Positions 1 to 64,000 of a DNA stretch of 64,000 bases are shown here, piece after piece. The position numbers and the translations under genes were made by a program. The DNA comes from Ensifer oleiphilus (GTDB lineage: Bacteria; Pseudomonadota; Alphaproteobacteria; Rhizobiales; Rhizobiaceae). How positions within the stretch are numbered: position 1 is the first letter of the stretch; each line of letters opens with the position of its first letter. The stretch is taken from the NCBI RefSeq assembly GCF_013371465.1, contig NZ_JABWDU010000001.1, positions 372,001 to 436,000 of the forward strand, written 5' to 3'. A model generated the notes under the pieces. That model ran no database searches and was not told where the DNA came from. It worked only from the letters and a program-made list of their open reading frames with translations.

Positions 1-120
1 GCGGTCGATCTGCGAGAACAGATTGACATGGTGCGGATAGAGCGTGTTGTCCAGGTCGAAAACCCAGTCGGTGACATGGGAGAATTCGTCGTGGGTCGGC
101 AGGCGATCGAGCTTTTTCAT
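1..120 (-). CDS. HAD-family pyrimidine 5'-nucleotidase, N-terminal fragment
   Basis: Only the first 40 codons are in the window; the gene runs off the left edge. The start is the ATG whose complement lies at 118-120. The visible part contains DWVFDLDNTLYPH, the HAD motif I (DxDxT form, here DLDNT) in which the first Asp is the nucleophile. The DNTLYP context is typical of rhizobial pyrimidine 5'-nucleotidases of the HAD superfamily, which dephosphorylate nucleotides in the cytoplasm. Motifs II-IV are out of view, so the substrate is inferred from resemblance only. Confidence 0.7.
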   Translation of the reverse strand, partial: MKKLDRLPTHDEFSHVTDWVFDLDNTLYPHHVNLFSQIDR

Positions 121-271
121 GACTGCCTTATGACATGGCGGTGATGGGCGGCAAACGACAAAATGCAAAGTCGCAGCCCGGTTGTCCTTCCGGCGAAAAC
201 ATTTCCACTTTGAATTGACAAAACCGCATGGCATCTTTCGCTTGGGGGCGGTTCTTCACGCGGGACGGCAG

Positions 272-1069
272 ATGCACATGTCGGACGAAGTGTTCTATCT
301 GCTGTTTCTGTTCGGGTTTTACACAACGACCGTCGTCACCTATTTTGCTTTCGGCTATGGTCTGACCTGGTTCAACGCGCGCAATCCGGAGCGAAAGATC
401 CAGAAGGGCCGCGGCTCCGACAGGCGCCGCAAGGCGGAGATCCGCCAGAGCCTTGCGTCGATGTTCAGCGCGTGCCTGCCGCTGACCATCGGTCTTTACG
501 CTCAGCAGAAAGGCTGGGCGCCCGCGCCCTGGGCTCTGCGATGGTGGGCGGCGGTGCCGCTCTTCGTGCTTTGCATGTTCCTCTACGATACCTGGTTTTA
601 TTTCATGCATCGGCTGCTGCACACCCGATGGCTCTACCCGCTGCACGCCCTTCATCACAGGAGCGTGGCGCCGACGATCTGGAGCACCTATTCGGAGGAT
701 GTCGTCGACAATTTCCTTTTGCAGAGTTTTTCGGCCGTCATCGTTTTCGTCGTTCCGTTTCCGCCGGCAATCCTCATCGGGCACCGATTGTTCGAACATT
801 TCAACGGCATGATCGGCCACTGCGGCTTTGAGTATTTCGCCGCGTCGACAGCGCGCTATCCGTCGCCCCTGTTGTGCACGACGTTCCATGACCAGCACCA
901 TTCCAGCTTCCGGTACAACTACGGAAACTACTTCTCCTTCTGGGATCGCCTGCTCGGCACGATCGCGCCGACCTACGACCAGAGCGTGAAGATTTTCGAA
1001 GAAGATGGCCCGCCGCTCACCCTCCGGCGGGCTGGCGAACTGGCGGACGTTCAGGAAAAGCCGGACTAA
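272..1069 (+). CDS. Sterol desaturase / fatty acid hydroxylase superfamily membrane protein
   Basis: This is an integral membrane di-iron hydroxylase of about 265 residues. The three histidine clusters that bind the two irons are visible: HRLLH (about 113-117), HALHH (about 125-129) and HDQHH (about 206-210). Hydrophobic segments lie near residues 7-30, 65-80, 93-110 and 150-172. The reading frame is open upstream to 182, but ATG 272 (or 278) has a GGGA-type ribosome site and begins directly before the first membrane segment, so I prefer it. The family oxidises lipids such as sterols, fatty acids or hopanoids; the substrate cannot be told from sequence. It appears monocistronic. Confidence 0.8.
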   Translation: MHMSDEVFYLLFLFGFYTTTVVTYFAFGYGLTWFNARNPERKIQKGRGSDRRRKAEIRQSLASMFSACLPLTIGLYAQQKGWAPAPWALRWWAAVPLFVLCMFLYDTWFYFMHRLLHTRWLYPLHALHHRSVAPTIWSTYSEDVVDNFLLQSFSAVIVFVVPFPPAILIGHRLFEHFNGMIGHCGFEYFAASTARYPSPLLCTTFHDQHHSSFRYNYGNYFSFWDRLLGTIAPTYDQSVKIFEEDGPPLTLRRAGELADVQEKPD

Positions 1070-1147
1070 TATCGACGCGTTGGGATAATTCGCCTTCGCT
1101 GTACGGAGTCCTTGGCAATCTTCGGACCGGCATGCTAGCTCGCAGCC

Positions 1148-2062
1148 ATGGAAACCTGGGTCCTCATCACCGTCGCTGCGGCATTCCTTCAGAATGTCCG
1201 CTCCGCCATGCAGAAACACCTGAAGGGCGTCATGGGCACGACCGGCGCAACCTTCGTGCGCTTCGGGTTCGGCCTGCCTTTTGCTCTTCTGTATCTCTTC
1301 GTGCTCTGGCAGGTGGTGGGGCGTCCGTTGCCGGTGCCGAACGGCACCTTCTTCCTCTGGGCGGTGATCGGCGGGCTTGCGCAGATCGCCGCGACCTTCC
1401 TGCTCGTCCATCTCTTCTCCTTCCGCAACTTTGCGGTCGGCACCGCCTATTCGCGCACCGAGCCGGCCCAGGCCGCCCTCTTTGGTCTCATCTTCCTCGG
1501 AGAGCACGCGAGCCAGGGCACGCTGGTGGCGATCGCCATCTCCGTCGTCGGCGTCATGCTGATCTCGGTCGCGCGCACGACGCTGAGCCCCCGCTCGCTG
1601 GTCACGTCGGTCTTCAGCCGCACCGCCGGCATCGGTCTTCTTTCGGGGACGTTCTTCGGGCTTTCGGCCGTCGCCTATCGTTCGGCCTCGCTGGCGCTGG
1701 CGCCCAGCCTGCCGGCGCCCGATTACATGATGCAGGCGAGTTTCACCCTCGGCTTCGTTATTCTGCTGCAGACGGTGGTGATGCTGATCTGGATCGTGCT
1801 CCGCGAGCCGGGCGAGTTGAAGCTGATCGCCGCCGCATGGAAGCCCGCCTTCGTCGTCGGTTTCGTCGGTGCCTCCGCCTCCTTCGGGTGGTTCATGGCG
1901 ATGACGCTGCAGCAGGCGGCGATCGTCAAGGTGGTGGCGCAGGTCGAGATGCTGTTCACATTCGCCTCGTCCTTCTTCATTTTCCGCGAATGGATAAACC
2001 GTCTCGAACTTCTCGGCTGCCTGCTGATCGTGCTCGGCGTGGTGACCCTCGTGCTCATCTAG
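1148..2062 (+). CDS. DMT-superfamily (EamA) transporter
   Basis: The 304-residue product is almost entirely hydrophobic, with about ten membrane spans arranged as two EamA-type halves. The first half ends near residue 135 and the second begins with the glycine/serine-rich stretch GIGLLSGTFFGLSAVAYRS. Length and topology match drug/metabolite exporters. The substrate is unknown. The start is the ATG at 1148; no strong ribosome-binding site precedes it. It lies alone between the hydroxylase and ada, with about 70 bases on each side. Confidence 0.75.
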   Translation: METWVLITVAAAFLQNVRSAMQKHLKGVMGTTGATFVRFGFGLPFALLYLFVLWQVVGRPLPVPNGTFFLWAVIGGLAQIAATFLLVHLFSFRNFAVGTAYSRTEPAQAALFGLIFLGEHASQGTLVAIAISVVGVMLISVARTTLSPRSLVTSVFSRTAGIGLLSGTFFGLSAVAYRSASLALAPSLPAPDYMMQASFTLGFVILLQTVVMLIWIVLREPGELKLIAAAWKPAFVVGFVGASASFGWFMAMTLQQAAIVKVVAQVEMLFTFASSFFIFREWINRLELLGCLLIVLGVVTLVLI

Positions 2063-2130
2063 GCCGGCGGGAAAAAATACACGCCCGAAAACCGGCGCCC
2101 GCCCAATCGCAGGCATGGTAGAAGGGCAGC

Positions 2131-3210
2131 ATGTTGTTCGACCTTCCTTCTGATGAAACGCTCTACGATGCGCTGATCGCGCGCAGCACCGAATACGAGG
2201 GTGCCGCCTTCGTCTGCGTCAAGACGACCGGCATCTTCTGTCGGCTCTCCTGTCCCGCCCGCAAACCGAAGCGCGAGAACACCATTTTCGTCGGCTCGAT
2301 CGGCACCTGCCTCGAGAGCGGCTTTCGCCCGTGCCAGCGCTGCAGGCCGCTTGAAAGCGTCGGCGCCAGGAATTCGTTGGTCGACGATCTCCTGCAGGCG
2401 CTGGAGGGAGCACCGGAGCGGCGCTGGACGGAGGATGACCTCGTCAGGCGCGGCTATGACCCGTCGACTGTCCGCCGCGCCTTCAAGCGCAATCTCGGCA
2501 TAACCTTTCTCGACCTTGCCCGCCACCGGCGTCTGGGGCTTGCCGCAAGACAGCTTGCCGAGGGCGGCCGGGTCATCGATGCGCAGATCGATGCCGGATA
2601 CTTGTCGCCGAGCGGCTTTCGCGCCGCCTTCGCCAAATTGCTCGGCGAGGCGCCGGCGACGGCGCAGGGGCGAGAACTCCTGTTTGCCGACCGCATCGAC
2701 ACGCCGCTCGGACCGCTGGTGGCGGTCGCGGACAGGACCCATCTGCATATCCTCGAATTTCATGACCGAAAGGCGCTGCCGAGCGAGCTTGAAAAGCTGA
2801 AGCGGCAGACCCGGTCCGCCGTCGTTCCCGGACGCACGGCGCCCATCGACCAGATGGAGGAGGAGCTGAAGGCCTATTTTTCGGGCGAGACCAAAGAATT
2901 CCGCACACCGCTGGCGCTCGGCGGCACGGCCTTCGAACGTGCTGTCTGGGCAAAGCTCATGAAAATTCCCCCCGGCGAAACACGTTCCTATGGTGACATC
3001 GCCCGCGAGGTCGCTACCATCCAGGCCGTGCGTGCCGTCGCCAAAGCCAATGGGTCCAATCAGATCGCCATCGTCATTCCCTGCCACCGCTGCATCGGCG
3101 CCGATGGCTCGCTGACGGGATACGGCGGCGGCTTGTGGCGCAAGCAATGGCTGCTCAGGCACGAGGGCAAGATGAAACCTGTGGGATTGTTTGCGGAGGA
3201 CATGCAATGA
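2131..3210 (+). CDS. ada: Bifunctional transcriptional activator / O6-methylguanine-DNA methyltransferase Ada
   Basis: Ada repairs methylphosphotriesters and O6-methylguanine and, once methylated, activates the adaptive response to alkylation. All parts are present in 359 residues. The N-terminal zinc site has Cys37, Cys41, Cys68 and Cys71, equivalent to Cys38/42/69/72 of E. coli Ada. An AraC-type helix-turn-helix covers about 80-175. The methyltransferase domain has the active-site motif PCHR with Cys318 and the following GYGGGLWRK segment. The next gene starts inside the stop codon (ATGA, 3207-3210), so the two are probably translated from one message. Confidence 0.92.
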   Translation: MLFDLPSDETLYDALIARSTEYEGAAFVCVKTTGIFCRLSCPARKPKRENTIFVGSIGTCLESGFRPCQRCRPLESVGARNSLVDDLLQALEGAPERRWTEDDLVRRGYDPSTVRRAFKRNLGITFLDLARHRRLGLAARQLAEGGRVIDAQIDAGYLSPSGFRAAFAKLLGEAPATAQGRELLFADRIDTPLGPLVAVADRTHLHILEFHDRKALPSELEKLKRQTRSAVVPGRTAPIDQMEEELKAYFSGETKEFRTPLALGGTAFERAVWAKLMKIPPGETRSYGDIAREVATIQAVRAVAKANGSNQIAIVIPCHRCIGADGSLTGYGGGLWRKQWLLRHEGKMKPVGLFAEDMQ

Positions 3211-3974
3211 ACCAGACTGAAAAGGCCGCCGAATTCGCCGCTCTGCATCGCAAGGGCGATCCGGTGGTGCTCTACAACATCTGGGACGCCGGCAGCGCCA
3301 AGGCCGTGGTCGAGGCCGGAGCCAGGGCGCTTGCCACCGGAAGCTGGTCGATTGCCGCCGCCCATGGCTTCGGCGATGGCGAGAAGGTGCCGCTGGCGCT
3401 GTTGATCGATATCGCACGACTGATCGTCGTCTCGACGGAACTGCCGGTGACGGTCGATTTCGAGGGTGCCTATTCCGACGATCCGGCAACGGGGGCGGCC
3501 AATGTCTCGCGTCTGATCGACGCCGGCGCCATCGGCATCAATTTCGAGGATCAGGTGGTCGGCCAGTCGGGCGTGCATGCACTCGAGAAGCAGGCCGCGC
3601 GCATTCGCGCAATCCGCGAAATGGCGGACCGCCGCGGCGTATCTTTGTTCATCAATGCCCGCACCGACCTGTTCCTGCAGGCAAGCGATGCGGCCCAACA
3701 TGCCGGCCTCGTCGATGAGGCAATTGCGCGCGGAAAGGCCTTTGCCGAAGCGGGCGCCAGCGGTTTCTTCGTGCCGTGGCTGGTCGACGCAGACCTGATC
3801 GCTAAGGTCTGCGCCGCCTCGAGCCTGCCGGTCAATGTGATGATGCGGCCAGGTGCGCCTGACCTGAAGACGCTGGCTGCAGCCGGCGTCGCCCGCGTCA
3901 GCTATGGGCCGTTCCCCTATCGGGCGATGATGGAAAAGTTGAAGCAGGAGGCTCAGGTCGTCTATCAGGCCTGA
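3207..3974 (+). CDS. Isocitrate lyase / PEP mutase family protein
   Basis: This 255-residue cytoplasmic TIM-barrel protein belongs to the isocitrate lyase/phosphoenolpyruvate mutase superfamily. Seen motifs are LYNIWDAGSA near residue 25, VTVDFEGAY near 80 (metal-binding Asp region) and GINFEDQ near 110. The KKCGH signature of true isocitrate lyase is absent, so a C-C or P-C lyase/hydrolase role is more likely; the exact reaction is not clear. The start is the ATG at 3207, which overlaps the ada stop by 4 bases and is preceded by GCGGAGGA. Coupling to ada is notable because no link to alkylation repair is obvious. Confidence 0.78.
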   Translation: MNQTEKAAEFAALHRKGDPVVLYNIWDAGSAKAVVEAGARALATGSWSIAAAHGFGDGEKVPLALLIDIARLIVVSTELPVTVDFEGAYSDDPATGAANVSRLIDAGAIGINFEDQVVGQSGVHALEKQAARIRAIREMADRRGVSLFINARTDLFLQASDAAQHAGLVDEAIARGKAFAEAGASGFFVPWLVDADLIAKVCAASSLPVNVMMRPGAPDLKTLAAAGVARVSYGPFPYRAMMEKLKQEAQVVYQA

Positions 3975-3989
3975 ACCAGGGCCAAAACG

Positions 3990-4025
3990 AAACGGGACAC
4001 AAGCCGAGGGCTGTGTCCCGTTTTT
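3990..4025 (+). terminator. Intrinsic terminator, probably bidirectional
   Basis: A perfect 12-base stem (AAACGGGACACA at 3990-4001 with TGTGTCCCGTTT at 4012-4023) with a 10-base loop is followed by a T run. The opposite side is A-rich (CCAAAACGAAAC), so it can also serve argB. It lies between two convergent genes. Confidence 0.88.
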
Positions 4026-4049
4026 TCATACGTCGTGTCGAGCTGTCGA

Positions 4050-4937
4050 TCAGGGAACGATCAGCGTGCCGGCGCCGCGCTCGGTGAAGATTTCGAGCAG
4101 CACCGAATGGGCCGTCTTGCCGTTGAGGATGACGACGCCCTGAACGCCGGCCTTGATCGCTTCGATGCAGGTCTCGACCTTGGGGATCATGCCGCCCGAG
4201 ATGGTGCCGTCGGCGATCAGGGCGCGCGCCTGCGCCACCGACAGCTCCTTGATCAGCTTGCCGTCCTTGTCGAGCACGCCCGGAACGTCGGTCAGGAACA
4301 AGAGGCGTGTGGCGTTGAGCGCGCCGGCAATGGCGCCGGCAAAGGTGTCGGCGTTGATGTTGTAGGTGTGTCCGTCACGGCCGGGTGCGACCGGCGCGAT
4401 TACCGGGATCATCTCCGAGCGGGCGAGCAGGTCGATCAGCGTGCGGTCGACTTCGACCACTTCACCGACGAAGCCGAGATCGAGCACGCGCTCGATGTTG
4501 CTGTCCGGGTCCTTTATGGTCTTGCGCGCCTTTTCGGCGAAGACCATGTTGCCGTCCTTGCCGCAAAGGCCGATCGCCCATTCGCCGGTCTGGTTGATCA
4601 GCGCGACGATTTCCTTGTTGATCGAGCCGGCGAGCACCATCTCGACGATCTCGACCGTCTTTTCGTCGGTGACGCGCAGGCCGCCTTCGAACTTCGATTC
4701 GATGCCCATCTTCGTCAGCATCGCGCCGATCTGCGGGCCGCCGCCGTGTACGACGATCGGGTTGACGCCCGACTGCTTCAACAGCGCGATGTCGCTGGCA
4801 AAGGCGCGGCCGAGTTCGGCATTGCCCATGGCGTGACCGCCATATTTGACGACGATCGTCTTGTTCTCGTAGCGCTGCATGTAGGGCAGGGCCTGCGTCA
4901 GCAGGCGTGCCTGGATTTCACTTTCATTGGCGGACAT
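4050..4937 (-). CDS. argB: Acetylglutamate kinase
   Basis: ArgB phosphorylates N-acetylglutamate, the second step of arginine synthesis, in the cytoplasm. The 295-residue sequence shows the amino-acid-kinase motifs: [10 protein letters not shown] near residue 30, [10 protein letters not shown] near 65 and the ITDVPGV-type motif [14 protein letters not shown] near 205. Length is that of the family. The frame stays open to 4976, but the ATG at 4937 has GAGGG seven bases upstream and starts MSANESE, so I chose it. In rhizobia argB lies close to engB; here the two are separated by the sigma/anti-sigma/fasciclin, msrB and DUF1269 genes. Confidence 0.95.
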
Positions 4938-5093
4938 GGCGGACCCTCGAAAAATACCGGCTGCTGTGTAACGCAAGTTTCCGGCTGATGGAATGATCGA
5001 CGAGCAACATAAAACAGCAATGACGATGCCCGCTGGCGGATGGCGATTTGTGCCCTATGTCCTGTCTCAACAATGCATCGGGTCGGGTAGGCA

Positions 5094-5633
5094 ATGATCG
5101 ACGAGGAAATTTCCGGACTGCTCGGCCGTGTTTCGCTCCGGGATCGCGCGGCCTTTGCCGAGCTTTACCGGCTGACCAGCCCGAAACTTTTCGCCATTTG
5201 CCTGCGTATCCTTAGAGATCGAAGTGAAGCGGAAGAAGCGCTGCAGGAAATCTACGTCAAAATATGGCAGCATGCCGACCGTTTTTCTCCAGGCCAGTCA
5301 ACGCCGATGTCCTGGTTGGCGGCAATTGCGCGCAACCGCGCCATCGACCTGATCCGGGCGCGCAGACCCGTCGCCAACGCGATTGACGAAGCCTATGATT
5401 TGGCTGATCCTGCTGCCGATCCTGAAAAGACGGCAGTGGTGAAAGCGGAGGGCAGGCGGATCGATGCGTGCATGCAGGAGCTCGAGACCGATCGGGCCGA
5501 TGCCGTGCGGCGTGCCTATGTCGAAGGCCTGAGTTATCAGGAACTGGCCGAAGTGTATGCTGTGCCGCTGAACACGATGCGAACCTGGTTGAGGCGCAGC
5601 CTGTTGAAGTTGAGAGAGTGCATGGAGCGATGA
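5094..5633 (+). CDS. ECF-type RNA polymerase sigma factor (SigK-like)
   Basis: The 179-residue protein has the two domains of an extracytoplasmic-function sigma factor. Region 2 spans about residues 20-90, with LRDRSEAEEALQEIYVKIW contacting the core enzyme and the -10 element. Region 4 spans about 120-175, with the helix-turn-helix LSYQELAEVYAVPLNTMRTW. The following gene begins in its stop codon (ATGA, 5630-5633) and encodes an anti-sigma factor, and a fasciclin gene follows. This resembles the SigK-RskA-MPT70/83 arrangement of Mycobacterium, so I infer a membrane-stress regulon that includes the fasciclin protein. Confidence 0.88.
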   Translation: MIDEEISGLLGRVSLRDRAAFAELYRLTSPKLFAICLRILRDRSEAEEALQEIYVKIWQHADRFSPGQSTPMSWLAAIARNRAIDLIRARRPVANAIDEAYDLADPAADPEKTAVVKAEGRRIDACMQELETDRADAVRRAYVEGLSYQELAEVYAVPLNTMRTWLRRSLLKLRECMER

Positions 5634-6352
5634 CAGCGTCCACACCCGACAAAGGAGATTTCCGCCGCGACGAGGTAATCGCCGGGGAATATGTGCTGGG
5701 CGTGCTGTCCGCCGACGACCGCCGCAAGGTAGAGGCTCGTCTTGCCTCCGACCGCAACTTCGCCGCCATGGTCACGCGCTGGCAGAACAACCTGTCGACC
5801 TTCGACGAAGCCTATGACCCCGTGGCGCCGCCCGCACGCACCTTTGCCGCGATCGAGCGCAGGCTGTTCGAAACCGGGTCCCCTGCCGTGGCCCCGGTGC
5901 GTGCGGGTATATGGCAATCGCTGGCGCTCTGGCGTGGCCTGGCACTCGCCTCGCTGGCCGTCGCCGCGATGATGGGCGCCTCGCTGGCCGGTTTGTTTGC
6001 GCCGCCATCGGGCGGTCGGCCGCTTGTCGCGGAAATGGTCGGCAAGGGCATCTCTGTCGATCTCGTGGCCCGTTTCGATCGGGACACGGGCCACCTCCGG
6101 GTGACGCCCGTTGCCACGCGGCAGGCCGAAGAGAAATCGCTGGAGCTCTGGCTTATCAACGGCGACAACCCGGCCGTTTCGCTTGGCGTGCTGCCTCAGA
6201 CGGGCGAGGGCGAAATCCTCATTGCCCCGGCGCTGCGCGAGAAGTTCTCGCGCGGCTCGGTCCTCGCCGTCAGCATCGAGCCGCTTGGCGGCTCGCCGAC
6301 CGGTTCTGCCACCGGCCCGATCATCGCGCTCGGCAAGGCGCGCGACCTCTAG
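5630..6352 (+). CDS. Membrane anti-sigma factor, RskA-like
   Basis: The 240-residue product begins MTASTPDKGD at the ATG overlapping the sigma-factor stop. Residues about 10-60 (GEYVLGVLSADDRRKVEARL) match the N-terminal domain of RskA-type anti-sigma factors. One membrane span follows at about 101-124, then a periplasmic C-terminal domain (about 130-235) of the anti-sigma-K type with LELWLINGDNPAVSLG. It would hold the sigma factor inactive at the inner membrane until a periplasmic signal triggers release. No zinc-binding HxxxCxxC motif is present. Confidence 0.85.
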   Translation: MTASTPDKGDFRRDEVIAGEYVLGVLSADDRRKVEARLASDRNFAAMVTRWQNNLSTFDEAYDPVAPPARTFAAIERRLFETGSPAVAPVRAGIWQSLALWRGLALASLAVAAMMGASLAGLFAPPSGGRPLVAEMVGKGISVDLVARFDRDTGHLRVTPVATRQAEEKSLELWLINGDNPAVSLGVLPQTGEGEILIAPALREKFSRGSVLAVSIEPLGGSPTGSATGPIIALGKARDL

Positions 6353-6470
6353 CTCCGCACGCGCTCTTCTTCTCGCGCCTGCGCCGCGTTCAGGGCGAGT
6401 TTTCGCCCGGTCGACCGACAATCTGAAAAATTCCTGAAACTCTTTTTCGAAGCCTTCCGTTGCTTGTCAT

Positions 6471-6487
6471 GTTCCCGAGGAGGGAAC
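6471..6487. promoter_or_regulatory. Perfect inverted repeat ahead of the fasciclin gene
   Basis: GTTCCC (6471-6476), five bases, then GGGAAC (6482-6487), 65 bases before the fasciclin start. It could be an operator or a short leader hairpin. There is no T run, so it is not a terminator. No function can be read from sequence alone. Confidence 0.35.
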
Positions 6488-6552
6488 GGCAGTTTCAACG
6501 GGGCGGCTTGTGTGTCGCCTCCCTGACAGGTTCAACAGGAAGGAAGTTTAAG

Positions 6553-7110
6553 ATGTTCACCTCTGGGTTCCGTTCGTTCGCCACTATTGCTTTGCTGACG
6601 GCAAGCGCCGCAATCGCTCATGCCGAGAACCCGATGGTCGGTGGCGCGGCGATGTATGCGGACAAGAATATCGTCGAAAACGCCGTCAACTCGAAGGATC
6701 ACACGACCCTGGTCGCAGCGGTCAAGGCCGCCGGACTGGTCGAAACCCTTGAGGGCAAGGGCCCGTTCACCGTCTTCGCGCCGACGAACGAGGCTTTCGA
6801 CGCCCTGCCGGCCGGCACGGTCGACACGCTGCTGAAACCGGAAAACAAGGACAAGCTGACGACGGTCCTCACCTGCCATGTCGTCTCGGCCGATGCGATG
6901 TCCTCGGCAATCGCCAAGATGGTCAAGGACGATGGCGGCGAACATGACGTCAAGACGGTCGGCGGTTGTGTTCTGAAAGCCAAGGATGACGGCGGCAAGA
7001 TCACGCTCACCGACGAGACCGGCGGTACGGCCACGGTCACCATCGCCGACGTCAAGCAGTCGAACGGCGTGATCCATGTGATCGACAAGGTTCTGCTGCC
7101 CAAGGGCTGA
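6553..7110 (+). CDS. Secreted fasciclin (FAS1) domain protein, Nex18-like
   Basis: The 185-residue protein has an N-terminal signal peptide (charged start, hydrophobic 10-22, likely cleavage after AHA near 24) followed by a single FAS1 domain. The conserved first box GPFTVFAPTNEAFDALP is near residue 75 and the second box NGVIHVIDKVLLP is at the C terminus. FAS1 proteins mediate adhesion; rhizobial relatives called Nex18 are known from symbiosis work. The ATG at 6553 follows AGGAAG; an open frame extends to 6460 but the signal peptide fixes the start. It lies 200 bases after the anti-sigma gene and is the likely target of that sigma factor. Confidence 0.88.
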   Translation: MFTSGFRSFATIALLTASAAIAHAENPMVGGAAMYADKNIVENAVNSKDHTTLVAAVKAAGLVETLEGKGPFTVFAPTNEAFDALPAGTVDTLLKPENKDKLTTVLTCHVVSADAMSSAIAKMVKDDGGEHDVKTVGGCVLKAKDDGGKITLTDETGGTATVTIADVKQSNGVIHVIDKVLLPKG

Positions 7111-7194
7111 GGGCTCCCTTCCTCCGGATCGCCGCGGCAGTCATTCGCAGGTGATCCGTCGCCGGAAGTCTCATCCGTGGTTCCGGCGCTCCTG

Positions 7195-7224
7195 CCACCG
7201 ATCGCTTGCGATCGGTGGCCTTTT
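7195..7224 (+). terminator. Intrinsic terminator of the fasciclin gene
   Basis: A 10-base stem (CCACCGATCG at 7195-7204 with CGATCGGTGG at 7209-7218) closes a CTTG loop and is followed by CCTTTT. It sits 85 bases after the fasciclin stop. Confidence 0.8.
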
Positions 7225-7333
7225 CAACCCGGTGCCTTCACGGCGCTTTGATCGGTCTTGTTTTGCCGCGTGACCGGCCGGTGGTTATCTTCGAAGTCGG
7301 CAGCGTCAGGGGCATGAAAAGGAGGGTTCGATT

Positions 7334-7831
7334 GTGAACCGGCGGAACTTTCTGATCTTCGGCGGAACGCTGAGCGTGATCGCGATCGCGGCGGCCAAAG
7401 GGTTTCCGCACCCGGCGCGCGCGGCCTCAGGCGAAGCCTTCGCGGTCACCAGGACCGATGCCGAATGGCGCGCAATCCTGACGGACGAGCAGTACCGGAT
7501 CCTGCGCCATGAGGACACCGAGCGGCCGTTTACCAGCGCGCTCAACAACGAGAAGCGCAAGGGCATCTTTCAATGCGCTGGCTGCGCGCTCCCGGTCTAT
7601 TCGTCCGAAGCCAAGTATGACAGCGGCACCGGTTGGCCGAGTTTTTGGCAATCCCTACCCGGTGGCGTGGCAACGCGCGACGACAAGTCGCTGTTCATGA
7701 CGCGCACGGAATGTCACTGCCATCGTTGCGGCGGGCATCTCGGCCACGTCTTCGACGATGGCCCGCCGCCGACCGGCAAGCGCCACTGTATCAACGGTTT
7801 CGCGCTGACATTCGTGCCGGCCAGCGCCTAG
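7334..7831 (+). CDS. msrB: Peptide-methionine (R)-S-oxide reductase with Tat-type signal
   Basis: MsrB reduces methionine-R-sulfoxide in damaged proteins. The 165-residue sequence begins NRRNFLIFGG, a twin-arginine signal (RRNFL followed by a hydrophobic stretch to about 22 and a probable cleavage near ARA at 28-30), so this copy should act in the periplasm. The zinc site Cys81/Cys84 and Cys129/Cys132 is intact, and Cys152 in RHCINGF is the catalytic residue. The start codon is GTG at 7334 with GGAGGG seven bases upstream. No msrA neighbour is present. It appears to be a single-gene unit. Confidence 0.92.
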   Translation: MNRRNFLIFGGTLSVIAIAAAKGFPHPARAASGEAFAVTRTDAEWRAILTDEQYRILRHEDTERPFTSALNNEKRKGIFQCAGCALPVYSSEAKYDSGTGWPSFWQSLPGGVATRDDKSLFMTRTECHCHRCGGHLGHVFDDGPPPTGKRHCINGFALTFVPASA

Positions 7832-7875
7832 CGGGCTGTTCCTGCGGGCGACTGGCACCCGCAGGAAAGATCGCG

Positions 7876-8415
7876 TCAGAACGTGCCAGCTTGCGGCGAA
7901 GGCGTCTGGGCGTCGGAGAGAGCCGCCTGGAGCTTCTGCTCCTGCTCCGGAGACAGCGATGTTTTCAGCACGCGACCGCGCAGGCCCGAGAATTCCGCGA
8001 GTACCTTCTCCGGCTGTACCTTGCGCACCAGGACGAACAGCGCCGACGAATTGTTCGGAATGGTGTTGCCCAGCGATTTGATGAAGTCGTCATCGATGCC
8101 GTAGTCGGTCAGCGAGCCGGAGAGCGCGCCGGCGCCGGCGCCAAGCGCGCCGCCGATGGCAAAGCCGGCGAGCGGATTGAGGAACAGGAGCCCGACGAGC
8201 CCGCCCCAGATGGAGCCGGACAGGAGGCCGGATGTCGCCCCGATCGCGGTGAGGTTGAGGCTCTGCTTCAGGTGAATCTTGCCTTCGGCGTCGCGCACGA
8301 CGACGACGGCATCCTCGAGGTCGATCAGATATTCCTTCTTGAGGCCGGCGAGCTTGACGAGAACCTTGTCGGCTTCGTCAGGCGTATCGAATCCCACAAC
8401 GATCAAATCGGACAT
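7876..8415 (-). CDS. DUF1269 family protein
   Basis: The 179-residue product starts MSDLIVVGFD after a GGAGAG ribosome site. An N-terminal alpha/beta part (about 1-60) is followed by a glycine/alanine-rich hydrophobic hairpin (about 60-98: TSGLLSGSIWGGLVG then LAGFAIGGALGAGAGALSG), then a soluble tail with EQEQKLQAAL. This is the pattern of DUF1269 proteins, small membrane-associated proteins of unknown function often linked with stress. It is on the same strand as engB but separated by 119 bases. Confidence 0.78.
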   Translation of the reverse strand: MSDLIVVGFDTPDEADKVLVKLAGLKKEYLIDLEDAVVVVRDAEGKIHLKQSLNLTAIGATSGLLSGSIWGGLVGLLFLNPLAGFAIGGALGAGAGALSGSLTDYGIDDDFIKSLGNTIPNNSSALFVLVRKVQPEKVLAEFSGLRGRVLKTSLSPEQEQKLQAALSDAQTPSPQAGTF

Positions 8416-8534
8416 GTGTCTCTCCTATCCTTGGCGCCATCGCGCAAGGAAAAGCGCGACCGCAGGGCAGAGATAGAGCGGTTTGCATGTCAGGGTAGTG
8501 ACGGAGATCAAAGACTTGTCGGGGCTTTGCGCTC

Positions 8535-9188
8535 TCAGCGCGAAAGTGCAAGCTCGATCGTCGCGCGAAGCTCGTCGATGCCTTCGCCCTTTTCCGACGA
8601 GGTGAAGAGGACCTCTGGAAATGCGGCGGGATGCTTCTTGATCTTCTCAAGCGTTTCGGCAACCAGCCGCGGCACGCCGGCGGCCTTGATCTTGTCCGTC
8701 TTGGTCAGGATGATCTGATAGGAGACGGCCGCCTTGTCGAGCAGCGACAGCACGTCCTCGTCGTTCTTCTTGATGCCGTGGCGGGAATCGATCAGCACGT
8801 AGACGCGCTTCAGCGTCGCCCGACCGCGCAGGTAGTCGAACACCAGCTTGGTCCACGCATCCACCTGTTCCTTCGGCGCCTGGGCATAGCCGTAGCCGGG
8901 CATGTCCACCAGCGCCATCGGCGGCAGGTCACCCGCTTCGCCGGAAAATCCGTCGGGCACGAAGTAGTTGAGTTCCTGGGTGCGTCCGGGGGTGTTGGAC
9001 GTGCGCGCCAAGCCCTTCTGCCCGACCAGCGCATTGATCAGCGACGACTTGCCGACATTGGAGCGGCCGGCAAAGGCGATTTCGGTCGGGCCTTCCGGCG
9101 GCAGGAACTTCATCGCCGGGACGCCGCGAATGAAAATCCACGGCCGGCCGAACAGCGGCTTGTCGTCTTTTGTCTTTGTGTCGGCCAT
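8535..9188 (-). CDS. engB: Ribosome biogenesis GTPase EngB (YihA/YsxC)
   Basis: EngB is an essential GTPase that helps assemble the large ribosomal subunit. In 218 residues the G motifs are clear: G1 GRSNVGKSS at about 41-49, G2 TPGRTQ near 66, G3 DMPGYG near 94, and G4 TKTDK near 160. The start at 9188 (MADTKTK) has AGGAAC eight bases upstream; an in-frame ATG at 9248 would add 20 unlikely residues. It follows the EamA gene on the same strand. Confidence 0.93.
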
Positions 9189-9266
9189 CGATGTCAGTTC
9201 CTTCGTCGAGATTGGACTTGGCTTCACGGTTTTGGCCGGCGATGTCAAGCTTTCGGCTTGCCGCCG

Positions 9267-10181
9267 CTATCGAACCGGCCGGATTTGCTCGCGCAGGAGC
9301 TCTATCGTCAGGTAAACAACGAGGGCCGAAAGGACGATCAGTCCGCCGACGATGGTGTTGGTGCGCGGAATCTCGCCGTGGATCACGGCGACCCAGAGCG
9401 GTGCCAGCACGGTCTCGAGCGTGCCGAGCAGAGCGGCAAGGGCGGCGGGAAGGAGCCGTGCGCCGGTGACGAACAGTGCAAGGCCAAGGCCGAAGTTGAG
9501 AGCGCCGAAGGCGACAAGGATGGCAAGCTCGCTCGTGGTGACGGCAAAACCGGAAGCCTGCGTCGCGGCAATCGTGCCGGCGACGATGGTGCCGAAACAG
9601 GCGGCCGGTGCCATGCGCACATGGGCGTAGCGGCGGGTGATCACAGTGGCCGAGGCAAAGGCGAAGGCAATCAAGAGCGCCAGCGCATCGCCGACCGGCG
9701 AGACGCCGCCACCAATCGAATCCGACACCATCACGACGACGCCGGCAATGACGGCGGCGATTGCCGCCCAGGTGGTGGTCGAAATCCGCTCGCGGAAGAG
9801 CAGCCAGCCGATGAGGGCTGCGATCAGCGGTACGCCGGCCTGGATGAGCACGATATTGGCGACCGTGGTATAGGCGAGCGCGAGAATGAAGCTGGTTGAG
9901 GCGATCGCAAAACAGCAGCCGACCGCTATGCCCGGCCATCCCATCTCGCGGAACAGCCGCGCCATGTTGGCGGCGCCATCGCGCACCAGCATGAAACCGA
10001 TCAGGAACAGGGCCGCGAAGGTCGATCGCCAGAAGACGATCGTCCAGCCATCGGCGATGTCGAGGAACCGCGCCAGCGTGCCGCCGAAGCTCCAGACGAT
10101 GGCCGAGCCAAGGACGAGCAGAACACCGCCTGTACGGCTGTGGAGAGGCGTCGTCGCTGGGCGGAGGGTCGACTGCGACAT
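9267..10181 (-). CDS. EamA/DMT family transporter
   Basis: The 304-residue protein has ten hydrophobic spans forming two EamA repeats (about 20-150 and 165-295). The open frame continues upstream to 10343, but the extra residues are unlike a membrane protein and MSQSTLRP at 10181 begins a typical short cytoplasmic lead. It lies between yidC and engB, a pair that is usually close, so it may be an insertion into this core cluster. Substrate unknown. Confidence 0.78.
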   Translation of the reverse strand: MSQSTLRPATTPLHSRTGGVLLVLGSAIVWSFGGTLARFLDIADGWTIVFWRSTFAALFLIGFMLVRDGAANMARLFREMGWPGIAVGCCFAIASTSFILALAYTTVANIVLIQAGVPLIAALIGWLLFRERISTTTWAAIAAVIAGVVVMVSDSIGGGVSPVGDALALLIAFAFASATVITRRYAHVRMAPAACFGTIVAGTIAATQASGFAVTTSELAILVAFGALNFGLGLALFVTGARLLPAALAALLGTLETVLAPLWVAVIHGEIPRTNTIVGGLIVLSALVVYLTIELLREQIRPVR

Positions 10182-10284
10182 CGTCAGGATCCGGATGGCG
10201 ATGGTCGGAGCATAAGGCGCGATGTGCAGGCGCGCTCGGGTATTCGCGACAAAGGCTCGTCGCAAACAGGGATAAAGACCAAAA

Positions 10285-10314
10285 GAAAAAGCCCCGGATC
10301 TTTCGATCCGGGGC
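10285..10314 (-). terminator. Intrinsic terminator of the rpmH-rnpA-yidC unit
   Basis: A perfect 10-base stem (GCCCCGGATC at 10291-10300 with GATCCGGGGC at 10305-10314) and a 4-base loop. On the minus strand it is followed by a run of T (the A run at 10281-10290). It sits just after the yidC stop. Confidence 0.88.
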
Positions 10315-10339
10315 CTTGCAAGCGCTCTGTCCGCCGGCG

Positions 10340-12139
10340 TCACTCCGCCGGCTTGGGTTTCTTCGTAAACAGGTTCTTCAGATTGTCGAACAGCTCGATC
10401 TTCACGCCCTGGCGCTTCATGATGATCGACTGCTGCAGCACCGAAAGCGTGTTGTTCCAGGCCCAGTAGATCACCAGACCGGCCGGGAAGGAGGCCAGCA
10501 TGAAGGTGAAGACCACGGGCATCCAGGTGAACAGCATCGCCTGGGTCGGGTCCGGCGGTGTCGGGTTCATGCGCATCTGCACGAACATTGTGATGCCCAT
10601 GATGATCGGCCAGACGCCGAGGTGCAGGAACGACGGCGCGTCGAACGGCAAGAGGCCGAAGAGGTTGAAGATCGTCGTTGGATCCGGCGCAGACAGGTCG
10701 TGGATCCAGCCGAAGAACGGTGCGTGACGCATCTCGATGGTGATGTAGATCACCTTGTAGAGCGCGAAGAACACCGGGATCTGGATGAGGATCGGCCAGC
10801 AGCCTGCGAGCGGATTGATCTTCTCGTCCTTGTAGAGCTGCATCATTGCCTGCTGCAGGCCCATGCGGTCGTCGCCGAACTTCTTCTTCAGCTCTTCCAT
10901 CTTCGGCTGAACCTTCTTCATGTTCGCCATCGAAGAGTACTGCTTGTTGGCGAGCGGGAAGAACAGGAGCTTGACGACGATCGTCGTGATCAGGATGGCG
11001 ATGCCGAAATTGCCGAACAGACGATAGAAGTAATCCATCATTTTGAACATCGGCTTGGTGATGAAGTAGAACCAGCCCCAGTCGATCAGCTTGTCGAAGT
11101 TCGGAATGGAATAGGCAGCTTCATAGTTGTCGACGACGGGAACTTCCTTGGCGCCGGCAAAAACGAGGTTCTTGAGTTCGGAGGACTGGCCCGGTGCGAT
11201 GGTGATTGCGTCGCTCTTGTAGTCGCTCTGGTAGCGGGCGCGGCCGTCGGTGAAGTGCGAGAAACGGGTTTCGTAAGGTGTTGCCTGCGGCGGAACGACC
11301 GCGGCAGCCCAGTATTTGTCCGTGATCCCCAGCCAGCCGCCGGTCGCCTTGCCGGGCTCGATCGCCTTGTCGTCCTCGATCTTGGAATAGCCGACTTCCT
11401 GCAGCCCGTGCTCGCCGATAACGCCGATAAAGCCTTCATGCAGAACGTAGACGCTCGGTGTCGTCGGCTTGTTGAAGCGCGTCACACGGCCGTAGGACGA
11501 CAGCGATACCGGTTCAGCCGTGTCGTTCTTGATGCTGTCGACCACCTGGAACATGTAGCGGTCGTCGATCGAGATCGTGCGGTTGAAGGTGATGCCCTTC
11601 TCGTTGGTGTAGGTGAGCGTCACCGGTGTCGCGGGGGTCAGCTTGTCGCCGCCCGAAAGCGTCCAGACGGTCTGCGGGCCGGGCACGCTGCCGCTTGCCG
11701 CATCGCCGACATAACCGATTTCGGTGAAGTAACCGTCGGTGGTCTCGGCCGGGCTGAACAGGGTGATGATCGGGCTCTGCTTGCTGACGGTCTCGTGGTA
11801 GGCCTTGAGCTTGAGATCGTCGAAGCGCGCGCCGGTCAGGTTGATGGAACCGGAAACCGCAGGCGTGTCGATCGCAACGCGGGCCGACTTGGCCAGCGCC
11901 TGGTCGCGGTTTTCGCCGGTTCCGGGAACTGTGCCGCCAGGCAGAGCCTGTCCGGTCGCGGGCTGTTGCGCCGTTGCACCCGGCTGCGATTGGGCCTGCT
12001 GAGCCTGTTGGGCCTGCAGCGCTTCCGCAGCGATGCGTTCCTTTTCAATCTTTGGATTGACGTAGAGGAACTGCCAGGCGACGAGGATCAGCACGGACAG
12101 GCCAATCGCCACGAAATAGTTGCGGTTTTTTTCCATCAT
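10340..12139 (-). CDS. yidC: Membrane protein insertase YidC
   Basis: YidC inserts and folds inner-membrane proteins, with or without SecYEG. At 599 residues it has the Gram-negative layout: an N-terminal anchor ([20 protein letters not shown], about 6-25), a Gln/Ala-rich linker, a large periplasmic domain (about 70-370) and a C-terminal catalytic core with spans near 375-400, 440-465, 500-520 and 530-560. The core segment [16 protein letters not shown] and the [19 protein letters not shown] stretch are family hallmarks. The first ATG (12139) overlaps the rnpA stop by 4 bases; ATG 12136 is an alternative. No yidD lies between rnpA and yidC. Confidence 0.96.
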
Positions 12140-12534
12140 TGTTTCCTGGAACCGGCCGGCGGCCGCTTCTGTTTCGGCTTGTTTTCGATGCGCTCGCCAA
12201 GCCCCCGGGTCAAGGCGTCGAAGGGGGCATTCAGGAGATCGCGTCGGGCGACAATCACATAGTCGTGTCCGGGTTTCATTGCAAACCCGGCGGAAAGCCG
12301 CACCGCCTCTTTCAGGCGTCGGCGCATCCGGTTTCGCTCGACGGCATTGCCGTGTTTCTTGGTGACGGTGAAGCCGACGCGGGCCTCGCCCTCCGGATCT
12401 TTGCGGTCGAGCACTTCGAGGAGAAACAGCGGGCCTCTACGGCTTTCTCCTGCCCGAACGGCCAAAAACTGCGGACGGCTTTTCAGCCGCCCGACAGTCG
12501 TTTTGTCTTTATCTGACGTCATGTGCCCGGACAC
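12136..12534 (-). CDS. rnpA: Ribonuclease P protein component
   Basis: RnpA is the protein subunit of RNase P, which cuts tRNA 5' leaders. The 132-residue sequence has the family signature [11 protein letters not shown] near residue 68 and the basic, RNA-binding [15 protein letters not shown] segment just before. The start may be MSGHMTS at 12534 or MTSDKDK at 12522; both give normal lengths. It lies 20 bases after rpmH and overlaps yidC by 4 bases, so the three are one unit. Confidence 0.94.
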
Positions 12535-12554
12535 TGGTTTCGGGCAACTTCGGC

Positions 12555-12689
12555 TTAAGCCGAAAGACGCTTGCGGCCACGAGCCCGGCGGGCTGCGAGG
12601 ACCTTCTGGCCACCGGCGGTGGACATGCGTGCGCGGAAGCCGTGACGGCGCTTGCGAACAAGCTTGGACGGTTGGTAAGTACGCTTCAT
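12555..12689 (-). CDS. rpmH: 50S ribosomal protein L34
   Basis: The 44-residue product starts [18 protein letters not shown] and ends RGRKRLSA, matching bacterial L34 throughout, including the near-invariant KRTYQPS and GFRARMST segments. L34 is a small basic protein of the large ribosomal subunit. The gene is the first of the rpmH-rnpA-yidC unit, with its promoter about 115 bases upstream. Confidence 0.97.
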
Positions 12690-12803
12690 TTATTTAATAC
12701 CGCGGTGTGCGGCCCTTCTTGGGTTTGCATGTAGCAAGGAGCGTTTACGTTCAGGACACAGCTCCGCCTGTCGGGCAGGCAGGCTTGGCCGGACGTGGGC
12801 GGC

Positions 12804-12832
12804 TTATAAAGGCAAATTTCCCGGAAAGTCAA
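12804..12832 (-). promoter_or_regulatory. Predicted sigma-70 promoter of rpmH
   Basis: Read on the minus strand: -35 TTGACT (12827-12832), a 17-base spacer and -10 TTATAA (12804-12809). The leader before rpmH would be about 110 bases. The whole gap 12690-13074 has no gene; apart from this promoter and the chemoreceptor's ribosome site I see nothing definite in it. Confidence 0.65.
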
Positions 12833-13074
12833 TCACGCGGGCCGGTCCGACAGGCAAAAGTGATCGAATCCCGGTGTCGGCGCGACCTCGATCTCGCGCG
12901 CATGCACCCCGACGCGCTATCTCAGGCTGGTAAACAGAGAGCTAACACGCCCTCCCTAGAATGCCTGCTGTCCACGATGATCTTTATTAACCATGGATGT
13001 TTTAGCGTGGCCGCGGTGCAATAGCCGCGACCTTCCGATAACCGGGCAAGTCTCGCGGTGTCGTGGAGGCAGGG

Positions 13075-15078
13075 ATGAAAATACGTGGTAAGATCAATCT
13101 GATCGTTGGGGTCATGAGCCTCCTGGCGATCGCGGTGACCGGCATGTCACTGTTGGTCGTTTCTCAATACAACAGCCGGTTCCATCAGTATCAGAACGCC
13201 TCAGAGCGTGCCTTCAACGGCGAGCACCTCAATCGACTGGTCACCGGCGTCGTCATGGAAGCGCGCGGAATTTACGCAGCGCCGACCATCGAAAAGGCAA
13301 AGCCGTTTGCCGACGGCATTCTCAAAAACCTCGAAAAGATCGATGCGCTGTTTGCCGAGTGGCGCCCGCTGGTGCCGGCCGACAAGCTCGGCTCGTTCGA
13401 TGCGCTGACCAAGCGCGCCGACGAATTCAAGGCGTTCCGCGTTGAAACAGCGCGTCTGAGCCAGGAAGTTTCGCCGAAGGCGGCCAACGAACAGGGCAAC
13501 AACGACGCCAACCGCGCCAACCGCAAGGCCTTCCAGGCCGAGATCGACGCCGTCGTCGAGGCGAACCTCGCAACGCTCGAGATCGTCCAGGCCGACATCG
13601 CCTCGTTCGAGCGCTCGGTCATCGTCATCATTCTCGGCATTGCCGGGCTTGGGCTGGCCGTCGGTATCGGCACTGCCTTCTATATCGGCACGAACCATCT
13701 GAGCCGGCCGATCCTCGATCTGACGGGCAAGATGAAGCTTCTCGCCGGCGGCGACCTTTCCGCCGACGTGCCTTTTGCCGACCGCAAGGACGAAATCGGC
13801 GAGATGGCTGCGGCCGTACAGATCTTCAAGCAGAACGGCCTCGCCGTCCGCGATCTCAACGCCCAGGAAGCGGCGCTGCGCGAAAAGAGCGCCGACCTGC
13901 AGACGAGCATTGGCGTCGTCGTCTCGGCTGCCGCCGCCGGCGACTTCACCAAGCGGATCGGCAAGGATTACGAGAACGAAGATCTCAACCGCTTCGCCTC
14001 GAGCGTCAACGAACTCGTCGGCAGCGTCGATGCCGGCATCGCCGAAACGCGCCGCGTCATCGCCAGCCTTGCCGGCGGCGACCTGACCCAGAGCATGAAC
14101 GGCCAGTTCCAGGGCGCCTTCGCCGAACTGCAGAAGAACGTCAACGAGACGCTGTCGACGCTGCAGAAGACGCTGCGCGAAGTGCGTGTCACCACGGACT
14201 CGATCAACGGCAACTCATCCGAGCTTCGCTCCGCTGCCGATGACCTGTCGAAGCGCACCGAGCAGCAGGCGGCAGCCCTTGAAGAGACGTCGGCCGCCCT
14301 CGACGAGATCACCGTGGCAGTGCGCAGTTCGACCGAGCGGGCGCAGGAAGCGACCGTGATGGTCAACGAAGCCAAGGAGAGCGCTGCCGAATCCGCTGCC
14401 GTCGTGCGCAATGCGGTCGAGGCGATGGGCCGCATCGAGCAGGCATCGAGCGAGATCGGCCAGATCACCAACGTCATCGACGAGATCGCCTTCCAGACCA
14501 ACCTGCTGGCGCTGAATGCGGGCGTGGAAGCAGCGCGTGCCGGTGATGCCGGCAAGGGCTTTGCCGTCGTCGCCCAGGAAGTGCGCGAGCTTGCCCAGCG
14601 TGCGGCAAGTGCGGCCAAGGACATCAAGTCCCTGATCTCGAAGTCCGGCTCGGAAGTGGCAACCGGCGTCCGGCTGGTGCAGGAAACCGGCTCGGCGCTT
14701 GGCGAGATCGAAGAGCGCGTGCTCAAGATCAACGACCATATCCACTCGATCGCCACGGCCGCCCGCGAACAATCGACCGGCCTTGGCGAGGTCAGCACCG
14801 CCGTCAACCAGATGGACCAGGTCACCCAGCAGAACGCCGCCATGGTGGAAGAGGCCAATGCCGCGACCCACAAGCTGTCGGCGGAAGCCAACAACCTCGC
14901 GAGCCTGATCGCCTACTTCAAGCTCGATGGGACGCAAGCCGCCCGCACGATCGCACCGGCGCGGGAAACCAGCCGTCCGGTGGAATCGCCAGCGCGCCGA
15001 ATGATGGGCAACGTCGCCCGCGCCTTCAGCGGCGGATCCTCGGCTGCCGTCGCCAGGGACAACTGGGAAGAGTTTTGA
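13075..15078 (+). CDS. Methyl-accepting chemotaxis protein with CheR/CheB tether
   Basis: The 667-residue receptor has a membrane span at about 8-33, a periplasmic ligand domain (about 35-185), a second span (about 185-205), a HAMP domain with NHLSRPILDLTGKM, a second HAMP-like stretch, and a signalling domain whose tip reads QTNLLALNAGVEAARAGDAG. The protein ends in NWEEF, a pentapeptide of the type that docks CheR and CheB. It would sense an outside chemical and control CheA. The ATG at 13075 has GGAGGCAGGG in front; GTG 13063 would bury that site. Ligand unknown. Confidence 0.92.
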   Translation: MKIRGKINLIVGVMSLLAIAVTGMSLLVVSQYNSRFHQYQNASERAFNGEHLNRLVTGVVMEARGIYAAPTIEKAKPFADGILKNLEKIDALFAEWRPLVPADKLGSFDALTKRADEFKAFRVETARLSQEVSPKAANEQGNNDANRANRKAFQAEIDAVVEANLATLEIVQADIASFERSVIVIILGIAGLGLAVGIGTAFYIGTNHLSRPILDLTGKMKLLAGGDLSADVPFADRKDEIGEMAAAVQIFKQNGLAVRDLNAQEAALREKSADLQTSIGVVVSAAAAGDFTKRIGKDYENEDLNRFASSVNELVGSVDAGIAETRRVIASLAGGDLTQSMNGQFQGAFAELQKNVNETLSTLQKTLREVRVTTDSINGNSSELRSAADDLSKRTEQQAAALEETSAALDEITVAVRSSTERAQEATVMVNEAKESAAESAAVVRNAVEAMGRIEQASSEIGQITNVIDEIAFQTNLLALNAGVEAARAGDAGKGFAVVAQEVRELAQRAASAAKDIKSLISKSGSEVATGVRLVQETGSALGEIEERVLKINDHIHSIATAAREQSTGLGEVSTAVNQMDQVTQQNAAMVEEANAATHKLSAEANNLASLIAYFKLDGTQAARTIAPARETSRPVESPARRMMGNVARAFSGGSSAAVARDNWEEF

Positions 15079-15117
15079 TCGGCGCGGCGTAGTCGTCGCG
15101 CAATGAACTGAACAAGG

Positions 15118-15154
15118 ACGCCCGCGGACGACTGACGTCTCCGCGGGCGTTTTT
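15118..15154 (+). terminator. Intrinsic terminator of the chemoreceptor gene
   Basis: An 11-base perfect stem (ACGCCCGCGGA at 15118-15128 with TCCGCGGGCGT at 15140-15150) is followed by TTTT. It lies 40 bases after the stop codon. Confidence 0.88.
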
Positions 15155-15331
15155 CGTGGATAAACGGCGATCAGGGTGCCGCCGCCGCCAGAACGGCTTT
15201 CGTCTCACGGCAACGTGAGTTGTCTTGCCGGCCCGTTCACGCTGACGTTTTGCGACGCGACCATTCGTTATTGGTCGCCGGCGCGGATTGCCGATACTGC
15301 AAGGACAGAGTTTTCCTAGAAACGAAATCAC

Positions 15332-16132
15332 ATGTACCGAAGCGCCACCAACAGAGCCGGGGATACCCCTCCAACGCCATCACAGGCGCTTGACGAGGGT
15401 TCGTCCGAAGACCGTGGCAGGATTGTGTGGCGACTGGTACTGCTGATGCTTCTCGTCGCCGGCGGTTTTGCCGCCTACGCGTTCGGTCTGCAGCGCTATT
15501 TGTCGCTGGGCGCACTCGTCCATCACCGCGAGGCGTTGCGTCTCTATGTCGAAGCCTATCCTGCCCAGGCGGCCGGTCTGTTTTTCCTCGTCTACATCGC
15601 GGTGGTCGTGTTTTCGATCCCGGCCGCTTCGGTCCTTACGATCTTTGCCGGCTTTCTCTTCGGCTGTGCCGGCGGCGGGCTCCTTGCCGTGGCCGCCGCG
15701 ACGCTCGGCTCCTGCCTCCTGTTTGTGGCGGCCCGCAGCATGTTCGGCGATCTCTTGCGCCGACGAGCCGGGCCATTCCTCGCACGCTTTGCCGACGGGT
15801 TCTGCCGCAATGCGTTTGTCTACCTTCTCGTGCTGCGGCTGGCGCCGATCTTTCCCTTCTTCATCGTCAATATTGCGCCGGCGTTCTTCGAGGTGAGATT
15901 GCGGACGTTCGCCATGGCGACCTTGATCGGCATCGTACCCGCCACCTTCGCCTATGCCTGGCTCGGCGGCGGGCTCGACGAGGTGATCGCGCGCTCGGCC
16001 GCCGTCGGTCGAGAGCTGTCTCTGTCGGATTTTGCAACGCCGAAGCTGACCCTGGCGCTCGTGGCGCTTGCGCTCATTGCGGCATTGCCACTCGCCTTCA
16101 AGTGGGTATGGTCGCGCCGCAAGGCTGTTTGA
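15332..16132 (+). CDS. TVP38/TMEM64 (DedA-like) membrane protein
   Basis: The 266-residue integral membrane protein has spans near 32-50, 77-95, 98-130, 160-185, 190-215 and 240-258. The VFSIPAASVLTIFAGFLFG and LRLAPIFPFFIVNIAPAFF segments are the two conserved re-entrant regions of the SNARE-associated TVP38/DedA family, a family linked with lipid or proton-coupled transport across the membrane. It is followed 15 bases later by an FAD disulfide oxidoreductase, a pairing that recurs in bacteria, so the two likely act together, perhaps on a membrane redox step. Confidence 0.82.
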   Translation: MYRSATNRAGDTPPTPSQALDEGSSEDRGRIVWRLVLLMLLVAGGFAAYAFGLQRYLSLGALVHHREALRLYVEAYPAQAAGLFFLVYIAVVVFSIPAASVLTIFAGFLFGCAGGGLLAVAAATLGSCLLFVAARSMFGDLLRRRAGPFLARFADGFCRNAFVYLLVLRLAPIFPFFIVNIAPAFFEVRLRTFAMATLIGIVPATFAYAWLGGGLDEVIARSAAVGRELSLSDFATPKLTLALVALALIAALPLAFKWVWSRRKAV

Positions 16133-16147
16133 AGGGCATGGGGCAGG

Positions 16148-17572
16148 GTGGCGAAGATCATCAAACCGGATATCTGCGTGATCGGTGGCGGTGCCGCCGG
16201 ACTTTCCGTGGCGGCTGGTGCCGCCGCCTTCGGCGTTCCGGTGGTCCTGATCGAGCGGGGCCTGATGGGCGGCGATTGCCTGAACCACGGGTGCGTGCCG
16301 TCGAAGACGCTGATTGCCGCTGCCAGGCACGCCCAGGCGATCCGCACGGCCGGCCGGTTCGGCCTGACGGCAAGCGAGCCCGCGGTCGACTATGAACGCC
16401 TGCATGCCCGCATCCATGAGGTCATCGCCGGCATCGCCCCGCACGATAGCGTCGAGCGCTTCACCGATCTCGGTGTCGAAGTGCTGCAATCCTCCGCTCG
16501 GTTCGTCGATGAAAACACCGTGGCAGCCGGCGACCACCTCATCCGCGCCCGGCGGTTCGTGATCGCCACCGGCTCGTCGCCGGCGATCCCTGACATTCCC
16601 GGTCTCGACAACGTGCCGTTCCTGACCAACGAAACGCTGTTCGATCTGACTCGGCTGCCGGCTCATCTGCTCGTTGTCGGTGCAGGTCCGGTCGGCATCG
16701 AGATGGCACAGGCCTATCGCCGGCTCGGTGCCGAAGTGACCGTGATCGAAACCCGACGGGCGCTATCGGGTGCCGATCCGGAACTGGCCTCGATCGCGAT
16801 TGCCGCCCTTCGCGCAGAGGGCGTGGTCCTGCACGAGGCAACGACGATCCTGGCGGTCGAGCAAGGTGGCGGGAAGGTCGTTCTGCGATGCAAGAATGGC
16901 ACCGGCGCTTTCCTGGTCGAAGGCAGTGATCTCTTGATCGCCGCAGGCCGTCGGCCGAACCACGCATCGCTCGGCCTTTCGGCGGCCGGCATAGACCACA
17001 ATGCGAAGGGCATCGAGGTCGGGTCGAACCTTCGCTCCAGCAATCGCCGCGTCTATGCCATCGGCGATGCTGCCGGCGGGCTGCAGTTCACCCATGTGGC
17101 GAGCTACCACGCACGGCTCGTGCTGCAGCAACTGCTGTTCCGGTTGCCGGCGCGGGAAGACCGGGCGATCGTGCCGAAGGTCACCTATAGCGATCCTGAG
17201 ATCGCTGAGGTCGGATGGAGCGAGGCCGAGGCACGGGAAAAATTCGGTGCAGTCGAGGTCATCAGGGCCGACCTTGCCTTGAGTGACCGCGCCCGCACGG
17301 ACGGGGTCGAAGCGGGCCTGATCAAGATCGTCGTCGGTAGCCGTGGACGCATCCTCGGCGTCGGGATTGCAGCGCCTAGCGCGGGAGAGTTGATCAACAT
17401 GTGGTCGCTTGCCGTCGCCAATGGCATGACGCTCAAGCAGGTCCGCGGCTATGTCGCACCCTATCCAACCCTTTCCGAGATTGGAAAACAGGCGGTCATC
17501 TCCTATTATGCGCCCCTGGCGAAGAATGCTGTCGTGCGGTCCGCCATCAGGGCCTTGCGGGTTTTCGGCTGA
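16148..17572 (+). CDS. FAD-dependent pyridine nucleotide-disulfide oxidoreductase (dihydrolipoamide dehydrogenase/MerA-like)
   Basis: The 474-residue flavoenzyme has an FAD site GGGAAGLS (about 13-20), the redox disulfide GGDCLNHGCVPSK with Cys44 and Cys49, an NAD(P) site VGAGPVGIE near 180, a second FAD site YAIGDAAGG near 310 and a dimerisation domain after 345. The usual His-x-His-Pro-Thr-Leu-Ser-Glu active-site end of dihydrolipoamide dehydrogenases reads APYPTLSE here, so the base His is replaced by Tyr. It is therefore probably not a true lipoamide dehydrogenase. No pyruvate-dehydrogenase genes are nearby. GTG 16148 is the start. Confidence 0.85.
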   Translation: MAKIIKPDICVIGGGAAGLSVAAGAAAFGVPVVLIERGLMGGDCLNHGCVPSKTLIAAARHAQAIRTAGRFGLTASEPAVDYERLHARIHEVIAGIAPHDSVERFTDLGVEVLQSSARFVDENTVAAGDHLIRARRFVIATGSSPAIPDIPGLDNVPFLTNETLFDLTRLPAHLLVVGAGPVGIEMAQAYRRLGAEVTVIETRRALSGADPELASIAIAALRAEGVVLHEATTILAVEQGGGKVVLRCKNGTGAFLVEGSDLLIAAGRRPNHASLGLSAAGIDHNAKGIEVGSNLRSSNRRVYAIGDAAGGLQFTHVASYHARLVLQQLLFRLPAREDRAIVPKVTYSDPEIAEVGWSEAEAREKFGAVEVIRADLALSDRARTDGVEAGLIKIVVGSRGRILGVGIAAPSAGELINMWSLAVANGMTLKQVRGYVAPYPTLSEIGKQAVISYYAPLAKNAVVRSAIRALRVFG

Positions 17573-17593
17573 CGGACAGGGAATTTCGGAACG

Positions 17594-19075
17594 ATGAGTG
17601 AAGAGGCGCAGCCGACGATGGGGAGGGAAGCGCCGCGGGCCGCCGCGGGCTTCTTCCGCGGGCTCTCGGGCAAGCTGCTGCTTTTGACGATCGTTTTCGT
17701 CATGCTGGCCGAAGTGCTGATCTTCGTGCCCTCGGTTGCGAACATGCGCATTCGCTGGCTGCAGGACCGGCTGAACACGGTTGCTGCCGCCGCCGTCGTC
17801 GTCGACGGCCTGCAGAATGTCGAGTTGCCGCGAAACGTCCAGGACGACACGCTGATGGCGACGGGCACCAAGGCAATCGTCATTCGCCGCAAGGACGCCT
17901 CGCGTATGATCGCCGCCGCCGACATGCCGTCCGAGATTGAAGGCGAATACGACACCGCCAATTTCACTGCCTTTGCGGCGATCCGCGATGCATTCGATAC
18001 GCTGCTGTTCGGCGGTAACCGGGTGGTGCGGGTCTACGGACCACTCGGTGAAAGCGACGCGGTGATCGAACTGGTGATGGCTGACGCCAGCCTGCACAAG
18101 GCGATGCTGGTCTATTCCCGCAACGTCTTCTTCTTGTCGATCATCATCTCGCTGATCACCGCGACCCTGATCTTCCTTGCGATCAACCGGATGCTGATCG
18201 TGCCGATCCGCCGAATGACGGCGAGCATGCAGGAATTCTCCGACGATCCCTCCAATCCGGCGCGCGTGCTCGTTCCGCCGGAAGGGCGCGACGAACTGGC
18301 GGTCGCCGGCCAGCATCTGGCCAGCATGCAGCGTGAGCTGCAGAAGACGCTGAAGCAGCAGAAGAGCCTTGCCGAACTCGGCCTCGCCGTGTCGAAGATC
18401 AACCACGACATGCGCAATATCCTGTCGTCGGCGCAACTGATCTCCGACCGTCTCGCCGATGTCGACGATCCCGTCGTCAAGCGCTTCGCGCCGACGCTGC
18501 TGCGGGCGATCGATCGCGCCGTCGGCTATACCCGCGAAGTGCTCTCTTACGGCCGCACCACGGAGGCAGAGCCGCATCGCCGTTTCGTCGCGCTGAAGCC
18601 GTTGGTCTCGGATGTCGCCGAACTGCTTTCGATCGATCCGCAATCCGGTATCGAGTTCCAGATCCAGGTGCAGGACGACCTTGAGGTCGACGCAGACAGC
18701 GAGCAATTGTTCCGTGTGGTGCACAATATCTGCCGCAACGCCGTCCAGGCGCTGACGAATCACGAGGCGGAGGATGGTCGGCCGCGAATCGTCAGCGTTT
18801 CAGCGATGCGGATGGGCAGCGTCGTCACCATTTCCGTCGACGATACCGGCCCGGGCATGCCGCCAAAGGCGCGCGAAAACCTTTTTGCCGCTTTTCGCGG
18901 CTCGGCACGCTCCGGCGGCACCGGTCTCGGGCTGGCGATTGCCCGCGAATTGGTGCTCGCCCATGGCGGCACGATAGCCCTTGTGGAAAAGCCGACGCCC
19001 GGAACGCTTTTTCGCATCGAACTACCGGATCGTCCCGTTCCTCTCGATGCATTTCGCTCGAAAGCCCGGCACTGA
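17594..19075 (+). CDS. Membrane sensor histidine kinase
   Basis: At 493 residues it has a membrane span at about 27-48, a periplasmic sensing part (about 50-175), a second span (about 177-197), a HAMP domain with RMLIVPIRRMTASM, an H-box KINHDMRN with His271 as phosphoryl acceptor, and an ATPase domain with N box HNICRNAVQAL, G1 DDTGPGMP and G2 GGTGLGLAIA. No response regulator gene is adjacent, so it is an orphan kinase here. It follows the oxidoreductase by 21 bases and could be co-transcribed. Confidence 0.88.
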   Translation: MSEEAQPTMGREAPRAAAGFFRGLSGKLLLLTIVFVMLAEVLIFVPSVANMRIRWLQDRLNTVAAAAVVVDGLQNVELPRNVQDDTLMATGTKAIVIRRKDASRMIAAADMPSEIEGEYDTANFTAFAAIRDAFDTLLFGGNRVVRVYGPLGESDAVIELVMADASLHKAMLVYSRNVFFLSIIISLITATLIFLAINRMLIVPIRRMTASMQEFSDDPSNPARVLVPPEGRDELAVAGQHLASMQRELQKTLKQQKSLAELGLAVSKINHDMRNILSSAQLISDRLADVDDPVVKRFAPTLLRAIDRAVGYTREVLSYGRTTEAEPHRRFVALKPLVSDVAELLSIDPQSGIEFQIQVQDDLEVDADSEQLFRVVHNICRNAVQALTNHEAEDGRPRIVSVSAMRMGSVVTISVDDTGPGMPPKARENLFAAFRGSARSGGTGLGLAIARELVLAHGGTIALVEKPTPGTLFRIELPDRPVPLDAFRSKARH

Positions 19076-19173
19076 AGGGGGTTGCGGGCGAGGGCGCGTG
19101 CCGATTTCGCGTTGAGAATCCACAGCTTCGGACCCTGTCGTCGTAAAAATGAATCTTTTTTGCCGAACGGCGC

Positions 19174-19202
19174 TTGCAATCCCCGAAAGGACTCTTTAGA
19201 GA
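19174..19202 (+). promoter_or_regulatory. Predicted tRNA-Arg promoter
   Basis: -35 TTGCAA (19174-19179), 17-base spacer, -10 TAGAGA (19197-19202), 33 bases before the tRNA. A perfect 8-base hairpin (GAACCGCT at 19201-19208 with AGCGGTTC at 19215-19222) overlaps the start region. The histidine kinase stop is 100 bases upstream. Confidence 0.45.
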
Positions 19203-19235
19203 ACCGCTCACGCAAGCGGTTCGCCGCTTCGAGAC

Positions 19236-19312
19236 GCACCCGTAGCTCAGCTGGATAGAGCACCAGACTACGAATCTGGGGGTCAGGAGTTCGAATCTCT
19301 TCGGGTGCGCCA
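19236..19312 (+). tRNA. tRNA-Arg (anticodon ACG)
   Basis: The 77-base cloverleaf has a 7-base acceptor stem (GCACCCG at 19236-19242 with CGGGTGC at 19302-19308), discriminator G and an encoded CCA (19310-19312). The D-arm region has GTAGCTCAGCTGGATAGAGC, and the anticodon arm CCAGA-CTACGAA-TCTGG has anticodon ACG at 19270-19272. The T arm contains GTTCGAATC. ACG is expected to be edited to ICG and read CGU, CGC and CGA. Confidence 0.97.
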
Positions 19313-19468
19313 TTCTTCTCAATAACTTGGCAGTTCAAGTGATAGCGCCGCAAGGTGCGGTGGCGGCGCGTTTGCGCCCGGGGTTCTGCCAACATTCCAT
19401 TCCGTCTACCTCTCCAAGCTAATCCACTTGAGCGTGATACGTCTTTCGGTCGGCGGGCAAAAACGCCT

Positions 19469-19496
19469 GTGACAATCCTATATATATTAGTATAAT
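19469..19496 (+). promoter_or_regulatory. Predicted promoter in the tRNA-Arg to small-peptide gap
   Basis: GTGACA (19469-19474), 16-base spacer and a consensus TATAAT (19491-19496) within a very AT-rich patch (19477-19510). It reads toward the 34-residue peptide gene at 19779, giving a leader of about 275 bases. The rest of the 19313-19778 gap has no gene I can support; a small RNA in the leader is possible. Confidence 0.5.
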
Positions 19497-19778
19497 GTGA
19501 TTTATAAAAGTCGATTGCGTCGCGCCTAAGCAAGGGGCGGGCGGATACGATCCGGAGGCGCTTGCAGCGACCGGAAAAGGGAAGCGACCTCACAATTTTT
19601 TGAAGTCGGCGTGTCAAAACCGCCGCGTGCGATTCCCATATAGAGGGTGACGCATCGCGGCTGCGTGAGTCTTCAGATCGGTATCGATTGGAAGAAAAAA
19701 TCATGCAGCGGGTGGAGCGTTGCCGTATCCGTCGCATTGGTTTTGCCGTGCGACGGCGGAATGGAAAGGAGGTGCCCG

Positions 19779-19883
19779 ATGTATCGTTACATGATGAAAG
19801 AGCTGCTGGTGATTGTTGCCGGGCTATCTGTCTGCGCTTTCGTGATCCTGTTCTTCCTGGCGAGCGCCGCGCACGGCGTCTGA
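19779..19883 (+). CDS. Small single-span membrane peptide, 34 residues
   Basis: The peptide MYRYMMKELLVIVAGLSVC... has a short basic N terminus, one hydrophobic helix (about residues 9-30) and a tiny polar end. It is preceded by AAAGGAGG at 19765-19772 with ideal spacing, one of the strongest ribosome-binding sites in the window, which is the main reason to believe it. I do not recognise a family. An in-frame extension to 19647 lacks such a site. A promoter is predicted at 19469-19496. Confidence 0.5.
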   Translation: MYRYMMKELLVIVAGLSVCAFVILFFLASAAHGV

Positions 19884-19922
19884 CGGGACTGCGGGCCTGA
19901 CGCTCCTTGCGCTTGTGCGCGC

Positions 19923-20357
19923 TCATGCCTGGGGCTGGCCGAGCAGGTCGAGCGTCCGCCGATCCATTTCCCCCGCGAAGTAAAGCTTGAGTGCCTGGTT
20001 GAAGACGCTGCCGGCGGCCGAGGCCTTCGAAAACAGTGTCATCGACGAGCGAAACTTCATGTCGTCGGGGCTGGAGAAGATCTCGTGTGCCGAACGCCCG
20101 GTAATGCCGTTGACGGTCTCGGTGCAGTCGATCAGCCTTGCTCCGAGGATCGGGTGGGCAAGGTACGCGCGGGCCTCCGGAAGGTTCGCAATGGCATAGC
20201 GCTGGGCCATGGGCGAATGTCCGAGGCCGGCGAGCTGGGGGAAGACGAACCACATCCAATGGGTCTCCTTGCGGCCGCGCCGCAGCTCGTCGAGCGCCGC
20301 CGCGTAAACGCGGTCCTGGGCGTCGACGAATCGCTGCAGCGTGAAAGGGTCGGTCAT
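19923..20357 (-). CDS. DUF1810 family protein
   Basis: The 144-residue soluble protein contains RFVDAQDRVYAAALDELRRG near the start, then THWMWFVFPQLAGLG near residue 33 and ILGARLIDCTETVNGI near 70, which are the conserved parts of DUF1810 (calpastatin-like in some annotations). The biochemical role is unknown. The ATG at 20357 was chosen over an in-frame codon at 20408 because the family begins close to this point. It is convergent with the small peptide gene and downstream of the aldo/keto reductase. Confidence 0.85.
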   Translation of the reverse strand: MTDPFTLQRFVDAQDRVYAAALDELRRGRKETHWMWFVFPQLAGLGHSPMAQRYAIANLPEARAYLAHPILGARLIDCTETVNGITGRSAHEIFSSPDDMKFRSSMTLFSKASAAGSVFNQALKLYFAGEMDRRTLDLLGQPQA

Positions 20358-20446
20358 GGTCCCTTCTTTCGCCCTGGCGCGTCTCAGTGCCCGCCAGGGC
20401 CATGTCAATTGCCGCCGGTCACGCCCATTGGCAGCCGCGGTGCGTC

Positions 20447-21433
20447 CTACCAGCGATGATGAACATGAACCTTGACCAAGCGCTCGTAAAGCGCAGCTAT
20501 TGCGGCCCTGGTTTTCTCGTCGAAGGCAGGCAGCGCGCTTGCGGCCGCATTGGATTGCGCCTGCGCCTCATTGCGGGCTCCGGGGATGACGACGGAGACC
20601 GCCTCCTGCTCCAGGATCCAGCGCAGTGCGAACTGTGCCATCGGCACGCCTGCGGGCACCAGCGGGCGCAGCTGCTCGACCGCGTCCAGTGCCGCATCGA
20701 AAGGCACGCCGGCAAAGGTCTCGCCGACATCGAAGGCTTCGCCGTGGCGGTTGAAGTTGCGGTGATCGTCGGCGGCAAAGGCCGTGTCGCGGCCAATCTT
20801 GCCCGACAGTAGGCCGGAGGCGAGCGGCACGCGCACGATGACGCCGACATTCTTCTTTTTCGCTTCGCCGAAGAACAGGTCCTGCGGCCGCTGGCGGAAG
20901 ATGTTGTAGATGATCTGGACGGTGGCGACACCCGGATATTCGATCGCCTTCAGCGCTTCCTCGACCTTCTCGACCGAGACGCCATAGTGGCGGATCTTGC
21001 CCTTGGTGATCAGCTGGTCAAGCGCGCCGAACAGATCCGGACGGTAGTAGACCTCCGTCGGCGGGCAGTGGAGCTGCACGAGATCCAGCGTCTCGACACC
21101 GAGATTGCTCAAGCTGCGGTCGATGAACGCCTCGATATTGGCGCCGGTGTAGCCTTCTGTCACGTGCGGGTTCAACCGGCGCCCTGCCTTGGTGGCGACG
21201 AACGGTTTTTCGCCGCCGCGCTCCTTCAGGACAGCGGCGATGATCTTTTCGGACCGGCCATCGCCATAGACATCGGCGGTGTCGACCAAGGTGACGCCGC
21301 TGTCGAGCGCTGCATTCAGCGCCCGCTTGCCGTCCGCCTCGCTGACGTCGCCCCAGGAACCACCGATCTGCCAGGCGCCGAAACCAATCTCGGAAATCGT
21401 CGCACCCGTCTTGCCCAGAACTCTCGTTTTCAT
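20447..21433 (-). CDS. Aldo/keto reductase
   Basis: This 328-residue NADPH-dependent TIM-barrel reductase has the catalytic tetrad motifs: Asp and Tyr in LVDTADVYGDGRSE (about 45-58), Lys in FVATKAGRR (about 80) and His in LVQLHCPP (about 120). The coenzyme segment VIPGARN lies near 285. It reduces aldehydes or ketones; the substrate is not evident. ATG 21433 has AGGAG nine bases upstream; the ATG at 21442 would sit directly on that site. It is probably a single-gene unit. Confidence 0.87.
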   Translation of the reverse strand: MKTRVLGKTGATISEIGFGAWQIGGSWGDVSEADGKRALNAALDSGVTLVDTADVYGDGRSEKIIAAVLKERGGEKPFVATKAGRRLNPHVTEGYTGANIEAFIDRSLSNLGVETLDLVQLHCPPTEVYYRPDLFGALDQLITKGKIRHYGVSVEKVEEALKAIEYPGVATVQIIYNIFRQRPQDLFFGEAKKKNVGVIVRVPLASGLLSGKIGRDTAFAADDHRNFNRHGEAFDVGETFAGVPFDAALDAVEQLRPLVPAGVPMAQFALRWILEQEAVSVVIPGARNEAQAQSNAAASALPAFDEKTRAAIAALYERLVKVHVHHRW

Positions 21434-21527
21434 GCTGATCATCTCCTTGGCGAAGCTGTTATCGGACTAAGTATTGTCGATTTTATCGGTTGTTTTTATG
21501 ATGATTTGGCGGCCAAAGGGAAGCCGG

Positions 21528-22112
21528 TCAATCGTCGGTCGATATGACAGCACGGCCGCGGCTGAGATCCGTAACCATGGCAAGGATATCGTCTGCCTCA
21601 TCCTTGCGCATGTCGACCGTCATCACCGGCCCCTTGTCGGTGAAGCTTTCGCCGACGAGCGTGACGTCGCGGGCAAGCAGCCGGGCCTTGATCAGTGCCA
21701 GGTCGGCAAAGTCGCAGGCGATGGTGGCGCGCACCGTCTCGATCATCTCGATCTTCTCGGCTGCCCGCAGACAGAGCGCGGCCGTGCCGCCATAGGCGCG
21801 GATCAGGCCGCCGCTCCCGAGCAAAACGCCGCCGAACCAACGGGTGACCACAACGACGACGCGGTCGAGCGACTGGCCGTCGATTGCCGCCAGGATCGGC
21901 TTTCCCGCGGTGCCGCTCGGCTCGCCGTCGTCGTTGAAGCGATAGGCCTGGCCGATGCGCCAGGCCCAGCAATTGTGGTTGGCGGTCGGGTCGGAATGCT
22001 CCGCGAGAAAAGCCTTTGCCGCCTGCTCGTCGGGCACGGGGGCGCAGATTGCCGCAAACCGGCTCTTCTTGATTTCCTGCGTCGAGGTTTCCGTGCGCTT
22101 GAGGGTGAACAT
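21528..22112 (-). CDS. YigZ/IMPACT family protein
   Basis: The 194-residue protein has the UPF0029 N-terminal domain typical of YigZ: KKSRFAAICAPV, then NHNCWAWRIG, NDDGEPSGTAGKPIL and VVTRWFGGVLLGSGGLIRAYG in order, followed by an EF-G-domain-V-like C-terminal part. The family is thought to act in nucleotide or translation-related binding, but its exact role is not settled. The start at 22112 (MFTLKRTE) has GGAAG upstream; the long upstream extension runs into the repeat at 22223-22349 and is rejected. Confidence 0.87.
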   Translation of the reverse strand: MFTLKRTETSTQEIKKSRFAAICAPVPDEQAAKAFLAEHSDPTANHNCWAWRIGQAYRFNDDGEPSGTAGKPILAAIDGQSLDRVVVVVTRWFGGVLLGSGGLIRAYGGTAALCLRAAEKIEMIETVRATIACDFADLALIKARLLARDVTLVGESFTDKGPVMTVDMRKDEADDILAMVTDLSRGRAVISTDD

Positions 22113-22222
22113 CCGCTGCTTCCGTTTGGATAACGCTGATAACGGATTGTGCGGATTGGCGCCACCGTGGTTCGGCTTCAACCGGACGCGGGCATGCACA
22201 TCAGCCTCACCAGCCCCCATTG

Positions 22223-22349
22223 CTGTGCTTGTCACAGGAATCCAGTCACGGCGCGTCTGCGCCGTGAGAAGATTCGGTTTGCGGTGTCGCGTTGAAAGGT
22301 TCTTTCGCGCTGCCGACGCGGCGCAGCTGGATCTCTGTGACAAGCACAG
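22223..22349. repeat. RIME-like palindromic intergenic repeat
   Basis: The ends are a 23-base inverted repeat, 21 of 23 matching: CTGTGCTTGTCACAGGAATC.. at 22223-22245 and its complement at 22327-22349. The length (127 bases) and end sequence resemble the Rhizobium-specific intergenic mosaic elements. It fills most of the 344-base gap between the YigZ gene and putA; no gene lies in it. Confidence 0.65.
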
Positions 22350-22405
22350 AGATGAGGAGCAGAGGGGAGGGCCATCGCCACCGGGTTGACCCCAGCCCCT
22401 TCATC

Positions 22406-22429
22406 GCCTCTCCCGCGTTCGGGAGAGGC
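22406..22429. terminator. Strong hairpin after putA
   Basis: A perfect 10-base stem (GCCTCTCCCG at 22406-22415 with CGGGAGAGGC at 22420-22429), CGTT loop, 28 bases past the putA stop. There is no T run on the putA strand, so it may be a message-stabilising or repeat-derived hairpin rather than a classical terminator. Confidence 0.5.
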
Positions 22430-22456
22430 AGTCTTGTCTCGTGGACCCGGTCTCGA

Positions 22457-25400
22457 TCAGCCGATTGCCATCAGGCTGGCATTGCCGCCGGCAGCGGCCG
22501 TGTTGATCGAGGTGGAGACTTCTTCGAGCAGCCAGTTGAGGCAATAGGCGTCGGTGTTGCGACCGATCTCGTCGGTTGAGGCCGCCTGGACCAGGACCAG
22601 CGGACCCGGCAGGCCGGCAATCACCTTGCTGACCTGACGGACGCGCTCGCCGTCGCCTTCGACCAGTGCCCCGGCGAATGGACCATCGGCAGACCAGTCC
22701 TTCGACCAGGACAGCCGGGTGGAAACACTGGCCGGCAGGCCCTTCAGTGAAGACTGCAAGCCCGACGCCGCATCGATGACGACGGTGTTGCCGGTTGCAA
22801 GGGCTGCGCCGAGCTGGCGGTAGAGGCCGGTTTCGGTGGCCGGTACCAAAAGCACGCGACCGCGTGGATGAAGCGCATAGAGGTTGCGCTCGCCAACCGA
22901 GCCCGGAAGCTCGGAGATGAGGCCGAGCGCCGAGTTGCTGCCGGCGGTGCGGGCGGCTTCCGCTTCGTCCTTGGCACCCTTGCCGTCGAGCCACTTGGCA
23001 AAGTCGAGCAGCGCCGGATCGGTGTGCACGGAGCTGTGCTGCGGCGGCACCGGGGCGGTGGCGACGAGGCGGCCGAGATAGAGCGGGCCGCCGGCCTTCG
23101 GGCCGGTGCCGGAGAGGCCGCGGCCGCCGAAGGGCTGCACGCCGACGACAGCGCCGATGACGTTGCGGTTGACATAGAGATTGCCGGCCTTCACCCGCGA
23201 CGTGACATGGGCAATCGTCTCGTCGAGGCGGGTATGCAGGCCGAAGGTCAGGCCGTAGCCCGTCGCGTTGATATCGTCGATCAACCGGTCGAGATCGTCG
23301 CGGCGGTAGCGGATGACGTGGAGAACCGGGCCGAAGACTTCGCGCTTGAGGTCGGAGAGCTTTTGAAGCTCGACGATCGTCGGCGGCACGAAGGTACCGA
23401 GTTCGGTACCGGACGCCAGGCCGATCTGCTCGACCTTGCGACCCATGCCGCGCATGGTCTCGATGTGTTTCTGGATGATCCCTTGCGCTTCCGCGGTGAT
23501 GACAGGACCGACGTCGACGGAAAGCTTGTCCGTGCGGCCGATCTTCAGTTCGTGCAGCGCGCCCTTCAGCATCGCGAGAATACGGTCGGCGACATCTTCC
23601 TGCAGGCACAGCACCCGCAGGGCCGAGCAACGCTGGCCGGCACTGTCGAAGGCCGAGGCGATGACGTCGCCGACCACCTGTTCGGCGAGCGCCGAGCTGT
23701 CGACGATCATGGCGTTCTGGCCACCGGTTTCGGCGATCAGCGGGATCGGGCGGCCGGACGGCGACAGCCGGTCGGCAAGCTGCGCCTGGATCAGGCGTGC
23801 AACTTCGGTCGAGCCCGTGAACATGACGCCAGCGATTTCAGGGGCGGAAACCAGGGCTGCGCCGATGCGGCCGTCGCCGGGCAGGAGCTGGAGCGCATCG
23901 GCCGGAATGCCGGCTTCATGCAAGATGCGCACGCCTTCGGCGGCGATCAGCGGCGTTTCCTCGGCCGGCTTCGCCAGTACCGGGTTGCCGGCAACGAGGG
24001 CTGCCGCAACCTGGCCGGCAAAGATCGCCAGCGGGAAGTTCCAGGGGCTGATGCAGACGATCGGGCCGAGCGCCTTGTGGGCGGGGCCTAGCGTGCGGCG
24101 GGTCTGTTCGGCGTAGTAGCGCAGGAAGTCGATCGCTTCGCGCACTTCGGCAATAGCGTTCGGCAGCGACTTTCCGGCTTCGCGCACGATCAGGCCGAGC
24201 AGCGTCGGCATGCGGGCCTGCATGATGTCGGCAGCCCGCACGAGCATGGCCGCACGGTCTGCCGGCGAAACCGCCGACCAGCTGGAAGCGGCCTTCGCCG
24301 CAAGGCTTGCCGCCTGGCGGGCGTCGGCTTCCGACGTTTCGGTGACGGTGCCGACCACATCGCGGTGGTCGCCGGGGTTGAGGACCGGACGGCTCTCGCC
24401 TGCGGCAGGACCCGTCGCCAGCTGCGGCACGGCGCGCCATTCGATGGCGGCGCTTGCCTGCAGCGCCTCGGTCAGCGATGCGAGCGAGGTTTCGTTGGAA
24501 AGGTCGAGTCCGCTGGAGTTTGGACGGGCGTCGCCGAAGAGGCCGACGGGCAGGGCGATCTGCGCATGCGTCGCGCCGACGACCGGCATGGCGCGCACGA
24601 TGTCGACGGGGTCAGTAACCAGCTCGTCGATGGAGACCTTGGGGTCGGCGATGCGGTTGACGAAGGAGGAGTTGGCGCCGTTTTCGAGCAGGCGGCGCAC
24701 CAGATAGGCAAGCAGCGTCTCGTGCGTACCGACGGGCGCGTAGATGCGGCACGGCCGGTCGAGATTACCCTTGCCGACGACTTCGTCATAGAGCGGCTCG
24801 CCCATGCCGTGCAGGCACTGGAATTCATACTTGCCGACCTGGAAATCCTTGCCGGCCAGTTCGTAGATGGTGGCGAGCGACTGGGCGTTGTGGGTGGCGA
24901 ACTGCGGGAAGATCACGTCGGTTGCCGCCAGCAGCTTGCGGGCGCAGGCGATGTAGGACACGTCGGTGTAGATCTTGCGGGTGTAGACTGGGAAGTCTTC
25001 CAGGCCGTCAAGCTGGGCGCGCTTGATCTCGGCGTCCCAATAGGCGCCCTTGACGAGGCGCACCATGACGCGGCGCTTGGCGCGGCGGGCGAGGTCGATG
25101 ATGAACTCGAGCACGAAGGGGCAACGCTTGCCATAGGCCTGGACCACGAAGCCCATGCCGTCCCAGCCGCTAAGGTCCTTGTCGAGGCACAGCTCTTCCA
25201 AGAGGTCGAGCGAGAGCTCCAGCCGGTCTGCTTCCTCGGCGTCGATGTTGAGGCCGATGTCGTATTTCTTGGCGATGACGGCGAGCGCCTTCACCTTCGG
25301 CAACAGCTCGTCCATGACGCGGGCCGACTGCGCGCGCACGTAGCGCGGATGCAGCGCCGAAAGCTTGATCGAGATGCCGGGGCCTTCATAGATGCCGCGC

Positions 25401-26164
25401 CCGGCCGATGCCTTGCCTATGGCATGGATCGCCGTCTCGTAGTCCTTGTAGTAGCGCTCCGCGTCTTCGGCCGTGGTCGCGGCTTCGCCCAGCATGTCGT
25501 AGGAATAGCGGAAGCCCTTCTGCTCGAGCGCGCGCGAGCGGCGCAGCGCCTCGTCGATGGTTTCGCCGGTGACGAACTGCTCGCCCATCATGCGCATCGC
25601 CATGTCGACGCCGCGGCGGATCACCGGTTCGCCGCAACGGGCGATCAGGCGCGTCAGGGCTGCCGAAAGACTGCGGTCATTAACCGTCGACGTCAGCTTG
25701 CCGGTGACCACAAGACCCCAGGTCGCGGCGTTGACGAACAGCGAGCGGCCACCACCCAGGTGCGACTTCCAGTCGCCGTCGGCGATCTTGTCGCGGATCA
25801 GCGCGTCGCGCGTCGCCTTGTCGGGAATGCGCAGCAGCGCCTCGGCCAGGCACATCAGCGCCACGCCTTCCTGGCTCGACAGCGAGTATTCGTGCACCAG
25901 ACCTTCGACGCCGGAACCCTTGTGCTTGGCGCGCAGCGCTTCGATCAGCTTGCGGGCCGTCCGTGCGGCCGCCTTCTGGGTCTCGACTGGCAGCGTCGCT
26001 GCCTCGACGAGCGCCGGCAGGGCTTCGGTTTCAGGACGGCGATAGGCGGCGGTGATCGCCTGGCGCAGCGTGCTCTGCGCGCGGATCGGCGGCGCGAAAT
26101 CGGCAAAGGGTGCCGGGGCCTGATCGGCGGTTGGGCTGGATTTGTGAAGCTGGTTCTGGCTCAT
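22457..26164 (-). CDS. putA: Bifunctional proline dehydrogenase / L-glutamate gamma-semialdehyde dehydrogenase
   Basis: PutA oxidises proline to glutamate in two steps and feeds electrons to the membrane quinone pool. The 1235-residue protein has an N-terminal alpha part, a proline dehydrogenase barrel (about 150-530, with GPGISIKLSALHPRY and RMMGEQF), an aldehyde dehydrogenase domain (about 600-1080) with the catalytic Cys in SAGQRCSALR and Glu in ETGGQNAM, and a C-terminal extension. It lacks the N-terminal ribbon-helix-helix DNA-binding domain of E. coli PutA (1320 residues), so it should not repress itself. ATG 26164 follows AGAGGA; an in-frame ATG at 26287 is rejected. Confidence 0.96.
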   Translation of the reverse strand: MSQNQLHKSSPTADQAPAPFADFAPPIRAQSTLRQAITAAYRRPETEALPALVEAATLPVETQKAAARTARKLIEALRAKHKGSGVEGLVHEYSLSSQEGVALMCLAEALLRIPDKATRDALIRDKIADGDWKSHLGGGRSLFVNAATWGLVVTGKLTSTVNDRSLSAALTRLIARCGEPVIRRGVDMAMRMMGEQFVTGETIDEALRRSRALEQKGFRYSYDMLGEAATTAEDAERYYKDYETAIHAIGKASAGRGIYEGPGISIKLSALHPRYVRAQSARVMDELLPKVKALAVIAKKYDIGLNIDAEEADRLELSLDLLEELCLDKDLSGWDGMGFVVQAYGKRCPFVLEFIIDLARRAKRRVMVRLVKGAYWDAEIKRAQLDGLEDFPVYTRKIYTDVSYIACARKLLAATDVIFPQFATHNAQSLATIYELAGKDFQVGKYEFQCLHGMGEPLYDEVVGKGNLDRPCRIYAPVGTHETLLAYLVRRLLENGANSSFVNRIADPKVSIDELVTDPVDIVRAMPVVGATHAQIALPVGLFGDARPNSSGLDLSNETSLASLTEALQASAAIEWRAVPQLATGPAAGESRPVLNPGDHRDVVGTVTETSEADARQAASLAAKAASSWSAVSPADRAAMLVRAADIMQARMPTLLGLIVREAGKSLPNAIAEVREAIDFLRYYAEQTRRTLGPAHKALGPIVCISPWNFPLAIFAGQVAAALVAGNPVLAKPAEETPLIAAEGVRILHEAGIPADALQLLPGDGRIGAALVSAPEIAGVMFTGSTEVARLIQAQLADRLSPSGRPIPLIAETGGQNAMIVDSSALAEQVVGDVIASAFDSAGQRCSALRVLCLQEDVADRILAMLKGALHELKIGRTDKLSVDVGPVITAEAQGIIQKHIETMRGMGRKVEQIGLASGTELGTFVPPTIVELQKLSDLKREVFGPVLHVIRYRRDDLDRLIDDINATGYGLTFGLHTRLDETIAHVTSRVKAGNLYVNRNVIGAVVGVQPFGGRGLSGTGPKAGGPLYLGRLVATAPVPPQHSSVHTDPALLDFAKWLDGKGAKDEAEAARTAGSNSALGLISELPGSVGERNLYALHPRGRVLLVPATETGLYRQLGAALATGNTVVIDAASGLQSSLKGLPASVSTRLSWSKDWSADGPFAGALVEGDGERVRQVSKVIAGLPGPLVLVQAASTDEIGRNTDAYCLNWLLEEVSTSINTAAAGGNASLMAIG

Positions 26165-26268
26165 CGAACGCTGTCCTCTGGAAGGCGGTGACAAGGCGCA
26201 ATGCGCCCTGGGTATCGTGGGCAGAAAATACGCGTCGTTTCGCCGAACATCCATCCGGCAAATTTCGT

Positions 26269-26281
26269 CATTCCCGGAATG
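26269..26281. promoter_or_regulatory. Palindrome upstream of putA
   Basis: CATTCC-C-GGAATG, 6-base arms with one central base, lies 105 bases ahead of putA. It is a candidate operator for a separate regulator (rhizobial putA genes are often controlled by an Lrp-type PutR), but no regulator gene is adjacent. Confidence 0.3.
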
Positions 26282-26353
26282 TTTCACTATCGGCGCGTCC
26301 CCAAACCGATGGGAATACGGAATGTATGCTTGAGCGCCGGATGATCCGAAGTC

Positions 26354-26668
26354 TTATGCGGCCTTCCCGAAGTGCCGTTCACGCGCCATCAGACACTCGT
26401 CGTCACCGGGCATGCAGGTGCGACAGACGATCGGCCTGACAGCATAGACCTTGCAGGCGACATGCACGCCCAGCTTGCCGCCAAGAGCGGTGCACCGGTC
26501 GTCCTCGCAGCGCATGCCGCCGAGATCGGCCGCGACATACTCTTCCGGGATCAGGTCGAGTTCCTCGTCCGTCTCCATCGAAAACCGCGGCCAGTCGGAG
26601 GAGTAGGCGCAGCAGGCGCCGCAGCTCTGACAGTCGAGGATTTCGTCGGTGGCGTTGGTTTGGGTCAT
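26354..26668 (-). CDS. YkgJ family cysteine-cluster protein
   Basis: The 104-residue protein has the YkgJ pattern of clustered cysteines: CQSCGACC near residue 13, then Cys in DDRCTAL, VACKVY and RPIVCRTCMPGDDEC. These eight or so Cys residues probably bind zinc or an iron-sulfur cluster. Function unknown. The start at 26668 (MTQTNA) was chosen because the longer frame to 26770 overlaps the next gene and is not conserved-looking. It is 40 bases downstream of the phosphodiesterase and possibly co-transcribed. Confidence 0.85.
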   Translation of the reverse strand: MTQTNATDEILDCQSCGACCAYSSDWPRFSMETDEELDLIPEEYVAADLGGMRCEDDRCTALGGKLGVHVACKVYAVRPIVCRTCMPGDDECLMARERHFGKAA

Positions 26669-26708
26669 GGGCCAACCTAGCACGAAGGTCGGGCGGCCGG
26701 AATGCCTC

Positions 26709-27515
26709 TCACGCGAAGGCGGCGTCTCTGCGGGCGATTTCGTAGTCTTCCGTGTGAACGAGAACGCCATCCCTCGTCACCACGGCAATGCCGTAGGCGG
26801 CGGGTTCGTCGACCGAAAGCGAGGCATCGGGCGCATCGAACGGCATCGGTTGCTGATGCACAGGGCTCTTGAAAACGGAGAAGGGTATGCCGCGGCTTGA
26901 GCCACTGATCGTGCGATGCACGTGGCCGGCAAAGATATGGCGCACATTGCCGTGCTTCCTCGCCAGCGCATAGAATTCCACTTCGTTGACCAGGCGGATC
27001 ATGTCCATGCCGGCAAAGCCGGTCGCATGTGGCGGATGATGCATGAAGATCAGCACCGGCCTGTCGCCGGCATTCGCCAATTGCCGGTCGAGCCAGGCAA
27101 GGCGCTTCTGGCATAGAAACCCAGCATGGCTTTTGGGGTAGTCGTAGGGCGGCGCAAACAGCGTGTCGAGCAAGATCGCCCGGCAGTCGCCAAAGTCGAT
27201 CACCTGCTGCACGAAGCCATCGTCGTCCATCACAGCGTCGGTAAAGACATCCAGGAACACATCGCGCCGGTCGTGGTTGCCGACCATGATCGCCGCGGGC
27301 GGGCTCAATTGATCGACAAGGGTCTTCAATCGCTCGTAGGAAATGCGATCGGCGTGATGGGCGAGGTCGCCAGTGAAGATCACCCGATCGGCGTCGCCAT
27401 GGTAGCGGTTCACATGTGCGATACCGTTGGCCAGTCGTTGATAGGGGTCGATACCGATGATGGTCGTGCCTTCTGGCACCATGTGCAGATCGGTAAAGAT
27501 AATGAGCTTAGTCAT
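26709..27515 (-). CDS. Calcineurin-like metallophosphodiesterase (CpdA/SpdA type)
   Basis: The 268-residue cytoplasmic enzyme has all five metal-site motifs of class III cyclic nucleotide phosphodiesterases: DLH near residue 11, GDLAHH near 48, GNHDRR near 78, a His in FMHHPPH near 160 and GHVH near 197. These bind two metals and hydrolyse phosphodiesters, possibly cAMP or glycerophosphodiesters; the exact substrate is not decided. The ATG at 27515 precedes MTKLIIFTDLH. A cyclase and a Crp protein lie 2-5 kb away, which makes cyclic nucleotide turnover attractive but unproved. Confidence 0.85.
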   Translation of the reverse strand: MTKLIIFTDLHMVPEGTTIIGIDPYQRLANGIAHVNRYHGDADRVIFTGDLAHHADRISYERLKTLVDQLSPPAAIMVGNHDRRDVFLDVFTDAVMDDDGFVQQVIDFGDCRAILLDTLFAPPYDYPKSHAGFLCQKRLAWLDRQLANAGDRPVLIFMHHPPHATGFAGMDMIRLVNEVEFYALARKHGNVRHIFAGHVHRTISGSSRGIPFSVFKSPVHQQPMPFDAPDASLSVDEPAAYGIAVVTRDGVLVHTEDYEIARRDAAFA

Positions 27516-27791
27516 CGCATTTCCAAGGGCGCGGGTGTCTTCCCGTCCAAGCTGTCGTGTGCCCGGTTGGCCGTCAAGCTGCATCTTTGGGCGGGATTTG
27601 CGGGTCGCTCGTCGGCGGCCGATGGCCGCGAGATGGAAAGCATGTGTTCGGCGTCTGGCCGAAGTATCGCGACGCGGACCCGCATTGTTCGCGCGTTTTC
27701 GTGGGCGAGGCAGGATTGCCGGGAGAGGCGCTCAAGAGCGCAGGGCCGATAGGTTTTGCAGGCCGACCCTTGCCGGTCGCCCCGCAAGGCA

Positions 27792-28652
27792 TCACTTGAT
27801 GCGGCTCGTCTTGTCGAGCATGGCCGTCTCGAAGTCGCTGGCGCCATCCAGTTCTGCGACCTTGCGCTCCGCATAGGCGTCCCCTTCGGCTGCGGCCTTG
27901 CGGAAGACGGCGCGGGCTGCGGGCAGATCCCTGGCAACACCTTCGCCGGTCTCCAGCATCAGGCCGAGGTTGACCATGGCGTCGACATTGCCGCGCTCGA
28001 CGGCGAGACGATAGAAGCGCACGGCCTTGGCGTTGTCTTCCGGCACCAGCTTGCCTTCATCCAGAATGACGGCGAGGTTGAAGGCGGCGACGTCGTCACC
28101 GGCAAGTGTCGCCCGCTCGAACCATTCGATCGCAAGCCTGCCGTTTACCGCTGTGCCCATGCCGTCGCGATAGGCGACGCCGAGATTATAGGCGGCCAGG
28201 ATGTTGCCGGCTGTAGCGGCTTTCTGGTTGAGGGCGAATTCGGTCCTGATGTCGCCCTGTTCGCCGACAAGCACCGCATAGTTGGTCATGGCCAGTGCAT
28301 GGCCATGATCTGCCGCTTCGCCGAGAATATGTTGCGACTGGATCTTCTGCCCGGCCTTGTCGAGCACGCGCGCCAGCTGGAACTCGATGCGGGCACCGGC
28401 ATGCTGGTTATAGGCCTCACGGCAGGCCGAAAGGGCGATGCCGATCTTCATATCTTCGGTGGCAACAGCCGGGTAGGCCTGATTGCGCTGCAGGTCGAAG
28501 ATACTGCCCGCTTCACGGTCGCAGATGTCGGCGGCCGACAGATCGGCGGCACGCGCGGATGGCAGCGCGATCGCTGCCAATGCCACGAAGCTGACAATGG
28601 CGAGAAGCAATGCGTTGACGATGCGAATGCCTGTTTTGCGCTGGTTTTCCAT
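27792..28652 (-). CDS. Exported Sel1-repeat protein
   Basis: The 286-residue product has a signal peptide or anchor (VNALLLAIVSFVALAAIALPSARA, about 12-35) and then four or more Sel1/TPR-like repeats of about 36 residues, for example AAYNLGVAYRDGMGTAVN, AAFNLAVILDEGKLVPED and AMVNLGLMLETGEGVARD. Sel1 repeats mediate protein contacts, often in envelope or signalling processes. It is divergent from the FecR gene with 213 bases between them. The 276-base gap after it (27516-27791) shows no supported gene. Confidence 0.83.
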   Translation of the reverse strand: MENQRKTGIRIVNALLLAIVSFVALAAIALPSARAADLSAADICDREAGSIFDLQRNQAYPAVATEDMKIGIALSACREAYNQHAGARIEFQLARVLDKAGQKIQSQHILGEAADHGHALAMTNYAVLVGEQGDIRTEFALNQKAATAGNILAAYNLGVAYRDGMGTAVNGRLAIEWFERATLAGDDVAAFNLAVILDEGKLVPEDNAKAVRFYRLAVERGNVDAMVNLGLMLETGEGVARDLPAARAVFRKAAAEGDAYAERKVAELDGASDFETAMLDKTSRIK

Positions 28653-28865
28653 GATGCTCTTCCGTCTCCTGATGCCAAGTTAGCGCGACGGGTTCCCACT
28701 GCCTGTTCCGGCGGGAACAGCCGGATTGTGGGGGCTCTGGCGAAATGACGGACACTGTCGAGCAGACCACAAGACGCCTGCGGCTTGTTTCCCCTGATAT
28801 CGGGGATATCCTCTGGGAAAGTCTGACGTTCGAAGGCACGACCACGTCGAAAAGGAAGGTGGGCC

Positions 28866-29501
28866 ATGAAGGACCGGGAGCCGATGCGGCAGGTGCTGGT
28901 GAAGAGACGCGTCGTGGTTGGCGGCCTGTTGCTGGCTGCCATGGGTGGCGGCGTCGCAACGACGATGGCGAGCCCCGTGATCGGCAAGGCGACGGAAATC
29001 CGCGGCGATGTTCGTCGCCGGCAGGCAGAGCAGGAAGACCCTCTGGCCGTCGGAGCGCAACTCTTCGACAACGACCATGTCCGCACCGAGGCCGAGAGTT
29101 TCGCCACTCTGGCGCTGGGCGCCGACACCCGCGTTCTGCTGGGCGCTGAGACCGATCTGCTGGTCGATCGTTTCATTGCCGGTCAAGGCGGGACACTGGA
29201 GCTTGGCACCGGGCGAATGGTGTTCGACCGCCCCGAGGGGCTGCCCAAGGTCGATGTTGCCGTCAGGACCGCCTTCGGCATGATCGGCGTGCGCGGCACC
29301 AAGTTCTTCTGCGGCCCGAGCAAGGTCGCCTTTGCCGTTTTCGTCGAGCATGGCAGCGTCGCGGTCGCGGCGGGTGGTGTCACGCAGATTGTCGCCGCCG
29401 GGCAGGGCGTCGAATTCAAACAGCGAGGAGACGCGCCGAGCGAGCCGGTCAATTGGGGACAGGCGCGCATCCGCGAAGCCTATGCCAGTGTCGGCCTCTA
29501 G
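28866..29501 (+). CDS. FecR-domain protein with Tat-like leader
   Basis: The 211-residue protein begins with a twin-arginine-type leader (LVKRRVVVGGLLLAAMGGG, residues about 11-30) and continues as a FecR domain (about 40-190) with GDVRRRQAEQ, GALFDND-type GAQLFDNDHV and the core TAFGMIGVRGTKFF. FecR domains are periplasmic sensing or scaffold modules. GGAAGGTGGGCC precedes ATG 28866. It faces the CHASE2 cyclase gene end-to-end, an association I know from other genomes, so the two may share one signalling pathway. Confidence 0.85.
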   Translation: MKDREPMRQVLVKRRVVVGGLLLAAMGGGVATTMASPVIGKATEIRGDVRRRQAEQEDPLAVGAQLFDNDHVRTEAESFATLALGADTRVLLGAETDLLVDRFIAGQGGTLELGTGRMVFDRPEGLPKVDVAVRTAFGMIGVRGTKFFCGPSKVAFAVFVEHGSVAVAAGGVTQIVAAGQGVEFKQRGDAPSEPVNWGQARIREAYASVGL

Positions 29502-29585
29502 GCGCGTCTCACATATCTCCGACGGAGCGCTTCACGGCGGCGCGCGGCGACACTGATCTCGCCCCGTCCTGAGACTGCTGCGGGG

Positions 29586-31460
29586 CTAAACCTGTTCAGG
29601 ACCGGCCACCGTGAACAGCTCCATGGGGGCAAAGCCGCGGATCTCATGGCTGCCGAGTGAGCGAAGGTGCTGCTTGGTTTCGGCCGCGGCGGCGGGGCCG
29701 ACGCAGATGGCCGTGCCCAGAAACTTGTTGGCCTCCTGCAGCCGCGCCGCCAGGTTGATTGCGTCGCCATGGGCGGTGTAGTCGAGCTTGCCGCCGGCGC
29801 CGACTTCGCCAACGACCGCCTGACCCGTCTCGATGCCGATGCGCGTGCGGCCGAAATCCCTCGTGGCAAACTGCGGTCGCCGGCGCATTTCCTCGGTCAG
29901 CGCATGGATCGCCTTGGCGCATTCGATCGCCTTGTCGACATGATCGTCGAGATCCTCCGGCGCGTTGAAGAAGGCGTGCACGGCATCGCCGACCACCTTG
30001 TCGACCATGCCGCCATACTGCGCCACCAGTCCGTTGACCTCGGTGAAATAGATGTCGAGCAAGGCGATGAGGTCGCGCGGCCCGAGCTTTTGCGACAGCG
30101 TCGAAAAGCTCTCGATGTCGGTGAAAAGCGCCGTCACCGCCCGTTCCTCGCCCGCAACGCGGGCAGCACCAGGATTGTCGATGTAGCGTGCGACGACGGA
30201 TTGCGGCAGATATTGCGAGAATTTCTCCCGCGCTGTCGCCTCCGCCCGTCGGATATGGGCGAATTGCAGCGTGCTCGTCACCGCCAGCACCGCGGCAAGT
30301 GCTGCCGAAATGCTGACGGCATCCACCAGCCAACCGCTGGTTCGGTAGATGGCGGTCGTTGCCGCGACGACCACGGCAACCGCGATGATGCCGAGCGCTG
30401 CCGATGTCATCGGTCTGAGCCTTGCAGCGCCATAGGCGGCCGCAATTCCGGCGGCAAGCGAGAACAGGGCTTCGATCACGGGGAGCCGTGCGTCGCGCCG
30501 CGGAATGAAGCCGGTGGCGATGGCATTGGCGATATCGGCGTGGATCTGCACCGAGGGCTCAAGCGGCATCGAGGCGCTGGGCCTGAGGCCGCCGAGATTG
30601 GGCAGGCTGCTGCCGATGAAGACGAGTTTTCCCGAAAGCCGGTCTCTGCCTGCTTTCCTTGCCAGAATGTCGGCCGCGGAAATCGTCCGCGCGGCAATCC
30701 TCTCGGGATCGCTCGCCACGAAGCGCAGGCTACCGGTATCGTCCAGTGTCACCACTTGATGGTCGAGGCGTAGCCAGGCCGGGTCGCCGCCAAGGATCGG
30801 CGTTCCCACGCCGACCATCAGCCGGGTCGCTTCGATGCCGAGCGTTGGGTAGGCTTCCTCGCCAAGGACCGCGAACGCCTGCACTCTCCGGATGCGAGCG
30901 TCTTCGTCACCGACCAGAAACGATGCCGCGGCCGCCTTGGCATTGTCCATGAAGGCGGGACAAGAGGTCTCGGCGCCATCGAGGAACCAGAGTTCGGGTG
31001 CTGCGAAGGGACGGCTCAGCGCCAGTGGCGGAACGGGGCGAGGGCGCTCCTGCAGCGTGTCGGCGATGAGAAAACCGAGGACGACGGGGACCCTCGAAAG
31101 CGCTTGCGAAAGCGACGCGTTGCCCGGCAGGTCTGCCGCACAATCGGAACTGAAGACGAAGTCGACGGCGACGACACTGGCGCCGGCCTCGGTCAATGCG
31201 GACAGAAGCTCGGCCGTTGCCGCCCTGTCCCAATCCCCGCCCGGCCTGCTTTGATAGGCTGCGCGGTCGATGTCGACGACGACGATGTCAGGCGACTGCG
31301 GTGAGGGCACCCATTGGGTGAGGCTGTCGAAGAACAGTTCCCGCTGCGTTTCGAACACCGGTTCCGCGTAGAAATAGAGCGCCAGCGCGACGATCAGGCT
31401 CGTCAGGATCCCGCCGGCCAGCGGTGTGAAGCGAAAGTGCCGGCGAGATTGTATGGTCAT
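29586..31460 (-). CDS. CHASE2-domain adenylate/guanylate cyclase
   Basis: The 624-residue membrane enzyme has one span (about 15-32), an extracytoplasmic CHASE2 sensor (about 35-325), three further spans (about 333-415) and a cytoplasmic class III cyclase domain (about 450-600). The metal-binding Asp is in LFTDIESFS, the second in VVGDAVHAFFN, and the transition-state Asn/Arg are in DAINLAARLQEAN. The substrate residues do not let me separate ATP from GTP with certainty. ATG 31460 lies 5 bases after the crp-like stop, so the two form an operon. The frame stays open upstream through the crp-like gene, but that is antisense-like noise. Confidence 0.9.
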   Translation of the reverse strand: MTIQSRRHFRFTPLAGGILTSLIVALALYFYAEPVFETQRELFFDSLTQWVPSPQSPDIVVVDIDRAAYQSRPGGDWDRAATAELLSALTEAGASVVAVDFVFSSDCAADLPGNASLSQALSRVPVVLGFLIADTLQERPRPVPPLALSRPFAAPELWFLDGAETSCPAFMDNAKAAAASFLVGDEDARIRRVQAFAVLGEEAYPTLGIEATRLMVGVGTPILGGDPAWLRLDHQVVTLDDTGSLRFVASDPERIAARTISAADILARKAGRDRLSGKLVFIGSSLPNLGGLRPSASMPLEPSVQIHADIANAIATGFIPRRDARLPVIEALFSLAAGIAAAYGAARLRPMTSAALGIIAVAVVVAATTAIYRTSGWLVDAVSISAALAAVLAVTSTLQFAHIRRAEATAREKFSQYLPQSVVARYIDNPGAARVAGEERAVTALFTDIESFSTLSQKLGPRDLIALLDIYFTEVNGLVAQYGGMVDKVVGDAVHAFFNAPEDLDDHVDKAIECAKAIHALTEEMRRRPQFATRDFGRTRIGIETGQAVVGEVGAGGKLDYTAHGDAINLAARLQEANKFLGTAICVGPAAAAETKQHLRSLGSHEIRGFAPMELFTVAGPEQV

Positions 31461-31465
31461 GTCGC

Positions 31466-32170
31466 CTAATCCTCTTCTGGGTCGGCGATGCTCAAGAGCT
31501 TGCCGACCTTGCAGGCGATGATGCCATCCATCCGCTTGATCGCGCCGCTTTCCTCGAGCCACAGGATGGCGCGGTTGACCTTCGGGCGGCTGGCGCCGAG
31601 CACGCCGGCGATATCCGTCTGGCTCATGGTCAGCCTGAGGTTGGCGCTTTCGGGAAGTTCGTTGCCGTGGATCTGACGGAGCGTCGCCAGGAAGAACCGG
31701 GCAACACGGGCGTTCAGATCGTAGAGCGCGATGGTTTCCAGCCGCTCTGTGGTGTCGCGCAATTGCGCGCAGAGGAAGCGGATGACGGACTCGGCCGCCG
31801 CCGGCCGGGTGGTGACCATGTCGAGAAACGCCTTCTTGCCGATCACATAGCCTTCGGCAGCCGTCTGCGCCGTGGCATCGGCCGAGCGCGTCTGGCCGTC
31901 GAGCACCGCCATCTCGCCGAAGATCGCTCCGGCTTCGTGCTGGCGCAGCATCAGTTCGCGCCCCTGCGGCGTGATCAGCGAGAGCTTGATGCGGCCCGAT
32001 ACGACCACGATCATATAGTTGCCTTCGTCGCCGCGCTGGAAGATCACCGTGCCCGCCGGCCACTTGCGATAGGTGGCGATCTCGGCAAGATCCTCGATGG
32101 ACTTCTTGTCGAACCCTTCGAAGATCGCGAATGAGCGCCAGAAGGCCGGGCTCCTGTTGATTTCGTTCAT
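31466..32170 (-). CDS. Crp/Fnr family transcription regulator
   Basis: The 234-residue regulator has a cyclic nucleotide-binding fold (about 20-130) in which GEMAVLDGQTRSADA carries the Glu and Arg-Ser typical of cAMP contacts, a dimer helix, and a C-terminal helix-turn-helix SQTDIAGVLGASRPKVNRAI (about 180-200). There are no clustered Cys as in Fnr, so it should respond to a nucleotide rather than oxygen. It lies directly in front of the CHASE2 cyclase (5-base gap), making a sensor-cyclase-effector unit. The start MNEINRS at 32170 was chosen over in-frame upstream codons. Confidence 0.9.
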   Translation of the reverse strand: MNEINRSPAFWRSFAIFEGFDKKSIEDLAEIATYRKWPAGTVIFQRGDEGNYMIVVVSGRIKLSLITPQGRELMLRQHEAGAIFGEMAVLDGQTRSADATAQTAAEGYVIGKKAFLDMVTTRPAAAESVIRFLCAQLRDTTERLETIALYDLNARVARFFLATLRQIHGNELPESANLRLTMSQTDIAGVLGASRPKVNRAILWLEESGAIKRMDGIIACKVGKLLSIADPEED

Positions 32171-32438
32171 GAGATGCCCCCGAGCGGCGTCCCCTGCCGC
32201 GCCTGAAATTCTTCGCCCACACGACCCTTCCTTGCAACAGAAAAGAACGTTCCGGGCCTGACCAGTGTCCCTGGCGACGAAAAGGACTGCACAGATCGCC
32301 GTGCGACGCAAATGTCGGTTGACGATAATTCCCGGCTGTCTCTAGGTTGTGAACGATCTGTCGCCGGTCGCGCGGCTAGATGAATTTGAAAATGCTGATA
32401 CTTCTGCTGCCAACACTCGTTTCTCACAGGAGCCTCGC

Positions 32439-32861
32439 ATGTCTCAGAATGTCGTCGTCCTCATCGGGCGCATTCTTCTTTCGATCATGTTCATCACCGC
32501 CGGTTTCGGCAAACTGACAGATCCCGCCGGCACTGCCGGAATGATCGCGAATGCAGGCTGGCCTGCGCCGACAGTGCTCGCCTATCTCGCCGGTATCTTC
32601 GAATTGGTTGCGGGTCTCGCCGTTCTTGTCGGCTTCCAGACCAAAATCGCGGCTTACCTGCTGGCGGCGTTCACGCTTGTGACCGCATTCGTCTTCCACA
32701 GCGGCGCCATCAACATCCCGACCTTCTCGCCGGAAGCAAACGGCCTGCTGACCGTCTTCAATGGCCTGATGATGATGAAGAACATCTCGGTCGCCGGTGG
32801 CTTCCTGGTCCTTGCCGCCTTCGGCCCGGGCGCACTGTCGATCGACGCACGCCGCGCCTGA
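32439..32861 (+). CDS. DoxX family membrane protein
   Basis: The 140-residue protein has four hydrophobic spans (about 5-25, 45-68, 72-92, 108-130) and begins VVVLIGRILLSIMFITAGFGKL, the conserved opening of DoxX proteins. DoxX-type proteins are small quinone-linked or redox-associated membrane proteins, but this one's partner is unknown. ATG 32439 follows CACAGGAGC. It is a single gene ended by a strong terminator. Confidence 0.85.
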   Translation: MSQNVVVLIGRILLSIMFITAGFGKLTDPAGTAGMIANAGWPAPTVLAYLAGIFELVAGLAVLVGFQTKIAAYLLAAFTLVTAFVFHSGAINIPTFSPEANGLLTVFNGLMMMKNISVAGGFLVLAAFGPGALSIDARRA

Positions 32862-32883
32862 GACATTCAGGACTTCAAACGAA

Positions 32884-32916
32884 AAACCCGCCGGTTCCGC
32901 CGGCGGGTTTTTTCGT
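32884..32916. terminator. Bidirectional terminator between doxX and the fructose locus
   Basis: An 11-base perfect stem (AAACCCGCCGG at 32884-32894 with CCGGCGGGTTT at 32900-32910), 5-base loop, with A and T runs on the two sides. It separates convergent genes. Confidence 0.9.
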
Positions 32917-32929
32917 TCGTCTTGCGACG

Positions 32930-33358
32930 TCACGGATAGATCACGCCCTTGCGCAGGATGACATTGCCATAGAGCCGCGGCTCGCTGGTCTGCACCACCG
33001 TGTGGGCTGCCTGCACCCGCGGATAGAATTCAGGCCCCAGCAGGGGAACGACGGTTCGCCTGGGCTCATGCCTGCCGCAGCAATCGATGATCTCCTGGTG
33101 CACAGGGTCGAGCGCGTCCCGATCCTGTTTGACCGTAGCGCGGAAGATCGCTGCCGGTACGAAATCGTCGATCGGCATGACGCTCAAAATGGCGTCGAGC
33201 ACCGGGATCAGCCCATGGCCGTCGAGCCGAACCAGCCGGCGGGCGTGTTCCTGGCCGGGATAGTTGCCGTCGACGAGCGCGATCTCGTCGCCGTGGCCCA
33301 TGGCCCGGAGTGTCGCGAGCAATTCGGGGCTGAGGATCGGGTCTATGCCTTTCAGCAT
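32930..33358 (-). CDS. RbsD/FucU family sugar mutarotase
   Basis: The 142-residue cytoplasmic protein has the RbsD/FucU signatures MLKGIDPILSPELLATL and GHGDEIALVDGNYPG, with the His and Asp that act on the anomeric centre of sugars, and YGNVILRKGV at the C terminus. Mutarotases speed up the alpha/beta exchange of pyranoses or furanoses before phosphorylation. Its start codon overlaps the stop of the ROK regulator by one base (33356-33360), so it belongs to the frc regulator transcript and probably helps fructose or related sugar use. Confidence 0.87.
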   Translation of the reverse strand: MLKGIDPILSPELLATLRAMGHGDEIALVDGNYPGQEHARRLVRLDGHGLIPVLDAILSVMPIDDFVPAAIFRATVKQDRDALDPVHQEIIDCCGRHEPRRTVVPLLGPEFYPRVQAAHTVVQTSEPRLYGNVILRKGVIYP

Positions 33359-34590
33359 CAGCTGAGCTCCTTGAAGAGGACGTTGGTGTCGAGCAGGTAG
33401 CGGGAGAACAAGGGCAGGCTCGCGCCACCGATGGCGCGCGCGTGGCTGCCGACCACGCCTTCCACCAGTTCGGGAATTGTCACGCCCTGGAGATCGAGGT
33501 CGTAGAGTGCTTTGCGTGTCGCCGTCAGCAGCCGGGCGCGCACCCATGGGGGGAAACCGCCATCGATGACGACGGCGGAGAAGTCGATGATCGAGGCGGC
33601 GGAGACCACGGCCTGGGCAAGGGCGGCGGCACTGTCGTCGATCCAGATGTCGAGCGGCTCACCAAAGTCGATCCAGTCGTCGGCCGAATACCACAAGGGC
33701 TTGGGGTCGATGCCGCGCTCGCGCAAAAGGTTCTCGAGCACGAACACCGAGGCGATTTTCAGGAGCTGGATGGTCTTGCCGTCCTTGCCGGAGACCGGCA
33801 GCGGGCCGACCGCGCCGGCGGTGCCTGTCCGGCCGGAAAACAGCGCGGAATTGATGACGATACCGCCGCCGATGAACGAGCCGATGTAGAAATAGACGAA
33901 GTCGGGATAGCTGGCGCCGACGCCGAAGGCGAGTTCGGCGCCGCAGGCGCTGGTTCCGTCGTTCTGCAGAAACACCGGATGGCGGGTGCGCTGCGCCACG
34001 ATCGCCTGCAGGTCGATATCGCGCCAACGGTTCATTTGTTCCCGCGGTGCGCCCACTTCCTCGGCCCAGTTCCAGAGCTCGAAAGGGGTGGCGATGCCGA
34101 TGCCGGCGATACGCTTGCGCTCGGCAGGGCTCAGTTGCTGTTCGAGTTTTTCGATCCCGCTGATGATGAAGTCAACGAGATCGCCGGGCAGGGGATAGGC
34201 GTGGATCTGGTGTAGGTGCAGGCGGATGTTGCCGACGAAATCCATCAGCACCAGGTCCGCACTTCGCCGCCCGATCTTCACGCCGAAGGAAAACACCGCA
34301 TCCGGGTTGAGCCGCATCGGCGTCGAAGGCTGGCCGACGCGCCCGCGCACCGGCTCGCCGCGCACGAGCAGGCCATCGCTTTCGAGCGCGCGCATGATGA
34401 CGGAAACGGTCTGGGCCGAAAGGCCGGAGCGCCGGGCGATATCCGCCTTCGAGAGCCCGCCATGACGGCGCACCAGCGACATCACCAGCCGTTCGTTATA
34501 GGCGCGCACGCGTGTCTGGTTCGCCCCGCCGCTCGGGTCGATGACCTCAGGTTGCATCGCTCCCCTGTCGGGGCCGTCCGTCAATGACAT
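33358..34590 (-). CDS. frcR: ROK family repressor, FrcR-like
   Basis: The product (about 410 residues) has an N-terminal winged helix (LSKADIARRSGLSAQTVSVIMRALE, about 45-70) and a ROK sugar-binding domain (about 95-400) with QNDGTSACGAELAFG and FYIGSFIGGGIVIN. ROK repressors release DNA when they bind sugar. It is divergent from frcB with 284 bases between, matching frcR of Sinorhizobium, so I assign it as the fructose-uptake repressor. ATG 34590 has GGAGGAG ten bases upstream; ATG 34614 is an alternative. Confidence 0.82.
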   Translation of the reverse strand: MSLTDGPDRGAMQPEVIDPSGGANQTRVRAYNERLVMSLVRRHGGLSKADIARRSGLSAQTVSVIMRALESDGLLVRGEPVRGRVGQPSTPMRLNPDAVFSFGVKIGRRSADLVLMDFVGNIRLHLHQIHAYPLPGDLVDFIISGIEKLEQQLSPAERKRIAGIGIATPFELWNWAEEVGAPREQMNRWRDIDLQAIVAQRTRHPVFLQNDGTSACGAELAFGVGASYPDFVYFYIGSFIGGGIVINSALFSGRTGTAGAVGPLPVSGKDGKTIQLLKIASVFVLENLLRERGIDPKPLWYSADDWIDFGEPLDIWIDDSAAALAQAVVSAASIIDFSAVVIDGGFPPWVRARLLTATRKALYDLDLQGVTIPELVEGVVGSHARAIGGASLPLFSRYLLDTNVLFKELS

Positions 34591-34874
34591 GCCACCGTCT
34601 CCTCCCGTCGGCATCCGTGCCCGCTTGGTGCGGGTCTGTTGTTTCCCCTCCGGGCGACCCTGTCAATTTGCGAAATGCCCAGGATTGCGACGGAGTGCCG
34701 TTATCCAGAGAATGCCATATCGAAATAATAATTCAATTTGATTTATTTATTGACACCCCCGGAATTTAATGTTTGTTTTTGATCCGGAAGCGCGTGTTGC
34801 AGCGGAGGAGAATGCTGTGACGGCGAGGCCTGGGCCGGTACGCCGGCCGTGTTTTTCATCCTTGGGAGGATTGC

Positions 34875-35900
34875 ATGAAGAAGACTGTTCTTTCCGCCGC
34901 GTTCGGCGTGCTGTCGCTCGGCGTCGTTTTCGCTGCCCCGGCACAGGCCGCCGATGTCAGTGCCTGCCTGATTACCAAGACCGACACCAATCCCTTCTTC
35001 GTCAAGATGAAGGAAGGCGCGACCGCCAAGGCCAAAGAACTCGGCGTGACGCTGAAGGCCTATGCCGGCAAGATCGACGGCGACCACGACAGCCAGGTGG
35101 CTGCGGTCGAATCCTGCATCGCCGATGGTGCCAAGGGCATCCTGATCGCCGCTTCCGACACCAAGGCGATCGTCGACCAGGTCAAGAAGGCCCAGGAAGC
35201 CGGTCTGCTCGTGATCGCACTCGACACGCCGCTTGATCCGGCAACCGCCGCCGACGCGACGTTTGCAACCGACAACCTGCTTGCCGGCAAGCTGATCGGC
35301 CAATGGGCCGCCGCTACGATGGGCGAGGGCGCAAAGACCGCAAAGATCGGCTTCCTCGACCTGACGCCGTCGCAGCCGACGGTCGACGTCCTGCGCGACC
35401 AGGGCTTCATGATCGGCTTCGGCATAGACCCGAAGGATCCGGCCAAGATCGGCGACGAGGATGACCCGCGCATCGTCGGCCACGACGTCACCAACGGCAA
35501 TGAAGAAGGTGGCCGCAAGGCGATGGAAAACCTTCTGCAGAAGGATCCTGATATCAACGTGATCCACACCATCAACGAGCCGGCCGCTGTCGGCGCCTAT
35601 CAGGCGCTGAAGGCCGTCGGCAAGGAGAAGGACGTGCTGATCGTCTCGGTCGACGGCGGTTGCCCCGGCGTCAAGTCGGTCGCCGAAGGCGTCATCGGCG
35701 CGACCTCGCAGCAGTATCCGCTGATGATGGCGGCCCTCGGCATCGAGGCAATCAAGAAGTTTGCCGACACTGGCGAAAAGCCGAAGCCGACCGAAGGCAA
35801 GGACTTCTTCGACACCGGCGTTTCGCTCGTTACCGACAAGCCGGCTGCCGGCGTCGAATCGATCGACACGAAGGTCGGCACGGACAAGTGCTGGGGCTGA
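34875..35900 (+). CDS. frcB: Fructose ABC transporter periplasmic binding protein
   Basis: The 341-residue protein has a signal peptide ([21 protein letters not shown]..., cleaved after about residue 25) and two sugar-binding lobes of the type I fold: [19 protein letters not shown] at the start, [19 protein letters not shown] near 155 and [16 protein letters not shown] near 258. FrcB binds fructose (and in rhizobia ribose and mannose) with high affinity in the periplasm. A candidate -35 TTGACA (34750-34755) lies upstream, but I see no good -10. Identity with frcB rests on order with frcC, frcA and frcK. Confidence 0.88.
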
Positions 35901-35936
35901 TTGCCTCCGCTCTTCGAGCGCATGACCGAACAATGG

Positions 35937-35958
35937 AAGGGCGGCCCCGGCCGCCCTT
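35937..35958 (+). other. GC-rich hairpin between frcB and frcC
   Basis: AAGGGCGGCC (35937-35946) pairs with GGCCGCCCTT (35949-35958), 37 bases after the frcB stop. It may stabilise the frcB message or partially stop transcription, a common way to make more binding protein than permease. No T run follows. Confidence 0.5.
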
Positions 35959-36005
35959 CGCGTAAGCGCCGATGTCTTTGACAAGGCGGAGAAAACCGCG
36001 CAGCT

Positions 36006-36147
36006 TCTAGAGTGCCGTGCGTTCCTGTGAATGCACAAAGGACGCTCTAGCACTTTAATTCTAGAGCACCTTTCTGCCCTCACGTGATTCCACTTGAAGA
36101 CAGGGTGCTCTAGAGTGAGTGCTTATGCCCGCCACAGGTGGGCGGGC
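36006..36147. repeat. CTCTAGAG-type palindromic repeat region ahead of frcC
   Basis: Nested inverted repeats: GCTCTAG (36044-36050) with CTAGAGC (36061-36067), and TCTAGAGCACC (36060-36070) with GGTGCTCTAGA (36104-36114); a further hairpin GCCCGCC (36127-36133) with GGCGGGC (36141-36147). This is typical of dispersed rhizobial intergenic palindromes. With the hairpin at 35937 it fills the 303-base gap between frcB and frcC. Confidence 0.6.
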
Positions 36148-36203
36148 TGTGCACCAGATTGAATCGCAACCCCTTGGGAGTGGGGTTCACCGGAGGAAGG
36201 TCC

Positions 36204-37289
36204 ATGGGCGAGCCCAACGCAGCCGCACAGCCATCCCAGGAATTCGAAAAGGTCCTGGTCAACAGTTCGACGCAGGTCGCGTCGTTCGATACGCATGACA
36301 AGACGCCGATCCAGAAGATCCAGCATTTCCTGCATTCGACGCCGGCGGCCGTGCCGTTCATCGTGCTCGTAGCCGCGATCCTGATCTTCGGCCTGACGAT
36401 CGGCGGAAAGTTCTTCTCGTCCTATACGCTGACGCTGATCCTGCAGCAGATCGCCATCGTCGGCATTCTGGGGGCGGCACAGACCCTGGTCATCCTGACG
36501 GCCGGTATCGATCTTTCGATTGGCGTCATTATGGTGCTTTCCGCTGTCATCATGGGCAATAGCGCCGTGACCTACGGCCTTCCGGCGCCGATCGCGATCT
36601 TTCTCGGATTCCTCGTCGGCGGTGCCTGCGGCTTTCTCAACGGTTTCCTCGTTTCCCGGGTCAAGCTTCCGCCGTTCATCGTGACGCTCGGCACCTGGTA
36701 CATCATCATGGCGACCAACTTCATCTACTCGGCCAACGCGACGATCCGCGAGGCTGACGTGACCGCCGTCACCCAGATGCTTCACGTCTTCGGCGTCAGC
36801 TTCAAGATCGGGTCGGCCGTCTTCACGCTCGGCGTGGTGATGATGGTCGTGCTGGTGCTCGGCCTCTGGTACGCGCTCAATCACACGGCCTGGGGTCGGC
36901 ATCTCTATGCGGTCGGCGATGATCCGGAGGCTGCCAAGCTCTCCGGTATCCGCACCGGCCGGGTGCTGCTCAGCGCGTATACGCTCGCCGGCCTGATCGC
37001 GGCACTCGCCGCCTGGGTGTCGATCGGCCGCAACGGCTCGATCTCGCCCTCGGCAGCGGTCACCGACTACAATCTGCAGGCCATTACCGCAGCCGTGATC
37101 GGCGGCATCTCGCTCTTCGGCGGACGCGGGTCGATCCTTGGAACCCTGATCGGCGCGATGATCGTCGGCGTGGTCTCCATGGGCCTCAACATGCTGGGCG
37201 CCGATCCGCAGTGGAAAGTCTTCCTGACCGGCGTCTTGATCATCACCGCCGTCGCAATCGATCAGTGGATCAGAAAGGTAGCAGGCTGA
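36204..37289 (+). CDS. frcC: Fructose ABC transporter permease
   Basis: The 361-residue permease has about nine to ten spans from residue 50 onward. Family marks are LVILTAGIDLSIGVIM (near 100), the GRHLYAVGDDPEAAKLSGI cytoplasmic loop (near 232) that contacts the ATPase, and AVIGGISLFGGRGSILGTLIGA (near 295). It forms the membrane channel for FrcB-delivered sugar. ATG 36204 has GGAGGAAGG upstream; the frame continues back to 36138 without a good site. Its stop overlaps the frcA start by one base. Confidence 0.9.
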   Translation: MGEPNAAAQPSQEFEKVLVNSSTQVASFDTHDKTPIQKIQHFLHSTPAAVPFIVLVAAILIFGLTIGGKFFSSYTLTLILQQIAIVGILGAAQTLVILTAGIDLSIGVIMVLSAVIMGNSAVTYGLPAPIAIFLGFLVGGACGFLNGFLVSRVKLPPFIVTLGTWYIIMATNFIYSANATIREADVTAVTQMLHVFGVSFKIGSAVFTLGVVMMVVLVLGLWYALNHTAWGRHLYAVGDDPEAAKLSGIRTGRVLLSAYTLAGLIAALAAWVSIGRNGSISPSAAVTDYNLQAITAAVIGGISLFGGRGSILGTLIGAMIVGVVSMGLNMLGADPQWKVFLTGVLIITAVAIDQWIRKVAG

Positions 37290-38071
37290 TGGCTCAGGAA
37301 CCCATTCTCACCGCGCGCGGTCTGGTCAAGCGTTATGGTCGGGTCACCGCCCTCGACCATGCCGACTTCGATCTCTACCCGGGCGAAATCCTTGCCGTCA
37401 TCGGCGACAACGGCGCCGGCAAGTCCTCGATGATCAAGGCGATTTCGGGCGCCATTACGCCTGATGAGGGCGAGATCCGGCTCGAAGGCCAAGTGATCAA
37501 CTTCCGTTCGCCGATGGAGGCGCGCTCCGCCGGCATCGAGACCGTCTACCAGAACCTGGCGCTATCGCCGGCGCTTTCGATCGCCGACAACATGTTTCTC
37601 GGTCGCGAGATCCGCAAACCCGGCATCATGGGCAGCCTCTTCCGCAAGCTCGATCGCGCGGAGATGGAGAAGCGGGCGCGGGCAAAACTCTCCGAGCTCG
37701 GCCTGATGACCATCCAGAACATCAACCAGGCGGTGGAAACCCTTTCGGGCGGCCAGCGCCAGGGCGTGGCCGTGGCGCGGGCTGCGGCCTTCGGCTCCAA
37801 GGTGGTGATCATGGACGAGCCGACGGCAGCGCTCGGCGTCAAGGAAAGCCGGCGGGTGCTGGAGCTGATCCTGGACGTGCGTTCGCGCGGCCTGCCGATC
37901 GTGCTGATCTCGCACAACATGCCGCATGTGTTCGAGGTCGCCGACCGCATCCACATCCATAGGCTTGGCAAGCGCCTCTGCGTCATCAATCCGAAGGAGC
38001 ATACGATGTCGGATGCCGTTGCCTTCATGACCGGGGCGAAGGAGCCGCCGCGCGAGGCGCTCGCCGCATGA
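37289..38071 (+). CDS. frcA: Fructose ABC transporter ATP-binding protein
   Basis: The 260-residue ATPase has Walker A GDNGAGKSS (about 38-46), signature LSGGQRQGVAVARA (about 150), Walker B VVIMDEPTAALG (about 172) and the H-loop LISHNM (about 205). It is a single-domain ATPase, about half the length of the double-domain RbsA-type ATPases, as reported for the Frc system. ATG 37289 overlaps the frcC stop (TGATG). Confidence 0.9.
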   Translation: MAQEPILTARGLVKRYGRVTALDHADFDLYPGEILAVIGDNGAGKSSMIKAISGAITPDEGEIRLEGQVINFRSPMEARSAGIETVYQNLALSPALSIADNMFLGREIRKPGIMGSLFRKLDRAEMEKRARAKLSELGLMTIQNINQAVETLSGGQRQGVAVARAAAFGSKVVIMDEPTAALGVKESRRVLELILDVRSRGLPIVLISHNMPHVFEVADRIHIHRLGKRLCVINPKEHTMSDAVAFMTGAKEPPREALAA

Positions 38072-38688
38072 CAGTTGCGCCTTTGGTTGAAGAGATCCTG
38101 GAACGGGCGGCCGGAGCCGCCCGTTTCATCGTGGCGATCGCCGGCCCGCCCGGTGCCGGCAAATCGACCCTTTCCGACGCGCTTGCCGATGCGCTCGTCG
38201 CTGCGGGAGAAAAGGCAGCGGTGTTGCCGATGGACGGCTTTCACATGGACAACGCGGTGCTGGAAGAGAAGGGCCTGCTTGCGCGAAAGGGCGCGCCCGA
38301 AACCTTTGACGTCAGGTCGTTCCTGGCGACGATTGCCGCCGTCAGGGCCAATGACGGCGAGGTGCTGGTTCCTGTTTTCGACCGCTCGCGCGAACTGGCG
38401 ATCGCCTCGGCGCGGGTGTTGGCGGCCGATACCCGTATCATCCTGGTCGAGGGCAACTACCTGCTGCTTGACGAGGCGCCATGGACGAAGCTCGATAGCG
38501 CCTTCGACGTCTCCATCTTCATCAATCCCGGCATCGAGGAGCTGGAGCGGCGCCTGCTGAAGCGCTGGCGTGATCATGGCTATGATGAGGAATCTGCCCG
38601 CCGGAAGGCGCTCGGCAACGATATTCCGAACGCGCATCGGGTCGTCGGTCATCAGCGGCCAGCCGATCTCGTGCTTGCGGATTTCTGA
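38068..38688 (+). CDS. frcK: P-loop sugar/nucleoside kinase-like protein FrcK
   Basis: The 206-residue protein has a P-loop GPPGAGKST (residues 26-34), the MDGFHMDN motif near 55 and the lid RRLLKRWRDHGYDEESA near 165, matching the uridine-kinase/pantothenate-kinase-like NTPase family. In the frc operon of rhizobia it is the last gene and is thought to phosphorylate the incoming sugar, though direct proof varies. It overlaps frcA by 4 bases (ATGA). No obvious terminator follows before pyrC. Confidence 0.85.
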   Translation: MTVAPLVEEILERAAGAARFIVAIAGPPGAGKSTLSDALADALVAAGEKAAVLPMDGFHMDNAVLEEKGLLARKGAPETFDVRSFLATIAAVRANDGEVLVPVFDRSRELAIASARVLAADTRIILVEGNYLLLDEAPWTKLDSAFDVSIFINPGIEELERRLLKRWRDHGYDEESARRKALGNDIPNAHRVVGHQRPADLVLADF

Positions 38689-38888
38689 GCGATGGTCGGA
38701 TTGCCGATTGTGTTCCCGGCTGCATTGGTGATATCGAGACGCGGTTTCACCACATGAGTAACCGCCCCCCACCCGCACCTGCCGGCTTGCAAAGCCGCGC
38801 GCGCGGATCGGGCGCGAGCACGGGGGCTTGATGAGGAAAAGCGCAAGCGGTTTCCGTCATCGGGCTCTGACCTAGGAGAACGCTGACC

Positions 38889-39926
38889 ATGCAAGACCTC
38901 GTTATCCGCCGGCCGGATGATTGGCACCTTCACCTGCGCGACGGCGACATGCTGAGGGGCGTCATCGCCGATACCAGCCGCCATTTCGCCCGCGCGATCA
39001 TCATGCCCAATCTCGTGCCGCCCGTCGTCACGTCAGCAGATGCGGCGGCCTATCGCGAGCGGATCGTCGCCGCCATTCCGGCCGGTGACCGCTTCGAGCC
39101 GCTGATGACGCTCTATCTCACGGCGGGTACCAGCCCCGACGACGTCGAGGCCGGCCACAAGAGCGGCCTCGTCAAGGCCGTCAAGCTTTACCCGGCTGGC
39201 GCGACGACCAATTCGCACAGCGGCGTGCGCAACATCGACGAGGCGATGCCGGTGCTGGAGCGCATGGCGAAGATCGGCCTGCCGCTCTGCGTTCACGGCG
39301 AGGTCACCAGCTCGGATGTCGACATCTTCGACCGCGAGGCGGTGTTCATCGAAACGGTACTCGATCCCCTGCGCAAGCGCCTGCCGGAACTGAAGCTGAC
39401 GATGGAGCACGTTACCACCAAGGACGGCGTCGACTACATCAAGACGTCGAAGGCCAATCTCGCCGGTTCGATCACCACGCATCACCTGATCATCAACCGC
39501 AACGCCATCCTGGTCGGCGGTATCAAGCCGCATTACTACTGCCTGCCGGTCGCCAAGCGCGAGAACCACCGCCTGGCACTGCGCGCGGCGGCGACATCGG
39601 GCGATGCCCGCTTCTTCCTCGGTACCGACTCGGCGCCGCATGTCGATCCGCTGAAGGAATGCGCCTGCGGTTGCGCCGGCATCTACACCTCGATCAACAC
39701 CATGAGCTGCCTTGCCCATGTGTTCGAAGAGGAAAATGCGCTCGACAAGCTCGAAGCCTTCGCGTCGCTGAACGGTCCGGCCTGGTACGGCGTGCCTGCG
39801 AACGACGAGACGATTACGCTGCGCAAGCAGGTGGATGCCGTCAGCTATCCCGCCAAGATCGATACGGGCGCCGGCCCTGTCACTGTTTTTGATCCGATGT
39901 TCCCGCTGCACTGGGCCGTCGTCTGA
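38889..39926 (+). CDS. pyrC: Dihydroorotase
   Basis: PyrC closes carbamoyl-aspartate to dihydroorotate in pyrimidine synthesis. The 345-residue enzyme is of the E. coli PyrC (class II) type: HLHLRDGDM (metal His pair near 13-15), [12 protein letters not shown] with the carboxylated Lys near 98, HGEVT near 135, HHLI near 175 and FLGTDSAPH near 245. ATG 38889 has TAGGAGAACG upstream. pyrE follows 36 bases later on the same strand, so they form a pyrimidine unit. Confidence 0.95.
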
Positions 39927-39962
39927 TCGCTCGAAAAGATTGAAGAGATTAAGGAGAGTTTG

Positions 39963-40655
39963 ATGTTCTCGAACGCGTTTACCGACAAGGCCGTGATGGC
40001 CGAGCTGGTCGCAAAGATGCTCTGGGAGATCAAGGCGGTGCACTTCAGCGCCGACAAGCCCTACAAGCTGTCGTCCGGCATGGCGAGCCCTGTCTATATC
40101 GACTGCCGCAAGCTGATTTCCTATCCGCGCATCCGCTCGGCGGTGATGGATTTTGCCGCAGCATCCATCCTGCGCGAGGCGGGCTTCGAGCAGTTCGACG
40201 TTGTGGCCGGCGGCGAGACGGCGGGCATTCCGTTTGCGGCCATGCTCGCCGAGCGCCTGGGCCTGCCGATGATCTACGTGCGCAAGGCGCCGAAGGGCCA
40301 CGGCCGCAATGCCCAGATCGAAGGTCACATGCCGGAGGGCGCTCGTGTCCTCGTCATCGAGGACCTGACCACGGCCGGCGGCTCGATGTTCAAGTTCATC
40401 GACGCTATTCGCGCTGCCGGCGGCATCGTCGACCACGGCATTGCGCTCTTCTACTACGACATCTTCCCGGAAGCAGTCGGCGAGATGAAGGGCAAGGGTG
40501 TCGACCTGCACTGGATCGCCACCTGGCGCAACGTTCTGGCCGTTGCCCGCGAGCAGGCGCTGTTCGACGACAAGACGCTGGGCGAAGTCGAGGCCTTCCT
40601 CAATGACCCGCTGGCCTGGTCGGGCCGCAATGGCGGCGTCAGCGCTCTGGCATAA
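39963..40655 (+). CDS. pyrE: Orotate phosphoribosyltransferase
   Basis: PyrE joins orotate to PRPP to make OMP. The 230-residue sequence has the phosphoribosyltransferase motif [13 protein letters not shown] near residue 128, the PRPP-loop segment [16 protein letters not shown] near 105 and [15 protein letters not shown] near 78. ATG 39963 follows AAGGAGAG; a TTG at 39960 is one codon earlier. pyrC and pyrE as neighbours fit one regulated pyrimidine operon. Confidence 0.94.
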
Positions 40656-40662
40656 AGTCTGC

Positions 40663-40689
40663 TGAGGCCCTGGTCATGCCGGGGCCTCA
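40663..40689 (+). terminator. Weak hairpin after pyrE
   Basis: TGAGGCCC (40663-40670) pairs with GGGCCTCA (40682-40689), with an 11-base loop, 8 bases after the pyrE stop. The T-rich stretch follows only 16 bases later, so termination may be weak. Confidence 0.5.
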
Positions 40690-40746
40690 CAATTCCAGAT
40701 CTTCATTTTTTAAATCGATTGAAATTCTACCGAGGAGGAAGAGCCG

Positions 40747-41673
40747 ATGATCGTATGTTGTGGTGAAGCGCTGATCGACATGCTGCCGCGGGATACGACC
40801 GCGGGCGAGAGTGCTTTCGCACCCTATGCCGGCGGGGCGATCTTCAACACGGCGATCGCGCTCGGCCGGCTCGGCATTCCCACGGGCTTCTTCACCGGCC
40901 TTTCCGACGACATGTTCGGCGATATCCTGCGCGAAACGCTGAAGGCCGCGAATGTAGACTTCGCCCCCTCGGCCACCCTGTCGCTGCACACGACGCTCGC
41001 CTTCGTCAAGCTCGTCAACGGCCATGCCACCTACGCCTTCTTCGACGAGAACACGGCCGGGCGGATGATTGCGAAAGATCATTTGCCGGCACTCGGCGAT
41101 TTCTGCGAGGCGCTGCATTTCGGTGCGATCAGCCTGATCCCGGAGCCCTGCGGCTCGACCTACGAGGCGCTGATGACCCGCGAACACGAAAAACGGGTCA
41201 TTTCCTTCGATCCGAACATCCGGCCGGGCTTCATCAAGGACCGCGAAGCGCATCTCGCTCGCATGAACCGCATGGCGGCAATGTCGGATATCATCAAGTT
41301 CTCTGACGAGGATCTCGACTGGTTCGGCATGTCGGGCAGTCACGACGATCTTGCCGCCGAATGGCTGACGCGCGGGCCGAAGCTGGTGCTGATCACCAAA
41401 GGCGCCGACGGGGCCGTCGGTTATACCGCCCGCCACAAGGTGGAAGTCGCCGGCGAGCGTGTCACGGTCGTCGATACGGTCGGCGCCGGGGATACCTTCG
41501 ATGCCGGCGTGCTGGCGTCGCTGAAACTGAGTGGTCTCCTGACGAAGGATGCCGTCGCGAACCTTTCTGAAAGTGCCGTCCGCGATGCCCTTGCGCTTGG
41601 CGCCAAGGCGGCCGCCGTCACCGTTTCGCGAGCCGGCGCCAATCCGCCATGGAAACACGAAATCGGGCTCTGA
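40747..41673 (+). CDS. PfkB-family carbohydrate kinase, probable fructokinase
   Basis: The 308-residue kinase has the PfkB opening CCGEALIDMLPR, the GGAIFNTAIALGRLG segment (about 28-42) and the second signature DTVGAGDTFDAG (about 242-253) with the catalytic Asp. Substrate residues suit a small hexose such as fructose; this matches rhizobial frk genes near pyrE. It would convert fructose to fructose-6-phosphate, which pgi (43182-44807) can interconvert with glucose-6-phosphate. GAGGAAG precedes ATG 40747. Confidence 0.87.
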   Translation: MIVCCGEALIDMLPRDTTAGESAFAPYAGGAIFNTAIALGRLGIPTGFFTGLSDDMFGDILRETLKAANVDFAPSATLSLHTTLAFVKLVNGHATYAFFDENTAGRMIAKDHLPALGDFCEALHFGAISLIPEPCGSTYEALMTREHEKRVISFDPNIRPGFIKDREAHLARMNRMAAMSDIIKFSDEDLDWFGMSGSHDDLAAEWLTRGPKLVLITKGADGAVGYTARHKVEVAGERVTVVDTVGAGDTFDAGVLASLKLSGLLTKDAVANLSESAVRDALALGAKAAAVTVSRAGANPPWKHEIGL

Positions 41674-41691
41674 GAAGAGCCCGCGCTCGGT

Positions 41692-41907
41692 TCAATCCTT
41701 TTCCTCCGGACGGTATTCGAGAATGTCACCCGGCTGGCAATCGAGAACGGCGCAGATCTTTTCCAGCGTGTCGAAGCGCACGCCTTTGACCTTGCCGGAT
41801 TTCAAGAGAGATATGTTCTGCTCGGTGATGCCGACCTGCTCGGCAAGGTCGCGTGAGCGTACCTTGCGTTTTGCCAGCATGACATCGAGGTTCACGACAA
41901 TCGGCAT
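41692..41907 (-). CDS. Small Cro/CI-type helix-turn-helix regulator
   Basis: At 71 residues it is little more than a DNA-binding domain: RDLAEQVGITEQNISLLKSGKVKGVRFDTLEKICAVLDCQPGDIL, with the recognition helix near ITEQNISLLK. It follows the DUF2975 gene on the same strand by 3 bases and is close to the type of HTH that accompanies DUF2975 membrane proteins. It likely represses its own operon. Confidence 0.85.
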   Translation of the reverse strand: MPIVVNLDVMLAKRKVRSRDLAEQVGITEQNISLLKSGKVKGVRFDTLEKICAVLDCQPGDILEYRPEEKD

Positions 41908-41910
41908 CCG

Positions 41911-42465
41911 CTAGACGAAGCTCCTGTTCTCCGCTTCGATCCCCGATGCGATGACCATGACGTGGCCAAGCACAAGAAGCAGCCCGGCCATCAGCATGAT
42001 GATCAGCGTTCCGCCATTGATGTCGATGAAGACGGAGTGCCCGGTCGCGGCCGGATTGTCGTAGGTGACGGCCATTATGCCGATCGCATTGCTGATGATC
42101 ATGCATACGGATCCAATGATCGAGAGGATGCCGATCCGTTTCAAGAGCACGCCATTGCGGCTGGAGAGAATTTCTCCGCGCTCGAAGCCGTCGAACAGCT
42201 GCCAGGCAAAGGCGAGCCCGGCGATCACAAGCGCATTGTTCAAGGCGGTGAGAAAGACGACGGTTGCGATCGCGCGATAGGAGAGCGTGATGGCCGAGAC
42301 CCTCGGGAAAACCACATCGCGGATGCCTTGTTCGAAGCCGGCCCTGTCGAAGAAGATCTGCCAGTGGCCATAGACGACGGCCGAGCAGAACAACGCGCCG
42401 CACAGGACGACCATCAGCTTCATGATGCGGCTCAGCTTTCGCAGCCGCTCCGGGGATCCAGTCAT
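41911..42465 (-). CDS. DUF2975 membrane protein
   Basis: The 184-residue protein has four hydrophobic segments (about 15-35, 62-88, 108-130, 148-172) and a charged N terminus RLRKLSRIMK, as in DUF2975 proteins. The family is of unknown function and often travels with a small HTH gene; here the two genes are adjacent. AAGGAA precedes the start, and a promoter is predicted at 42499-42527. Confidence 0.8.
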   Translation of the reverse strand: MTGSPERLRKLSRIMKLMVVLCGALFCSAVVYGHWQIFFDRAGFEQGIRDVVFPRVSAITLSYRAIATVVFLTALNNALVIAGLAFAWQLFDGFERGEILSSRNGVLLKRIGILSIIGSVCMIISNAIGIMAVTYDNPAATGHSVFIDINGGTLIIMLMAGLLLVLGHVMVIASGIEAENRSFV

Positions 42466-42498
42466 TAAAAAATTCCTTATCGGCTCACTTGTTTTTTT

Positions 42499-42527
42499 AA
42501 TGTAAAACGATAATTAATTCGCGTCAA
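42499..42527 (-). promoter_or_regulatory. Predicted promoter of the DUF2975-HTH pair
   Basis: Read on the minus strand: -35 TTGACG (42522-42527), 17-base spacer, -10 TACATT (42499-42504), 34 bases before the start codon. Confidence 0.55.
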
Positions 42528-42547
42528 TTGTGATTTTGGTGCTTTTC

Positions 42548-43141
42548 ATGCCGTTCCGTATTTTGATGAATCCCTGCCTTTTCCTGTCGCTCAATGTGCT
42601 CGCTGCCTGCGCGGCGCTCAATGTCGGCTCGCTTGAAAAACTGTCTGGTATCGATCCGCTCAGGTCCGATCCGGCGGAGTTGCGCGTCGCGCTGTTGGTG
42701 CCGGAAGCGCTCTCGCTCAGGCGGGGCGATGCGACGCTCGGGATCTCCTGGAAGGCGGATGGTTCGCCCCTCGACACGCGCCGTTTCGCGCTTCAGGTCC
42801 AGTCCGGCAATGCCGGAGCGCCTGATCTGACAGAACGGATGCGGGATGGTCAGACGCTCTATGTCCTGACATTGACGCCTGCCGATGCAGAGCGCCTGCG
42901 CGATATGCAGGAGAAGATTGCGGCGACCAGGGGCATCGAAGCGAAAGGGCGCGGCAGTCTTTCGGTCGGTTTTTCAGGGGGCTGCTGGACGGGCGCGTTC
43001 CCTGCCAACCGGAAGATCACCGTCGATGCGTGGATCCGCACCCGCTCCGATGAAAGCTACTTCCAGATCCTGTCGGGACTGGATGTGATGGATCTGCTCC
43101 ACCAGTCCGGCGTCAGGGCACTGCCGGCCTGCGCCGCGTGA
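42548..43141 (+). CDS. Putative lipoprotein, unknown function
   Basis: The product starts MPFRILMNPCLFLSLNVLAAC, a signal peptide ending in a lipobox-like L-A-A-C, so it is probably anchored to a membrane by lipid. The remaining 175 residues form a soluble domain with LRVALLVPEALSLRRGDATLGISW near residue 45 and a segment rich in short beta strands; I do not recognise it. A GTG at 42530 and an ATG at 42566 are other possible starts. It is convergent with pgi and ends at a small terminator. Confidence 0.6.
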   Translation: MPFRILMNPCLFLSLNVLAACAALNVGSLEKLSGIDPLRSDPAELRVALLVPEALSLRRGDATLGISWKADGSPLDTRRFALQVQSGNAGAPDLTERMRDGQTLYVLTLTPADAERLRDMQEKIAATRGIEAKGRGSLSVGFSGGCWTGAFPANRKITVDAWIRTRSDESYFQILSGLDVMDLLHQSGVRALPACAA

Positions 43142-43146
43142 GAGGG

Positions 43147-43169
43147 CAGGGCGCGCTGACCGCGCCCTG
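43147..43169. terminator. Hairpin between the lipoprotein gene and pgi
   Basis: A 9-base stem CAGGGCGCG (43147-43155) with CGCGCCCTG (43161-43169), 5-base loop, between two convergent stops. The T run is short. Confidence 0.6.
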
Positions 43170-43181
43170 TCTCGGCATTTC

Positions 43182-44807
43182 TTAGCGGGCAGCCTTGAGC
43201 AGCACGGCCACAAGGCCTGCGGTCGACGAATCGTGACCGGCAGCACTTTCCTTGCCTTCGACAACCGGGAGAAGACCCGTTGCCAGCTCCTTGCCGAGCT
43301 CGACGCCCCATTGGTCGAAGGAGTTGATGTTGAACAGCGCGCCTTCGACGAAGACGCGATGCTCGTAGAGTGCGATCAGGCGGCCGAGCGCGAAAGGATC
43401 GAGCTGGTCGTAGACCAGCGTCAGCGACGGACGGTTGCCGGCAAAGACCCGGTGCGGCGCTATTCTGTCGGCCTTTTCGTCCGCCATGCCCTTGGAGGTC
43501 AGCTGCGCCTTCGCCTCGGCAAGCGTGCGGCCCTTCATCAGGGCTTCCGACTGGGCAAGGCAATTGGCAATCAGCAGCTCGTGCTGATGGCGAAGGTTCT
43601 TTTCATGGCCGTTGGCAGCGATCATGAACTCGGCCGGGATGACATCCGTGCCCTGGTGGATCAGCTGATAGAAGGCGTGCTGGCCGTTGGTGCCGGGCTC
43701 GCCCCAGACGACCGGGCCGGTCGAAAACTCGACAGGCTTGCTGTCGAGCGTGACGGCCTTGCCGTTCGATTCCATGTCGAGCTGCTGCAGGTAGGCCGGA
43801 AAGCGCGACAGGCGCTGATCGTAGGGAAGGATCGCCCGCGAAGGGTAACCGAGAACGTTGCGGTTGTAGAAGCCGAGGAGACCCAGCAGCATAGGCAGGT
43901 TCTGGCGGATCGGCGCGGTGCGGAAATGTTCGTCGATGGCGTGGCCGCCATCGAGGAAGCGGCCGAAATTTTCCTTGCCGATGGCGATCATCAACGGCAG
44001 GCCGATCGCCGACCAGATCGAGTAGCGGCCGCCGACCCAATCCCAGAAACCGAACACGCGCGCCTGGTCGATGCCGAAGGCGGCGACCTTGTCGAGCGCG
44101 GTCGAGACGGCGGCGAAGTGATGCCCGACGGCGGCCTCGCCCAGCTTTCCGGCGATGAAGGCGCGGGCCGTTGCCGCATTGGTCATCGTCTCGATGGTCG
44201 TAAACGTCTTGGAGGCGATGATGAACAGCGTCGTTTCCGGTTCGACGAGCTTCAGCGTATCGGCGATATGGGCGCCGTCGATGTTGGAAACGAAATGCAG
44301 GCGCGGGCCGTCATGGAAAGGTGCGAGCGCCAGCGTTGCCATCACGGGGCCGAGATCCGAGCCGCCGATGCCGATGTTGACGACGTCGGTGATCTTCTTG
44401 CCGGTTGCGCCCTTGAGCGCGCCGGAGCGGATGCCATCGGCAAAGTCGCCCATGGTTTCGAGCACGCCGTTGACGTCGGGCATCACGTCCCTGCCGTCGA
44501 CCATGGCTGGACGATTGCCGCGGTTGCGCAGCGCCGTGTGCAGCACGGCGCGCTCTTCGGTGATGTTGATGATGTCGCCGCGGAACATCGCGTCGCGCTT
44601 TTCTTCGACCTTGGCGGCTTTCGCCAGCGCTTCGAGGCCGTCGAGCACCTGTTCGTTCACCGCGCATTTCGAATAGTCGAGCAGCAGATCGTCGAGTGAG
44701 GTGCTGAAGCGCGAGAAGCGTTCGGCATCGCTCGCGAAGGCGGCGCGGATATCGGTCGCATTGGTCTGCGCGGCGGTTGCTTTGAGTTGATCGACAAGCG
44801 CTTTCAT
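43182..44807 (-). CDS. pgi: Glucose-6-phosphate isomerase
   Basis: Pgi interconverts glucose-6-phosphate and fructose-6-phosphate. The 541-residue protein has [14 protein letters not shown] (near 205), the [11 protein letters not shown] phosphate-binding motif (near 145), and the signature [13 protein letters not shown] (near 503), as well as the active-site His/Glu region around [20 protein letters not shown] precedes the ATG at 44807. The gene is on its own transcript between two terminators. Confidence 0.96.
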
Positions 44808-44876
44808 CGCGGGGCTCCTTGTGTCGGACAGTCGCCTGCGTAGCTATTCGCTTTGCATTGTCCGAATCAAGCCCGC

Positions 44877-44899
44877 AAAACCGCCGGAGTGGCGGTTTT
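44877..44899 (-). terminator. Intrinsic terminator of fadD
   Basis: A 9-base stem (AAAACCGCC at 44877-44885 with GGCGGTTTT at 44891-44899), 5-base loop. On the minus strand it ends in a T run, 37 bases after the fadD stop and before pgi. Confidence 0.8.
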
Positions 44900-44935
44900 C
44901 AGGATTTTTTAAATCGTTTTAAGTCGAGGTGGCTT

Positions 44936-46636
44936 TTAGCCCCGGAGGTCCTTGCGCAGGATTTTGCCGACATTGGTTTTCGGCAACTCGGTGCGGAACT
45001 CGACGAAGCGCGGCCGCTTGTAGTTGGTGAGATTGGCCGCGCAGTGCTTCTTGACGTCCTCTTCCGTCAGAGCCGGGTCCTTGCGGACGACAAAGAGCTT
45101 GACCGCTTCGCCCGAATGCTCGTCGGGAATGCCGATCGCGGCGCATTCGAGAATGCCGGGGTGCGTCATCGCCACTTCCTCGATCTCGTTCGGGAAGACG
45201 TTGAAGCCCGAGACCAGGATCATGTCCTTCTTCCGGTCGACGATCTTGACGAGGCCGACGGCATTGATGAAGCCGATATCGCCGGATCGGAAGAAGCCGT
45301 CAGCGGAAATCGCCTTGGCGGTCTCGTCCGGGCGCTGCCAGTAACCGGCCATGACCTGCGGTCCGCGAATGCAGATTTCGCCGACCTCTCCGTTCGGCAA
45401 GGTGTTGCCCTGGTCGTCGCGGATCTCGATCTCGGTCGAGGGGATCGGATAGCCGATCGTGCCGGTGAATTCGGTCGAGTCGAGAAGGTTGGCGGTGGCG
45501 ACCGGCGATGTCTCGGAAAGGCCGTAACCTTCGGCGATCGGGCATCCCGTCATCTTCTGCCAACGTTCGGCAACAGGTCTCTGGATCGCCATGCCGCCAC
45601 CGAAGGTGAGCATCAGCGACGAGAAATCGAGCTTCTGGAATTCGGCGTTGTTCATCAGCGCGTTGAACAGCGTGTTGAGCCCCGGGAAGATGTTGGTCTT
45701 GTACTTGCCGAGTTCCGCGACGAAGCCTGGAATATCGCGCGGGTTGGGGATCAGGATGTTGTTGCCGCCGGTGGCAAGGCCCATCAGCGAATTCACTGTC
45801 AGCGCGAAGATATGATAGAGCGGCAGCGCGCACATGAAGACGAGATTGTCGGGACGCGGGCGCGAACGGAACGCCGTGTCGAACCAGATTTCCATCTGCG
45901 CCATGTTGGACAAGAGGTTGGAATGGGTGAGCGTCGCGCCCTTGGAAACGCCCGTGGTGCCGCCGGTGTATTGCAGGAAAGCGACGTCACCGGGGGCGAC
46001 ATTGGGCTTGGTCAGCTTCCGGCGACCACCTTCGGCGAGCACGGACTTGAAGGAGTGGTGGCCGGGGATCGACCAGGCGGGCACCAGCTTCTTCACCCGG
46101 CGCACGACCAGATTGACGATCACGCCCTTGAAACCGAGCATGTCGCCCATCGTGGCGACCACAACATGCTTGATGCTGGTCTTGGCCGCAACCTGCTGGA
46201 CGGTATGGGCGAAGTTTTCGAGAACGAAGATCGCCTTGGCGCCGGAATCGACGAGCTGATGCTCCAGTTCGCGCGGCGTATAGAGCGGGTTGACGTTCAC
46301 CACCGTGAAGCCTGCCCTGAGGATACCGTATACGATGACGGGGTTCTGCAGGATGTTGGGCATCATCACCGCGACGCGATCGCCCTTCGACAGCCCGCGG
46401 GCCTGCAGCCAGGCACCGATCTTGGCGGATTCGGCATTGAGTTCGGAGAAAGTCAGCGACTTGCCCATGCAGGTAAAGGCGAAGCGGCGGGAATAGCGTG
46501 CGACGGCATGGTCGAAGAAATCGCCGATCGACCTGTAGGGCAGCGGGCCGATCTCGGCGGCAATGCCCGGCGGATAGGACTTCAGCCAGATCTTCTCTGG
46601 GCTGGTGCCTGCTGGTTGCGTGTTGAGTTCCGCCAT
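44936..46636 (-). CDS. fadD: Long-chain fatty acid-CoA ligase
   Basis: FadD activates fatty acids to acyl-CoA for beta-oxidation or lipid remodelling. The 566-residue enzyme has the AMP-binding motif QYTGGTTGVSKGA (near 215), the linker GYGLSETSP (near 365), GEICIRGPQVMAGY (near 420) and the fatty-acid-ligase stretch DRKKDMILVSGFNVFPNEIEE (near 465). The ATG at 46636 has AGGGAGAGAGGTC upstream; an in-frame ATG at 46660 lacks one. A palindrome at 46770-46785 lies upstream and may regulate it. Confidence 0.93.
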   Translation of the reverse strand: MAELNTQPAGTSPEKIWLKSYPPGIAAEIGPLPYRSIGDFFDHAVARYSRRFAFTCMGKSLTFSELNAESAKIGAWLQARGLSKGDRVAVMMPNILQNPVIVYGILRAGFTVVNVNPLYTPRELEHQLVDSGAKAIFVLENFAHTVQQVAAKTSIKHVVVATMGDMLGFKGVIVNLVVRRVKKLVPAWSIPGHHSFKSVLAEGGRRKLTKPNVAPGDVAFLQYTGGTTGVSKGATLTHSNLLSNMAQMEIWFDTAFRSRPRPDNLVFMCALPLYHIFALTVNSLMGLATGGNNILIPNPRDIPGFVAELGKYKTNIFPGLNTLFNALMNNAEFQKLDFSSLMLTFGGGMAIQRPVAERWQKMTGCPIAEGYGLSETSPVATANLLDSTEFTGTIGYPIPSTEIEIRDDQGNTLPNGEVGEICIRGPQVMAGYWQRPDETAKAISADGFFRSGDIGFINAVGLVKIVDRKKDMILVSGFNVFPNEIEEVAMTHPGILECAAIGIPDEHSGEAVKLFVVRKDPALTEEDVKKHCAANLTNYKRPRFVEFRTELPKTNVGKILRKDLRG

Positions 46637-46769
46637 GACCTCTCTCCCTCTGGTCGCCACAGGCTGGCCTTGCTTGCGGCCAGAGAACGACCCCTCCCGG
46701 TCTTCTCTTGCCGATGAAGATGATGCTTTTGCGACACCTCTTCAAGCCGAGATTCGGAATTATATAACT

Positions 46770-46785
46770 TTGACGTAAACGTCAA
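46770..46785. promoter_or_regulatory. TTGACGT-AA-ACGTCAA palindrome upstream of fadD
   Basis: Two 7-base arms with a 2-base centre. On the minus strand the right arm overlaps a -35-like TTGACG (46780-46785) with TATAAT at 46759-46764, although the 15-base spacing is short. Palindromes of this form are known for the LiuR (MerR-type) regulators of acyl-CoA catabolism; assignment here is tentative. The 341-base gap 46637-46977 otherwise holds no gene. Confidence 0.5.
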
Positions 46786-46977
46786 CTCAGCTAACGGTTA
46801 ACCGGTCTGATTCACGCGCGCATGAAAAAGTATGATGAGTGCCGCAAAGCCTTTGCCAGCCGGGCTCAAAGCCTGTATTGCATTGCAGCATACCCCCATC
46901 GGATGCCATCCGATATCTGCTGCCAGCACCCACAGATTTGTTCCGCTCCTTGAGGGTGGACGACACAGGTATTGCTC

Positions 46978-48201
46978 ATGTGTGACGAAGCCTATTCCTC
47001 CGCCGTCGATCCGCGCCGGAGCCGTATTTCCGTTGCCGAGGTTGCGCTCGCAGTCGGTGGGTTCGGGATCGGCACGGGAGAATTTGCCATCATGGGCCTG
47101 CTGCCGCAGGTTGCCGATGACGTCGGCGTTTCGGTGCCGAAGGCCGGCGCCGTGATCAGTGCCTATGCGCTCGGTGTTGTCGTCGGCGCGCCGCTGATTG
47201 CCGTGCTTGCGGCGCGGTTTTCGCGCTTCCGGGTGCTTCTCGTCCTGATGCTTCTGTTTGCAATCGGCAATTTCGCCAGCGCCATCGCGCCGGATTTCTA
47301 CACGCTGGTTGGCGCGCGCTTCTTCGCCGGTCTTCCGCACGGCGCCTATTTCGGTGTGGCGGCGCTGGTCGCAGCCGGGCTTGCCGCACCCAACCAGCGG
47401 GCGAGGGCCGTCGGGCGGGTGATGATGGGCCTGACGATCGCGACCCTGTTTGGAACGCCGCTGGTCGCCTGGTTCGGTCAGGCGCTCGGCTGGCGTTCGG
47501 CCTTTGCCATCGTCGGCGCCATCAGCCTTCTGACCATTGCGCTCACCTGGTCCTACGTTCCGCGCGACAAGGGCAATCCGCAGGCGACGCCGCTGCGCGA
47601 GCTTGGTGCGCTGGGCAAGCTGCAGGTGTGGCTGATGCTGGGCATCTGCGCCATCGGCTGCGGCGGCATGTTCGCCGTCTTCAGCTACATCGCGCCGGCA
47701 CTGACGGAGGTCGCTGGCGTTTCTGTCGCCAATGTGCCGATCATGCTGTCGGTGTTCGGCGCCGGCATGATCCTCGGCAACATTGTCGGTTCCAGGCTCG
47801 CCGACTGGGCGCTGTTGCCGGCGATCGGCATCGCGCTCGCCTTCAACATCTTCGCCTATGTGCTGTTCTATTTCACCATGGGCAATCCTTGGATCGCCAT
47901 CGTCAACGTGCTCTTCATCGGCGGCGGCTTTGCCGTCGTGCCGGGTGTGCAGACCCGGCTGATGGACGTGTCGGGCGAAGCGCAGACGCTTGCCGCAGCG
48001 CTCAGCCATTCCGCCTTCAACCTTGCCAATGCGCTCGGCGCGTGGCTTGGCGGCTGGTCGATTGCCGCAGGTTACGGCTGGACCTCGACCGGCCTCGTCG
48101 GCGCCGTCATGGGTGTTGCCGGTTTCGGCATCTTCCTCGCCTCGGTTTTCGTCGACCGCGCCGAGACGACCAAGCGCGCCACGATGCGTGCGGCAGAATG
48201 A
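46978..48201 (+). CDS. MFS transporter, DHA1 type
   Basis: The 407-residue transporter has twelve predicted spans. The loop after span 2 (VLAARFSRFRVLLV) and the mid-protein hydrophilic loop (SYVPRDKGNPQATPLRELG, about 190) fit drug:H+ antiporters of the DHA1/AraJ group. Typical substrates are drugs, arabinose or nucleosides; it cannot be narrowed down. ATG 46978 is preceded by a weak site; TTG 46972 is two codons earlier. Confidence 0.83.
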   Translation: MCDEAYSSAVDPRRSRISVAEVALAVGGFGIGTGEFAIMGLLPQVADDVGVSVPKAGAVISAYALGVVVGAPLIAVLAARFSRFRVLLVLMLLFAIGNFASAIAPDFYTLVGARFFAGLPHGAYFGVAALVAAGLAAPNQRARAVGRVMMGLTIATLFGTPLVAWFGQALGWRSAFAIVGAISLLTIALTWSYVPRDKGNPQATPLRELGALGKLQVWLMLGICAIGCGGMFAVFSYIAPALTEVAGVSVANVPIMLSVFGAGMILGNIVGSRLADWALLPAIGIALAFNIFAYVLFYFTMGNPWIAIVNVLFIGGGFAVVPGVQTRLMDVSGEAQTLAAALSHSAFNLANALGAWLGGWSIAAGYGWTSTGLVGAVMGVAGFGIFLASVFVDRAETTKRATMRAAE

Positions 48202-48375
48202 CCTCTGCCATCAAATAAGGCCCTGGAGCTTGCGCGCCGCTAAATTTTTCTGTCATGTCCCGCCGCTAGCCTCGGGTGCGGCCCTGAAACTACCGTAAAC
48301 CGGGGTCATTGGGGCGCCGAAGGCTGGCAAGGCCTCGGGTTTGTTGTAAAGTCGTCTGAAGACGGAGGAATGTTG

Positions 48376-49536
48376 GTGCAACTGGGCAATCGCGAACGAG
48401 AAAACCTTCCCGCAGAGCCGCGGCTCTTCGGGTATCCGGCGACGTCGCGCTCTGCTCTGGTCGGCCCTATCACCGCTGCGCGCTGGATGCTCGTCTTCGT
48501 GCTTCTTGCCGGCGTCTATTTCTTCAACGGTTTCGTCGTTCCGGTGCTGGCCGCCGTCGTCATCGGCTTTGCCAGCTGGCCTATCTATCGCCGCCTGCTG
48601 ACGGCAGTCGGCGGCAACCGGACCCTTGCGGCGACCATCGCCATCATCTGTGTCGTCGCCTTCATCGTCGTGCCGATCTCGGTGGCTGCCGTCTATGCGG
48701 TCGACGAAGTGCGCGACTGGCTGGTCTGGGCTGTTGAAACCAATGCCAATGGCGCGGGCGTGCCCGTCTGGCTGACGACGATCCCGGTTGCCGGCGTCTG
48801 GCTCGGCGAGCAATGGGTGAAGTATGTCGGCCATCCCGGTGCGCTCGGCGAACTGGTCCAGCTCGTCAGCGGTTCCAACATCGGCAATATCTATCGTGGC
48901 GTTCTGGTCATCGGCGCGTCGGCGTTTCACGCCTTCCTGACGCTGCTCTTCATGCTGATCACGTTGTTTTTCGTCTATCGCGACGGACATTCCTTCTCCA
49001 AGCAGCTCGATCATCTGGGCGAGCGCATCTTCCCGATGCGCTGGGAGCGTCTGTCGCGCGTGGTGCCGCTGACGATCAGCTCGACGGTGACCGGTATGGG
49101 CATCATCGCCATCGGCGAGGGCATCGTGCTCGGTGTCGCCTATTGGCTGGCGGGCGTTCCCTCACCGGTTACGCTCGGCATCATCACCGGCCTGATGGCG
49201 CTGATCCCCGGCGGTGCGCCGCTCTGCTTCACGCTGGTTTCCGTCTATCTCGTTGCCAGCGGCTCGCCGGTTCACGGCATCGCGCTGTTTGCCTGGGGCA
49301 CGACGGAACTCTTCATCGTCGACAAGACCTTGCGTCCGCGCCTCGTCGGCGGCCCGATCAAGCTGCCCTTCCTGCCGACCTTCTTCGGCCTTGTCGGCGG
49401 CGTGAAGACCATGGGCTTTCTCGGCCTGTTCGTCGGCCCGGTGCTGATGGCGCTGCTCGTTGCCATCTGGCGCGAGTGGATGCGCGAAGTGACAAGCGAA
49501 GCCGCAACGACGGTAAGCCCGATCATCAAGGGCTGA
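48376..49536 (+). CDS. AI-2E family transporter
   Basis: The roughly 386-residue membrane protein has about eight spans, with PVLAAVVIGFASWPIYRRL near 45 and LMALIPGGAPLCF then LPFLPTFFGLVGGVKTMGFLGLFVGP near 280-370, the conserved parts of the AI-2E (YdiK/PerM-like) family. These are permeases for small molecules; the substrate is not clear. GGAGGA at 48364-48369 is too close to ATG 48370 but well placed for GTG 48376, which I prefer. Confidence 0.82.
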   Translation: MQLGNRERENLPAEPRLFGYPATSRSALVGPITAARWMLVFVLLAGVYFFNGFVVPVLAAVVIGFASWPIYRRLLTAVGGNRTLAATIAIICVVAFIVVPISVAAVYAVDEVRDWLVWAVETNANGAGVPVWLTTIPVAGVWLGEQWVKYVGHPGALGELVQLVSGSNIGNIYRGVLVIGASAFHAFLTLLFMLITLFFVYRDGHSFSKQLDHLGERIFPMRWERLSRVVPLTISSTVTGMGIIAIGEGIVLGVAYWLAGVPSPVTLGIITGLMALIPGGAPLCFTLVSVYLVASGSPVHGIALFAWGTTELFIVDKTLRPRLVGGPIKLPFLPTFFGLVGGVKTMGFLGLFVGPVLMALLVAIWREWMREVTSEAATTVSPIIKG

Positions 49537-49546
49537 TGGTGCCGAT

Positions 49547-49590
49547 CTGCCGGCCGCCTTCGGGCGGCGGCAGTGTCCTTATCTTTTCCT
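49547..49590 (+). terminator. Intrinsic terminator of the AI-2E gene
   Basis: A GC-rich stem, CTGCCG plus CCGCC (49547-49558) with GGCGG plus CGGCAG (49563-49573), TTCG loop with one bulge, 10 bases after the stop, followed by a T-rich stretch. It separates this gene from the kdp locus. Confidence 0.75.
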
Positions 49591-49673
49591 TATGCGCACG
49601 CAAAGCCATCCCAATCGATAATTGACCCGCTAAGGGTGCATCATCCGGCCATAACCAGTCCCGGAGAATGCAC

Positions 49674-49757
49674 ATGCCCGATCTACTTTTTCTTGCCGCC
49701 GGCATCGGCGGCCTTGTCGTGTTTGCGCTCTATGCGCGCACGCTCAGCCGGCTCTAG
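49674..49757 (+). CDS. 27-residue membrane peptide at the head of the kdp operon
   Basis: MPDLLFLAAGIGGLVVFALYARTLSRL has one hydrophobic helix (about 4-20) and a basic end. GGAG sits seven bases ahead of ATG 49674 (ATG 49668 is in frame). It is 9 bases before kdpF. Short peptides with a related ending are found in front of kdpF in other Proteobacteria, as far as I recall, which supports that it is real and perhaps a Kdp partner. Function unknown. Confidence 0.6.
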   Translation: MPDLLFLAAGIGGLVVFALYARTLSRL

Positions 49758-49766
49758 GAGGCATCG

Positions 49767-49853
49767 ATGTTCGAAGCCTTCGTCGGCATCTCCGTCGCCG
49801 CCGCACTGACGGTCTATCTCATCGTGACCCTCGTTCGACCGGAACGGTTCTGA
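49767..49853 (+). CDS. kdpF: Potassium-transporting ATPase small subunit KdpF
   Basis: The 28-residue peptide MFEAFVGISVAAALTVYLIV... is one membrane helix with an Arg-Pro-Glu-Arg-Phe end, resembling E. coli KdpF (29 residues). KdpF stabilises the KdpFABC complex. AGGAGG overlaps the stop of the preceding peptide at good spacing. It starts the recognised kdp set. Confidence 0.87.
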   Translation: MFEAFVGISVAAALTVYLIVTLVRPERF

Positions 49854-49909
49854 CCCAGGTCGAAACTCGTACCCGGGTCGACACCTCGTAGCCCGGTCGA
49901 GTTCTCGTG
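49854..49909 (+). repeat. Three degenerate 18-19 base tandem repeats between kdpF and kdpA
   Basis: Units CCCAGGTCGAAACTCGTA (49854-49871), CCCGGGTCGACACCTCGTA (49872-49890) and GCCCGGTCGAGTTCTCGTG (49891-49909) share GGTCGA...CTCGT and lie head to tail right after the kdpF stop. A partial fourth CTGGTCGTC follows at 49914-49922. A role in message folding or protein binding is possible. Confidence 0.7.
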
Positions 49910-49940
49910 CCGTCTGGTCGTCTTTCGTGGAGAATTCCTC

Positions 49941-51650
49941 ATGTCTATTATCGGGTGGCTGCAGATCGGCCTCCTCTTTCTCGCCGTCTTCCTCGCGATC
50001 AAGCCGCTTGGCCTCTACATGGCCCGGGTTTTCGCCGGCGAGCGCAACTTCCTCTCTCCGGTGCTCGGGCCCGTCGAGCGCGGCCTCTATCTGGCGGCCG
50101 GCGTTGATGCGAAGAAAGAGCAGGGCTGGCTCGCCTATACGCTGTCGATGCTTGCCTTCAGCGCGGCCGGCTTCGCGCTGTTCTACGCCATCCTGCGGTT
50201 CCAGGGTTCCCTGCCGGTGAACCCTCAAGGCTTTGCCGACGTGCCGGCGGATCTCGCCTTCAACACGGCGGTCAGCTTCCTTACCAACACCAACTGGCAG
50301 TCCTATGGCGGCGAGACCACCATGAGCCATTTCAGCCAGATGGCCGGCCTGACGGTGCAGAACTTCGTTTCGGCAGCGACCGGCATCGCCATCGCGCTTG
50401 CCGTTACCCGCGCGTTTGCCCGTTCCGGTGCCGCGACGCTCGGCAATTTCTGGGTCGATCTGACACGCGCGACCCTCTACGTGCTGCTGCCGCTGGCCGT
50501 CGTCGTTGCACTCGCCTTCGTGGCGATGGGCATGCCGCAAACCTTCAATGGTTCCGTCAGCGCCACCACGCTCGAAGGCGTACAGCAGACGATCGCGCTT
50601 GGCCCGGTCGCGAGCCAGGAGGCGATCAAGCAACTCGGCACCAATGGCGGCGGCTTCTTCAACGCCAACGCGGCGCACCCGTTCGAAAACCCGAGCGCGC
50701 TCAGCAACTACCTGTCGATCTTCGCGATGCTGTCGATCACCTCGGCACTGGTCTACACCTTCGGCCAGATGGTCGGTGACCGCCGCCAGGGCTGGGCCTT
50801 CATCGCTGCCATGGCGACCCTTCTGATCGCCGGCATCGGCGTCATCTATTGGGCGGAAAGCTACGGCAACCCGATCCTGCACGGCCTCGGCCTCGAAGCC
50901 TCGCTGGGCAACATGGAGGGCAAGGAAGTCCGCTTCGGCCAGGCGATGTCGGCGGCCTATGCCGGCGTAACCACAGGCATTTCCACCGGTGCGGTCAACG
51001 GCATGCACGGCTCCTTCACCGGTATCGGCGGTCTCGTTCCGATGCTTCTGATCCAGCTCGGTGAAGTGCTGCCCGGCGGTGTCGGCTCCGGTCTTTACGG
51101 CATGGTCGTCTTTGCGATCCTCGCCGTCTTCGTCGCCGGCCTGATGGTCGGGCGCACGCCCGAACTGCTCGGCAAGAAGATCGAGGGCCGCGAGATGAAA
51201 TACGCCATGCTGGCGATCCTCATCCTGCCGGCCTCGATCCTCGGCTTCACCGCGATCTCGGCCGTAATGCCCTCGGCCGTCGCCAGCATCGGCACCGCGG
51301 GTCCGCATGGCCTGTCGGAGATCCTCTACGCCTACACCTCGGCGACCGGCAACAACGGCTCCGCCTTCGGCGGCCTCTCGGCCAACACACCCTGGTACAA
51401 CACCACGCTCGGTTTCGCGATGCTGCTTGGCCGCTTCGCCTATGCGATCCCGGTTCTGGCGATTGCCGGCTCGATCGCCGCCAAGACCCGGGTTCCGGCT
51501 TCCACGGGAACCTTCCCGACGCATACGCCGCTCTTCGTCGGCCTGCTCATCGGCATCATCCTCATCCTCGGGGGCTTGCAATATTTCCCGGCCCTCGCGC
51601 TTGGTCCCATCGTCGAGCAATTCGCCATGCTCTCGGGCCAGACCTTCTGA
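49941..51650 (+). CDS. kdpA: Potassium-transporting ATPase subunit A
   Basis: KdpA is the ion-channel subunit that selects potassium. The 569-residue protein has about ten spans and the four selectivity-loop segments [14 protein letters not shown] (near 116), [14 protein letters not shown] (near 233), [15 protein letters not shown] (near 345) and [14 protein letters not shown] (near 470). GTGGAGAATTC lies in front of ATG 49941. Confidence 0.96.
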
Positions 51651-51661
51651 AGGAACAGACC

Positions 51662-53788
51662 ATGTCTTCGAAACCTGTCGCCCCTGGTCTTCTCGACCCG
51701 GCGATTCTCCTGCCGGCTTTCAAGGCCGCATTCATCAAGCTCGATCCGCGCCAGCTCATCCGCAACCCGGTGATCTTCGTCACCGAGGTGGTGGCAGCCA
51801 TGGTCACGGTCTTTTTCATCCGCGATCTGGCCACCGGGACCGGTAGTCCGCTGTTTACGGGACAGATTGCCGCCTGGCTGTGGTTCACGGTTCTGTTTGC
51901 CACCTTCGCCGAAGCCGTCGCCGAAGGGCGCGGCAAGGCGCAGGCCGACAGCCTGCGCCGCACCAAGTCCGAACTGATGGCCCGCAAGCTGGTCTCGGCC
52001 GAAGGTCGCGAAACCCAGACGATCGCCGCCACGTCGCTGAAGGTCGGTGACCTTGTGCTGGTCGAGGCTGGCGAACTGATCCCCGGCGACGGCGACGTCG
52101 TCGAGGGTGTCGCCTCGGTCAATGAAAGTGCGATCACCGGGGAATCCGCACCTGTGATCCGCGAATCCGGCGGCGACCGTTCCGCCGTCACCGGCGGCAC
52201 GCAGGTGCTGTCTGACTGGATCAAGGTGCGCATAGGTACGGCGCCTGGCGATACCTTCGTCGACCGCATGATCGCGCTCATCGAAGGCGCGCAGCGCCAG
52301 AAGACCCCGAACGAGATCGCGCTGTCGATCCTGCTGTCCGGCCTTACGCTGGTGTTCCTGGTTGCCGTCGTGACGCTCTGGGGTCTGGCCGGTTACTCCG
52401 GCACGGTGCTGTCGGTCACGGTTCTTTCAGCCCTGCTCGTCACCCTGATCCCGACCACCATCGGTGGTCTCCTGTCGGCCATCGGCATCGCGGGCATGGA
52501 CCGGCTGGTACGCTTCAACGTCATTGCCACATCTGGCCGCGCCGTCGAGGCGGCAGGTGACGTCGATACGCTGCTGCTCGATAAGACCGGCACGATCACC
52601 TTCGGCAACCGCATGGCTGCCAACTTCATGCCGGTTCCCGGCGTGACAGATGCCGAACTGGCCGATGCCGCGCTGCTGGCAAGCCTTGCCGACGAGACGC
52701 CGGAAGGCCGCTCGATTGCCGCGTTGGCAACCGGCGAATTCGGTCGCCAGACGCCGGCCGTGTCCTTGCCCGTTTCCGGCAAGCAGTCGGGCCGTGAGGT
52801 CGTGGCCCTGACCGTCGGTGGCGGCGCGGTTCAGTCAGGCGCTTTGGCAATCGACGCCGTTGTGCCCTTTGCCGCCGAAACGCGCCTATCGGGCGTCGAT
52901 TTCGCCGGTCGCCGGCTGCGCAAGGGTGCTGTCGATTCGATCCTGAAATTTACAGGCGTTCGCGACGAGAACGTGCCGGCCGAGTTCCGCCGTGCTGTCG
53001 ACCAGGTCGCGCGCACCGGCGGCACACCGCTTGCCGTTGCCGATGGCAATCGCCTGCTCGGCGTCATCCATCTCAAGGACGTGGTCAAGCCCGGCATCAA
53101 GGAGCGCTTCGCAGCCCTTCGCGCCATGGGCATCCGCACCGTCATGGTGACCGGCGACAACCCGGTCACTGCAGCGGCGATCGCATCCGAAGCCGGCGTC
53201 GACGACTTTCTCGCCGAAGCGACGCCCGAAGACAAGCTCGGCTATATCCGCAAGGAGCAGCAGGGCGGCCGCCTGATCGCCATGTGCGGCGACGGCACCA
53301 ACGACGCTCCGGCGCTTGCCCAGGCCGACGTCGGCGTGGCGATGCAGACCGGCACCCAGGCGGCGCGCGAGGCGGCCAACATGGTCGACCTCGATTCCAG
53401 CCCGACGAAGCTGATCGAGATCGTCGAGATCGGCAAGCAGCTTCTGATGACGCGCGGCTCGCTGACCACCTTCTCGATCGCCAACGACGTGGCGAAATAC
53501 TTCGCCATCATCCCGGCGCTGTTCATCACCACCTATCCGGCGCTCGCCGCCCTCAACATCATGGGCCTGACATCGCCGCAATCGGCGATCCTGTCGGCGG
53601 TCATCTTCAACGCCTTGATCATCGTCGCGCTCATCCCGTTGGCGCTGAAGGGTGTCAAGTATCGCCCGGTCGGCGCCGCAGCACTTCTGCGCCGCAACCT
53701 GCTGGTCTACGGCCTCGGCGGCCTGATCCTGCCCTTTGCCGGGATCAAGCTCGTTGACGTCGTCGTCTCCGCTCTCAATCTGGTGTAA
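51662..53788 (+). CDS. kdpB: Potassium-transporting ATPase subunit B
   Basis: KdpB is the P-type ATPase motor of the Kdp pump. The 708-residue protein has the phosphorylation motif [10 protein letters not shown] (near 305), TGES in [11 protein letters not shown] (near 157), the hinge TGDNPVTAA (near 500) and [19 protein letters not shown] (near 543). AAGGAACAG lies before ATG 51662. It is 11 bases after kdpA and 2 bases before kdpC. Confidence 0.96.
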
Positions 53789-53790
53789 TC

Positions 53791-54360
53791 ATGTTGAACC
53801 AACTTCGTCCCGCAATCGTCATGGCCCTGCTTTTGACCGCGATCACCGGCCTCGCCTATCCCTTCGCCATTACCGGCGTTGCCCAGGCCCTGATGCCCGC
53901 GCAGGCCAACGGCAGCCTGATCCGGATCGACGACACCGTCGTCGGTTCCGATCTGATCGGGCAGAATTTCACCGCCGACAAATACTTCTGGCCGCGGCCG
54001 TCCGCGACCGGACCTGAGGCTTATAATGCCGGTGGTTCGACCGGCTCCAACCTCGGCCCGACCTCGGTCAAGCTGAAGGATCGGGTCGCCGCCGATGTGG
54101 AGAAGCTGCGCGCCAGCGGCATCACCGGCGAAATCGCCGCCGATGGCGGCACGGCGTCCGGCTCCGGCCTTGACCCGCACATCTCGCCGGCTTTCGCCCG
54201 CGAGCAGGTTTCCCGCGTGGCCAAGGCCCGCGGGATTGCCGAAGCCGACGTGGCATCGCTGGTCGAGCAAACAACGGAAGGTCGTCTGCTCGGGATCATA
54301 GGCGAGCCGCGCGTCAATGTGCTAGAACTCAACCTTGCTCTGGATGCCCGGAGAAGCTGA
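53791..54360 (+). CDS. kdpC: Potassium-transporting ATPase subunit C
   Basis: KdpC is a small periplasm-facing subunit that helps ATP binding by the complex. The 189-residue protein has one N-terminal span (about 8-30) and the family segments [21 protein letters not shown] (near 50) and [11 protein letters not shown] (near 123) with [19 protein letters not shown] near the end. The gap from kdpB is 2 bases, so translation is coupled. Confidence 0.95.
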
Positions 54361-54394
54361 GTGCGAAGCCTGAGAATGCCACCAGAGATCTTGA

Positions 54395-57091
54395 ATGCCT
54401 GAAACCGATCGCGAATCGAAAAGCCGTCCCGACCCGGATGCCCTGCTGGCGCTGGCCGGGCAGGGGCGAAGGGGAAAGCTGACGGTTTTTCTCGGCGCAG
54501 CTCCCGGCGTCGGCAAGACCTATACGATGCTGACGCGCGCGCGTCGGCTGAAGTCCGACGGCGTCGACATCGTCATCGGTCTGGTGGAGACCCACGGGCG
54601 CGGCGAGACCGCCGCGCTCGTCGAAGGGCTGGAGATACTGCCGCGCCGCGATGTGAACCATCGCGGCCGTGTGCTTTCCGAATTCGATCTCGACGCAGCA
54701 CTCGCACGCCGCCCAAAGATCATCGTCGTCGACGAACTGGCGCATAGCAATCCGGAAGGCAGCCGCCATCCGAAGCGCTATCAGGACGTGGAAGAGCTGA
54801 TTGCCGCCGGCATCGACGTCTGGACGGCGCTCAACATCCAGCATCTGGAAAGCCTGTCGGATGTCGTCGCCCAGATCACCGGTGTTGCGGTGCGCGAGCG
54901 CGTGCCCGACACGGTTCTCAGCCGCGCCGACGACGTGCTTTTGGTCGACCTGCCGCCGGCCGAACTGATCGAGCGGTTGAACCAGGGCAAGGTCTATCTG
55001 CCCGACAGCGCCAAGCGCGCCACCGAGCGCTTCTTCCGTCTCGGCAATCTGACGGCGCTGCGCGAGCTGGCGCTCAGGCGCACCGCCGACCGGGTCGATG
55101 ACCAGATGGTCGACTATCTCAAGCAGAACGCCATCGAAGGACCCTGGGCCAGCGGCGAGCGCCTCCTGGTCTGCATCGGCCCCGATCCGCTGTCGGAAAA
55201 GGTGGTACGCACCGCCAGCCGCCTGGCGTCCGGGCTGAACGCACCCTGGATCGTCGTGTTCATCGAACGGGCCGACCGCGAAAGCGGCGATGGCGAGGCG
55301 GCGAAAAGGCTCGACGAGACCTTCCGTCTTGCCGAACAGCTCGGTGCAGAGACCCGCCGCATCGTCGGCAACGATTTCGTCGAGGAAATCCTCAAGCTTG
55401 CGCGCCGCGAGCATGCGACGCAGATCGTCATCGGCACCAGGCGCCAGCCTTTTCCGATGCGGCTCTTCCGGCAATCGCTTCCCGATGCGCTGGCCGAGCG
55501 CATCACCGGTGTCGGCATTCATCTCGTGACCGACAAGGAACAGCCGCGCCCCAAGCGAAACGTTACCGTCAAACGGAAGATGCCCGAGGGTTTCGGCCGG
55601 GCACTTGCCATTGCCGCCGCCACGGTGGCGGCAGCAACCGCGCTCGGCGTGTTCATCGAGCGCTTCATCATCCTGCCGAATATCTCGCTGCTGTTCCTCC
55701 TGGCGGTGCTGGCATCGGCAACCTATGCCGGTCACGTCTCGGCAATCGCGGCTGCCCTTCTTTCGGTGCTTGCCTACAATTTCTTCTTCATCAATCCCGT
55801 CGGAACCTTCACCGTCGCCGAGCCGCACGAAGTCTTCGCGCTGTTCATTTTTCTGGTCGCAGCGGCCCTTGCAGGCAGCCTTGCCTCCCGGGTGCGCGAA
55901 CAGGCGAAATCAGCCCGGCGCCGCGCGGCGGCAACGCAGGCGCTCTATGATTTCTCCCGCAAGCTTTCTGGCACCGCCAATGTCGACGATGTGCTCTGGG
56001 CAGCCGTCACCCAGATGCAGACGACGCTGAAGCGCAATATCGCGCTGCTGTTGCCGGAGGAGGGCGACCTGCGCCTGAAGGCGGCCTGGCCGCCGGATAC
56101 CGAACTCGATGTCACCGACACCATGGCCGCCCGCTGGGCGATGGACAAGAAGGAGACTGCGGGCAACGGCACCGGCACGCTGCCCAACAGCCCCTTCCAT
56201 TTCCGGCCACTGACGAGCCCGCACGGGGTGGTCGGCGTCTGCGGTTTTACGCAGGCCGGCAAGCCGCTGGAGATCAACGAGGAGCGGGCGCTTTCCGCCA
56301 TCCTCGACCAGACGGCGATCGCCATCGACCGGGCGCGCCTGTCGCGCGAGAGCCTGGATCACGCCGCCAAGCTGGAAGGCGAGCGGTTTCGCGCGGCCCT
56401 GCTGTCGTCGATCTCGCATGATCTGCGCACGCCGCTTGCCACCATCACCGGTGCCGTCACCAGCCTGCGCCAGCTCGGCGATCGCATGCCGCCGGAAAGC
56501 CGCGACGACCTCTTGCAATCGATCGAGGAAGAGGGGGGGCGGCTCACCCGTTTCGTCGCCAATCTCCTCGACATGACCCGCATCGAGGCGGGCACGGTCA
56601 ATGCCAAGCGTGATTGGGTGGATGTCGCCGATGCCGTGCGCGCTGCCGTCGATCGGGCGCGCAAGTATTTTCCGGACCGTGAGATCGAAACCAGCATCGC
56701 GCCCGAACTGCCGCTGATGCGGGGCGACAGCGTGCTTTTGGGCCAGGTGCTCTTCAACCTGCTCGACAATGCCAACAAATACGGCGGCGACGAGCCGATC
56801 AGCATCTATGCCCGGCGCGACGGCAACGACATCGTTTTGTCGGTCACCGATCTCGGTAAAGGGATCGCGCAAGGTGATCTCGAACAGGTCTTCGAAAAAT
56901 TCTTCCGCCGGGGCAAGGTGGACGGCCGCACGCCGGGCACCGGCCTCGGGCTTTCGATCGCCAAGGGCTTCGTCGAGGCCATGGGTGGCCGCATCAAGGC
57001 CGAAAGTCCGGCATTGAGACGTCGCGGTACCCGCATCTCCATGCGGTTCCCGGCCGCCGAAGCTGAAATATCCGAAAAGGACCGTGCATGA
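54395..57091 (+). CDS. kdpD: Potassium sensor histidine kinase KdpD
   Basis: KdpD reads potassium or turgor and phosphorylates KdpE. The 898-residue protein has an N-terminal KdpD domain with Walker A GAAPGVGKT (34-42) and DELAHSN (near 112), a universal-stress domain (about 250-370), four clustered spans (about 400-500), a GAF-type part, the phospho-acceptor His675 in SSISHDLRTPLA and an ATPase domain ending GTGLGLSIAKG. The full set of domains is present and no frameshift is seen. Its stop overlaps the kdpE start by 4 bases. Confidence 0.96.
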   Translation: MPETDRESKSRPDPDALLALAGQGRRGKLTVFLGAAPGVGKTYTMLTRARRLKSDGVDIVIGLVETHGRGETAALVEGLEILPRRDVNHRGRVLSEFDLDAALARRPKIIVVDELAHSNPEGSRHPKRYQDVEELIAAGIDVWTALNIQHLESLSDVVAQITGVAVRERVPDTVLSRADDVLLVDLPPAELIERLNQGKVYLPDSAKRATERFFRLGNLTALRELALRRTADRVDDQMVDYLKQNAIEGPWASGERLLVCIGPDPLSEKVVRTASRLASGLNAPWIVVFIERADRESGDGEAAKRLDETFRLAEQLGAETRRIVGNDFVEEILKLARREHATQIVIGTRRQPFPMRLFRQSLPDALAERITGVGIHLVTDKEQPRPKRNVTVKRKMPEGFGRALAIAAATVAAATALGVFIERFIILPNISLLFLLAVLASATYAGHVSAIAAALLSVLAYNFFFINPVGTFTVAEPHEVFALFIFLVAAALAGSLASRVREQAKSARRRAAATQALYDFSRKLSGTANVDDVLWAAVTQMQTTLKRNIALLLPEEGDLRLKAAWPPDTELDVTDTMAARWAMDKKETAGNGTGTLPNSPFHFRPLTSPHGVVGVCGFTQAGKPLEINEERALSAILDQTAIAIDRARLSRESLDHAAKLEGERFRAALLSSISHDLRTPLATITGAVTSLRQLGDRMPPESRDDLLQSIEEEGGRLTRFVANLLDMTRIEAGTVNAKRDWVDVADAVRAAVDRARKYFPDREIETSIAPELPLMRGDSVLLGQVLFNLLDNANKYGGDEPISIYARRDGNDIVLSVTDLGKGIAQGDLEQVFEKFFRRGKVDGRTPGTGLGLSIAKGFVEAMGGRIKAESPALRRRGTRISMRFPAAEAEISEKDRA

Positions 57092-57780
57092 GCGTGGAGC
57101 GCATCCTCGTTGTCGACGACGAACCCCAGATCCAGCGCTTCCTGCGACCGGCGCTCAGCGCCGCCGGCTATGACGTGCTGGAGGCTTTGACCGGTGCGGA
57201 GGCATTGAAGGCGGCTGCGACGACCGCGCCCGACGTGGTCATCCTCGATCTCGGCCTGCCCGACATGGACGGCAAGGACGTCATCGCCAATATCCGCGCC
57301 TGGTCACAGGTGCCGATCATCATCCTGTCGGCGCGCGACCGGGAGAGCGAAAAGATCGCCGCCCTCGACCTTGGTGCCGACGATTACATCGAAAAGCCCT
57401 TCGGGATCGGCGAACTGACCGCGCGCATCCGCGCCGCCCTTCGCCACCGCATCCAGATGGAGGGTGGGCATACCCAGCTTTCGGCCGATGGCTTGGCGAT
57501 CGATACCATCAAGCGGCTGGTGACGCGCGACGGCGAGCCCGTGCGTCTGACGCCGAAGGAATATGATCTGCTGGTCATGCTGGCGCACCATGCCGGACGC
57601 GTCGTCACCCACAAGACGCTGCTGACCTCGGTCTGGGGCGCGGCGCACGGCGAAGATCTGCATTATCTGCGCGTCTTTATCGGCCAGTTGCGCGGCAAGA
57701 TCGAGCGCGACCCGGCCGATCCCAAGATCATCCGAACGGAACCGGGTGTCGGCTACCGCTTCGTCGGCGACGGCGACTGA
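57088..57780 (+). CDS. kdpE: Response regulator KdpE
   Basis: The 230-residue regulator has a receiver domain with phospho-acceptor Asp54 in VILDLGLPDMDG, acidic pair DDE near residue 10 and Lys near 103, then an OmpR-type winged helix (about 130-228) with LTPKEYDLLVML and RVFIGQLRGKIE. It should activate kdpFABC under potassium limitation. ATG 57088 overlaps the kdpD stop. Confidence 0.95.
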   Translation: MSVERILVVDDEPQIQRFLRPALSAAGYDVLEALTGAEALKAAATTAPDVVILDLGLPDMDGKDVIANIRAWSQVPIIILSARDRESEKIAALDLGADDYIEKPFGIGELTARIRAALRHRIQMEGGHTQLSADGLAIDTIKRLVTRDGEPVRLTPKEYDLLVMLAHHAGRVVTHKTLLTSVWGAAHGEDLHYLRVFIGQLRGKIERDPADPKIIRTEPGVGYRFVGDGD

Positions 57781-57803
57781 TACCATCCGAGACTTTGTAG
57801 GAG

Positions 57804-57833
57804 GGCGCCTGGTCCGTTCAGCGGTCAGGCGCC
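57804..57833. terminator. Hairpin between kdpE and the convergent hydrolase gene
   Basis: GGCGCCTG (57804-57811) pairs with CAGGCGCC (57826-57833), with further pairing inside (TCCG/CGG). It follows the kdpE stop by 24 bases. No long T run is present. Confidence 0.6.
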
Positions 57834-57840
57834 ATGGCGA

Positions 57841-59115
57841 TCAATTGACGGAAACCGGCTTCGGTTGCTCGCCGGCGAGCGTTTCGCCGACGACGATCTT
57901 TTTCTTCGTTGTCGGGCGCGGATTCTCGATGATGTTGACCGGTGCGGACAACGTCGTCGCCGCGACATTGCCGACGCCTCTCGCCGTACCTGCGACAACG
58001 GCGGCGATGCCTGTTCCCACCGAAATGTTCGAGTCGGTCAGTGTCTGGCCCTTGATCAGGCGTTGGCCGATCAACTGCACGATCTCCGGGCTCTCGGCAA
58101 ACTTGCCATGGTGCAGCCCGTCGTCGGTCTCGACCTTGGTCAGATCGATGGCTGTGATGCCGGATTTTTCGAGGTCCGTACGATAGGGTTCCTTCGACGG
58201 GTCGATGGCGCCAAGCCGCGAAACGTCGCCGGAAATGAAGCTCGAAAGCGCCAACGCCCGATCGTCCTGAGAGACGAAGATCGTGAATTTCGGCTTCTTC
58301 TTGCCCATCTCCACCCATTGCTTGGCAAAGACGTCAAGGTCGATATCCGGCGAGGCCAGGATCACGTTCTGGATCTTTGACGGCACGTTGCCGTCGCGAA
58401 TGCCCATCTGCCTGAGCGATTCCATCGTCAGCCAGGTGCCCATGGAGTGAGCAAGGATGGTGATGTCCTTGACGTTGGGCGCTTGCGAAAGGATGCGCAG
58501 CGTATCTTCGAGCGCGGTGCGCGAGTAGTTGGTGCTTTCCTTGTCGTAATTGTACTCGAACACATTGGCGCGCGACGGCCACGTAAACAGGATCGGCGTC
58601 GTCTGGGCGCCGGAATCATGGATGATCTGCGCCAACCGGAAGACGGAATCCTCGTAGCGGTTGTTGAAGCCATGGACGAAAACGAAGGCGTGGCCGCCGA
58701 CATTGTGCTGCTTGAACCATTCCTTGCCGTCGGCGAGCGTGTCCAGTTCCCGCACGCGCGTCACGGCGAAATCGGTCGCCGGATCGGGCGGCAGCTTGCG
58801 CGGCCATTGCACCGTGCCGGGCTTGCGCACTGTCTCCGGCGGGATCGATACCGAAACATCGGTCATGAAGGTGTTGGCGTCCCGCTCGCCCGAAAACAGT
58901 GTCGCGGGGTCGCCGGAGGGTTGCCTTGTGGTCGCGACCAGCATGTCCACCTGCGCCGTTTTCGGTGTCTGTGCGGTCAGGGCAACCGGGGTCATGACGC
59001 CCTTGGGTTTTCCGGCGCAAGAGGAAAGCCCCAGCGACAGGGCAACAGGCACCGCTATTGCCATCATTCTCCGTGTCCGCGCCGACGAGATCGTAACACG
59101 CGCATTGTCAATCAT
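57841..59115 (-). CDS. Alpha/beta hydrolase lipoprotein (DUF900 type)
   Basis: The 424-residue protein has a signal peptide with a lipobox (LSLGLSSC, Cys near 33) and then a hydrolase domain with the nucleophile elbow LAHSMGTW (near 210), the oxyanion segment FVHGFNNRYEDS (near 145), and TWPSRANVFEYNYDKES (near 178), the pattern of DUF900 alpha/beta hydrolases. The catalytic Asp/His are less certain; DDGLHHGKF near 332 may hold the His. Substrate unknown. ATG 59115 was chosen because the signal peptide fits; ATG 59136 is in frame. Confidence 0.82.
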   Translation of the reverse strand: MIDNARVTISSARTRRMMAIAVPVALSLGLSSCAGKPKGVMTPVALTAQTPKTAQVDMLVATTRQPSGDPATLFSGERDANTFMTDVSVSIPPETVRKPGTVQWPRKLPPDPATDFAVTRVRELDTLADGKEWFKQHNVGGHAFVFVHGFNNRYEDSVFRLAQIIHDSGAQTTPILFTWPSRANVFEYNYDKESTNYSRTALEDTLRILSQAPNVKDITILAHSMGTWLTMESLRQMGIRDGNVPSKIQNVILASPDIDLDVFAKQWVEMGKKKPKFTIFVSQDDRALALSSFISGDVSRLGAIDPSKEPYRTDLEKSGITAIDLTKVETDDGLHHGKFAESPEIVQLIGQRLIKGQTLTDSNISVGTGIAAVVAGTARGVGNVAATTLSAPVNIIENPRPTTKKKIVVGETLAGEQPKPVSVN

Positions 59116-59431
59116 CGGCGCCCCACGCAGAAACAAGAACGAGCCGCATCAGACTGTGTGTTCGCGACAGCGCGATGACATCACTCCATGCCGGTGGATG
59201 CAAGCGGGTATTTCGCCATGTCTCGCGCTATGGTTTTGCTGTGGGATTGCGCCGGCTCGGCCAGGTCTGCCTGCGTGACGGCTCGACCTGCCGAGCCAAG
59301 GCGTTTCTCGCTGGGACCGATCCGTGCGAACAGGGGTATCAATGGGATAGTCGAGGCACTGCCCCGAAACCCGGTGTGCGACCTGTCGCCATCGGCGGCA
59401 GGAGCAGTTTGGACGACGCCTTTCTTGCCGA
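59116..59431. other. Gap with no convincing gene, 59116-59431
   Basis: About 316 bases between the hydrolase gene and the next supported frame. Open frames on both strands overlap here but none has a ribosome site, a recognisable domain or a plausible composition. The hydrolase promoter should lie in this stretch; I could not single out its hexamers. Confidence 0.4.
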
Positions 59432-59782
59432 TCAGGACGCGGTGCCAGGCAGAGGCAGGTTGATCGCCGGGCCGGGGCCGACGCCGTGCTGTCGGCGGAC
59501 CTGTCGCGACGCGCTGCCGTCGAACAGTGACATCGGCAACGTCCCGGTCAGGATCCAGCGATAGGGCGAGCGCGCATCCGGCTCGCGCGCCTGATACGGC
59601 ATGGAATTGAGCGGCAACACGTATTCCGGCCGGCGCAGGCCAGCCTCCCTGTTGCCGAGCCATGTCAGCACGACCAGCACTTCGCCGCCGATCTCAAGCG
59701 CCGACAAGGAACAGGTCCGGCCGGCGACATTGGCCTGAACGGCATCCTCGTGAACTTGAAAACGGCTAACTTTCAGCGACAT
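59432..59782 (-). CDS. Hypothetical protein, 116 residues
   Basis: This frame, MSLKVSRFQVHEDAVQANVAG..., has a balanced composition, a Trp/Tyr-rich middle (EYVLPLNSMPYQAREPD) and no membrane segment. I do not recognise a family. It is upstream of the integrase and is probably on the chromosomal side of the element. Two other open frames cross it, so this is a moderate call only. Confidence 0.45.
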   Translation of the reverse strand: MSLKVSRFQVHEDAVQANVAGRTCSLSALEIGGEVLVVLTWLGNREAGLRRPEYVLPLNSMPYQAREPDARSPYRWILTGTLPMSLFDGSASRQVRRQHGVGPGPAINLPLPGTAS

Positions 59783-60071
59783 CGTTCGGCTTCCTTGAAA
59801 TGGACCTCTTGCCAGCCGCTCGTTCGCAGCAAGGCGCGCTGGCGTTCGGCCAGCTTCAGACTTTCATCCCGCTACAGTGATCATTTCTTTGAAGGAAAAT
59901 GGTGCCGCTTACGGGCATTGAAGTGTTCTATATCGCGAAATCACCGCATCTCGTCAAGCATGCGAGGCGTTGAAAGAAAAGGCACTTCTTGTCTTACGGG
60001 CTCTCACGCTCTATCGTCCGAACTTAGGCCATACCAAATCTAGGGGTGGATTAAAAGGTGGATGGGAAGTG

Positions 60072-61262
60072 ATGCGCTCGCTCAACAAACTAACCGCTGT
60101 TGCCGTTAAGAACGCGCCGACGGGTAAGTATTCGGACGGCGGTGGACTTTGGTTGCACAAGCGTGAGGACGGCGGGGCGCAATGGATATTGCGCGTGAAC
60201 GTCCATGGGCGACGACGCGAAATGGGGCTCGGCTCTGCCTTGGATGTCTCGTTGAAGGAGGCACGCGAAGCCGCTGAGCGTTGGCGGGCGCTGGTGAGAA
60301 GCGGTCTGGATCCGATCAAAGAGCGCCAACGCCAGCGACGAGAGGCGGCGCGTAATCTTCATTGTCTTGATGACATCGCGCGCGATGCTTTCGAGAGCCG
60401 AAAGGCCGAGCTGAAAGGCGATGGAATTCCTGGCCGCTGGTTCAGCCCACTGGAAATCCACGTTCTTCCTAGCCTCGGAAAAGTACCGGTTGTCGACATA
60501 GATCAGACTGACATCCGCGACGTGCTCGCGCCGATCTGGCATAGCAAAGCGGAGACCGCACGAAAGGCTCTAAATCGACTGGCCATCTGCTTGAAGCACG
60601 CTGCGGCTCTGGGGCTGAATGTTGACTTGCAGGCAACAGACAAGGCGCGCGCGCTCCTCGGCAAGCAAAGGCACAAAGCCGAGAACATCCCGGCGATGCC
60701 CTGGCGGGACGTCCCGGGCTACTATGCTTCCCTCTCGGATGGCACAGTTACCCACCTTGCACTGCGTCTACTCATTCTGACCGGCGTTCGGTCCGGCCCT
60801 CTTCGCTTCTTGCACGAAGAGCAGATCAACGGTGACGTTTGGACCATACCCGGTGAGGCCATGAAGGGCCGGAAGGGGGCAACAGCCGATTTCCGTGTTC
60901 CTCTGTCGGATGCTGCCCTTGCGGTGATAGAGCAGGCCCGTAGGCACGCGCGGGATGGATTCCTCTTCCCCAGTCTCCGGAAAGGCGTGATTTCGGACGC
61001 CACCATGTCGCGGCTAATGGAGCGTGCTGGCATGGAAGCTCGTCCTCATGGATTTCGATCGAGCCTACGCGATTGGATCGCCGAGGCCACGGAGACCCCC
61101 CATGACATAGCCGAGACCACGCTCGGCCATGTAGTCGGCGGCGCAGTGGAACGAGCCTATCGGCGCACAGACTTCCTTGAGCAGCGTCGCAAGCTGATGG
61201 AGCGATGGTCGCGGTATGTCACAGGCGAGAGCGGGACTGTCGTCAAGCTCGCGAGGGGGTGA
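60072..61262 (+). CDS. Tyrosine site-specific integrase, P4-type
   Basis: The 396-residue recombinase has a DUF4102-like N-terminal domain (MRSLNKLTAVAVKNAPTGKYSDGGGLWL), a core-binding region (about 95-190) and the catalytic domain. Arg240 in LTGVRSG, His326-x-x-Arg329 in HGFRS, His353 in LGHVVG and Tyr363 in AYRRTD make the full catalytic set. It would integrate and excise the element. ATG 60072 begins the family-typical N terminus; a longer frame to 59970 is rejected. The gene directly downstream begins 4 bases after the stop. Confidence 0.93.
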   Translation: MRSLNKLTAVAVKNAPTGKYSDGGGLWLHKREDGGAQWILRVNVHGRRREMGLGSALDVSLKEAREAAERWRALVRSGLDPIKERQRQRREAARNLHCLDDIARDAFESRKAELKGDGIPGRWFSPLEIHVLPSLGKVPVVDIDQTDIRDVLAPIWHSKAETARKALNRLAICLKHAAALGLNVDLQATDKARALLGKQRHKAENIPAMPWRDVPGYYASLSDGTVTHLALRLLILTGVRSGPLRFLHEEQINGDVWTIPGEAMKGRKGATADFRVPLSDAALAVIEQARRHARDGFLFPSLRKGVISDATMSRLMERAGMEARPHGFRSSLRDWIAEATETPHDIAETTLGHVVGGAVERAYRRTDFLEQRRKLMERWSRYVTGESGTVVKLARG

Positions 61263-61265
61263 GTT

Positions 61266-62231
61266 GTGGGCGATAGCAAGGGCGGGAGCAGGCGACCTTT
61301 AAATGATCGATTTCCCAGGACCGAAATTATCGGGCGTGATTTCTGGGAGATACCTCCAGACGACGCTCGCGAAATGTTCTCGCACCTGCGGCACTCATCG
61401 TCACAGGGCCAGACGGCGGTTCTGCTTCAGCGCCCATCATGGGAGTGCGACGATATGTTGGAGTTTCCTGAGCAGCCGGAGTTGGAAACGGTTTCATCCT
61501 ATTTGCGTTCGGGAGTCGCCCTACACGAACTCGCCGACGTGGCACCAGGCGTTGAACCGGATCAAAAATCTAACGGAATATCGGCCCGACAGCTCAAAAT
61601 TTTCGCATCCGACGAATTTCTCTCCGAGTGTATGCGGGTGCTCGAAGCGCACGGCTGGATGAAACCTGACTTTCGTTTGACTGATACACTGCTCGATCAA
61701 CTTATCGAAGCGCTAGGCTCCGAAACTTTATCGGACGCGCATGCTCGGTATGGGGAAAACTGGGATGCATATCTTCTTGAGATTGCTGCAGTTCGCTTCG
61801 CAAGGCCATTTAGCCGACGGTGGTACGCGGCCAATATGTATTCGCTGTACTATGCCCATCAAGACGACTTTCGGCTGGGTTATCTCTGGAGCGAGTATCA
61901 AGCAAAAATGCGCCACGAGAGTTCTGCGTTGAAACACGAACAGTTTGTGCAGAAGAACAGGGAGAGCGGAAAAAAGGGAGGACAAGGTTGGAAAAAAGCG
62001 GAGCGGTATGCGGTACTGGATCGGCTTGCGGACGCTGAGTTTACGAAATTGCGCTACCCCGGCGACAAAGAACTGCGCAAGTGCGCACAGCGATTGGCGC
62101 GGCAACATGATGCCAAGGTCGAGGATAAGTTGTTCGTTCAGAATGGGATCGACCTGAGCCTCAAATGGTTCGACGAGTGGTTGGCCGATTATAGAACGAG
62201 AAAAAGGCTGGAAACACAGACGGTTAAGTGA
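61266..62231 (+). CDS. Unknown element protein, 321 residues
   Basis: The start is GTG 61266, with GAGGGGGTGA before it, four bases from the integrase stop, so it is co-transcribed. The protein is acidic in the middle (LPEL, EALGSETLSDAHARYG) and strongly basic near 230-250 (KKGGQGWKKAERYAVL). I see no catalytic motif and do not recognise it. The position suggests a role tied to integration, excision or element control. Confidence 0.65.
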   Translation: MGDSKGGSRRPLNDRFPRTEIIGRDFWEIPPDDAREMFSHLRHSSSQGQTAVLLQRPSWECDDMLEFPEQPELETVSSYLRSGVALHELADVAPGVEPDQKSNGISARQLKIFASDEFLSECMRVLEAHGWMKPDFRLTDTLLDQLIEALGSETLSDAHARYGENWDAYLLEIAAVRFARPFSRRWYAANMYSLYYAHQDDFRLGYLWSEYQAKMRHESSALKHEQFVQKNRESGKKGGQGWKKAERYAVLDRLADAEFTKLRYPGDKELRKCAQRLARQHDAKVEDKLFVQNGIDLSLKWFDEWLADYRTRKRLETQTVK

Positions 62232-62334
62232 GATCAAGCCAGGGCTTTGAGTTAAAAACGGGCAAGAACCGGCGGTTCCATTGCCTATGCCGCAATATCA
62301 TTCATCTCGTCGCAACAAACATCGAGATGAAGCA

Positions 62335-62532
62335 ATGGAAATCAAAGATCCACTTCTTACCGTGCGCGAAAGCGCGGAGGTCTTGCAAATCAGCGTCCCA
62401 ACGTTTTGGCGCCGGGTCGCGGATGGGACAGTACCTCGACCCTTGAAAATTGGCTCTCTCTCTCGCTGGCCTCGCTCGGAAATCATGACCGTCATCGAGC
62501 ACGCCAAAGCCTCGCGTTCCAATATGGCGTAG
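62335..62532 (+). CDS. AlpA-family / excisionase-like DNA-binding protein
   Basis: The 65-residue protein MEIKDPLLTVRESAEVLQIS... has the MerR-like helix-turn-helix of AlpA/excisionase proteins: TVRESAEVLQISVPTFWRRVADGTVPRP then RWPRSEI. Such proteins control integrase or satellite genes and direct excision. ATG 62335 is preceded by GAGATGA. It is the usual second regulator in P4-type islands, though here an unknown gene separates it from the integrase. Confidence 0.85.
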   Translation: MEIKDPLLTVRESAEVLQISVPTFWRRVADGTVPRPLKIGSLSRWPRSEIMTVIEHAKASRSNMA

Positions 62533-62541
62533 GGGGAAGCC

Positions 62542-62742
62542 ATGTCATTACAAAAGAAAAACCCGGCTGCGCGGGCAGGCGCAGTCCGGGTCAACGTTCT
62601 CGCTAGTGTCAAAACCAGCTCCTCCAATCTTACCGAACAGCGTTCTTTCAGTCTATCCGTGTGTAACTGTTCGTTCGGAAGCGCGCCGCGCAACCGGACA
62701 TGTGCGCGAGTTGCCCTCCTTTGGTTCAGGGGAGGCATATGA
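62542..62742 (+). CDS. Possible small element protein, 66 residues
   Basis: MSLQKKNPAARAGAVRVNVL... begins at ATG 62542 with AGGGGGAAGCC in front, a good ribosome site. There is no recognised domain, it overlaps the next gene's start, and a strong hairpin lies within its first codons. It may be a leader peptide or spurious. Confidence 0.35.
   Translation: MSLQKKNPAARAGAVRVNVLASVKTSSSNLTEQRSFSLSVCNCSFGSAPRNRTCARVALLWFRGGI
62555..62590 (-). terminator. Minus-strand intrinsic terminator inside the element
   Basis: The stem CCCGG+CTGCGC (62562-62572) pairs with GCGCAG+(T)CCGGG (62579-62590), loop of 6. The T run (complement of AAAAA at 62557-62561 and the A-rich stretch before) is on the minus-strand side, so it fits termination of a leftward RNA although all nearby genes run rightward. 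Confidence 0.6.
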
Positions 62743-63029
62743 GCAAGATTTTCATAACAATACGGCTGCTTCCTGACGGGGCGTCTCACACACTGTTTGG
62801 TCGGGTCGCCTGGGCACTGGAGCAGTTAATAGACGCAGGAAGTGTGGGGTGCACTCCAGTTACGCATCCTGGGCCGCGCTGGAGCTCCTACGTGCATCTT
62901 CTCCGCATACGAGGCCTAGAAGTCGACACACTGAGGGAGAGCCACGGAGGGCAGTTCCCGGGCACACACGCACGTTATGTACTGTGCTCGCCGGTCGAGG
63001 TTCTCCAGAGCTGGAGGGATCGAAGGTGA
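62739..63029 (+). CDS. Winged-helix-domain protein of the element
   Basis: The 96-residue protein includes THPGPRWSSYVHLLRIRGLEVDTLRESHGGQFPGTHARYVL, the pattern of small winged-helix proteins common in rhizobial prophage islands. It likely binds DNA. ATG 62739 has GGGGAGGC upstream. Its stop overlaps the GTG start of the following gene (63026-63029). Confidence 0.75.
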   Translation: MSKIFITIRLLPDGASHTLFGRVAWALEQLIDAGSVGCTPVTHPGPRWSSYVHLLRIRGLEVDTLRESHGGQFPGTHARYVLCSPVEVLQSWRDRR

Positions 63030-63277
63030 CCGATCCAAAGCGCATTGCCGAGAAGAAGGCGGTTGCAGTTTGGTTCTGGGATTGGCGGCCCGCTTCCATC
63101 GCCCCCTCGAACCGTTCCAGAGCGATGCAGGAACAAGGTGCTCCACAAAGTTGTGGGTCATCGCCATCGCATGTCGTGAACTTCCTCAAGGCGAAATACG
63201 ACCTGAAGCCTTGGAGGCCTGCGAAGCCTGTAAACCAGCGCAAGAGTATAGCGGCGAGCGGGATGGCCGCTAACTGA
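63026..63277 (+). CDS. Small unknown element protein, 83 residues
   Basis: The GTG at 63026 overlaps the previous stop by 4 bases and the TGA at 63275 overlaps the next start by one base, so translational coupling on both sides supports it. The sequence VTDPKRIAEKKAVAVWFWDW... is rich in Trp and basic residues, with no recognised domain. It may help the primase or replication of the element. Confidence 0.6.
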   Translation: MTDPKRIAEKKAVAVWFWDWRPASIAPSNRSRAMQEQGAPQSCGSSPSHVVNFLKAKYDLKPWRPAKPVNQRKSIAASGMAAN

Positions 63278-64000
63278 TGGGAGCGTTTGCAGAGTGGCAA
63301 CCTCGATACGCTGAACATGGCATTGCTACGTTCCCCGTCGACATTCTTGATGACGGTCGGAAAAAGCCAGCCGTTGGCGGCTATCTCAAGCTGGGGGCTC
63401 AGTACAGCTCCCAGCTCACATTGAAATTCGGCGGACATAATGCTCTCGGGCTGGCATGCCGCAGAAACAAAATCACCGTGCTCGATGTGGATACCCCCGA
63501 CGAACGCGTCTTGGCTGACGCAATCAGCAGGCACGGGGTCACGCCCTTCATCGTCCGCAGCGGGTCAGGCAACTGGCAGGCTTGGTACAAAAACAGCGGA
63601 GAGCGTCGCCGCATTCGCCCAGACGCGCACGTTCCAATTGATATCCTCGGCGACGGATATGTGGTGGCCCCGCCATCGCTTGCGCGCAAGGGTAGATACC
63701 AGCTCGTGCAAGGCAGCATGGACGACCTCGACCGCCTGCCGCCGATGAAACTTGTTATCGACACCATCGAAACGCCGAAACCGAAAGCGCTAGCCAGCAC
63801 TCTCCGCGAAGGGGACGGCCGGAACAATTCGCTCTTTCATCGCGCGCTTCGATCCGCCCGCCATGCCAAATCCGAAGAGGAGCTTATTCAGATGATAGCT
63901 CATGCTAACCAGCAGTTCGCGGAGCCTCTGCTAATGGACGAGGTGCTAGGCGTTTCACACTCGGCGTGGGGATACAAGGAAAAGGGCCGCCTTATGGTTT
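63277..64000 (+). CDS. Bifunctional DNA primase/polymerase (PrimPol), N-terminal part
   Basis: The frame runs off the right edge after about 241 codons. The PrimPol fold is indicated by motif I LDVDTPDE (Asp70, Asp72), a second motif region SGSGNWQAWYKNSGERR (a Gln, residue 101, where many relatives have His), and motif III PIDILGDGYVVAPPS (Asp122). These proteins prime and start replication of plasmids, satellites or islands. A C-terminal helicase or AAA part may follow beyond the window. ATG 63277 overlaps the previous stop (TGATG). Confidence 0.8.
   Translation, partial: MGAFAEWQPRYAEHGIATFPVDILDDGRKKPAVGGYLKLGAQYSSQLTLKFGGHNALGLACRRNKITVLDVDTPDERVLADAISRHGVTPFIVRSGSGNWQAWYKNSGERRRIRPDAHVPIDILGDGYVVAPPSLARKGRYQLVQGSMDDLDRLPPMKLVIDTIETPKPKALASTLREGDGRNNSLFHRALRSARHAKSEEELIQMIAHANQQFAEPLLMDEVLGVSHSAWGYKEKGRLMV

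Follow-up and report, generated by a model that had tools for sequence, protein, structure and literature searches.

PICI and cfPICI elements are recognized by a packaging or capsid gene of their own and by induction by a helper. P4-like satellites carry psu, delta, sid, AlpA (PF05930), epsilon, alpha (PF03288), and an integrase, according to the available part of PMC8628076. Lamassu defense operons are composed of LmuA, LmuC, and LmuB and belong to the ABC-3C systems, as laid out in the available part of PMC10586767. The tRNA-Thr(CGU) gene of S. meliloti (gene 008) has already been published as an island site, and islands are reported to outnumber prophages in genes 008, 013, and 010; in its available portion, the main text of the same paper mentions no Lamassu, PrimPol, or AK57 (PMC11476347). 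The titles and abstract openings listed in literature searches contained no description of the element reported here. The kind of island and its tRNA-Thr(CGU) site are already known, and this element is a further variant.

The window, i.e., the whole 64,000-nucleotide stretch of Ensifer oleiphilus DNA that was analyzed, contains the left part of a 21.2-kb island located within a threonine tRNA gene of this Sinorhizobium-like host. Judged from its sequence, the element is quite likely a tRNA-integrated defense island with predicted mobility.

Boundaries and integration site

In the initial annotation, the window edge was described as cutting through an integrated element. The genome indeed runs on beyond position 64000, and the element ends 17.1 kb further right. 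A 16-bp direct repeat, AATGGTGCCGCTTACG, read directly with one copy per end, forms its boundaries (Table 1), and the last 14 bases of this repeat have a single match each in the left-end stretch (L002) and the right-end stretch (L003). The far-end attachment repeat, whose absence had been named as grounds for abandoning the element, was thereby found. The left copy lies 174 bp before position 60072, which had been given as the start of the element and is the start of the integrase gene.

Table 1. Features of the element. Extended coordinates carry the window numbering on past 64000; L002 and L003 are the left-end and right-end stretches.
Feature	Position	Strand	Evidence
Left attachment repeat AATGGTGCCGCTTACG	59898-59913	.	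Direct reading; chromosome on its left continuous with the empty site of congeners
Tyrosine integrase, 396 aa	60072-61262	+	Arm-DNA-bind_3, Phage_int_M, Phage_integrase; PHROG integrase E 8.3e-37
ORF2, 321 aa	61266-62231	+	Without known family
AlpA/excisionase-like HTH_17 protein	62281-62532	+	28.4 bits, cut-off 27
Winged-helix protein (HTH_91)	62739-63029	+	PF22324, E 1.4e-33
Small ORF of 83 aa + stop that overlaps the genes on either side	63026-63277	+	No Pfam or PHROG match
PrimPol + PriCT_1, 332 aa	63277-64000 in window; stop at extended 64275 (L002:5277-6275)	+	Prim-Pol and PriCT_1 domain matches
Right attachment repeat AATGGTGCCGCTTACG	Extended 81106-81121 (L003:3106-3121), outside window	In 3' end of tRNA-Thr(CGU), minus strand	ARAGORN tRNA call

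The right flank was present in all 16 genomes of the genus. In the 15 congeners, the right-flank match ends at the end of the tRNA, reaching at most 17 bp into the element, and six of them have an empty site in which the left flank of the window is joined to the tRNA. The integrase was detected at E<=1e-60 in one of the 16 genomes, i.e., in a single carrier. An integrase, a repeat at either end with one copy inside the tRNA 3' end, and relatives whose site is empty are the features of a tRNA-integrated island. Import of the tRNA T-arm by the element was considered since two congeners differ there; among the 16 genomes compared, empty-site congeners share the T-arm of the carrier (L018 and L019), and such import is therefore not needed. 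Prophage-like DNA at the same tRNA was also observed in one congener.

Left-end genes

The integrase, AlpA-type regulator, winged-helix protein, and PrimPol named in the initial annotation were all matched by domain models, and the three Pfam matches of the integrase (PF13356, PF22022, and PF00589) are over their cut-offs. Overlapping start and stop codons, which had been claimed for the whole module, occur between the winged-helix gene and the small ORF (GTGA, 63026-63029) and between the small ORF and PrimPol (TGATG, 63275-63279), but not between the integrase (stop codon at 61260-61262) and ORF2 (GTG at 61266). ORF2, which had not been named before, has no match in Pfam, PADLOC, NCBIfam, or PHROGs. 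One of its homologues adjoins an integrase (genome G618) and another lies within a defense-like stretch (G550); the 54 pattern stretches obtained from IMG/VR included no true relative, and the single-sequence structure prediction (pLDDT 37.8) was too poor for use.

The PrimPol frame, a break in which had been regarded as fatal to the proposed element, is open across the window edge for its full 332 aa. No helicase gene was found beside PrimPol among the scanned element proteins. A search of 50,697 phage records at E 1e-5 gave no match to PrimPol, and the PrimPol profile gave one match to PDB sequences at chance level (E 0.57). The structure prediction for the PrimPol family with three phage relatives (pLDDT 42.1) was too poor to examine the active site.

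Relationship to temperate phages and satellites

The winged-helix/PrimPol pair is nearest to temperate phages. Relatives of PrimPol, 66-77% identical in the best segment, were found in Sinorhizobium sp. 8-89, Rhizobium ruizarguesonis UPM1133, and IMG/VR 2928359186_000003. The winged-helix protein is shared with the IMG/VR phage by BLASTP and with the other two by eye, and a motif conserved 3' of the PrimPol stop is common to the element and these temperate phages or prophages. Unlike in the element, head and packaging genes follow in the IMG/VR phage and UPM1133: both have portal matches, the former also a major head and the latter a terminase. The compared stretches of these two contain no copy of the att core. 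No defense genes were noticed on reading the stretches of the three relatives.

The best PrimPol match (77%) belongs to the prophage-like region of 8-89, which begins on the left with the same tRNA fragment and has an integrase different from that of the element; the stretch compared includes the left end, but not the far end or any structural genes. DNA identity between the two is 96, 91, and 81% at L002 5300-5399, 5400-5499, and 5500-5599 and 66.7% over 5607-6272. This pattern is a mosaic, with identity high only over the first 200-300 bases of PrimPol. The frame of the small ORF is shifted relative to 8-89, a possible sign of decay. Temperate phages using the same tRNA gene are the probable source of the replication module, and 8-89 provides one example.

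These affinities would also be expected of a temperate prophage remnant that has lost its structural genes, gathered defense genes, and mobilizes nothing now, and the frame shift in the small ORF fits such a history. We consider this origin unlikely: in the plasmid collection, the integrase region is best matched by an S. meliloti island, the prophage-like region of 8-89 carries a different integrase, and no frame is broken in the integrase, PrimPol, hsd, or lmu genes. No terminase, portal, capsid, or tail gene of a temperate prophage was detected among the element ORFs scanned.

No packaging, capsid, or relaxase gene was found among the element proteins scanned with Pfam and PHROGs, the PHROG scan covering 9 + 4 element sequences without the hsd and lmu genes, and the designation "satellite" is therefore unproven. 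Among the proteins scanned, no relaxase or conjugation Pfam match characteristic of an ICE or IME was obtained, and no PICI/cfPICI packaging gene was recognized by PHROGs. The integrase, AlpA-like regulator, primase, and defense cargo are common to the element and P4-like satellites, at least as the available part of PMC8628076 presents the latter; in contrast, the PrimPol of the element lacks a helicase and its host lies outside the Enterobacterales. The psu, delta, sid, epsilon, and alpha (PF03288) models had no match, and the AlpA-like protein matches HTH_17, not PF05930.

The satellite-like character assigned in the initial annotation was accordingly not borne out, with no capsid, terminase, or capsid-remodeling match among the scanned proteins and a primase without a helicase. 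A true phage satellite would need a helper for its mobilization, the likeliest being a temperate phage with the same PrimPol module and tRNA-Thr site, and would use its own primase and the packaging of the helper while defending against competing phages. The satellite-like left module and size, the winged helix, PrimPol, and conserved motif common to temperate phages, and the prophage-like DNA at the same tRNA in 8-89 and a congener all agree with this reading. We nevertheless regard it as doubtful, since the scanned proteins gave no match to a terminase small subunit, a capsid-size gene, or any other hijack gene and the sister element described below has no PrimPol. In addition, no second copy of PrimPol was found in the same genome, and hence no helper prophage carrying the same PrimPol resides there.

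Defense cargo

Defense cargo beyond the primase had been anticipated, and the part of the element to the right of the window contains two complete anti-phage systems. A type I restriction-modification operon, overlapped by a metallo-hydrolase gene, comes first, and a complete Lamassu/ABC-3C operon follows. HsdR, HsdM, and HsdS are all present with open frames (REase_I 3.4e-245, MTase_I 1.7e-192, and Specificity_I 2.9e-111; PRK11448 1552 bits, cut-off 729). The metallo-hydrolase gene, which overlaps hsdS and has no family assignment, may encode a defense component that has not yet been named. The interval between this gene and lmuA holds a possible HNH remnant and small ORFs that belong to no family.

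The Lamassu genes form one operon encoding an LmuA effector (E 8.6e-240, PDLC03868) with an ABC-3C C-terminal domain, the middle component LmuC (1.5e-65, PDLC03876), and the SMC/Rad50-like LmuB (7.9e-257, PDLC03858; scan over 946 of 1018 residues), which has a zinc-hook-like CPIC motif. The system may be of the Lamassu-FMO type, which has a FAD-binding Rossmann effector domain at the LmuA N-terminus. The DAO match at the LmuA N-terminus (E 3.1e-5) reached 24.1 bits, under the Pfam cut-off of 27.9, and the putative FAD domain was judged from the PADLOC model and a glycine-rich motif. Compared with known Lamassu and ABC-three-component systems, the operon has all three genes together with the CTD2 (PF20278, 3e-78) and middle-component (MComp1, PF20289, 4.7e-11) domains, and no feature setting it apart from the family was found. 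LmuA was detected at E<=1e-40 in nine of the 297 family genomes, including the carrier itself; the other eight proteins are only 30-34% identical and thus represent different Lamassu loci rather than sister elements. Four plasmid matches to LmuA were obtained, one being S. meliloti Ak57; for two of the remaining three, the annotated features in the incomplete PLSDB tables name no nearby integrase.

Sister element in S. meliloti Ak57

In the plasmid collection, the DNA that best matches the integrase region belongs to a sister island of Sinorhizobium meliloti Ak57 (CP090106.1, about 551.3-574.1 kb), which occupies the same tRNA-Thr(CGT) site beside nitronate monooxygenase and has the same att core. 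Protein identities are 89% for the integrase, 82% for the winged helix, 85% for LmuA, 81% for LmuC, and 82% for LmuB, and AlpA shows 74.5% DNA identity. The Lamassu trio is at the right end, as in the Ensifer element. In contrast, the interior has other cargo of defense type, with HNH, PsyrT-type RecQ, and DUF3427 genes, and IS elements in place of restriction-modification, and the ORF2 and primase slots are filled by unrelated genes, without PrimPol. The gene in the ORF2 slot has the same position but was rejected as a homologue (24% in a forced alignment; best BLASTP E 0.27), and for the primase slot its 165-aa gene was likewise set aside (best E 0.040). In these two relatives, the integrase, AlpA, winged helix, and Lamassu are constant, whereas the interior cargo differs. 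The coherent replication-integration module proposed initially was half right: PrimPol has its close relatives in phage-type DNA, and the best plasmid match of the integrase region lacks PrimPol.

The patchwork ancestry of the parts, like the unassigned ORFs and HNH remnant before lmuA, could reflect an old chromosomal defense hotspot, where unrelated pieces accumulated by the tRNA gene and do not constitute one unit. This already disfavored scenario is highly improbable, given the single direct-repeat pair exactly at both synteny breaks, the empty sites in congeners, and the corresponding end modules found at this tRNA in S. meliloti.

A near-identical palindrome follows the modules in both the Ensifer and Ak57 elements and is probably a two-way terminator; the Ak57 set omits two further sites, 28648 (within the PsyrT gene) and 36155, each of which has two mismatches. 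The terminator scan gave 20 sites, two of them palindrome copies, against 18.1 expected, and thus does not by itself support the terminator reading. At least one copy of exact TGTCTCNNNNNGAGACA occurs in 37 of the 297 family genomes, compared to 16 of 297 for the reversed control; in most cases there is one copy and its loop is another. The exact form with the GTCGT loop was found in two other genomes (G075 and G157), and its surroundings in G075 look like ordinary chromosome; TGTCTCGTCGNGAGACA is present in eight IMG/VR stretches. The frequency and surroundings of the palindrome in family genomes count against a special role. A broader picture is rather improbable, namely a Rhizobiaceae family of tRNA-Thr(CGU) satellites that share the att site and a winged-helix/PrimPol/origin module with helper temperate phages, retain Lamassu as a constant guard next to the tRNA, and delimit exchangeable interior cassettes by one recurring palindrome, which would end each transcription unit and provide homology for swapping.

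Proposed mode of action and implications

We favor with fairly high confidence, on the sequence comparisons above, an integrative defense island whose mobility is predicted. The tyrosine integrase inserted the element in the 3' end of tRNA-Thr(CGU), leaving the 16-bp repeat on each side, and the AlpA-like protein probably directs excision. The excised circle would be copied by the phage-type winged helix and PrimPol, probably acquired from temperate phages at the same tRNA gene as in the one example of 8-89, with a helicase of the host or a phage, and the conserved motif 3' of PrimPol may be the origin. In the integrated state, the host would gain type I restriction-modification and Lamassu (ABC-three-component) defense; if the operon works like the Lamassu systems studied so far, LmuB would recognize aberrant DNA and free the putatively FAD-type LmuA effector.

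What began as a guess at the window edge is now a defined, putatively mobile defense island whose two ends are known. It can be compared with two natural counterparts, a sister island that has matching ends and other cargo and a prophage-like region with the same tRNA fragment and primase. These comparisons make it testable whether phages with the same replication genes mobilize the defense islands of rhizobia, and whether exchange of cargo between fixed ends proceeds cassette by cassette.

Boundaries and Integration Site

The initial annotation had placed a rightward element across the window edge. The window covers positions 372001-436000 of a 1.41-Mb contig (C11) in a 6.76-Mb genome of 32 contigs, and the contig continues past 64000 to a right attachment repeat with the same 16 bases as the left one (AATGGTGCCGCTTACG), giving an element of 21,208 bp from repeat start to repeat start (see table). 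The host is a relative of Sinorhizobium, judging by the neighboring kdpD gene: it matched 64 plasmid records, 54 of them from Sinorhizobium, with 77.3-77.9% identity among the eight matches listed. In two congeners, hundreds of bases of the chromosome left of the left repeat can be aligned, and the tRNA follows directly. An 801-base right-flank query, in which the repeat begins at base 107, matched 16 of 16 genus genomes in a DNA search; in the 15 congeners the match starts at query bases 90-107, so that they share no more than 17 bp inside the element. Short alignments across the junction revealed empty sites with the window's left flank in six congeners (L016-L021) and other DNA left of the tRNA in the remaining nine. 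The integrase was found at E<=1e-60 only in its own genome among the 16 of the genus. Some but not all of the element has a lower G+C content than the left flank (minimum 0.52 vs ~0.61). At the sequence level, integration and boundaries of the island are established, as are its gene content and defense families.

Features of the element and of related loci. Coordinates above 64000 are C11 positions minus 372000; L002 and L003 are stretches of the same contig, L007 is the Ak57 stretch, and L008 is phage-type DNA from IMG/VR.
Feature	Position	Strand	Remark
Left repeat AATGGTGCCGCTTACG	59898-59913		
PrimPol	ends 64275		
Conserved non-coding motif	64302-64321 (L002:6302-6321)	+	
Conserved non-coding motif	L008:4502-4521	-	
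Leftward ORF	64489-64800	-	without family
Leftward ORF	64955-65239	-	without family
Leftward ORF	65211-65744	-	without family
XRE control protein	65874-66146	+	strong match
HsdR, 1140 aa	66542-69964	+	strong match
HsdM, 511 aa	70030-71565	+	strong match
HsdS, 454 aa	71562-72926	+	strong match
Metallo-hydrolase, 415 aa	72923-74170 (L002:14923-16170)	+	overlaps hsdS stop
LmuA, 800 aa	74740-77142	+	
LmuC, 214 aa	77144-77788	+	
LmuB, 1018 aa	77785-80841	+	start position from our own reading
Palindrome copies, element	64422, 64896, 66234, 74207, ~80936 (L002 6422, 6896, 8234, 16207; L003 ~2936)		
Palindrome copies, Ak57	L007 24143, 34097, 42514		
Right repeat AATGGTGCCGCTTACG	81106-81121		overlaps tRNA-Thr 3' end
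tRNA-Thr, anticodon CGT	81108-81183	-	

The tRNA-Thr(CGU) integration site itself is already known: PMC11476347 lists it for S. meliloti under gene 008 and reports islands as commoner than prophages at genes 008, 013, and 010. The same tRNA-Thr carries a ~40-kb element, prophage-like by our own reading, in G071, one of the nine congeners with other DNA left of the tRNA (C1:682231-722303; L036, L037). At the far end of this element, 40 kb from the tRNA, 59 bp of the tRNA 3' part are repeated and followed by integrase-like sequence, and the ORFs between the copies are long and were called phage-like by reading rather than by family search. The tRNA-Thr T-stem occurs in congeners in two versions, GCAG/CTGC and CGTG/CACG, both paired, which divide L016, L017, L020, and L021 from L018, L019, and others; these may have been left behind by earlier integrations, each bringing its own tRNA 3' end.

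Putative Replication Module and Its Relatives

The left module consists of the integrase, ORF2, an AlpA-like protein, a winged-helix protein, a small ORF, and PrimPol, in this order. ORF2 (321 aa) belongs to a gene family without assigned function and had matches at E<=1e-10 in three of 397 genomes of the order, its own included. The homologue in G618 again follows a similar integrase. By reading of translations, the homologue in G550 (L035:6429-17115) lies beside a subtilase-like protease, a resolvase, a cytosine methyltransferase, and a Vsr-like nuclease, a stretch that is probably another defense island. The small ORF between the winged-helix gene and PrimPol (63026-63277) may be decayed, because its second half is frame-shifted by single-base alignment gaps relative to L013 (Sinorhizobium sp. 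8-89).

PrimPol was detected at E<=1e-10 in two of 297 family genomes, its own and one at 26%, and had no match among 50,697 phage records. Searches of GTDB contigs and IMG/VR, which detect close relatives, yielded two loci (L013 and Rhizobium ruizarguesonis UPM1133, L014) and one locus (2928359186_000003, L008), respectively, all three in phage-type DNA. A portal protein is encoded downstream of PrimPol in L008 (E 2.8e-154) and L014 (E 6.3e-242), accompanied by a major head protein in L008 (E 1.4e-80) and a terminase in L014 (E 2e-23). An L008 gene first read as a terminase was dropped, its sole match being a PHROG of unknown function. L013, whose contig stops before any structural gene is seen, is probably a prophage. 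Its winged helix/PrimPol pair stands behind an integrase other than that of the element; to the left of this integrase, AATGGTGCCGCTTACG runs on for >30 bases into the 3' part of the same tRNA-Thr. The DNA of the element and L013 has a mosaic pattern of identity across PrimPol: two 100-base steps close to the gene start are 96% and 91% identical, the following step 81%, and the remainder 66.7%.

Behind the PrimPol stop, the element, L008, L013, and L014 have in common a motif close to TGCAACAATATAACTAGACAC, oriented one way in the element and L013 and the opposite way in L008 and L014. In the genome that carries the element, the motif is unique even allowing two mismatches; it is a candidate origin or primase start site.

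Defense Cargo

Defense genes had been anticipated beyond the primase, and type I hsd genes and a Lamassu operon are indeed present to the right of PrimPol. The proposed satellite identity did not hold in its P4-like form, as the element fails a test against the components listed in PMC8628076; it may be a satellite of another kind.

The 415-aa gene overlapping hsdS contains the motifs SHWDWDH and HHG, which we take to indicate a metallo-beta-lactamase fold. It matched no family in Pfam, NCBIfam, or PADLOC, and the PHROG search gave only a weak match to a family of unknown function (E 0.0015). Matches at E<=1e-20 occurred in two of 385 class genomes, its own included, and six plasmid records also matched. 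The neighbors at the three plasmid places read include VapC and a TIR-domain gene, a SIR2 gene with an ATP-binding gene, and a patatin-like gene, respectively, which suggests a defense role.

The Lamassu operon ends 264 bp before the right repeat. In Lamassu systems as described in PMC10586767, LmuB is the likely sensor and LmuA the effector, acting by abortive infection. Between the hydrolase gene and LmuA lies a short ORF (74392-74661; L002:16392-16661) with a below-cut-off match to the end of an HNH_2 domain (E 0.0065); it may be an HNH gene remnant.

Sister Element and Shared Palindrome

A sister element was identified at tRNA-Thr(CGT) of S. meliloti Ak57, adjoining a nitronate monooxygenase gene; by our own reading, the gene right of the tRNA in our element encodes the same enzyme. 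The 3.7-Mb Ak57 record (CP090106.1, L007) is titled plasmid pSymB and is presumably chromosome-like, given its size and genes. Identical residues number 352/394 for the integrase, 79/96 for the winged helix (present in Ak57 though unannotated), 623/731 for LmuA, 173/213 for LmuC, and 771/946 compared for LmuB, and the AlpA genes have 74.5% DNA identity. In contrast, unrelated genes replace ORF2 and PrimPol in Ak57, and its interior carries different defense-type genes, e.g. a PsyrT-type RecQ. The annotated LmuA of CP090106.1 is too short, as tblastn covers all 800 residues.

The 6.76-Mb genome has only two exact copies of the palindrome TGTCTCNNNNNGAGACA, and both are within the element (64896, 66234). 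With up to two mismatches allowed, four matches were found in L002, where 0.79 would be expected (a count of four was reached in 1 of 200 shuffles), and direct reading added a fifth near copy at ~80936; the 64-kb window had no matches, with 1.8 expected by chance. The Ak57 stretch has five such matches against 1.44 expected, three of them exact (1 of 100 shuffles reached five). Excluding the two inexact Ak57 matches, the eight aligned copies have in common the consensus GAAAATGTCTC...GAGACANTTTT, and each follows a gene or ORF at a distance of ~30-170 bp from its stop. Folding of four copies gave -19.3 to -20.1 kcal/mol (z -1.9 to -4.4). A repeated two-way terminator is the simplest interpretation. 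The recurrence of this sequence at the module borders of both islands also makes a role in cassette exchange conceivable; the pattern is found outside such islands too.

Together, these two islands suggest that the ends are fixed and the middle is exchangeable. By its type, the island is a variant of known mobile defense islands, and it would be expected to excise, replicate, and confer protection.
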